Of a stretch of 64,000 nt of DNA, positions 1 to 64,000 are shown piece by piece (positions within the stretch are counted from its first letter, which is position 1; the number at the start of each line of letters is the position of its first letter). Source of the DNA: Arenicola marina (Eukaryota; Annelida; Polychaeta; Arenicolidae); contig OZ025255.1 of assembly GCA_964019135.1 (NCBI GenBank), positions 25,087,708 to 25,151,707 of the forward strand, read 5' to 3'. A program made the translations under genes and the position numbers. The notes below the pieces were generated by a model. That model did not search any database. It was not told the DNA's origin and saw only the letters and a program-made list of their open reading frames with translations.

Positions 1-587
1 ATTCGATACACGTGTCCCACCATAGGCCTCGGTAGATTCATTCGATACACGTGTCCCACCGTAGGCCTCTGTAGATTGCTTCCACACACGTGTCCCACCA
101 TAGGCCTCGGTAGATTCATTCGATACACGTGTCCCACCATAGGCCTCGGTAGATTCATTCGATACACGTGTCCCACCGTAGGCCTCTGTAGATTGCTTCC
201 ACACACGTGTCCCACCATAGGCCTCGGTAGATTCTTTCGATACAAGTCCCACCATAGACCTCTGTAGATTGCTTCCATACACGTGTCCCACCATAGGCCC
301 CGGTAGATTGCTTCCATACACGTGTCCCACCATAGGCCCCGGTAGATCGCGTCCATACACGTGCCCCACCATAGGCCTCTGTAGATTGCTTCCATACACG
401 TATCCCACTACAGACTCCGGTAGATTGCTTCCATACACGTGTCCCACCATAGGTCGCGGTAGATTGCTTCCACACACGTGTCCCACCATAGACCTCGGTA
501 GATTGCTTCCATACACGTGTCCCACCATAGGCCTCGGTAGATTGCTTCCATACACGTGTCCCACCATAGGCCCCGGTAGTTTGCAAT
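1..587. repeat. 39-bp minisatellite
   Basis: About fifteen imperfect copies of a 39-bp unit run from the window edge to about 587, so the left end is not seen. Each unit carries ACACGTGTCCCACCATAGGC followed by a CTCGGTAG-like end; most copies hold one CACGTG hexamer. Because 39 is a multiple of three, both strands show long repetitive open frames of 13-residue periods, which I do not regard as genes. The array ends about 60 bp beyond the KNOP1 stop codon, on the 3' side of that gene. Confidence 0.95.
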
Positions 588-643
588 ATGGCTAGGAGCT
601 TAGCAAGAAGCAAATGTGGGCTACATTAATTCATATTCGCATG

Positions 644-2008
644 TTAGTCATTGAATTTCGTCGAGCTAGACTTGCCCTGATCGATGTAAAACTTCTTGCC
701 TTCGCCTGGCGGCGGGGCGAACCCAAGCCCCACCCCTCTCTGTTTACCCAGGTGGAAGTTTAAGGCCCGGTCATACTGGTGACCCAGAGCGGTATTGAGC
801 TGTTTTTGCTTGCTCAAGTCCATTGCCATGTTAGCCTTGACGCCGGCGGCTGCGGCGGGAGCACCACTCAGATCTGATGACGCTGCGGAAGGCTTAAAGC
901 CTCCGAGAAGACGAAGGAACTTCTGCTGCCTGTCATTTGAGTCAAACTGAGCCGAACCCCATTGGCCGAACTTTGCGGCGGTAGGGGGAGCTGCGACCGC
1001 CTTCTCGGACGTGGCTGTGGACACAACGAGACTCGAAGAGTCAGGACTGACACTTCTGTCATTCGTTTCGGAAGTCTCAGCATCGCTTTCACGTTTCTTA
1101 TCTTTTTTCTTCTTCTTTCGCTTCTCTCTGGTCACTACTACCTCCGTTGGCTCGTCTGGGATCTCCGGAGCCACCACTTCACAAAGCGCGGATTTTGAGC
1201 GTTTTTTTTTCTTTGTCTTTGACTTGTCGGCATCATCCTGGACGTTCTGACTGCCCTGTGAGTCATGTATATTGTCGTAGTCAAATGGCACAGTCGTCCC
1301 ATTTGTATTCCTGTCGTTATGAACCTTTTTATGTTTGTTGCTTTTACGTTTCAGCTCCTTAATCTCACCATCCTCTGCACTTAGCGGACACTCTGTAGAA
1401 GCATTTGGCGATTCCACGTTCCCTTCAGACATACTGCCTTCATGAGATCTGTGCTCCTTTCTTTGCCTCTTCGATACGGGAGCATCAGCATTGTCAACTT
1501 GATCATCAAATTCTCTCGAGTGTTTGTTATGCTTTTTTATCTTCTTTTCTGTTGCACATTGCACAACGTCACAAGTATCTGTGGCCTCCTTGTCACTTTT
1601 CACCGGCGACGTTTCCTGACACGTCGCCCCAGCATCGCTCACTGACTTCCGCTTATGCTTGTTTTTCGTAATGCTACGATCCTCTTCAACACTTTTGGAA
1701 CATTTTTCCTCTCCCATTTCAATGTCATTATCCTCTGCTTTCTTTTTCTTCTTTCGTGCTTTCTTGCTGCTTTCGCCATCCTCATCACTTCCACCACTAG
1801 ATGGCAATATTGCACTACCCTTTGGGCTATGTTTATTTGTGGTTAATTCTACGCAAGGAGGCTCGATATCCTTGCGATGTTTCTTCTTCTTCTTCTTCTT
1901 AAGGTTTACTTCGGTGACTTGATTACTCTTTTCCATCTCTTCTTTGTCCATTTTGTCTATTTTTTGTTTCTTTGCCTTGTGTCTTTTATCGCGCTTGTGG
2001 CCTTCCAT
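644..2008 (-). CDS. KNOP1: KNOP1, lysine-rich nucleolar protein 1
   Basis: A 454-residue open frame without introns. Residues 1 to about 340 are low complexity, with many lysine runs (KKKKKK, RKKKKK) and acidic/serine stretches, as expected for a nucleolar protein. The C-terminal 109 residues hold the conserved part: KFGQW near 346, then QKFLRLLGGFK, later YDRAL and RGVGLGF, and a KKFYID close to the end. This order matches the C-terminal domain of vertebrate KNOP1 (SMAP-type domain). The length is close to human KNOP1. The ATG lies one base after a good 3' splice site on the minus strand (pyrimidine run, then TTGCAG with AG at 2011-2010), so a 5' untranslated exon, or an extra coding exon, probably lies upstream to the right. 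No clear AATAAA is seen between the stop and the 39-bp array. Its exact molecular role is not known to me beyond nucleolar localisation. Confidence 0.9.
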   Translation of the reverse strand: MEGHKRDKRHKAKKQKIDKMDKEEMEKSNQVTEVNLKKKKKKKHRKDIEPPCVELTTNKHSPKGSAILPSSGGSDEDGESSKKARKKKKKAEDNDIEMGEEKCSKSVEEDRSITKNKHKRKSVSDAGATCQETSPVKSDKEATDTCDVVQCATEKKIKKHNKHSREFDDQVDNADAPVSKRQRKEHRSHEGSMSEGNVESPNASTECPLSAEDGEIKELKRKSNKHKKVHNDRNTNGTTVPFDYDNIHDSQGSQNVQDDADKSKTKKKKRSKSALCEVVAPEIPDEPTEVVVTREKRKKKKKDKKRESDAETSETNDRSVSPDSSSLVVSTATSEKAVAAPPTAAKFGQWGSAQFDSNDRQQKFLRLLGGFKPSAASSDLSGAPAAAAGVKANMAMDLSKQKQLNTALGHQYDRALNFHLGKQRGVGLGFAPPPGEGKKFYIDQGKSSSTKFND

Positions 2009-2011
2009 CCT

Positions 2012-3070
2012 GCAACTAGAGAAAACGAGGTATTTAATAGTGTATTGCGGTACTTGTTAAGTACTTGAGCAGTATTTGAAGTGCTCGTCAAGGGGGTACA
2101 ACAAGTCATGTGTACGTATACCACAGGTGCGTGGTAAGTTTAGCTCTATTTATTGCGAGAACCCACAATGCTTAGGTTGGTTGTATATTCAGGACGTTTT
2201 AACCAATTCTGGTCATATCGGGTCAATGGGAAAAAGATGGGAAGAACGGAGCCATGTCCCCGGAGGAACCATCAAAATATGCTAGATATATTTTTGCTGC
2301 TGGTCCTGGATTTTTTACCCGCTAACATTTTGGCTGGTAAAAAAAGTGTCCAGTGTACACAAACAACATGGCACCAGCCGATCAGGTTGTCGCATTTTGA
2401 GCTGGGAGCGCTATGATTGTCGTCATAGCGCTCCCGTCTGCCGGCTAAATTTAAAACTGCCCGCCCATCCGGCGGGCAGGCAGGTCTCTGGCTAATACCA
2501 TGCCCCAGAAAGGCTCAGGCACTGGTACAATATAAAGAATCAAGGCTCGAGTGCATGGTGACGGTCTGCTGTACTCGGTGTACCAAGTGTTGCCACACCA
2601 CCGTTGGCAAAATCTTGGATTCACCATTGCTCACCCCATCTAGCTATACTTATCACTATGGTAGGCCACTGGTTGATCTAAGGGGAGTTACTGAACCATT
2701 GCAAAATCCGACACAAACCCTCCACCCCACACACTTTTTCAAATGCTAGTTCCACCCTCAAACGCTGAGATTGTTATAACAAATCACATATAACAGATTA
2801 TGTATACTGGCACTTTGCATGCCAAAAAGTTGAGTAATAACGTCATTGGATGGAGGGAGAGGTATAGTGGGTAGAAGGGATACATGAATACATAAAGTTA
2901 TCAACATGGTTACCGTAATGGTATACCTCCTTCCCCTCATCCCCTTGCACCTACTAACTCCCTTCCTTTTTGTACATAATTACAGCATGTTGTCATACCC
3001 ATGCACTGTGCCCCGAACAAGTATAAATAGGCCATTGAGTACTGCTTTGATAATCTTTACAAAATGTTAC
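2012..3070. other. Gene-free stretch with SINE fragment
   Basis: No coding exon seen. Positions about 2175-2267 hold a 5'-truncated minus-strand copy of the tRNA-derived SINE found elsewhere in the window: it starts with GGTTGGTTGTATATTCAGGA and reads into the conserved body with GGAGCCATGTCCCCGG. Around 2440-2510 a sequence with GGCGGGCAG and TCTGGCTAATACC resembles 9260-9350, so a second dispersed repeat family is present. The 5' untranslated exon of KNOP1 may also lie here, but I could not place it. Confidence 0.6.
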
Positions 3071-5790
3071 AGGCTGAAATAAAACATTTCTTTTGTAATA
3101 CAGCAATGTTTAGCCAATGCTACTGCCACCTTTAGACCTATTTATACATATCCATCTAGCTCTCAACATTTCTTCACAGATTTAATTGTGGGTTAATTGC
3201 TTATGGATTTAGGAAAAAAATTGTTTTGTTCTTGTTTTCCCACTGTGTAACAGGTATAAATGAATCTGGGAAATCAGCAATTTAGTACCATATATCTGTC
3301 CTTCCTTTGTATACAGGGAGTTCTTCTTTTAATTCATTGTGATCTGGGTATAAAGAAGTGTATTCTTCGTTATCTGGGATCACGACCCCCCCTTGCCCCC
3401 CCCCCATATATTGTGATCTGTTCTGAATTTTGCTAGGTGTATGTAAGATATATCTGGAAATTCAGGATGCCTTGACAGAAGGCAAAAAGGGAGGGGTCTA
3501 GGGAAGCCCCCTCCCTCTGCCACTAGAGCACTATACCATCTCAGTAAGCTGGAAATGGTATCAGACAGTCATGTAATAATATGAGACTGTGAAGTAGCCT
3601 TAAAGAATCCAATTAAGAGATGCTAAGATTTTACCCAGTCACCTCAATGCTTAGACAGGTGGCAGGTTTTGGGGCAATATTAGGCAATAAAAGTATGCAT
3701 GCCATATGGAAGGGGGGGGGGGAGGGGTATCTATGAATGGAGAGAGGATGTTTAGGGGATAGGGCTTATGTAGTTCCATAGATGTAACACTGTCCACTCT
3801 GATGTGTTGCTAAACTTTTCCAGAGAAAGGAGGTACTGGTAAATTACTAAGGAGGTGTGGATCATAGAGAACTTGCAACTAGGGGGAGGTGGCATGCCCC
3901 TCCCTGGCTTATCCGCTCAGAACTGATAAGCCAGGGAGGGGTATGCAACAAGGCTGGCTGCTGTGCCCCCCCACCCCCCTGCTTGAAATAAAACATTTCT
4001 TTTGTAATACAGCAATATTTAGCCAATGCTACTGCCACCTTTAGACCTATTTATACATATCCATCTAGCTCTCAACATTTCTTCACAGATTTAATTGTGG
4101 GCTAATTCCTTACATGGATTTAGGAAAAAAATTGTTTTGTTCTTGTTTTCCCACTGCGTAACAGGTATAAATGAATCTGGGAAATCAGCAATTTAGTACC
4201 ATATATCTGTCCTTCCTTTGTATACAAGGAGTTCTTCTTTTAATTCATTGTGATCTGGGTATAAAGAAGTGTATTCTTCATTATCTGGGATCACGACCCC
4301 TCCTTGCCCCCCCCCCATATATTGTGATCTGTTCTGAATTTTGCTAGGTGTATGTAAGATATATCTGGAAATCCAGGATGCCTTGACAGAAGGCAAAAAG
4401 GGAGGGGTCTAGGGAAGCCCCCTCCCTCTGCCACTAGAGCACTATACCATCTCAGTAAGCTGGAAATGGTATCAGACAGTCATGTAATAATATGAGACTG
4501 TGAAGTAGCCTTAAAGAATCCAATTAAGAGATGCTAAGATTTTACCCAGTCACCTCAATGCTTAGACAGGTGGCAGGTTTTGGGGCAATATTAGGCAATA
4601 AAAGTATGCATGCCATATGGAAGGGGGGGGGGGGGGGGGGAGGGGTATCTAAGAATGGAGAGAGGATGTTTGGGGGATAGGGCTTATGTAGTTCCATAGA
4701 TGTAACACTGTCCACTCTGATGTGTTGCTAAACTTTTCCAGAGAAAGGAGGTACTGGTAAATTACTAAGGAGGTGCAGATCATAGAGAACTTGCAACTAG
4801 GGGGAGGGGGCATGCCCCTCCCTGGCTTATCCGCTCAGAACTGATAAGCCAGGGAGGGGTATGCAACAAGGCAATATTAGGCAATAAAAGTATGCATGCC
4901 ATATGGAAGGAGGGGGGGGGGAGGGGTATCTAAGAATGGAGAGAGGATGTTTGGGGGATAGGGCTTATGTAGTTCCATAGATGTAACACTGTCCACTCTG
5001 ATGTGTTGCTAAATATTTCCAGAGAAAGGAGGTTCTGGTAAATTACTAAGGAGGTGCTGATCATAGAGAACTTGCAACTAGGGGGAGGTGGCATGCCCCT
5101 CCCTGGCTTATCCGCTCAGAACTGATAAACCAGGGAGGGGTATGCAACAAGTGATGTTTGGGGGATATGGCTTATCTAGTTCCATAGATGTAACACTGTC
5201 CACTCTGATGTGTTGCTAAGCTTTTCCAGAGAAAGGAGTTACTGGTAAATTACTAAGGAGGTGCGGATCATAGAGAACTTGCAACTAGGGGGAGGGGGCA
5301 TGCCCCTCCCTGGCTTATTCGCTCAGAACTGATAAGCCAGGGAGGGGTATGCAACAAGTGATGTTTGGGGGATAGGGCTTATCTAGTTCCATAGATGTAA
5401 CACTGTCCACTCTGATGTGTTGCTAAGCTTTTCCAGAGAAAGGAGTTACTGGTAAATTACTAAGGAGGTGCGGATCATAGAGAACTTGCAACTAGGGGGA
5501 GGGGGCATGCCCCTCCCTGGCTTATTCGCTCAGAACTGATAAGCCAGGGAGGGGTATGCAACAAGTGATGTTTGGGGGATAGGGCTTATGTAGTTCCATA
5601 GATGTAACACTGTCCACTCTGATGTATTGCTAAACTTTTCCAGAGAAAGGAGGTACTGGTAAATTACTAAGGAGGTGCGGATCATAGAGAACTTGCAACT
5701 AGGGGGAGGGGGCATGCCCCTCCCTGGCTTATCAGTTCTGAGCGGATAAGCCAGGGAGGGGTATGCAACAAGGCTAGCTGCTGTGCCCCC
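3071..5790. repeat. Nested tandem duplication block
   Basis: A segment of about 0.9 kb (3071 to about 3971) is repeated almost identically at about 3983-4870. Shorter copies of its right-hand part follow at about 4870-5150, 5150-5345, 5345-5560 and 5560-5780. Shared landmarks are GATGTAACACTGTCCACTCT, TTGCAACTAGGGGGAGG and a palindrome. Copies differ by few substitutions and by the length of poly-G runs, so the duplications look recent. No gene is seen. A diverged relative of 3275-3400 ends the window at 63820-64000. Confidence 0.92.
3892..5766. repeat. Six copies of a 55-bp palindrome
   Basis: Each copy can form a hairpin with a stem CCCCTCCCTGGCTTATC pairing to GATAAGCCAGGGAGGGG and an 11-base loop. 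Copies lie at about 3892-3946, 4811-4865, 5091-5145, 5289-5343, 5505-5559 and 5712-5766. In the first five the loop reads CGCTCAGAACT (two have a TT-for-TC change at the stem end and one has AAC for AGC in the stem). In the last copy the loop is exactly inverted, AGTTCTGAGCG. Confidence 0.93.
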
Positions 5791-5799
5791 CCCCCTCCC

Positions 5800-6892
5800 C
5801 CCCTGCCCTCTACTGATTTACTGTTACTATACCTGTGGTTTGAGAATCTGGCTTGCCCGTAAGGCGTAACCAGGCCTGGCTCACTCTAAGAAGATAGATC
5901 TTTCTCCTTAGACCTGGTTATATTTAACTTAGCTTGCCTGGGGTCGTGGGCAGGTAGTGGGGGCCCTGCACTTGCACAAAATGTCAATTGTCATGCAGTC
6001 ATGTAGCCTGAATGTTCAGACGTTACAGTTTGACAGTCTTACAGTCACAAGAACAAGTGTCAAGACTGTACCGTCTGAACATTCAGGCTAGCACTTATAC
6101 TAGTCTATAGCCTATAGAGAGTATAGTATAGGTATAGCTGCTTTGCACTGTTGCAATCATGTCACGCGGACATGTGAGGTTTTCCCAGACAATTTTTCAA
6201 TTAATGCTCAGGGTTGGAGGACCCTCAGCCAGCAATGTTCGAAATCTCTGAGGAGTATGCATGTCCAAATATTGAACTAACACTAGATATCACTATATAC
6301 TTACTATCAAGTTAAGATATATACCGAAGTGGCCGAAGTGACTGTAGTCTACAGCTGCAGACAGTAGAACATCAGTGAACATGTGGCCACAGCGAGCGTG
6401 TTGCCAAGACTGCCGCACCGCGGCGCTGTAGGGGGTGGGGGGGGGAGGACGGGAACCAGCGTGAATTTCTGAATTTCGGTCGAACTTTAAATTGTACATC
6501 GTCGTTTGTTTTTTTACACGCATGACACACAGCAGTGGGAGGGATGCCCTCATTGATATATGACAAACTAGGGGTAATTGTGTACTTTTTGACCTCCTAT
6601 CTACTTTCGCACTAGGGTCATGCGTATATGATATAGATATCATCTATTTCATGTGGGCGATAATGGGGATGTGATTGAAAAATTGGCCCATTTTGACCGG
6701 TCCGTTCGTTTACCGCCAACTGCCGTCCCGTAGCCGTAGGTGATCTTAATAGCGGGGTTCCACTGTATATGTACCCAATCTAAATAAATTTGACGGTTTA
6801 AATAATTTCTCATTTGTTATCTCATTTCTGCACATTTCTCAGCTGTAAATAGATGTGATGGAGATTATAGGTGGTCAAGATATATATACGAC
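5800..6892. other. Gene-free stretch
   Basis: No gene seen. Apart from the small palindromic element at 6004-6090 it holds poly-G runs (about 6430-6450) and unique-looking sequence. Short open frames here have no recognisable features. Confidence 0.5.
6004..6090. mobile_element. Short palindromic MITE, copy 1
   Basis: An 87-bp element with terminal inverted repeats TAGCCTGAATGTTCAGAC and its reverse complement. Both ends are TA, which would fit a TA target duplication of the Tc1/mariner type, although TA could simply belong to the repeats. The interior is shared, in the opposite orientation, with the copy at 7632-7730. Too small to encode anything. Confidence 0.82.
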
Positions 6893-7442
6893 TAAAGTCA
6901 AAGTCATAAATGCCGTAGACTCACGTTTCGGCCCATATTTTCCGCGAATTTGGCGCGAGCGCTCTAAAAATCACTGACCTGACAAAGCAATCCTGTGCAA
7001 TTTTAATGATACCAAATTTACGTGTGTACTGTGAGCTTATCCTTTTTTAAGACACAAACAATATTTCTCCATGCTGATACTCCATTGGCAGCAGACACTT
7101 TGTGACACTTAGACTAAATCACAGACAATGAAAGGCTGTTGCCATGGCGCGCGTGGCTGGTGCAAATATAGCTCAGAGCACGTTTGGCGCCATGGCAACT
7201 ACGTTATTTTATGACGTGCTTTAGTATGTTTACGAAACTGCGTTTCGTGCCAATGGAGTGTCAGCATGGAGAAATATTGTTTGTGTCTTAAAACAGGATA
7301 ACCTCGCAGTACGCATGCAAGTTTGGTATCATTAAAATTGCACAGGGTTGCATTGTCAGGTCAGTGATTTTTAGAGCGATCGCGCCAAATACGCGGAAAA
7401 TATGGGCCGAAACGTGAGTCTACGGCATTTATGACTTTGACC
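6893..7442. mobile_element. Foldback element, copy 1
   Basis: About 550 bp with inverted arms of about 210 bp. The left arm begins AAGTCATAAATGCCGTAGAC; the right arm ends with the reverse complement near 7440. The arms share TTTCGGCCCATATTTTCCGC and a segment reading AATATTTCTCCATGCTGA, with scattered mismatches. No transposase frame, so it is a non-autonomous element. It abuts a related copy at 7453. Confidence 0.85.
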
Positions 7443-7452
7443 ATAGCTAGTC

Positions 7453-8114
7453 AGTCATAAATACCGTAGACACACGTTTATTTGCCCCGATCACTCTCAA
7501 TATCCCTGACGTGAAAAAGCAACACTAGACCATTTTAATGATACTAAACTTAAACGTTTGTACTGCGATGTTAGGCCTATTCTTTTTTAAGATACAAACA
7601 ATATATCTCCATGCTGACACTCCATTGGCAGTAGCCTGAATGTTCAGACAGTACAGTCTTGACACTTGTTCTTGTGACTGTTATAGTAAGCATCAGACTG
7701 TCAAACTGTAACGTCTGAACATTCAGGCTACATTGCCATTGGCAGCAGCAACACTTTCGCAAATAGACTAAATCACAGGCAATGAAAGGATCTATAGTTG
7801 CCATGGCCTTCTCGTAGCTGGTATAAATATAGAGCATGTATTGTTCAAAGCACGTTCGTCGCTATGGCAACCATCATTTTATGACACATGTGTTAGTATT
7901 TGGCGACAGAGCATTTTCTGCCAATGGAGTGTCAGCATGGAGAAATATTCTTTGTGTCATAAAGAAGGATAACATTGCATTACAAATGTAAGTTTGGTAG
8001 CATTAAAATGGTCTAGTGTTGCTTTCTCACGTCAGGGATTTTGAGAGGGATCGAGGCAAATTCATGGAAAATATAGGCCGAAACGTGTGTCTACGGCATT
8101 TATGACTGACTTTT
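7453..8114. mobile_element. Foldback element, copy 2, with nested MITE
   Basis: A diverged relative of the element at 6893-7442: the same inverted ends (AGTCATAAATACCGTAGACA on the left, its complement near 8100) and the same TCTCCATGCTGACACTCCAT segment near the centre on both arms. The 99-bp MITE at 7632-7730 interrupts the left half next to CCATTGGCAG, so the foldback copy is older than that insertion. Confidence 0.85.
7632..7730. mobile_element. Short palindromic MITE, copy 2 (nested)
   Basis: The same TAGCCTGAATGTTCAGAC terminal inverted repeats as at 6004-6090, with the interior in opposite orientation and about 12 bp longer. It sits inside foldback copy 2. The repeat flanked by CCATTGGCAG before and CCATTGGCAGCAG after suggests a small host duplication, or a rearrangement on insertion. 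Confidence 0.82.
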
Positions 8115-9884
8115 GGCTAAAGTAACACTAGACCATTTTAATGATACCAAACTTATGTTTGTACTGCAATGTTATCCTTTTGACTTTGACTTTTTGACTT
8201 ATGACTTTAGTCAGCGGTAAATATGGTAGGCCTAGTTGTTTTGAAATGACTGTCGATAATCAATATGTGTCAGCGGTACACGATGAGGCCTGTCAGTGGT
8301 AAATAAAAGAAACGAAGACCGCTGGATGATTTGACTGTGGAGGGGAAGGGGGTGTAGGCCTCATGTAGCTGGGGAATGGGACACTATTTCTCTACTCCAG
8401 GTAGGTAGCCAACTCATCGTCCCGTGATATCCAACCGTGTCTTCCCGCTGCTGTAGTTCCATCTGCGAAACCTTTATTACCCTTTATTAAGTCATAAATG
8501 CTGTAGAGTGAGGTTTCTAATTACTGATGCGAAAAAGCAACACTGTGCAATTTTAAATTTGCATATTATGCTTTTTTTTTACCCTAAAACTAAAAAAGTC
8601 AAAATATAAATATGAATGATTCGAATAATTAAATCATCCAAGATTTCTTTTGTCTATATTCCATGCACAGGCACAGTAAATCAACTGATACAGAAGGGTG
8701 GGGGGTCTGTAGGCTTATTAGTAGGCAGTGCAGACCCCCCCCTTCCCCTCTGTGTTAGTCAATTTACTGTGCCTGTGATCCCATGCATGCCAGAGAGTCA
8801 GGCTCTCAGCCTTGCCCATGATACCAATTTACCACAGGTTTTCAACTTAGTGGTAAACGACATCAGTTTGAATGCTTCACGATGCTTTGTTATAAGTAGC
8901 AGTTCGGTGACAGAGTTCTATGGTATCCTGTGATAGATACGTTTGCTACATCACAGCTGAAACAGTGATATTTATTAGGTTTCTGAATTTATAGAATGAA
9001 ACAATCAAGTTTTCTGAAAATTGTGATATATATATTGCTTGGGCTTAGTAATGGCGTGAAAGAGCTCGATATGCAACTTCAATAATAGCAAACTTACATT
9101 TGTACTGCAATGTTATCCCTTTTTAGGACACAAAGAATATTTCTTTATGCCGACAGTCAATTGGCAGCAGACGCACTTTTGATTATCATATAAAATTGTG
9201 AGCTCTATGATTTTCTTCTAAACCTGCTGACAAAAAGCCCCTCATTTGGGTGGGTAAGCAGCACCTGAGTGCCCACCAAATTGAAAATCTACCCACCAAA
9301 ATTGAAACTGCCCACCCATCAGTGGGTCTTTGGCTAATACCCTGCCAGTTATATATAATATGGTAATGGTTATAGAAGCCTTGGCTTTGTAATGTTCCAG
9401 CAGTGGCCACTAGCACTTGCTTAAAAGTTGTAGATGTATAATAGTACTATTTATAGATTGCCAGTAGTAGCAATTTGTGTTTAAAAACTGAAGACACAGC
9501 AATGTAAATGCTATTAGATAGAACAGGAGGGTTGCTGTATAGAATATGATAAAACAGAGGGAGGAGGTAGGGAGACCCTATATGCTATACTCCTTCACCC
9601 CCTCCCTATCTTTTCCATTATATAATCCCATATGCCTGTTCCTCTGCTTGTTTCGCATTGTAAATATGTAGTGAGCAGACTGTAATATTTCATTTAAATT
9701 AATGTCCCATTATTTTTTGTATATTCCATAAAGGATCTCTGGGGCACTCACTCAGTGGGACCCACCCTCTGGCCTCACATTGCATGTGGAATTGGTTACC
9801 AGGTACCACACATTTACGCAGTTAGGTAGCATTTAAATGCAAGATAAATTCCTTGTTCCTTACAGATCTCATGTATCTATATTT
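8115..9884. other. Gene-free stretch with foldback fragments
   Basis: Partial, decayed copies of the 6893-8114 foldback family are recognisable around 8110-8210, 8485-8570 and 9050-9180 (shared pieces include GCAATGTTATCC and CACAAAGAATATTTCT). Around 9215-9350 lies a repeat with CCCACCAAATTGAAAATCTA and TCTTTGGCTAATACC, related to 2440-2510. No coding exon seen. Confidence 0.6.
8666..8777. repeat. 112-bp hairpin element
   Basis: Inverted ends CACAGGCACAGTAAAT and ATTTACTGTGCCTGTG match over 16 bp; inside, GGGGGGTCTG faces CAGACCCCCC. The outer flanks ATTCCATG and ATCCCATG match in 7 of 8 bases, a possible 8-bp target duplication. Likely a miniature transposon. Confidence 0.75.
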
Positions 9885-11446
9885 ACATTGTATCTAAAAC
9901 AAACTTGGATAAGTTTGGCATATGTTCGGGTTTAAAGGTTAATGTAGAAAAAACTAAAGCTGTCTGGCTGGGGAAAAGAGATCCAGAAAGAAAACCTATA
10001 TGTTCGGAGCTGCCAATTTCTTGCGGGGAAGAGTTTACCTTGCTGGGTATCAAATTTTGTGTAAATCTACAAGATATGATTAGCATTAATTATAGCCACA
10101 AGGTAGCGGAATTTGAAAAAGTTTTAACGATATATGGCAAGAGAAATCTCTCTCTAGGAGGGAGAGTGACTGTTGTTAAAGTGATCGCCTTGCCAAAACT
10201 TATCCATGTCTTAACCGTACTTCCAACGCCCGGAAAACAATATATTGATAGAATAAACAATGTCATTCGTAGGTTTGTGTGGAACAACAAAAAACCCAGA
10301 ATATCTCTGAATAGAATGGCCCAATCTGTCGAAAATGGCGGAGTAAACCTGCCTCTAATACAACTGAAGATACAAGCTCTTAAGATAACATGGATACAAA
10401 GACTAATATCCAACGAAGGTTCATGGCAAGAACTCTTCTGTGAGACTATATGCAGTGAACGTCGAATGTGCTGGGAATTGGATCTCCTTTCTTTAAAACA
10501 GTTTACAACGGTATCAAATCCTTTCTGGGCCGAAGTCTTTATGGCATGGTATAAATACAGATCGAGCTTAAATGAGGTGCAAACGGTTTTTGAATATCCA
10601 CTTTGGAACTCGTTCTTTATGAAAAACGATAATCTTCGAAAGCGAAAACATGACCTTATTAGATGTGGCGTGATGTTTATTAATGATCTTGTTGATGACA
10701 ACGGAAATTTATTCGGTTGGGAAACGTTTGTACAGAAACATCATGCAGATCTAAATTTCGTAGACTTTTATAGTTTGATTCATTGTATACCACGCGAATG
10801 GAAAGAGGCGTGTAAAAATGTAAATGTAAAACTACCACATGTACCTTGGGGCTGGACAGCATCTATTTTAAATTCACACCTATGCAAATATGTTCATAGA
10901 AAACTGGTTGGGTCCTTGGATTATCATGTAAAGAATAAAGAAAAGTGGGCAGCAGTGTTTAACGAGCAAATAGATAGCGGCAAATGGAGTCAAATATATA
11001 ATTTACCATTGCACTGTACCATTAATGAAAGTACGAGAAGTTTCCAGTATTTAATCTTACATCGAGCACTTGTGACGAATATTTTTCTTCATAAATGTAA
11101 GTTAAAACCCAATGATAGATGTGATTTTTGCGGAAGCGAACCAGAAACTATAGAACATTTGTTGTTTAGTTGCCGGCATATAAAGCCTTTGTGGTCTCTT
11201 TTGGTACTATGGTTAAATGAGTCATGCAATATATCCTTACCAGTCGATTTTCAGTCATGTATATTGGGTGAACGTAAGACCTTATACAGCCAACTCATTA
11301 ATCATGTATTTTTAATAACTAAGAAGTATATATATAGATGTAAATGGATGAATATAGCTCCGAATTTTATCGGTATTAAAAACACTATTATATATCATTA
11401 TAAATTAGAAAAGTACACGTCCAAAATCTCACATTGTATCTAAAAC
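9885..11446 (+). mobile_element. LINE (non-LTR retrotransposon) fragment, L1/Tx1-like
   Basis: One open frame of about 510 codons starts directly after the left repeat, without a real start codon. It enters in the end of the reverse transcriptase domain (GLKVNVEKTKAVWLG), continues through the thumb region (SLGGRVTVVKVIALPKLIHV, later FVWNNKKPRISL and GGVNLPLI), and holds a zinc-knuckle near its end, CDFCGSEPETIEHLLFSC, of the zf-RVT type. The apurinic endonuclease and most RT motifs are missing. A perfect 16-bp direct repeat, ACATTGTATCTAAAAC, lies at 9885-9900 and 11431-11446, as a target duplication would. The stop codon of the frame lies inside the right repeat, so the copy has no 3' UTR and no poly(A). 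The frame is intact, so insertion is probably young. Family assignment (L1/Tx1 clade) is by memory of the C-terminal region. Confidence 0.88.
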
Positions 11447-11545
11447 TATTTTTTAGAAATAGATAGGCCTATTGCAAAGATATGATTAACAGATGCAGGT
11501 AGAACTAGTTTTGATAACTTTTAATTTTGACCTCTGTTTTTTCAG

Positions 11546-11706
11546 ACGTCATGATCACTTGAAACACTGGTTGTTCATCATGCAGATGCAACACCTGTGG
11601 ATCGTGAAACCAGTTTTACCAAAGACTATTTGGCTACTTTTTTATCACTATTCTGGATAAAAGTCAGATTGACAAGTCAGAAAATAAATGTTGACAACAA
11701 GTTAGG
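11546..11706 (+). promoter_or_regulatory. Probable SLC35A4 5' leader with short uORF
   Basis: A good 3' splice site (TGTTTTTTCAG, ending at 11545) lies before this stretch, which runs into the first coding exon, so it probably is the 5' untranslated part of that exon. It holds an upstream ORF of 26 codons plus stop at 11580-11660, ending before the main ATG, and a three-codon ORF at 11551. Human SLC35A4 carries a translated upstream ORF; this one is much shorter and shows no evident similarity to it. Confidence 0.4.
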
Positions 11707-14700
11707 ATGGCGCTTCAGCATGATTCAGTCAAGTTTGAAACCAAGCCTCGCAGCATGGACTACCATTCCTCTGAGAGAGGCGAGTGTGTCACTGTCAAAA
11801 ATAAGACAGGTGTACATCCTGTGTTATGGTATATAATGCTGCTTACAGGGTAAGTAGAATGATGCTTATAATTGGTCACTTTCTGTTTGCTGACACCAAT
11901 TGATCTCAACAGTGCAGGAATTAACATACAATGGCTTCCGGTTACAATGTTTAATGGTAGCAACAATTTTACAGCAAGGGAGCCTTTATCGGCAGTCGGT
12001 CATCAAGTACCGGTATTGACATCCCATTGAAAGTGCTTCAGTAAATAATCAAATGTAGATATTCAGACAACATACACGCTAATTATAGTCCTGGCCTAAG
12101 GCTTGTGTATGTTAGCTACCAGGGAAGATATTATTGTGTATATGGGGCTTCGTTTTTTGCTTCAGAGTGCTGATATATGGTTCCTATACAATACTGGTTC
12201 ATTTATGCGAAGTAGATGGCAAGATTCCATTCAGTTCAGCATCCATGGTTCTTGTCCAAGAAAGTCTCAAGGTATGTGGGTTCACCTTCACCACTCGCCA
12301 TGACACGTCACAGCTTGGCTCAATGATGTTGGAAGAGAAGAACTCCACTGTCTATGGTAGTACTGTGAACTCATTTGTATGTGAGCCAGCTATCTCTGTA
12401 GGGATGTTACAGCATGTCTTTGGCTATAAATGATGAGCAAAATTATCTCATTATGGGCATCCAGTATTTGGTTTCACGTTGTGATCACGTATAATATTAT
12501 TTAATTTTAGAGTAACCGACTTTTAGAGCAACTCCTGAACCCTGGTATGTAATAACAATGAATTGAACATGTACATGTCAGTGCCCCTGTTATCAAAGTC
12601 TACTGTCTCATATTTGTTTTTATTGTAGCTCGGTATATCGATAGTCTTGTTTCTGCCGGAGTACCGTGCTCGTGGCCTGCAGCTGCCGTCCCTGACCTGT
12701 ATTCTACCATTCGCTGTGCCGGCCCTGCTCTACTGTGTCAACAATAACCTGGCGGTCCACATGCAGCTTCAGATGGACCCGGCCACGTATCAGGTACCAT
12801 CCAGTTTCTAAATCTACACGGCTTGCAAATATCAAGTTCGCTCTTTATTTCTGGGATCTCAGATGGTCTTATGGTAAACTTTAGCAATAGGTTAAGCTTT
12901 CATTGATTCAGTTATCTGGATCCTAATGAAATGTAATATGTGTTTTTATGAAAATGAATTCATTATTATTATTATTATTATTATTTTTATTGTTATGTGG
13001 AAAACACGGTTCGCCTGCAAACGCAACATAATTTTGAATTAAAATGAACTAAGAAAGTTTACTTTAATGATGTGACGTTTTAGTAATGTTCGCAAATTTA
13101 TATGTATCTTCTATTGTTGACAGGTTTTAGGCAACTTGAAAATATTGACGACGGCGTTTCTGTACAGACAAATCATGCAACGGTACGACTGGTACTAATG
13201 ATTAACAAGTTACAAGTATGACGCGGTTTATGACGCGTTGCCATACCAACTACGGTCATCAGAGCGCAAACTGTTATATTATTAATTATTGATGTTCAGA
13301 TAAGAATGCATACTTTATCCACAAATGTATTTGATACAATAAATGGCTTGGTAGGTACGTTAGTGTATTTCGTATGTGATGCCCGCCGGCCCATAATAAC
13401 ATATATATATATATATATATATATCGGTATGGATATCTTGTGTATATGCTCATTGTTTTTATACCAATGCATTTCACATTAGATTTTTGTTTCCTGCAAA
13501 TTACTTTGTCTTGGTTTTCATTTGTTTTAGGCCCATAACTCGTTTACGGTGGGTGGCTCTTGCGTTGCTGGCTCTAGCCGGGGCCTGTAACAGGTGAGAG
13601 TATGTCTATCACTGGGTCTTGCATGACTCTCCAATGGAGCTTATGTTTATGTCTGCTACATGTATCTGCATGGTAGTTGCAGGAAGTCTCTTACAATGTG
13701 TTCGTTTTCGCTTGTATTTGGTCTCGGGCATCTACATTATTTTGAAATGGCAATATTTAAGTTTCGTGTCCTTGAGGAAAGTGCCTTACACTTTTATCTT
13801 TCCTTACTAACTTTTGATAAATATGTTTCAAAGACCAATTTTTGGCAATCCGCTTCACTGATGTAAAGGCTTCTTTATTAACAATGCAAATATTCTGATT
13901 AAGTTTGTGACAGTTTATTGTTAGACACCCTTTGGCATAACAGTGTGTTAGCTCGATCTTACATTTCTGAGACTGAAAATTACTCGTTTACACAACGGTA
14001 GCCTGATATGAGAATCCTTTCATTTACTTGGAACCCTGGGAGTTTGGCTTAGTCGGGGCAATTGTCTTCTTAATACCAGTTGCACTTATAACGGGGCCGG
14101 ACTGTTGCATTTTCAGCTGAGAACGCGAGTGAGTCGTGAGTACATCAGGCCTAACAATGTATTTTCAATATCTCTGTAAGAACGAAATTGATACCTTCAC
14201 TAGCAGAAAACGGATAAATGTGACGGCTGAAATTTCAATGCATTTAATGTAAACTTTAAATGTTTTTTTGTTTACACTGTTGCTTACTTTGCTGGCTTTG
14301 TGTAATGGTCATGTTGGTCTAACAACACCACGCACGCTTTTTTTGTTGTAAAATTGTGAAGTTGCCGCCTTGTTCCGTGTCCTTGAATTTCGCTTGCAAG
14401 GCTATAGATTAGCAGTCTGAGAGAAGATATGGCGTCAATGACATAGTAAATCTGACTCGATCGTACATGCATACACTGCTATGAATTGGTATAAAGAATA
14501 GGAAGTCACGTCCGCCATCCCCTAACTTCTTCTGGTCATTGCCAGGGAAGTGACAAATGCTGCAAGCGGTAAGACGCCTCGTGGTTTATGTTCAGCGGGC
14601 AAGGCATCACAGAATAAAAAGGTATAATTAAAAAGTATATGTGACTATATTTAACGTCTCTTGCGGATGAGCGTCATTGTGTCTGCGGTAGGTGTGCAGA

Positions 14701-17565
14701 TTCGCTCTCCGATACGTTTCCGGTATAGAAGGTTAATGCCTGTAGCGCTCAGAACTCGTGGTCATGGGTTAACCTCGGGCTGGTAGCCCAAGTATTGTGA
14801 CCACCTATAGGTGGCGCCACATTAAAAAAAAACGCTATTTTCATACCATCAATAGAAAAGGACCCTAAACCCAGCTTAACAGCACACATGTCGCCAGGTT
14901 CAAGGTAAGTTGCGCCCGAGGTTAACTCGTGACCGTCGAGCTGCGAGCGAGCTAGAGACTTTAATATTCCCCGAACCTGCTCCGCTGACCACTTTATGTG
15001 TTTTCCGAGTAAATCTCAATAACCGCAGACGCGTTTCCATATATATTATGCGGATGCGGAATTAATATTATATACATGTATGTCTCCAATGGAAGAATAG
15101 CTCATTTGGTTTATGTATCCATGTTCTTTTCTGTGTGCTTAGATGTTTTTATGTTAACGTATAGTCCAGTTGTTATATATATATTAGTTTTTATTATGCC
15201 TAACAATATGCGCTCTTACATTATATCTGAATAAAATACACGTAAAAGCTCCTCAAAGCACTATCTGGATGAGCCAAAGTAGCAGCTGTTTCCTGAATCA
15301 CACTTCACTTCCATTTATTTGTGACAACCAACCCTAGTTATATTGCACCCATTGCATTTTGTTCATACACACGTATCTTATTTTGGGCTACCACTTTCTT
15401 TTTTCTTGCGTTTGAATTTGCATTGAAATTGGATAATTCGTGGGATATGTATATCGTTGTGAAAAAAGGTATTATAGGACAATCATGTATAAATGATTTG
15501 TCGAAAATAGTATAGAAATTTAGTTGGTTTGTTCCTTAATGTTGTTTACTCCTTAACAGTTTTAGGTTATAGATAGATTAACCTTAGCATTTCGCTGTTT
15601 AAAATACCACAATAGAGCAACAGAAACATCTACAGTTTATGACGTAGAACACAACAATCCTGCCTCTTCCCCTCTTTCTAGGTTACCAAGATGACCGTAT
15701 AAATATGCGGCCTTGTATTTCTCGTGATTAATTTCATTTTTTATGCAATAGGGTCTTACACGTATCACTTCCACTTCATATATTTTCCTTTTGTATCCTC
15801 GCCTTTCTGAATGGTGTATGGATGGTTTAAGAAGAGATTAAAAGGACTCTTGTTGTTTGTCCTCCTAGTTACGGCGGTCTGCTGGCGACTCCCGGGGAAC
15901 GTTCTGCGGGCGTCGTCCACATATCTGTGGAGGGACTGGTCATGATTTGCCTCTACTCCGTCATATCCGGTTTGGCTGGAGTCTACTCAGAGTACATCCT
16001 GAAAGGACGATATGAGGTGGGGACGCTGTAAAGTGTGAAAAAAACCCAAATATTTACAATGATCCTCTCTTAACTATAACATATCAGATATATTTCTGCG
16101 ATATGCGATTGCCAGTTGAGTTAAGTGTTGGTCTTTGACGCCACTAAATTGAAGGCTAAACTGATTGTCTTGATTGCCAGTTGAATAAAGTGTTGGTCTT
16201 TGACGCCACTAAATTGAAGGCTAAACTGATTGTCTTGATTGCCAGTTGAATAAAGTGTTGGTCTTTGACGCCACTAAATTGAAGGCTAAACTGATTGCCT
16301 TGATTGCCAATTGACAAATTGTGATTTTAGGAGTAATGCTTGTTTCATTTATCATGTGTTTGCTGTGTTGAATCAAAGTGTCGTACCCGCTGGTTACAGA
16401 TGTCGATCCACATACAGAATGCCATGCTATATGTGGTCGGTGTCATACTCAATGGTGGCACTTGGCTCGTGGGTGGCTTGGCTTCCGACTCCCCAGGTAA
16501 GTTAGGTATCCATTAGAATAAAAGCACAGGCGTGTTGGAATCTGTGTGAAAAATAATAATAAATGTTAGTTACATTTCGAGGTGGTAATTAAAATGTGTA
16601 TGCGCTGTTGATGACCTCGTAAAATAAATACTGTTTACGCAAACAAATTAAGTTACATTTTGAAATTATCGCGGATACTCAGTACCATATTCGTTGATGG
16701 GGGATACATAGTCTGCCTTTTTTCGCCAGACAGTCCTGTTCTAAATGTTCTCAATGAGAGGGGGTGGGTCTTGAATGTGTAAGTAAAATACCGTTTCGTA
16801 ACAGATTTGGTATTGTTATATGTATTTTTACCATAAGGTATTTGTATCATTAGCATAAGGTATTTGTATCATTAGCATAAGTTATTTTTATCAATAGTAT
16901 AAGTTATTTTTATCATTTCAGGTGCTATGAATTTGCTGGAGGGATACTCTGTGTACACGTGGATTATTGTCATATCACAGGTATACTATCCAGCTGAGAC
17001 TTACGTTTCTTGTTCTGTACATACGGCCCTACTCTTCCTGATCCCAGGACTCCCATTAGGCTTGATCAGGGGATTACACTTACAGTCGTCCTCATATGGG
17101 ATGAATAAACAATGTGCCGCACTTCCATTAGCTACTTATAAGTTCATATAATGAGATGCACAAAATGTAAATATTTGAACATTTAATTACTTATTGTGAT
17201 ATGTTTTATAGAAGTTTATTCGCACCATGCATCTGGGGAGACAAATCTTGAACATTATGCACAGTACTATGAGATACCCATAATATTTGCTTGTAATCTG
17301 CAACTTCCAACTTTCCTGTATTATCGCTCACTTTTATATCTTTCGCTGTGTGTCTGTTTCTTACTTTGCCAAGGCGCTGTGCGGTCTGATCATGTCTGGT
17401 GTGATGAAGCATGGTAACAACATCGTGCGTCTCTTCCTCATCTCGTGCGCGATGCTGGTCACCACGGTGATGTCAATGGCGGTCTTCAGTCTGCAGCTCA
17501 ACGCCTACTTCTCAATGGCATTCGTCTTGGTCATCATAGCTCTAGTCCTGTACCACCTAACATAA
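11707..17565 (+). CDS. SLC35A4: SLC35A4, nucleotide-sugar transporter family
   Basis: Nine coding exons, all phases consistent, giving 344 aa (human 324): 11707-11809, 12123-12271, 12629-12793, 13124-13182, 13531-13593, 15869-16016, 16400-16496, 16922-16980, 17374-17565. Multi-pass membrane protein of the SLC35A family; members move nucleotide sugars, or CDP-ribitol as proposed for A4, into the Golgi lumen. Recognisable pieces: CEVDGKIPF after the first membrane segment, CVNNNLAVHMQLQMDPATYQ across exon 3, VLGNLKILTTAFLYRQ in exon 4, SGLAGVYSEYILKG in exon 6, LLEGYS in exon 8 and ALCGLIMSGVMKHGNNIVRL in the last exon. Most segments are hydrophobic, fitting ten helices. The hydrophilic 35-residue N-terminus (exon 1) is not conserved. 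The exon 2 acceptor (CTACCAG) is weak; a stronger AG at 12164-12165 would break the phase. An ATTAAA at 17593 is very close to the stop and may or may not be the poly(A) signal. Confidence 0.93.
12962..12984. repeat. ATT microsatellite
   Basis: About seven ATT trinucleotides inside SLC35A4 intron 3. A second microsatellite, of AT dinucleotides, lies at about 13401-13424 in intron 4. Confidence 0.9.
14745..14946. mobile_element. Small inverted-repeat element in SLC35A4 intron 5
   Basis: GGTTAACCTCGGGC near 14768 and GCCCGAGGTTAAC near 14920 are inverted repeats, and the flanking ACTCGTGGTCA / ACTCGTGACC extend the pairing with mismatches. The interior of about 130 bp includes an A run and AGGTGGCGCCAC. 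Probably a MITE of about 200 bp; boundaries uncertain. Confidence 0.55.
16109..16303. repeat. 65-bp tandem repeat, three copies
   Basis: Three nearly identical copies in SLC35A4 intron 6, each starting TTGCCAGTTGA and holding GGTCTTTGACGCCACTAAAT. They begin about 90 bp after the exon 6 donor and do not contain it. Confidence 0.95.
16832..16921 (+). repeat. 22-bp repeat forming the exon 8 acceptor region
   Basis: Four units of 22-24 bp of the form CATAAGGTATTTGTATCATTAG run directly into the SLC35A4 exon 8 acceptor. Each unit ends in AG, at 16853, 16875, 16897 and 16921; the last is the true acceptor. The polypyrimidine part of the intron end is thus a tandem repeat of acceptor-like units. 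Confidence 0.85.
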
Positions 17566-19660
17566 TCTATCGTCGGTTTGCGGTGGCTAGTCATTAAACT
17601 GTGTAACATATGAGCGCAAAGTCAAGCTGTCGTATATAGTTTGTCGATGATGGATGATAAATCCCAAGACGGTGATAAATATGTCATGTCTTTGTTGGTT
17701 ACCACATTAAGTCTTATTTGTGACAGTTTACTTATCGATATTACAGCTGAAATGACATGACATGTAATCAAGAGTCACGCGCTATTGTCAAAAACTTTAT
17801 TGTTCTAAGTCATTGCATTTAAGAGTGGAGGATGTATGTTTTCTTGCTTCGTTAGTTATCCATGAAGCATATGTTTGGTCCTTTTAATATCTGGTCAAAC
17901 GCATGTTGCCTATAAGTAGAGGGTAAGACTAAAATACAGGTGATATCATGCACATACAGGTTGTGTGATTTACTAGTTGTTCATTGTAATGGTTTATATG
18001 CAGGAGCATAGTATGTTATTGGTAAACGTGATACTGACAATGATCTATTTGGGTTAAACTGATGTTTGGTTACCCGTCAACAAATGCGGTATCAATGATA
18101 GCAGTTGTACTTGTCCTTGGCCATGTTCTGCCGACAATGATGTGAGTACACACACCAACTGCTGGGTGATCCAAATGAACGGGTGGTTACCACGCACGGC
18201 TCAGTCCAGTGAGGTCTGTCAGACGGATCTCAGGGTTGTGTGAATGTTCATCCTTGTGCAGAATGCATGCATTTATGGATTATCGTTGTATCTTGCCATC
18301 ATCTTTTTTTAAATGATTTGGGAGTAAAGGACCGGATTTTCATTGAGCGCTGTATATGTTATTTAAATTTAGTTTTGTCTTTAAAAGAGAGAATCTCATT
18401 ATTATGTTCGGTCGTTTTTGTCCGAAAAAGTCGGGGGCCTGTATTCATAAAACAATTACGCAAGAAAACTGCCTTAAAAACAGCGGTGGTTTGCATCATC
18501 TAAAGATAATTTTTATTTAAATGTTGGCACATTACTGGTCCTAAAAATGATTTTGATAAATGGCATCCTGGTTCTTGGTCTGGAAAAAACGTTTCCAAAT
18601 TGGTTACCTTCCGGTAGTATATATGAATTTCAGTCTTAGGAACTGGCGGGGACTTGGCTCCACTCTCCCTTCTGCCTTCCCATTGACGCGATAAGCCCAA
18701 AAGTGGTTAAAGCGTCCTGAATATACAACCAACCTCGGCATTGTCGCTGTTCATGTCTTTGTACGCGTAACACTGGGCATCGTTTCACCAAGAGTTTCGA
18801 GCTCGTAACCCTTTATTATTTAGAAGGCCATTTAACGACTGCTCACCCCCCCCCCTCCCCCCCCCCCCCTCGTGGTCCATTACCTCAACAAAAACTGTTG
18901 ATTTCTCAAAGTCTAACATTTTTAATAAAATAATTTCAACGAATATGTTTACGATTTGTTTTTAAAGCTATATCATCGTGTTCTTGTTTCACTGCCGTCG
19001 AAGTAGCATTGTTATCACGTGCGTTCTTCCATTGTATAGAATTTGTACGCCGAATATCAATCAAATGTTTTACTTCGCAATAGTAAACGGCTGGAGGGGT
19101 TTTCTTCCTGCCGCGTCCTATTATCTTTGATTACTTATATATAACAAAATTGGCGAACTCTTTTGCAGACCTGAAGTCTCCGGTCAAACTTGACCATGTA
19201 CCGTAGGATTTGTTCGGCCTTTCTCTACCTAGTCAAATATAGCGATATCCGGTTATAACTTGTTTCCGCTTCAGCTGGATAAAGCTGACAAGTTTTTTCT
19301 TCATCTTGAGCTGTCTATTGCAATAAAGCGACACCCGAAAAAAAGTGTTTCCCACATGTGACTTATTTTTGTTCATATGGCATTCCAAGAACCAGAAGGC
19401 ATTTGTGCGTGCTTCACGAAGATCTGAAACTTGTCCGGATCTTCAAAACCGATAGCGGAGAGAGTTTAAGCGAGCCGGATGCGCAATTACCAGTAACTAA
19501 CAGTTCATTGTCGAGGAAATACCCCTTGCCCCGCCCCATACAGTTGGATTTCTAACTTTTCAGCGGCTTCCTATGAGGAACAGTCCAGTTGCTGAAGCAT
19601 TAGAACGCAGATCTGGTCTTGATTGACGCTAAACAAACTTTCAAGTCAAGTGTCTGGACA
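17566..19660. other. Region after SLC35A4, no gene seen
   Basis: Probably holds the SLC35A4 3' UTR in its first part. There is no AATAAA close to the stop; the first are near 18923 and 19321. A 3' fragment of the tRNA-derived SINE is at 18640-18734 and a poly-C run at 18846-18871. Short open frames have no recognisable content. Confidence 0.5.
18640..18734 (+). mobile_element. tRNA-derived SINE, 3' fragment
   Basis: Matches the body and tail of the SINE copies at 40362 and 42363: GGGGACTTGGCTCCACTCTC, CCCATTGACGCGATA, AAGTGGTTAAAGCGTCCTGA, ending ATATACAACCAACC. The tRNA-like head is missing, consistent with 5' truncation. Confidence 0.8.
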
Positions 19661-19664
19661 TTAT

Positions 19665-20180
19665 GGTGTCTAGGCACTCTATGGTGTCTTAGACACTATA
19701 TGGTGTCTAGGGACTCTATGGTGGCAATGCACTCTATGGTGTCCAGGCACTCTATGACCTGCAGTCTATGGTGTCTAGGCACTCTATGGTGGCAAGGCAC
19801 TCTATGCCCGGCATTCTATGGTGGCAAGGCATTCTATGGTGTCGAGGCACTCTGGTGTCAAGGCACTCTATGGTGGCAAGGCACTCTATGGTGGCAAGGC
19901 ACTCTTTGGTGGCAAGGCACTCTATGCCCGGCATTCTATGGTGGCAAGTCACCCTATGCCCGGCACTTTATGCTGGCAATGCACTCTATGGTGGCAAGGC
20001 ACTCTATGCCCGGCATTCTATGGTGGCAAGGCACCATATGCCCGGCACTCTATGCTGGCAATGCACTCTATGGTGTCCAGGCATTCTATGCCCGGCATTC
20101 TATGGTGGCAATGCACTCTATGCCCGGCACTCCATGGTGGCAATGCACTCTATGGTGTCAAGGCACTCTATGGTGGTATA
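19665..20180. repeat. 18-bp minisatellite
   Basis: About 28 degenerate copies of CACTCTATGGTGGCAAGG and variants (GGTGTCTAGG, GCCCGGCA). The multiple-of-three period creates overlapping repetitive open frames of 135-207 residues on both strands, which I reject as genes. It lies between SLC35A4 and VPS45. Confidence 0.95.
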
Positions 20181-21235
20181 CGAGTGGAGGAACCAGCGAA
20201 GACGAATATTATGCGACATTCTTGATATGGACGTTTAGTTAGTTACGACGTGGATAGCATACATCAAGGTGGGTTGGGGTAAGCCGTAACATCGTGACGT
20301 CGATCATGCGCAAGAAAAGACTGACTAACTTTAACATTTGCGACATTAATTTATTGCACATTGTACAAATTCATACGCATATTTCTATTCTTAATCGTTC
20401 ACGTTAACGATACGAAATGCCGTTTATCGATGTACAAACAAAGTCGGTACATACATCTCAATTTAGACTGGACATCATAAATGACAACATCGATGCGATG
20501 AATATACATGGCGGGGTATGAATATTTACACGTCACAATTCTAAGTAAGACATGAATCTATATACATTTACATTACATACCGTCTGTACACTTGAGAAGC
20601 GTAACAATTTCCTTTCGTATTTAAAAACAAAAACCTGATAGGAATGAGTTGACACTTACGCGGAATTTTCGGAACAAGAGGGCTGGCTGCTATACAAGAG
20701 GTTTGCGAAACAGACAATGACAAGGACTAGCTAGGCGCTTATTACGAGCTTTAATAAGCAGTATATTTAGAGAAGAATTATAAAGAAACTGTTTAGGGGT
20801 GTTTTACACCTTTCGCATCATCATACCGGTATATTTTGTCGCTAAATTGTCACATTTGCCATTTTCTCTGGAAGGGCCGGAGCAAATAAGATCCAACGCG
20901 TGTTTTGATGGATTAGAAACAAGTGAACAATCTTCGCATGGTAGACGCATCGCCTGGTCTATTGCCCTTGTTTTGTTGATAGAATTAGTTTTATTCGCGT
21001 ATTGTGAATAGTCCTCCAGTTCTTTACGATGGCACTGGGGAATAGATTTGATACACATGACAATGCACAAATACTTTCCAAAAACTCACAGGCTAAAACC
21101 TAACATGAATGAATTGCCCAATAAACATTTACTCTGGAATAAGTAGAACATGCTCCGCCCCCATGTCACAATTTGACTCGTCCCTTGTCCACATGTTGGC
21201 TTGTTCCTGGGCTTCGTCGGATACCAGCCTGGGTC
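20181..21235. other. Probable VPS45 3' UTR and flank
   Basis: Downstream of the VPS45 stop on the minus strand. Contains a minus-strand AATAAA at 20990-20995 and another at 20350-20355. No other gene seen. Confidence 0.5.
20990..20995 (-). terminator. Candidate VPS45 poly(A) signal
   Basis: Minus-strand AATAAA about 240 bp after the VPS45 stop codon; the nearest hexamer in the right orientation. Whether it is used cannot be told from sequence. Confidence 0.4.
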
Positions 21236-24200
21236 TCACCATCGACCAGACCGGGAACCCACTCGATGACTGGTTCCATACAGACCTTGTGTGGCTAACG
21301 ATATCTCTTCGAGGAAGCTGCACAGAGAGAATAAATATGAGATGTCAATATGAAGCCATGAAGCCATTAACACACGATGCAAGCAAGATACGTTTTATGG
21401 CTTTGTTCGGCGTTGGCATCTTTGAACTGTGCATATATTTTAGCCATTACGTCAAAATGCTGAACGTTCAGTTCAATGCGCTCTGCTCAGGCCGGCCTCA
21501 GCGGCCGGTCAGTGGTTCGAATCCAACCTGAGCAAATGTCTACATTTGCGCAAGATAAAGATTATATATCTCTCTTCAAAAAGAGTGGGGAGTTCCTCCC
21601 GGAAACATAGCTCCTCTTTACCTTCACCCTTCCTATTATCGAGATAGAACCTACAGAATTTAAAGCCCCCTATTAACCCCATCCTCATGTTAGAAAAAAG
21701 TCCCAGCATTTTCCTTTATTTCATTTCGGGCCTACTACATACATGTGTATATCTGCAAGTTCAACCCAATCGACCTTTGACCCACCTCTTCATGTTGTGG
21801 ACGGTGGATCCGCCGAGCACGATCCTGACTCCGGGGGTGGTTCTGTTCATGTTGTACACGGTCAGCGCCTCCTCGTACGTAGCGCCCCCTATGATGAAGA
21901 CAACGATGTCCTGGGGTCTGTCGCTCAGCTGCGAGGTGCCTACGTAGGGGTAGGAGGCTTCCTTCAGCCTGCCCTTGATCAGCTGATCCAGCAGGCTGTA
22001 CAGCAGCGGCTTGTGTTGGCTGTAGATGTTCTCTACGCCCTGTAAATAAGTGACACACTTATATATATACATAACAAGAGCTGAAACGTACGGGGACGAT
22101 TTGATGGTGATTTTACCCATAAAGCGCCTTCCACTGGTTCGGTAACGTTGAATTATGGGTGTCGATCCAGGCGCATGTGTCATTGGGCTTTCAGGAACAT
22201 AAGTCTCCAACAGAACGTGCCGAAGAAAGACGATGACGGGTATACAGGCAACAGTTACTGCTTCGGGTGTTTATTGTGCCTTTATGGATCTCATTGTCAC
22301 CCCCGGGGTGTCTGCTGTACCATTGTCAATGACTCTCATCGTCACCCCCGGGATGTCTGCTGTACCATTGTCAATGACTCTCATCGTCATCCCCGGGATG
22401 TCTGCTGTACCATTGTCAATGACTCTCATCGTCACCCCCGGGATGTCTGCGGTACCATTGTCAATGACTCTCATCGTCACCCCCGGGATGTCTGCTGTAC
22501 CATTGTCAATGACTCTCATCGTCACCCCCGGGATGTCTGCTGTACCATTGTCAATGACTCTCATCGTCACCCCCGGGATGTCTGCTGTACCATTGCCAAT
22601 GAATCTCATCGTCACCCCCGGGATGTCTGCTGTACCATTGTCAATGACTCTCATCGTCACCCCCGGGATGTCTGCTGTACCATTGTCAATGACTCTCATC
22701 GTCACCCCCGGGATGTCTGCTGTACCATTGTCAATGACTCTCATCGTCACCCCCGGGATGTCTGCTGTACCATTGCCAATGAATCTCATCGTCACCCCCG
22801 GGATGTCTGCTGTACCATTGTCAATGACTCTCATCGTCACCCCCGGGATGTCTGCTGTACCATTGTCAATGACTCTCATCGTCACCCCCGGGATGTCTGC
22901 TGTACCATTGTCAATGAATCTCATCGTCACCCCCGGGATGTCTGCTGTACCATTGTCAATGACTCTCATCGTCACCCCCGGGATGTCTGCTGTACCATTG
23001 TCAATGACTCTCATCGTCAGCCCCGGGATGTCTGCTGTACCATTGCCAATGAATCTTATCGTCAGCCCCGGGATGTCTGCTGTACCATTGTCAATGAATC
23101 TCATCGTCACCCCCGGGATTTCTGCTGTACCATTGTCAATGACTCTCATCGTCACCCCCGGGATGTCTGCTGTACCATTGTCAATGACTCTCATCGTCAC
23201 CCCTGGGATGTCTGCTGTACCATTGCCAATGAATCTCATCGTCAGCCCCGGGATGTCTGCTGTACCATTGTCAATGACTCTCATCGTCACCCCCGGGATG
23301 TCTGCTGTACCATTGTCAATGAATCTCATCGTCACCCCCGGGATGTCTGCTGTACCATTGTCAATGACTCTCATCGTCACCCCCGGGATGTCTGCTGTAC
23401 CATTGTCAATGACTCTCATCGTCAGCCACGGGATGTCTGCTGTACCATTGCCAATGAATCTTATCGTCAGCCCCGGGATGTCTGCTGTACCATTGTCAAT
23501 GAATCTCATCGTCACCCCCGGGATTTCTGCTGTACCATTGTCAATGACTCTCATCGTCACCCCCGGGATGTCTGCTGTACCATTGTCAATGACTCTCATC
23601 GTCACCCCTGGGATGTCTGCTGTACCATTGCCAATGAATCTCATCGTCAGCCCCGGGATGTCTGCTGTACCATTGTCAATGACTCTCATCGTCACCCCCG
23701 GGATGTCTGCTGTAACATTGTCAATGACTCTCATCGTCACCCCCGGGATGTCTGCTGTACCATTGTCAAGGACTCTCATCGTCACCCCCGGGATGTCTGC
23801 TGTACCATTGTCAATGACTCTCATCGTCACCCCTGGGATGTCTGCTGTACCATTGTCAATGACTCTCATCGTCACCCCCGGGATGTCTGCTGTACCATTG
23901 TCAATGACTCTCATCGTCACCCACCGGGATGTCTGCTGTACCATTGTCAATGACTCTCATCGTCACCCCCGGGATGTCTGCGGTACCATTGTCAATGAAT
24001 CTCATCGTCACCCCCGGGATGTCTGCGGTACCATTGTCAATGAATCTCATCGTCACCCCCGGGATGTCTGCTGTACCATTGTCAATGAATCTCATCGTCA
24101 CCGCCGGGATTTTTTGCTGTACCATTGTAAATACTGGTTGGCGCGCACCGAGTGACCAGTAGACCATCAAGCCTATGGCACATATTAGGTCACATCATGG

Positions 24201-27200
24201 GGCCTACTAGAAAAACACATTTTACAACAGTAGCATATATTCAGTCGTACCACCAACCGCCGATAGTTTTCAAGGATGAAATAAGGGCCAAACTTGGAGC
24301 TAAGCTAGAGGGAAAGTTTTGCAGTCAAACGCCTACATACGGTCAAGCCGCAATAGCAGTCCGCTCATATTTAAAAGGCCAACAGGATCGGCTACATATA
24401 GGATATATTTATTTATTTATTATTAGACAATGTTTGTATTACGGCCACTTTTCACCAGCCCAACCTATGCCGATAACGTAAGGTGTTCTTGGTTCACAGC
24501 CCTTACCTTTAGGCCCTTAAGGAACTTCTTGGTCATTGCTATGGGTGTGTCGGCTTCGAACAGGTCGCTGCTGCGTACTTTCTGACCGCCGTATTCCAGG
24601 ACAGCCGGAACCATCTGAACACGCAACGGACGGCATTGGAATACAGTCCTCAACTACATACACAGGATCTATTTACTGTTAAAGCTGGGTTTTTTTTCAC
24701 TCACATTGTGATTTTCGATTATTTTTATGATTAACATAGCACAACAGAAAACCTTACAGGCTAAGAATATAAATTTCATTTCCAGCCAAAACATTTTTAA
24801 AGCTTCTTAAGAAAAATATTGTTGCATGAGTAACTTTAATATTGTTCAATTTTGAAAATCTCTTTCGCGGTTTACCTGTTCAGCCCATAGACCCGCAATC
24901 GAGCTTGGCAGATGTAACGGTACATGTAGCCGATAGAATTTGTAAATACTGTATGCAAGCCGACATTACGATTTTAGAGGATGAGTATCAGGTTTTGTTA
25001 TGTTGTCCTTCGTTATTCTGCTATACGTTATTCAGCCTACCTTTTTGAGACGCTCGCTGACGCCCTTCCGCTCGAGGGCTTGCATCAGGCCCGAGATGTC
25101 GTTGTTGCTGTGAGTCTCGTATCTCAACGCGTACAGCATGACCAGCCGCGCCATGTCCATCTCGCGAGACTTCTCACTGGCCAGCAGGCCGCGGATTTTC
25201 TACGAGAAAATGGCATGAATTGGTGAGTTTGGTCGATTCTATGCACGCAAGGGTAAACTAGGCCAAGGAACCTTCCCGGGACGCTGCAGGATGAATGAGT
25301 GAAACATGCTGGTTGCCCGGGCCCGGATTCGAACCCAGAACCTATTGATCTGCGGTCTACTGCGCTAATCACTACACCAGTGAGGCCCAATCACATAACT
25401 CTCGTTGTAATGATAGTTTTTCTTAAAAGGAATCCAGATATGGTCGGCTATTTATAGACCATTATGGGCCATCGGTGTCATGCCCCTAAATGAACAGCAT
25501 TCTCTATGATTGCTTGGTTCTATATTCAGGACATTTTAACCACATTTGCACATATCGCGTCAATGGGAGAAGGAAGGGAGAGTGAAGCCAGGTCCCCGGG
25601 GGTAACCCCCTACTCTTTGTGAAGAAGGACATGGGATCTTTATCCTGCGACCACACAGACATGGCCACATCGGGGCTCGAACCACCGATCCACGTGCCGT
25701 TAGGCCCTCAGGTGATCAGAGCACTCAAGGCGAGGGCTCTAACCCACTGAGCTATCGGGGCGGCCCCGTATACTCCAGGAAACATAACCAAAATGCATAT
25801 TGATACCACACAAGAGCTAATTCGGTCTCGGAAATAAGCCCAGCGCTATCACATCGGTCACGCAAAACCCAGGCACATGTCATACATACCATGAAGAGGA
25901 ATATGTAAAACCATACAAAATATCAGGGGCGTCTCCCATAGGCTGGAACGGAGTCATTTAATTGGCCCATGACGAAAATGCATCAATTGTTTAAGCTCCT
26001 AGGCCTCCTTACCTGGAGCGAGGCGTTGTGGTCGCTCTGACACACGAGTTCCTGTTCACATTCAGACACATCCATCAAGCCGTGCTTGTTGACCAGGCGC
26101 GAGAGCTCCCCGACCACTGTCACGTGCTTGGAGACGGTCCCCGACATCTTCTTGAACTGAGGGTAGTTCTCCACGAACGCCTTTAACAGAGGCGCAGAAA
26201 TCGAGGTTAATACGGTAATCTCAACTTAATCTATTGACGTATCGAAGGACAGCGTGGCTAGCTACCTTCACATTTAGTTCATTGGTGTCAGCGAACCCAA
26301 TTAACATAACGCTAATACAATATAACCTGCTAAAAATAACATCAGATTCTGCACTGAAACGAGCCATATTCACAAATACGTCTATCGAAATCTTTCGTAT
26401 TTTTTTCTTTCAATACGATATCATACATCAATATATAAAATACATATGTGTGTGCTCATCTTGATCCGAAATACAATAATAAAACTGTCGATTATTGATA
26501 ATACATATAGAGACCTTCATATCAGCAATGGATTCCACTTTAGCCTGACTTTCAGATTTTTTCTGAAAGTCTTCCATTAAATCCTTGATATTGCTCCCAA
26601 TCTCTCCAAAGTTGAGGTACATATTCTGGCGACAAGAAACAAATTAGCAATTATAAATATATATTACAGTGTATCTTGCCATTTAAAATGGATCCAAGAT
26701 TGAGGAAGGAGTAATACGTATCATGCTGATCCACCATAAAGTACCCCCATGATAAAATAAATTTATGAAGACCGCTTCAGATATAAATTAGGTTAGTCGA
26801 AGACGTTGTTAAACACAGAGAGAAAAAACATGTGAGGAGTCTATATGGACAATATGTATACTACCCGACACTGCAATGTATATATTGTATAGTTCAATAA
26901 AGAATTTAATAAGAAAAATAGAAGAATCACAACCATTTTTAGTCTTTTGACCCCAACATTTTACAGCAGTACAAAAATCATGTCAACTCGCAGTCCATGT
27001 TTTTGACCACACTTAGAAATTAATCATATGTTCCTTATCACACCACAGAAATACTGCTGAACGTCATTTTCCAAATCCGTGCACACTAAAAGGCAAACAC
27101 TCTTACATTGGCGTAGAATTCATCGTGTTCTGATGACAGCACGACTTCTTGAAGGTCCTTGGAGATGCCTGGGACGTTGGTGAGATTGATTCGATTGTTG

Positions 27201-30200
27201 TTGATGGCTAACAACTCATGAACCATTGCTTGGTACGTCCACTGCAACCAGGAAGTCCATATCATGACGGGGCACACACGACAGATATCGTGTACAACAC
27301 GTACCCCCACTTTATGAAGAACCCTTGATCAGGATTTACGTTGAGAGAACGACATCAGTAAGTGAAGTATGCAATCCTACTATGGGGATGTAGGGGTGAA
27401 ATTTCGGGTGGAATCTCCCACTGTGATCAGCATGTGTGTCGTATTGTTCTACGTGTGGCACCAAGACCGCCCCCCCCCCTCCCTCAACTACTGTCAGTTA
27501 ACAATGCACCAATAATATCGGCCATTGGTTATCCGTATATCACCAATGTCTGCCATTGTTATTCGTATATCACCAATGTCTTCCATTGTTTTCAGTCTAT
27601 CACCAATGTCTTCCATTGTTATCAGTCAATCACTAATGTCTTCCATTGTTATCAGTCTATCAGCAAGATCCCCCAATATTGTCGCTTACCAGTGTATCAC
27701 TAGTATCGTCCACTGTTATCAGTGTATCATTAATGTCTTCCATTGTTATCAGTGAATCACCAATGTCTCCCCATCAGTTTATCACCATTATCGCCAAATT
27801 ACATGTGTATCACCAATATCTGCCCCTGTTACCAGTGTATATCGTCAGTTATCACGTGTATCACCAATATCTGCCCCTGTTACCAGTGTATATCGTCAGT
27901 TATCACGTGTATCACCAATATCTGGCCCTGTTACCAGTGTATATCATCAGTTATCACGTGTATCACCAATATCTGCCCCTGTTACCAGTGTATATCGTCA
28001 GTTATCACGTGTATCACCAATATCTGCCCCTGTTACCAGTGTATATCGTCAGTTATCACGTGTATCACCAATATCTGGCCCTGTTACCAGTGTGTATCGT
28101 CAGTTATCAGCGTGTATCACCAATATCTGCCCCTGTTACCAGTGTATATCGTCATTTATCACGTGTATCACCAATATCTGCCCCTGTTACGAGCGTATAT
28201 CGTCAGTTATCACGTGTATCACCAATATCTGCCCCTGTTACCAGTGTATATCGTCAGTTATCAGGTGTATCACCAATATCTGGCCCTGTTACCAGTGTGT
28301 ATCGTCAGTTATCAGCGTGTATCACCAATATCTGGCCCTGTTACCAGTGTGTATCGTCAGTTATCACGTGTATCACCAATATCTGCCCCTGTTACCAGCG
28401 TATATCGTCAGTTATCACGTGTATCACCAATATCTGCCCCTGTTACCAGCGTATATCGTCAGTTATCACGTGTATCACCAATATCTGCCCCTGTTACCAC
28501 TGTATATCGTCAGTTATCACGTGTATCACCAATATCTGCCCCTGTTACCAGTGCATATCGTCAGTTATCACGTGTATCACCAATATCTGCCCCTGTTACC
28601 AGTGTATATCGTCAGTTATCAGCGTGTATCACCAATATCTGTCCCTGTTACCAGTGTATATCGTCAGTTATCACGTGTATCACCAATATCTGCCCCTGTT
28701 ACCAGTGTATATCGTCAGTTATCAGCGTGTATCACCAATATCTGTCCCTGTTACCAGCGTATATCGTCAGTTATCAGCGTGTATCACCAATATCTGCCCC
28801 TGTTACCAGTGTATATCGTCAGTTATCACGTGTATCACCAATATCTGCCCCTGTTACCAGCGTATATCGTCAGTTATCACGTGTATCACCAATATCTGTC
28901 CCTGTTACCAGTGTATATCGTCAGTTATCACGTGTATCACCAATATCTGCCCCTGTTACCAGCGTATATCGTCAGTTATCACGTGTATCACCAATATCTG
29001 CCCCTGTTACCCGTGTATATCGTCAGTTATCACGTGTATCTCCAATATCTGTCCCTGTTACCAGCGTATATCGTCAGTTATCAGCGTTTATCACCAATAT
29101 CTGCCCCTGTTACCAGTGTATATCGTCAGTTATCACGTGTATCACCAATATCTGTCCCTGTTACCAGTGTATATCGTCAGTTATCAGCGTGTATCACCAA
29201 TATCTGTCCCTGTTACCAGTGTATATCGTCAGTTATCAGCGTGTATCACCAATATCTGCCCCTGTTACCCGTGTATATCGTCATTTATCACGTGTATCTC
29301 CAATATCTGTCCCTGTTACCAGCGTATATCGTCAGTTATCAGCGTGTATCACCAATATCTGCCCCTGTTACCAGTGTATATCGTCAGTTATCACGTGTAT
29401 CACCAATATCTGTCCCTGTTACCAGTGTATATCGTCAGTTATCAGCGTGTATCACCAATATCTGTCCCTGTTACCAGCGTATATCGTCAGTTATCAGCGT
29501 GTATCACCAATATCTGCCCCTGTTAAAAGTGTATATCGTCAGTTATCAGCGTGTATCACCAATATCTGTCCCTGTTACCAGTGTATATCGTCAGTTATCA
29601 GCGTGTATCACCAATATCTGCCCCTGTTACCAGTGTATATCGTCAGTTATCAGCGTGTATCACCAATATCTGCCCCTGTTACCAGTGTATATCGTCAGTT
29701 ATCAGCGTGTATCACCAATATCTGCCCCTGTTACCAGCGTATATCGTCAGTTATCACGTGTATCACCAATATCTGTCCCTGTTACCAGTGTATATCGTCA
29801 GTTATCACGTGTATCACCAATATCTGCCCCTGTTACCAGCGTATATCGTCAGTTATCACGTGTATCACCAATATCTGCCCCTGTTACCAGTGTATATCGT
29901 CAGTTATCACGTGTATCACCAATATCTGCCCCTGTTACCAGTGTATATCGTCAGTTATCAGCGTGTATCACCAATATCTGTCCCTGTTACCAGTGTATAT
30001 CGTCAGTTATCACGTGTATCACCAATATTTGCCCCTGTTACCAGTGTATATCGTCAGTTATCAGCGTGTATCACCAATATCTGTCCCTGTTACCAGTGTA
30101 TATCGTCAGTTATCAGCGTGTATCACCAATATCTGTCCCTGTTACCAGTGTATATCGTCAGTTATCAGCGTGTATCACCAATATCTGTCCCTGTTACCAG

Positions 30201-33200
30201 TGTATATCGTCAGTTATCACGTGTATCACCAATATCTGCCCCTGTTACCAGTGTATATCGTCAGTTATCACGTGTATCACCAATATCTGTCCCTGTTACC
30301 AGTGTATATCGTCAGTTATCACGTGTATCACCAATATCTGCCCCTGTTACCAGTGTATATCGTCAGTTATCACGTGTATCACCAATATCTGTCCCTGTTA
30401 CCAGCGTATATCGTCAGTCATCAGCGTGTATCACCAATATCTGTCCCTGTTACCAGCGTATATCGTCAGTCATCAGCGTGTATCACCAGTATCTGTCCCT
30501 GTTACCAGCGTATATCGTCAGTTATCAGCGTGTATCACCAATATCTGCCCCTGTTACCAGTGTATATCGTCAGTTATCAGCGTGTATCACCAATATCTGT
30601 CCCTGTTACCAGCGTACATCGTCAGTTATCAGCGTGTATCACCAATATCTGTCCCTGTTACCAGTGTATATCGTCAGTTATCAGCGTGTATCACCAATAT
30701 CTGCCCCTGTTACCAGCGTATATCGTCAGTTATCAGCGTGTATCACCAATATCTGCCCCTGTTACCAGTGTATATCGTCAGTTACCAGCGTGTACCACCA
30801 ATATCTGCCCCTGTTACCAGTGTATATCGTCAGTTATCAGCGTGTATCACCAATATCTGTCCCTGTTACCAGCGTATATCGTCAGTTATCAGCGTGTATC
30901 ACCAATATCTGTCCCTGTTACCAGTGTATATCGTCAGTTACCAGCGTGTACCACCAATATCTGCCCCTGTTACCAGTGTATTTCGTCGTTATCAGCGTGT
31001 ATCACCAATATCTGGCCCTGTTACCAATGTATTTCGTCGTTATCAGCGTGTATCACCAATATCTGGCCCTGTTACCAGCGTATATCGTCAGTTACCAGCA
31101 TGTATCACCAATATTTGTCCCGGTTACCAGCGTATATCGTCAGTTATCAGCGTGTATCACCAATATCTGCCCCTGTTACCAGTGTATATCGTCAGTTATC
31201 ACTTGTATCACCAATATCTGTCCCTGTAACCAGTGAATATCGTCAGTTGCCGGCGTGTATCACAAATATCTGTCCCTGTTACAAGTGTTTACCAGAATGC
31301 CCCACCTCTACCAGTATATAATCAGGATACTGTTATTACCTGATTCAGAAGCGGCGTGACGGCGTCATCCCGGCGGTCCAGGATCAGTAAAACGGGAGGC
31401 ACATCAGTCTTCCGGAAGTCAAACAGCGCCGCCTCGCGTGAGATTACCTGCTGCTCAAAGTCAAAAGCGAAGAGATGATTAAATTCTTGCTCACGTGCAA
31501 ATTTATTTACAATGGAATGCGAAAATGTATAGTTTGTACAATCGACTAGAAATGCATTATGTTTGTATCATTTGCAACACTGTAGTACAAAAGCCTCGTG
31601 CCTATACTACGAGGAGACTGATAATTCGCCCGATACGATAAATCGCATTAGGTTTATTATAGTCTCACGCTGCTCCGTAGCTCCCTGCCTGTCTGAATGA
31701 ATAAAAAAATGATTCGGTGTGTTAGATGATACCGGTACACTGGACAGCACTTGAACTAAATTGCATATGGACCAATCAACCTCACAGCCGTTTACCGAAA
31801 TAAAGGATTTGTAAAACACTCCACGCTACAAGGACGAGATTAGGCCGCGAGATCGAGCTCTCTCACAATGACATGAATGACCGGGAGACACGATTAAACC
31901 GACATAACGGGCATCGATTTCCTTAACTAAAACAATATAGTTATAAGTTGTTTTTGGTCGTTTATTATGAAGACATCATCTGAGTCTTTATTTAGTGTCG
32001 TTTTTTGAATTGTTCAAAGATGTCATATATCAGCTTCCTTACCCGGACATTGTCAGCCAATCTCTTAGCCATTTCAGATGAATTTTGAAAGCGGATCATG
32101 GGACATTTCTTTAAAGATAGAAGCAGTGATGTGAGGCCTTGCACTGTTCTCTGAAGGGACAGCTGAGACCAGTTTCTCCCCTGGGAAAAACAAAAGCATA
32201 TATGCCAATGTTAAAATGTACACCTTATCCGCCCCACTTAAGTAGTCAAGATAAGTCCATCAATATGAGTGAAACATAATTGGGTAACATATAAATACAT
32301 GTAAATGATTGATTAACACAGACAGATTTAATCGATTCTGATCAGGAAAATTGTACCATGTTGAAAAAAACCTTGAAAATGTAGAAGATTAAGTTGAGCA
32401 AAGGGCTAGTTTGACTAAATCAATGATGGTTTGCCAAATTAACTGCTCATTCGATAAGAGAATAACTGACCCCAGATTGCTGGAAACTATGTTTATTTTT
32501 AGTTATTTATTTTTAATATATAATATATTAAATATTACTTTACATCATTTACTCAGCTCTATTGTTTCTGGCACTCTTTTGTATATAGTATGACTTTTAC
32601 ATTATTCAAATCTGCACAGACACAAAGCTTGTTTTCATACCTGAGAACAACCAACAATATTGAGCGAAAACAAGTGCGGACTGACAGCAACATAATCCCC
32701 GTAAAACTCCTGCAAAGGAAATACAAGCATCTATATATGGCTATATGTAGCAATACATCACAATTCAACACCAATATGTTATAATATGACACTTTAAATT
32801 AGTATATCTCTATGGCATGCAGTTAAGGGCTTGTACAATATGACACTTTGGATTCTATCTCTATGCCATGGGCTTAAACAATATGATCAACTGCTGTAGA
32901 TATAAATGAATGATAACAAACTGAACAGCCATAACATCTGTAAACATAAGAATGATTTGCTTTGTAAAGTATGCTGAAAGAGGTCTCGATCATCAGCTTG
33001 GGTGAGGACTTTCACATCAATCCGGGCCCCAGTACACTAACCTGTACTTCTCTGATCATGTCCTGATTAGCAGCTTCAGCAAGAAGTTTCACATCAATAC
33101 ATGCCCCAGTACACTAACCTGTACTTCTCTGACCATGTCCTGATTAGCAGCTTCAGCAAGAAGTTTCACATCAATACATGCCCTAGTACACTAACCTGTA

Positions 33201-34759
33201 CTTCTCTGACCACCTCTTGATCATCAGCTTCTGCGAGAACTTTCACATCTTGCTTGCTGATGACATTGCTGAAATCTGTAAAACGTACATGTTACCATGG
33301 CTACCAGTAACTAAGAGGCAGTTATTGTCTAATCATAAATGTGCGGATTTTAATATAACCTAGTAGCATAGTTACATAAAATACAACTACAAGTAACTGA
33401 CCTAAATATATGTGTTATTAGTGAAGACTACATAATAGAGCAGCTAAGCCACAATGAAACAGATTTAATGTGTCCTATAAATAACAGTAAGTAAAATAAG
33501 TCCTCCTTTGACATGCAAAGTTATATTGTAGCTGCTAAAAAAGCCAACATACATATGTAATATAATCCATATTTAGGTGCACGCAGCTCCTGTGCCAGCA
33601 GGTCTACATTTTCCTTAGTAGGTCTCAAGAAACAGATGCACTTTAGGTGTTTCATGGTCTCACGACTGGTAGAGTCAATTCTTTCAAATAGGTAGACTTC
33701 TTTCTGCAGTATCTCTGATTGCGCATAAACCATGCTAACAACACTGGTCTGTAAAAAACAAAAAATTTTAAATATCACATTGATATGTATGGCTACTGTG
33801 ATCATCTGTAAAAGACTTTTTAACACAAGTCTTCACACATGGAAGTGCAATAAGCATTAGAGATTGTACACTTAATTAACCTTTGCAATGCAAGTTAGAA
33901 ATTGTAGGTAACTAGGTCTATAGGTGCTAGGTATCAGAAACTAATAATCTCATAACATTTGTATATATGTAATTACTTAAAGGGTTTCCTTCAAATAAAA
34001 TAGCATGTATGAGATCCTCCTTGTTGCATTTGTAGGGAGAGGGTGAAGTCTATCATCATCATTGGCACTCTTAGAGTGGCAGGGAATGGTTCAGAAAGCA
34101 GCAGTTGATGGTGTAACAACATATAGCTGCTGTCTTAAACTAACTGGGCCAGTGAGTAACTTGATACTGTGTAGGCTTGACGAGACAGTAGTTCTACAAT
34201 GCCGGGATAATTGGCTTCATTGGCTGGATGGGATTATGATAGGCTAGAGAGTGGAGGAGTGACCACTGATCCCTTGGTCGATCAAATAGGTGGAGGGTTA
34301 CAGTAACCAGGAAGGGGAGTCCCAAGAGACAGGCTTGAACTTGGTTTATATATTAGTCACACCAGTGTATAAGTACCCCTCGATAGCAAGGAAAAAAGGT
34401 GTGGCAACAGCTTCTAGGGGTCAAGTTAGGCTGTGGTCTGAGAAACTTTTAAACCCTATGCCCCATACTACTGTCTGTACTATAGCTCTGTCACAGAGCC
34501 TTGTTACATCTGTTAACAACGCCACAAGGTTGGGGCTATCTGTACTATATCCATGTTGACAATGACATTATGACTCATGATGTTTATCAACATTACAAGA
34601 CTTGTCACCTGTCATAAAAGACATAAGACATAACTGAGTTCACGATTTACGATTTCCAGTCAGTACCGTTTCTTTGTCCATCAGCAATATCTTCATACCA
34701 GGACCACAGTCCTCTATCATTTTCGATATATACATCTTTACGGCTAAAACGACGTTCAT
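21236..34759 (-). CDS. VPS45: VPS45, Sec1/Munc18-family protein
   Basis: Thirteen coding exons on the minus strand, listed 5' to 3': 34759-34667, 33748-33553, 33275-33196, 32709-32641, 32180-32043, 31450-31340, 27241-27107, 26625-26515, 26180-26013, 25199-25041, 24614-24507, 22039-21786, 21317-21236. Total 567 aa against 570 in human. VPS45 binds the syntaxin-type SNAREs of the trans-Golgi and endosome and promotes SNARE assembly. Start [20 protein letters not shown], then [119 protein letters not shown] and [12 protein letters not shown] all follow the family order. The final exon (AGC after the junction, then [18 protein letters not shown]) fits the family C-terminus; reading through exon 12 would instead end in WVKGRLG. 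Intron 3 carries decayed copies of the exon 3 end, intron 6 and intron 11 carry large minisatellites. Head-to-head with SMC5. Confidence 0.97.
21491..21690 (+). mobile_element. tRNA-derived SINE, second family
   Basis: A tRNA B-box-like GGTTCGAATCC near 21513 is followed by a body with GATAAAGATTATATATCTCT, GGGGAGTTCCTCCCGGA and CATAGCTCCTC, shared with 42926-43105 and 43503-43680. It lies in VPS45 intron 12 in antisense orientation. Confidence 0.7.
22290..24125. repeat. 45-bp minisatellite in VPS45 intron 11
   Basis: About 40 copies of a 45-bp unit containing CTCATCGTCACCCCCGGGAT and GCTGTACCATTGTCAATGA. Copies differ mainly at a few positions (CCC/GCC, GTC/GCC, ACT/AAT), and blocks of several variant units recur (23010-23230 resembles 23410-23650), which points to duplication of multi-unit segments. 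Three frames remain open for 559-640 codons only because the unit is a multiple of three and lacks stops. It lies in the last-but-one intron and does not contain a splice site of VPS45. Confidence 0.97.
25212..25390 (-). mobile_element. tRNA-derived SINE, third family
   Basis: Read on the minus strand, a tRNA-like head with GGTGTAGTGATTAGCGCAG (A box) and GGTTCGAATCC-like GGGTTCGAATCC (B box), followed by a non-tRNA body. The same head occurs at 37182. The cloverleaf is not preserved, so this is not a tRNA gene. It lies in VPS45 intron 9, about 13 bp upstream of the exon 10 acceptor. Confidence 0.75.
25508..25767 (-). mobile_element. tRNA-derived SINE, first family, near full length
   Basis: On the minus strand: head GGCCGCCCCGATAGCTCAGT, GGATCGGTGGTTCGAGCCCC (B box), body with GCAGGATAAAGATCCCATGT and GGGGACCTGGCTTCACTCT, tail ending TCCTGAATATAGAACCAAGC. 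Full head-to-tail match with 40362 and 42363. It lies in VPS45 intron 9. Confidence 0.85.
27538..27790. repeat. 30-bp repeat beside the 51-bp array
   Basis: About eight diverged units of the form TATCACCAATGTCTTCCATT followed by GTTATCAGTC. It runs into the 51/52-bp array, whose unit starts with a 30-bp piece of the same pattern. Confidence 0.85.
27791..31300. repeat. 51/52-bp minisatellite in VPS45 intron 6
   Basis: About 68 copies, filling most of intron 6. Each has GTGTATCACCAATATCTGCC, CCTGTTACCAGTGTATATCG and TCAGTTATC, then either ACGTG (51 bp) or AGCGTG (52 bp). The two monomer lengths are interspersed, so reading frames shift repeatedly and long open frames (up to 1192 codons) arise in all three forward frames. 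The 51-bp form contains CACGTG; the 52-bp form does not. Confidence 0.97.
32978..33195 (-). repeat. 77-bp repeat of the VPS45 exon 3 end and donor
   Basis: On the minus strand, directly after exon 3. Two full 77-bp units (33195-33119, 33118-33042) and one decayed partial copy follow. Each unit starts with the donor GTTAGTGTAC and ends with a mutated copy of the exon end (GATGTGAAACTTCTTGCTGA ... GTCAGAGAAGTACAG), so GAAGTACAG|GTTAGTG occurs three times in a row. Reading on from the true exon meets TGA after ten codons. Confidence 0.93.
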
Positions 34760-34997
34760 TGTGTCGATTTCTTGAACTGCTCGATGCTGTGAAAAACTTG
34801 TACAGTCGGTTGTCTGTTTGTCATTTACAAGACGTCTTATTATCGCTCAGGAATCTGCAGCGCCACCTAGCGAATGATAAAGTGGGTGATGTTTCGTCTA
34901 CGGCTCCGATATCGTACCAGCGTGCAGCACATCTCACACTCGCGATTCTGCCGCGAAAAGTAGAAAAGTAAACAGAAAGAGAAATTAATTGTGTACA
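34760..34997. promoter_or_regulatory. Bidirectional VPS45/SMC5 promoter
   Basis: Only 238 bp separate the two divergent start codons, so both 5' leaders and the shared promoter must fit here unless a 5' untranslated exon exists. It holds a CTCF-like core on the minus strand at about 34859-34873 (TCGCTAGGTGGCGCTG) and an E2F-like CCGCGAAA at 34951-34958. No TATA box is obvious. Motif calls are by eye. Confidence 0.6.
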
Positions 34998-54347
<19,350 letters not shown>

Positions 54348-54354
<7 letters not shown>

Positions 54355-54470
54355 TTATCTTGGGTCCCACGTGGTTCTCGAGCTTGTATCACGTGACGGT
54401 CACGTGATCCACGTGTTCCGTCATGGGTCACGCGTGGTTCACGGGCTTGTATCACGTTATGGTGCTGCGT
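54348..54470. promoter_or_regulatory. CACGTG cluster at the SMC5 stop codon
   Basis: Five CACGTG palindromes lie between about 54348 and 54410; the SMC5 stop codon TGA sits inside the first one. The segment is an imperfect two-copy repeat of about 60 bp (GGGTCCCACGTGGTTCTCGA against GGGTCACGCGTGGTTCACGG, both followed by GCTTGTATCACGT). CACGTG is the E-box of MYC/USF-type factors; a function here is not shown. Confidence 0.6.
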
Positions 54471-55832
54471 CTGTCTATAAGTTACCGCCGGTGTCTTCAA
54501 TTGACTAGTCCAGTAAATGTTTCATTTTAGGTTTTTTTCTTGTGGTGTGGAGCAGGAAAGAAAGCTAAAAGCATTGACATCGGTTGCAAGATTTTCTATC
54601 ACGTTTTAGATCATATCATTTAAACTTTTGTTCAGTAGATAGATAAATCGGATGCGGTCACGTGGCAATGGTGAGCCATTTACTTGTCAGGAGTGGTATA
54701 AAATGTCTATAAAGAATCAGTCCCAGGTGACTCTAACAAGACCAATGCTGCCCCTCACTTGGCGTTTCTTCACATTATTGGTCAGGATATTTTTCTGTTA
54801 ACCGGTTACAAAGCTGTACATAGCCCACGCATGTATACATTTATTCCAATATTTTCACAAAAGTAAATTGAAGGAATAGTCGTGTAGTTTAAAGCAATAT
54901 GGAGCTTAATTATCATATCGCCTATAAGTAATTGGAACTCTTCAACGTATTTTTGTATCTGCTTAAAAAGTTGTACAGGGGCGAGTATATAGGCAACATT
55001 TTATAGTGTTAGGATAAAGCCATGGTTTTCTGGCGCTCTGCGAAGTTCCAGGTCTAGGCAATGTTTGTTATCTGAATCAGTAGAATATCAGGTATCAATG
55101 CGCCATTGGAAGTACGGATCTCAGGACGAGACTGCCACTGTTCTTGGGTTTGCTTCGGCTCTTGCCAACCCATACAGGAACATGCGGTCTCGGTGGACCA
55201 GTAGCGTAGCTTAGTACAACCTCGATATATATAGAACTCTTTGTTCAGTCACGACTACGGTAATAAAGAACACCAGTTTTTGTCAGTTGCATGTAACCCT
55301 GGAGCCTTTATTTGTTTTGCTTACAACTTTTAAGTTGTCCACAGCAGTGCATGCTTGATGAACGCCGCATCATATAGTTTTCAATATTTGAAAGTAATAT
55401 ATAACTGTTTAATGTCCTCGCAATTAATGAGACAACTGATATTGAAGGAACTTCAAATTAACATAGTAACTATATAACTTCTACTTGGTACAAAGATAAT
55501 CCGATTTGTGACAACTGAACTAGTAATGCAATCATCTGACAGCATAGAACACACTAACCTAATTCCACAGATTTGGCACAGTCTGGAATGACTTGCTAAC
55601 ATTTATCTGCTTGTAATACTTATAATAAATATAAAAAAGACACTGCAAGAAACGGTAAAATAAGTTTTAAATTATATTTAAAACTTTACATTTAAAAGTG
55701 ATTTACTCTATGCCATCAGTCGTCAGCTTTGTGCGAATAAGGTAAGACAGTTGGGCTAGTCAAGACGTCGGTTTTCATCGTCTCTTAGGTGGTGATTGAA
55801 TTGTGGAGAGAGAGTTGCCATTAATTGCCGAC
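54355..55832. other. Convergent 3' regions of SMC5 and glutaredoxin
   Basis: No gene seen. The first plus-strand AATAAA after SMC5 is at 55262-55267; the first minus-strand AATAAA after glutaredoxin is at 55307-55312. If both are used, the two transcripts would end within about 50 bp of each other or overlap. Confidence 0.5.
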
Positions 55833-58391
55833 TCAGGATAACAGCTTTGCCAGTTTTCCCGACTTGTGCAGAGTCTGAACTTCAGTGCCTCCACCGACGC
55901 ACTTGCCCCTAATAAACACCCGAGGAACCTGAAAATAAAAAATGCACGCCTTGTGTTAATATTGCACAGCCAACAGCTGTTCAAAATAAAACTGAACATT
56001 GTATAAAGACTAAATTACCTTGAATTTGCATGACCAAATTACATGCAGGGTTCTGTGTGTAAACTGTATTCACTAAGCTTTTTGGCCAATAGTATATTGA
56101 TGCCTCTATAATATATAACCTTCCACCTAGATCTAATAGGTGATTACAATATATCAATATCCGTGTACTACTTTCTAACATCCGCGTCGTCGCACCAAGG
56201 AAGTGAACAAAGGCCCATATACGGTATCTGTTACTGGTGACACACACCCGGATATGTAGGCCCACAGTGTAGGGGGGGGGGGGTACCCCCATCTGAATCG
56301 CGAATCCCCAAGAATGAGGGAGAGCAATATCGAATCTCCAAGATAATGGCATTTTAAAGCTGGGCGCCAAAAAAAAAATGCCATAATGGTGATAAATCGC
56401 GAATATCGAAGAATTCGATATCGCGGGGACCGGAAAAGGTACCCCCCACCTCCCTTCCCCCAATGGTGTCAGCCACGCGCTGTGGCCACCGCCCAGAACG
56501 TTCTGCGACTGGCACAATATCGATCGGAGCAGACAGCGTTACATACAATACATACATGTACCGTATGGTCCAATGGTAGACCTAAACAAGCAGTGCTTGT
56601 GCTACGGTTACCAGGCCTGTCACACGGTCTAGCGGCACACTTACATGCTGCTTAGACATGTTAGAGGCAGGCCTGGTATTATAAGTGCTACTTATAAGGT
56701 AACTAGAGTTGTGTGGCTTTTAGACCGGCAAAAATTGGACAGGGGGTGGCGAAAGCCAGGGTCGAATCTTCGCTGCCAGGGGGCATTGCGAGCCCAGTTC
56801 AACAAATTAAACGCGGTCCGCTCCCAACTTGGATATGTCGCGTGGCCACACGGTGTGCCTTTACTGCGAGCCGTGCCGTGCCTTGTGCCGTGCATGCTTG
56901 GGGGCCAGGCACCAGTCAAGGGCGGATCTAGAGAGGGGGGGGGGGGGGGTAGGGGGGTTGCAACCCTCCCCATTGGGAACTGGAACATATACTGTACAAG
57001 TCTGGTTCTCCGAGCACCCACCTACCCCCACGCCCAATCACAATCGCCCCCCGCCTTTTTGCAAATTCCTAGATCCGTCCCTGGATACCCCATATATATT
57101 CCATAATTTTGAGGAAAGCACATATATAGGCTTTGGCGCAAGTGCCCCCAGGCAAGCCCGCTTCTCTAGGGGCACAACGGTAACAATGTTAAAATCCTTT
57201 GACGTTAGTAGGGAATCGACTGTAGCTTTTATTATAATGCGGGCGCGTACAATAATAGTGCTTACGTATTCTATATACCTTGTTCTATCTTCTGACATCA
57301 AGAAAGTGTGTCAACACTAGATTGTTCCAGTCATATTTTCGCGAACAAATGTTGGAGCATGCGACTTTTCCCTACCAACCGCCATGTATATGCAGCGCCA
57401 CCTGGCGAATCCCGCCACCATTTGAACCATATGTAGCCTGGGTCCCAAACTTTGTAACAGTCAATGACCTGTGAAAGAGGGCGCTGCTGTTGTCGTTAAG
57501 TTCAAAGTGAGCGACTGACAAGGCCCTCTAGCGGAGAGTCATATGCTAACGGAGAGGAGGAACCAACTCGCATTCACAGGTACCGACATCCGCCAAAAAC
57601 AAATATGGCGGATGGCTGGTCGGGAACAGTTGTGTGCTCCAACATTTCTTCGCGAAAATATAATCGAAACAACCTAGTGTCGACAGACTTTTTTGATCTC
57701 AGATGATAGAACAAGGTATATATAAAACGTTAGCACTATTATTGTACGCGCCCGCATTATAATAAAAGCTACAGTCGATTCCTTACTAACGTCGAAGGAT
57801 TTTAACATTGTTACCGTTGTGCCCCTGGAGAAGCGGGCTTGCCTGGGGGCACTTGCGCCAAATATAGGCTATATCTGAATAAACTGAAGAGCTCCTGCCT
57901 GATATATTTACATAGCCCCGTCGACACGGCGGTCGAGGCACAGTGTGAAACTGTACATTTGCTCTCAGATGGCGCAGGCCACGGTGTGGTATGACGTTTT
58001 CGTCACTATGACGTTTTGGGTCCTAACAGACGTTAAGGTAGCTGACATGTCTGGTAAAGGCTTTAATACAAATTCACATGACTAAATAAAATAAGGAAAG
58101 TGCGAATGAGCAATCAGTGGTCCACCTTACATAATTATATATAGATCTATGTAAATATATATCACTTACAGTACGTCCTCCGGTGAGCTTCGCGAGGTAA
58201 TCCTGAATAGCACCACAATCCGACCGGTCTCCAATCTCCACAACTTCGTATTCCTCAGGGTCCAGCTCTCTTCCTATGTAAGGTTTCAGGACGTCCTTTG
58301 CCAGGGCGCAGTAGCTACAGGATGATTTAGCAAACAGTACCACTCTCTTCCCCGCAATTTTAGCATCCACCAGTTGTTTCACGTCCCCCAT
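55833..58391 (-). CDS. GLRX: Glutaredoxin
   Basis: Two coding exons on the minus strand, 58391-58170 and 55928-55833, phase 0, 105 aa; human GLRX has 106. Small thiol-disulfide oxidoreductase that uses glutathione. Active site CSYC in FAKSSCSYCALAKDVL (residues near 23-26), the cis-proline TVP in TGGRTVPRVFIRGKCVGGG exactly at the exon junction, and the glutathione-binding GGGTE, ending HKSGKLAKLLS. The CSYC (not CPYC) site is the form found in vertebrate GLRX2, where it can bind an iron-sulfur cluster, whereas IQDYLAKLTGGRTVPRVFI is closer to cytosolic GLRX. No mitochondrial transit peptide is seen from this ATG, though an upstream coding exon cannot be excluded. The intron holds a MITE and many low-complexity runs. 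Confidence 0.93.
57124..57870. mobile_element. Foldback MITE with 9-bp target duplication
   Basis: A 729-bp element at 57133-57861, in the glutaredoxin intron, with terminal inverted repeats of about 245 bp at roughly 90 percent identity. Ends read TTGGCGCAAGTGCCCCCAGG. It is flanked by a perfect 9-bp direct repeat ATATAGGCT (57124-57132, 57862-57870). Long TIRs and 9-bp duplications are typical of Mutator-like elements. The centre (about 57380-57615) is unique and holds a CTCF-like GCAGCGCCACCTGGCG. No transposase. Confidence 0.88.
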
Positions 58392-59426
58392 GTTTGTAAC
58401 GCCGCGGGTGCTCGCTGTCCCCCCCGTGGTGACTGTGGGTATATAATGATCCGAGTCAGCAAGCGAGATACTGACAAGTCTTCTGCTATATTACTGCTCA
58501 GTACCAGTCTCGTCTTTGCTGTACTGTAGTGTAGGCTCCGAAATCCAAATGCTATATCGGCTCCGAGCGGCAAATACTGAGATGTATAACTGACTGTGGC
58601 TAGTCTATATTTAAACAGTGAGTCACAAGTCCGGTCACCAGAAATTATGTCTGAGGTTTACAGCCTGCACTACAATACAGTGTTCCTGGTTATCCGCTTA
58701 TATATAACATGACTTTCGCTCAGTCACTGTGAGTGGCTTTTGGCAAAAAATATGCCTATGGCTCGCTTGCATGACTGTGTGTGCGACGTCACGCCTACCT
58801 TGCGTGCAGGGCCCGATTGGGAAATATACCAGGACACCAGTGAGTAACCAAGGAACTGAAAGGTCAAGGTCGTTCGAATGACGTGATTTGAACCTTGAAC
58901 TGGGTGCGTTATGATGGTTTATATCTGGGACGTCCGAGGCTTGTGGTAGTGGGGGGGGGGGAGTTTCGTCTTCTCAATCGGTGTTGGTCCCCGACTTCGC
59001 ACTTATTGTCCCCCATCGCCGTTGCACTCGACGCTACATTAGGATCAGGGGCGGTTGCAACGACGATGAGAGAGGAATAAGGCAGAGACATAAACATATA
59101 ATTTGGTCTGAGACCTCGCAAATGCTCCCCAGGCACATGCAGCGAGAAAGATAAAAAACTAAATTATTTCTCCACGTCACAGCTAGAAAACTGGATACAA
59201 TGGGTAATGATAATACATACTGTGTGAAGACTACCCCAGACTGGCTTTACATTATTAATCAATGTTTTGACACAAAGAATTAATTAAGTTAAATTACCAA
59301 ACTCGAATCATTGTCTATCTTATTTAGTTTCTAAATGATATATATGGGCCTAATTGACGTTTATTGTTTTCTTCAATGTCTTGAAGCAACACAATATGCA
59401 AATAGATGTATAATAAATAGAAAATC

Positions 59427-59676
59427 ACCAGCTAACATAAACGTTCTGCTAACGTTACTTGAAGATTATATTCCTACGTTACTGTTATGATGTACGTACG
59501 TAGGCCTAACCTTCTAAAACTTTCGTGGAACGTTAAATAATTTCAGGATTATAGTCTATTGTAACCTTTCAAAAACGTTGTAGGAAGGGGTACACAATTT
59601 GAGGGTTACAAAAAAAACGTTATGGCAACGTTCCTTGAACGATATTAGAAATAGAACGTTATTTTGTTAGCTGGGT
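59427..59676. mobile_element. MITE with ACCAGCTAACA ends
   Basis: Inverted ends ACCAGCTAACATAAACGTTC and AGAACGTTATTTTGTTAGCT followed by GGGT pair over about 22 bases with a short bulge. The interior is rich in AACGTT and lacks any coding potential. Confidence 0.7.
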
Positions 59677-60450
59677 GTGAAGGGAGGATGAGGCCATCTT
59701 TCAGAAGTGCTAAAGTTTTGCTGATCGTAACCGTACCTGTAAATGACAGTGGACAGTACAAGATGCCGCTCCTGCCAATTATAGCAATCTTCCGTCCTAT
59801 TTTCTTCATAGCTTTATCCAAAGTGCATTGATGACGCCGACGCCGACGCCGTGTAGGAGAAATCACCAAGATGTAATATCCCTAGCTAATTATAGAAGTG
59901 CCCAAATATCTATTTTAACTTAATTCAGATGACAAAATGTCATTCCGCTGTTTCACTATCCGTCAAGGACTCATACGGATGGATCTGGCTGCATAACTGA
60001 GATGTTCAATGCTTGCTTGGCGTTCTCGCGGTTGTTGGTCGGGTCTGATGTGTAGACTTTGATCCTCCTGTGTGTATCCAATTAAAATACAATGTAACTT
60101 TATCAACATAGGTGTAGGTAGGCTGTATGGCTGCTGAGTACAAATGCGTATGATTACACTTTAAAATATAATTTCTTTCTTTTTATGAAAAAATTAAAAT
60201 TTTAGTAATATCTACACATTAATTTGCTCCACAGTTCAATTGCTATATAACGCTTTGCGCAGTTGATCTCAATCGATGGTCCCTGAGGATATAAAGGCTC
60301 GGTCGTATATATATTCCAGGCGCGGTTTCAGACAGGGATTGGCTTGATAGCTATGAACAACTTCAAACTTGAGGCCTATTCGACCATTCACAATTGCTCT
60401 CCGCACCCGCACAAAACGGTTTCCGTCTCTGTCCACCTGCCGCTTCAAAT

Positions 60451-60616
60451 CGGGGCTCGTATGTTGACATCAGGCCATACAACCGACATCTTCCGCATGG
60501 CGGCGCCACTAATTCTCGTTGTGTGTCTATAGTCGTGCGTACGTTTTTGATGCAACTAGCGGCGCCGCTATGCGGAAGATATAGGTTGTATTGCATGGTC
60601 AAATTTGAAGCGTCAG
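60451..60616. repeat. Inverted repeat of about 65 bp
   Basis: The left arm has ACATCTTCCGCATGGCGGCG, the right arm GGCGCCGCTATGCGGAAGAT; pairing extends outward to CGCTTCAAAT on the left and ATTTGAAGCG on the right, with mismatches. Likely a small foldback element. Confidence 0.65.
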
Positions 60617-60824
60617 AGAGGAAAGCCGTTAACGACTGACAGAAATATAATTGATGTGCAAGTAATGGAGATCAAACTTTAGAATGAATGCGTCGTATGA
60701 TCCAAGTAATGTCTGAAGAAGAGGGTCGAGGCGATTTGGAGATGTAGGCTCGTTGTCCTTATCGACAATCATTCATCGAAGTGAGCTTGGTAATGCATTA
60801 CTACTTTTTTTACCATGTGTTTTG

Positions 60825-60866
60825 CTTGACCCTTCTGCCTATCAGCTTGTTATCAGAAGGGTCAAG
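60825..60866. repeat. Perfect 13-bp stem hairpin
   Basis: CTTGACCCTTCTG and CAGAAGGGTCAAG are separated by 16 bases. No poly-T follows and no gene ends here, so a terminator role is not supported. Confidence 0.8.
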
Positions 60867-61380
60867 TTTACTGGGCTATATGTATGGTAGATGGATCAAG
60901 CACAATTCATCGGTTAACTACAAAATGACCAACTAGGGGGCGGCACTATATGTGTGTGTACCTACCCACACACAAAAGCCGACTGATCATTCAGCAATTG
61001 TGAGACTCTTTCTGGAAAATTGACCAGGGTCGAAGTGACTGTCATGTAATCATTGTTAACGTATAGGCCTACTCGTATACCGTAGAATCGAGGCACCCCT
61101 TTTACCATAGATCTTAGTAAACCATCTTTGCTTTTACATATGCTTATTGGTTATAGGCCCCTACAGCAATGTTCACCTACAGTATGATCAAAGATATGAT
61201 TTTCGAAATATAATGAGAAAACATTCTGGACACATTATCTGACAGTGTAGATATTAGAAATACGAGTGTCGTCACGTGTTCAAAGGTAAAAAAAACTGCC
61301 GTAATTTGCACATTTTGATGACCTAGTACGCAAGAAAGCCACACTGACCAAAAAAAGAGGCTTAACAACATGTCCCGAAT

Positions 61381-61386
61381 TTTATT
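61381..61386 (-). terminator. Candidate poly(A) signal for the cysteine-rich gene
   Basis: Minus-strand AATAAA 112 bp after the stop codon at 61498. Its place supports the exon at 61498-61685 being a true last exon. Confidence 0.5.
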
Positions 61387-61497
61387 GCATACGACGCATG
61401 TGTACTTATTATGTGCTAAGAATATAAATATTTAAGTTCCAGTCAAAACATTTTTTTAAACTGTCTGAGCAAAAATATTGCTGTGCTATGAGTAACT

Positions 61498-63248
61498 TTA
61501 ATCATTCCTACCAGCGAGGCCGACCAGCAGACCAATGACGTCATTTCCGTGTGTCCCGGTTTTGCCCTGGCATCGCGGGCATTTTTTACACCGCGGGCAT
61601 TTACAGTGACACTTGTTGTAGAGACAGTCATTGGGTCGCCGGCAACACATCGTCACGCCAACGCTATGACGGGGAACAGTGCAGGCTGTGAAAGGAAGCA
61701 GCAGGTTATAATGATATAGAATTACCCAGTGCGGCGGATCCAAGGTTGGGGAGGAGGGCGGGGGCTAGGGTACTTAACCAGAGATTATGTAAGATACTAC
61801 ATTTTTTTTCGATGACTTTTAGGAGGCAAAATACCGTTTGCCATGCAAAATGAAAATCATCTGACATGTGGACCGCGCTCTCCCCCCGGTCGTTAAAACA
61901 CTGAGATGGATCCCCCAGTCACCCCCTACCCGCCCGGTCGGAAGTTTTCAGAGCGCCGAAATCCACCCTTAATTCTCACAAGTTGTTTCCAATGACCACC
62001 CCCTTTCCATTCGTAGACCCCCCCCCCCCCTGTAACCCAAGTAGTTACGTTAGTACCTGAGGAATATGTCGCCATACATATAATTTGGCGGCTTTCTTTC
62101 TCATTTCCTTGTCTAGCCTGTCTACGCCTTCAGAAAGGAATGATGGTGTGAGTAACAGGGAACATTAACGGTCAGATAACACTACATTGACTCTATATGG
62201 GTAATTGGCTTTCTCGCACTCGCGGCCCACTGATTGTGACACCAGGTCCGAGTTAAACCCATCCCGCACTCTGTGACTGGGTACTGTGGCCCATTGTGAC
62301 AGCAGGTCCGAGTTAAACCCATCCCGCACTCTGTGACTGGGTACTGTGGCCCATTGTGACACCAGGTCAGAGTTAAACCCATCCCGCACTCTGTGACTGG
62401 GTACTGTGGCCCATTGTGACACTAGGTCCGAGTTAAACCCATCCCGCACTCTGTGACTGGGTACTGTGGCCCATTGTGACACCAGGTCCGAGTTAAACCC
62501 ATCCCGCACTCTGTGACTGGGTACTGTGGCCCATTGTGACACTAGGTCCGAGTTAAACCCATCCCGCACTCTGTGACTGGGTACTGTGGCCCATTGTGAC
62601 ACCAGGTCCGAGTTAAACCCATCCCGCACTCTGTGACTGGGTACTGTGGCCCATTGTGACACCAGGTCAGAGTTAAACCCATCCCGCACTCTGTGACTGG
62701 GTACTGTGGCCCATTGTGACACTAGGTCCGAGTTAAACCCATCCCGCACTCTGTGACTGGGTACTGTGGCCCATTGTGACACCAGGTCAGAGATAAACCA
62801 TCCCGCACTCCGCGACTGGGTATTTTCGACAAAAAGTTTGATTGTCACGTCCCAGGGTGCAATTTTACTGAGGTTTGTGCGATAAAATGCATATGACATG
62901 GCTTCTCGTATGAGATGGGTTCATCTTAGCACAAATATCGCACTCGAACCCATGCAATATGCATAACTTCTTGTAGAATGTACGTTATCACAATTTGAAC
63001 ATTTCGACCGATTTGTCTCCACACGAAGAAAGATATCTTAAAGGCGTGTATTTCTTGCTCAGCTAGTACATTTGTAAAGAAAAAAATCACATGCATGAAA
63101 ATTTCAGAATGAGCAGATAATTGCATGCCTATGAAGACCATATTGCTGTAACGAGCGGTCAAATAATCCTCACCTTGGAGTCTGGCCGAAGCTCGGACAC
63201 AAATGGTATAGCCCTGGAGTTATACAGCCACAATTGATGGTCAGACAT
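61498..63248 (-). CDS. Tentative cysteine-rich 107-aa protein, unidentified
   Basis: A three-exon model on the minus strand: 63248-63174, 62117-62057, 61685-61498, with phases 0, 0 and 1 that fit and a total of 324 nt. Exon A starts MSDHQLWLYNSRAIPFVSEL and ends at AAG|GTGAGG. Exon B (ARQGNEKESRQIICMATYSS) has a weak acceptor (GTAGACAG) and the donor GTACTA. Exon C is the best supported: a strong acceptor (CTTCCTTTCACAG), ten cysteines in about 40 residues (CTVP, VTMCCRRPNDCLYNKCHCKC, PRCKKCPRCQ), then GNDVIGLLVGLAG and a stop, with AATAAA downstream. No signal peptide at this start. The cysteine spacing suggests metal binding or disulfides; I recognise no family and assign no function. An alternative frame through exon B (VDRLDKEMRKKAAKLYVW) looks more protein-like but does not join exon C in phase. 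Other 5' exons are possible. Confidence 0.35.
62232..62815. repeat. 60-bp minisatellite
   Basis: Ten units of 60 bp, each with GCCCATTGTGACACCAGGTC, GAGTTAAACCCATCCCGCAC and TCTGTGACTGGGTACTGTG. On the minus strand one frame is open over 244 codons with 20-residue periods; several differences between units are silent in that frame (TCG/TCT, CTG/CTA) but one is V/L, so coding is not established. In the model above it lies in the first intron of the cysteine-rich gene. Confidence 0.95.
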
Positions 63249-64000
63249 GTACAGATATGACATGGATATATACTAAAGCGCCCAAATGATGCTGCGCTGG
63301 CGTCCAAGGGGCTGATAATGCGTAATATTGTTATTAATCTTAGCTGGTTTATTTGGCCGGGTACGCTGTGGCCGGCTAAGTTACCTTGACAACGAGGTTA
63401 TTCTGACCAACGCTGTAGCAACGTAAGCGTTTGTCTTCTGGCCGTAATTGTTACATATATATATAACTTAGGGGAATGATAGAAAGACAAACACAGACGG
63501 AGAACGAACGAGAGGGACAGAGGGCGCATGCGTGAGAAAGAGAGCTATTTTGTGAGGTTACGTGCAAATTTAATTAGCACACTGCATTATTATAATGAAC
63601 ATATAATTTAGGTGTGTAAGTAGGATTCAGCTAGAATAAGATTGAGGTTCTTTTTTGCAGAAGCCTGAATATACGACTCTATGTTATAAACTTGTCACGC
63701 GTTTTTCGCCTGTGGGCTATGTTCAATATTGTAATTAACTATGGGGGGGGGGGGAGGGAGGGGGGGGGGCAAGGGGCTTTTCGTGAACTTAGAATTCGGT
63801 ATAAGCCGACCTCCGTGATCAAGGATTTTCGTTAATCGTGAATTTTCATATTAAATAACCCATCGCAAATTCGTCAGTTTAATATCATGTATCCGCCCTT
63901 CCATTGTAAGCGGAGAGTTCTTCTTTTCATTCATCGTGAGGGAATAGAGAAATTGTATTCTCCGTGATCTGGAAACATGCCCCGCCTCCCTTTCCCCCCT
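63249..64000. other. Right end of window, no gene seen
   Basis: Probable promoter side of the cysteine-rich gene, if real. Contains a poly-G run at 63745-63770. From about 63820 to the end it is a diverged copy of the repeat at 3275-3400 and 4195-4320 (shared GGGAGTTCTTCTTTT-like and GTGATCTGG pieces). Confidence 0.5.

Follow-up and report, generated by a model that had tools for sequence, protein, structure and literature searches.

What brings four unrelated minisatellites, lying in two neighbouring genes, onto splice donors? The question is raised by a DNA stretch of 64,000 nucleotides, analysed at its full length and hereafter called the window, to which the coordinates below refer. To answer it, one has to consider how the arrays sit on their exons, how often conserved exons elsewhere in the same genome carry such arrays at either end, and whether the anatomy of the arrays points to the way they arose.

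Minisatellites across splice donors in SMC5 and VPS45

Two genes of the window are concerned. SMC5, a name backed by homology, occupies 34998..54354 on the forward strand and has 24 coding exons, through which the frame is open throughout. VPS45 lies on the reverse strand (21786..34759, the former being the least extent at its 3' end); its exons 1-10 could be modelled in frame, and beyond exon 10 there is another exon at 22039-21786, with one more likely near 24.6 kb. The identity of VPS45 is supported by Sec1 (PF00995) matches to four window exons of this gene other than exon 3, and by homologs showing 72-85% identity among the best 120 listed.

TRF arrays placed on these in-frame gene models bear out the starting point of the original prediction, namely that four unrelated arrays, with units of 37, 45, 51 and 77 bp, cover donors of the two genes. 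The 37-bp array (39376..39574, forward strand, 5.3 copies) includes the final 13 bp of SMC5 exon 6 (39227..39388, forward strand) and extends across its donor, CACTG|GTACGT. The sole match of the stretch 39360-39600, which contains it, in the 867-Mb genome is itself. The 51-bp array (44045..46579, forward strand) is by far longer, with about 50 copies (49.7), and begins within exon 13 (44007..44068, forward strand), the final 24 bp of which are inside the array. According to column counts, the copy predicted to be used reads CTCAA|GTAAG, most others read CTCA|GTAAG and a few have no GT. The 45-bp array (52819..53564, forward strand, 16.6 copies) starts at CCAG|GTAAGG, the donor of exon 22 (52643..52822, forward strand), so that only the final 4 bp of this exon belong to it. 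Finally, the 77-bp array (33010..33249, reverse strand, 3.1 copies) runs across the donor of VPS45 exon 3 (33196..33275, reverse strand), an in-frame exon with donor gttagtgt and whose final 54 bp form the array start.

In all four cases the first unit holds the donor, after positions 39388, 44068 and 52822 on the forward strand and 33196 on the reverse strand, and the frames joined at this first donor by predicted splicing are open in the gene models. The G and the T of the donor are retained in 0.94-1.00 of the copies of each of the four arrays, as column counts show. In SMC5, arrays cross 3 of the 23 donors and none of the 23 acceptors; in VPS45, one donor is crossed and no acceptor placed in the model falls within any TRF array of the window. 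The further claim that the units start at the GT has to be abandoned, as the phase in which a unit is cut is a choice and not a property of the DNA. The arrays themselves start inside the exon, at 13, 24, 4 and 54 bp from the donor (in the order described above).

Other arrays of the window do start inside introns, as had been proposed for contrast. A 23-bp array (49801..50595, forward strand) is wholly intronic in SMC5 and begins 77 bp past the exon-19 donor. A 51-bp array in a VPS45 intron (27805..31288, reverse strand) has its start 52 bp downstream of the donor at 31340, and a third array is located between VPS45 exons (22289-24132), as judged from TRF and the gene model.

Several additional repeats and open frames were observed in the window. 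A 39-bp array at its left edge (2-584) continues over about 6 kb of upstream sequence, divided into two blocks (L003, 3245-7497 and 7880-9590). At 62233-62822, where there is no gene model, a 60-bp array of 9.9 copies has a consensus unit with CACCAG|GTCCGAGT. A dispersed element, SINE-like by eye and headed by a tRNA-like sequence (ccccgatagctcagtg...), is found in several introns, in the window at about 25560-25770 (reverse strand), 40360-40580, 42360-42610 and 51140-51360. By eye, an open frame of 531 aa at 9848-11443 (forward strand) resembles the C-terminal region of a reverse transcriptase of LINE type, Cys/His motif included, and an open frame at 58074-58490 (reverse strand) contains a CSYC motif that we take to be glutaredoxin-like.

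Origin of the window

The original prediction supposed a lancelet genome. The two proteins point elsewhere. VPS45 (exons 1-10) shares 84% identity with Capitella and 76% with Branchiostoma, and its tree groups it with Capitella, Lamellibrachia and one further sequence with a support of 100/99, Owenia standing apart. SMC5 is 52% identical to the protein of Haliotis and 41% identical to that of Branchiostoma. In the SMC5 tree, where the deeper forks are weak, it pairs with one further sequence (100/99), outside 22 mollusc rows and apart from the annelid Owenia. From these protein sequences, an annelid is likely to be the best reading of the window's origin.

A sample of conserved exons

To locate conserved exons of this genome, Pfam families were used that cover CCT chaperonins, Sec1, kinesins and myosins. 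The resulting sample, which is not the whole genome, comprises 144 homology-anchored exons in about 60 gene clusters (37 CCT, 13 Sec1, 56 kinesin and 38 myosin). Four of the 144 are exons of the window's own VPS45, none of which is array-crossed. Splice sites were predicted from homology and from matrices derived from the 23 SMC5 donors and acceptors. Rows left out were 7 of 133 for kinesins and 1 of 49 for CCT (internal stops, weak, odd length or intronless), 23 of 77 for myosins plus 14 further myosin rows, as well as 64 kinesin, 11 CCT and 19 PF00133 rows. Three stretches with a flank shorter than 200 bp (L110, L124, L131) and five kinesin rows on ciliate-like contigs (L047, L048, L050, L051, L056) were dropped. 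The kinesin matches on the contigs in question (C390, C504, C536) are interrupted by several TAG and TAA codons in frame. In some ciliates, TAG and TAA are read as glutamine, and these contigs are likely to represent a contaminant or a commensal in the assembly. Among the myosins, G000:C4:367768-371306 gives four successive matches to one stretch of the head (positions 590-640), probably alternative exons.

It was in the CCT loci that arrays crossing donors first came to light, and the comparison of donors with acceptors was fixed ahead of the Sec1, kinesin and myosin data. The exact distance cut-offs were chosen afterwards and were then varied over six settings. As a background, 64 arrays with a mean unit of 54 bp in 161,283 bp outside the anchored exons lead to an expectation of 3.1 first-unit crossings per 144 points; this density is that of the 1.5-kb flanks, unannotated exons included. 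The flanks of about 260 bp around the exons limited the detection of arrays starting deep in introns.

Excess of arrays at donors

First units of TRF arrays cross 17 of the 144 donors and 5 of the 144 acceptors, where a uniform background would give 3.1 in each case. Donors are thus crossed 5.5 times as often as expected (Poisson P 3.5e-8) and acceptors 1.6 times, the latter figure being within chance (P 0.20). The difference between the two kinds of boundary is itself marked in the complete set of families (binomial p 0.008; McNemar one-sided 0.0038), and a count by gene leads to the same result, donor crossings outnumbering acceptor crossings in 11 genes and the reverse occurring in 1 (p 0.0032). 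Without the CCT family, 11 of 107 donors and 3 of 107 acceptors are crossed against 2.3 expected (donor P 3.0e-5; McNemar one-sided 0.011). None of the 13 Sec1 donors is crossed. As for the position of the array starts with respect to the donor, 14 lie in the last 60 bp of the exon, 7 in the first 0-29 bp of the intron, and 4 in each of the intervals 30-59, 60-119 and 120-179 bp.

Background array starts favour G+C-rich flanks (48 starts, p 0.036). A G+C-matched expectation, which rests on these 48 starts and was computed for donors only, amounts to 4.8 crossings; the donor excess is then 3.5-fold (P 1.3e-5, and P 0.0012 without CCT). G+C content as the whole cause was rejected, its factor of 1.55 being set against an excess of 5.5-fold. 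The mean G+C of exon starts and exon ends is equal (0.555 and 0.557). In this sample of 144 exons, the claim that the arrays are placed on donors beyond chance is upheld, also after G+C matching.

It might be argued that such counts are produced by the procedure, either because a repeat finder extends intronic arrays into exons, because the anchoring is biased towards repeated exons, or because of assembly errors. HMM anchoring could indeed favour exons with repeated ends, and a few of the exon overlaps measure merely 4-8 bp. However, 14 donors and 5 acceptors remain when an exon overlap of at least 10 bp is required, an anchoring bias would affect acceptors too, and the copies of the arrays carry distinct variants. 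We regard an artefact as highly improbable. Across the six settings, which modified score, copies, exon overlap and dropped loci, 13-17 donors were crossed against 4-5 acceptors.

The acceptor crossings are real. They are found at L023 (two arrays), L053, for which no acceptor was called, L054 and L102, the last two holding exons with arrays at both ends. On the donor side, three of the 17 cases have weak donors (L121, L033, L129). At L017 and L121 the exon part is longer than one unit, so that the true donor probably lies one unit upstream of the one called. At L129, a donor-crossing array of 85 bp, the exon end reads CTCCAG|GCAAGT, which would make it a tandemly repeated start of a GC-AG intron. 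Overall, the counts support, in line with the original prediction, a general factor that places arrays at donors. Since some arrays cross acceptors, donors are not alone in being affected.

Anatomy of the donor arrays

If the duplications had been initiated by microhomology of the real donor with a donor-like motif further downstream, units would span from the donor to the decoy donor and the array start would be put at the donor consensus. Only 4 of 21 donor arrays (17 sampled and 4 in the window) fit this expectation: the array at 52819, L007, L033 and L115 start 4-8 bp before the GT, in the exon part of the consensus. The 17 other arrays hold 13-87 bp of exon and, in the 16 sampled arrays that were compared, the place taken by the donor inside the unit agrees with a uniform distribution (KS p=0.54), that is, with a random phase. 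Microhomology of this kind thus appears very unlikely, and phasing on the GT, which had been proposed as a general trait, does not hold either.

The units of 20 donor arrays (16 sampled, 4 in the window) measure 28-93 bp. No frame bias is seen, 5 of these 20 lengths being multiples of three, and selection for in-frame units was rejected on this basis. In the same 20 arrays, conservation at the GT of the copies does not exceed that of the other columns (mean mid-rank 0.54). A cruder fuzzy matching had suggested high GT retention, which the column-based count did not confirm. Selection keeping the decoy donors was likewise rejected, considering this mid-rank and the low values of the two longest arrays of the window (0.12 and 0.27).

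These properties bear on the idea that selection has acted as a filter and nothing else. Duplications would then arise uniformly; those internal to exons or at acceptors would be purged, and those at donors would survive thanks to the first donor. The asymmetry of 17 donors to 5 acceptors is in favour of such a filter, and both the lack of frame bias and the free drift of the decoy donors fit the tolerance that it assumes. Yet a filter only removes arrays. It cannot push their density at donors above the uniform background, where a 5.5-fold excess is seen (3.5-fold when G+C-matched), and the acceptor crossings do not fall short of that background either (5 versus 3.1 expected). As a full explanation, a filter, one of the causes envisaged in the original prediction, is unlikely.

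The first unit might have been expected to differ from the following ones. No sign of this was found, the first unit being more diverged in 8 of 19 arrays (p=0.40), and an older or separately evolving first copy was rejected. In five arrays (L102, L054, L033, L084, L129) the first unit is identical to the consensus, as in young arrays. Most arrays look young, their copies being a few per cent diverged. Large open-frame values were also considered as a sign of arrays and rejected, as exons with such values occur with no array nearby.

A different type of evidence comes from the sequence that follows the donor. Of the 17 sampled donor arrays, L121 was excluded beforehand and six were skipped (five for a short intron part, one for a weak donor), leaving 10 arrays for comparison. 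Set against 99 donors that carry no array, the intron part of their first unit is rich in G (mean rank 0.71, p=0.01). This signal is driven by five of the 10, and at least two of the other five are C-rich. Runs of three G amount to 1.6 near crossed donors against 0.40 near the others (p=0.001), a count in which later copies of short units could be included. Such features would be expected if mutation were targeted to donors by co-transcriptional R-loops, by G-run structures or by forks stalled at the junctions, a situation in which selection would be unneeded. The donor excess, seen in the pooled families, without CCT and after G+C matching, also agrees with targeting. On the other side, half of the comparable arrays lack this enrichment, and in the window no G-run directly follows the donor of the arrays at 44045 and 52819. 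Targeted mutation without selection seems to us rather doubtful; the R-loop idea of the original prediction finds a weak echo in the G-rich intron starts, a signal carried by five arrays.

A model for the birth of the arrays

Considering these data, we favour, as moderately probable, a model in which exon-end tandem duplications have grown into minisatellites, being tolerated thanks to the first donor and seeded more often near donors. In a first step, a short segment made of the exon end, the donor and the intron start would be duplicated in tandem. The true exon end and its donor would stay in the first copy. If the first donor is used, the later copies are all intronic, and the array could expand and drift without constraint. 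Use of the first donor in splicing is suggested by the open reading frames only. Tolerance of this kind may explain why the arrays survive, and it is with tolerance that the random phase, the lack of frame bias and the unconstrained decoy donors fit. Seeding would in addition be locally raised at exon-end and intron-start DNA; we infer this second component because tolerance, like any filter, cannot by itself exceed the background. Base composition and G-runs are weak leads as to its nature.

A stronger version may also be envisaged. In it, an ongoing donor-directed duplication process would have seeded minisatellites at about one of every eight exon ends in the sample, which is 3.5- to 5.5-fold over background, and independently of the lancelet cases discussed below. 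We hold this version as tentative, short of probable. If it were true, splice-donor DNA would be a general hotspot of minisatellite birth, visible where minisatellites are abundant.

Relation to mirages and to intron gain

Tandem repeats across exon-intron boundaries are known under the name of 'mirages'. The portions consulted of two papers report them in amphioxus, in Adh3, in the globins BflGb6 and BflGb9, in troponin C and in PGBD5, with units of 10-72 bp in Adh3 and of about 150-160 bp in the globins; these texts state that mirages leave splicing undisturbed and that Adh3 is somatically unstable (PMC3087553, PMC3902484). The arrays described here share with them, as far as those portions go, the minisatellite-like repeats spanning boundaries and the many copies carrying splice signals. 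In the present genome, a repeat lies over an exon-intron boundary in the four window arrays and at 17 of 144 donors and 5 of 144 acceptors, and the splice signal recurs in many copies. The class was named in cephalochordates, which is not part of its definition, and the present case, being annelid-like, lies outside that group. Two more differences are to be noted: 17 of the 144 sampled exons carry such an array at the donor, and donors are favoured here whereas the globin and PGBD5 papers, in the sections consulted, report both boundaries.

Intron gain by tandem duplication of AG|GT segments is a second related phenomenon. It corresponds to the Rogers model, cited in the available part of PMC3087553 and also treated in that of PMC2395259, and cases are reported in potato (PMC4974935) and in Drosophila (PMC2891723), and also in Cryptococcus. 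There, as here, a segment with splice signals is duplicated in tandem. In contrast, the present arrays lengthen existing introns at existing donors. No additional intron, equipped with a donor and an acceptor of its own, is seen at the four window arrays, where the flanking exons join in frame over one intron via the first donor. In human segmental-duplication genes, internal tandem repeats, or minisatellite variation, at exon-intron boundaries have been reported in PMC2812944, a study that sought copy-number variation between paralogs and that, in the portion consulted, gives neither a density excess nor a comparison of donors with acceptors. The consulted sections of an amphioxus huntingtin paper mention tandem repeats with no junction case, and those of an earthworm metallothionein paper describe minisatellites within intron 1, again with no junction case. 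In the openly licensed literature searched, as far as its texts were available, we found neither junction minisatellites in annelids or molluscs nor a comparison of array density between donors and acceptors. Thus, as far as this literature goes, the kind of structure was already known, while the phylum, the prevalence (17 of 144) and the donor excess are new.

Concluding remarks

If the pattern were true genome-wide, exon-intron junctions would be birthplaces of minisatellites, and not mere locations for them, in a phylum far from the lancelets. What had been single-gene curiosities would become a countable process, testable with any chromosome-level annotation. The arrays also offer a natural experiment on donor choice, with as many as about 50 nearly identical donors following one another, the first of which would be needed to keep the protein. 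Finally, should the pattern hold across the genome, such arrays may provide raw material for the lengthening of introns and for new introns.
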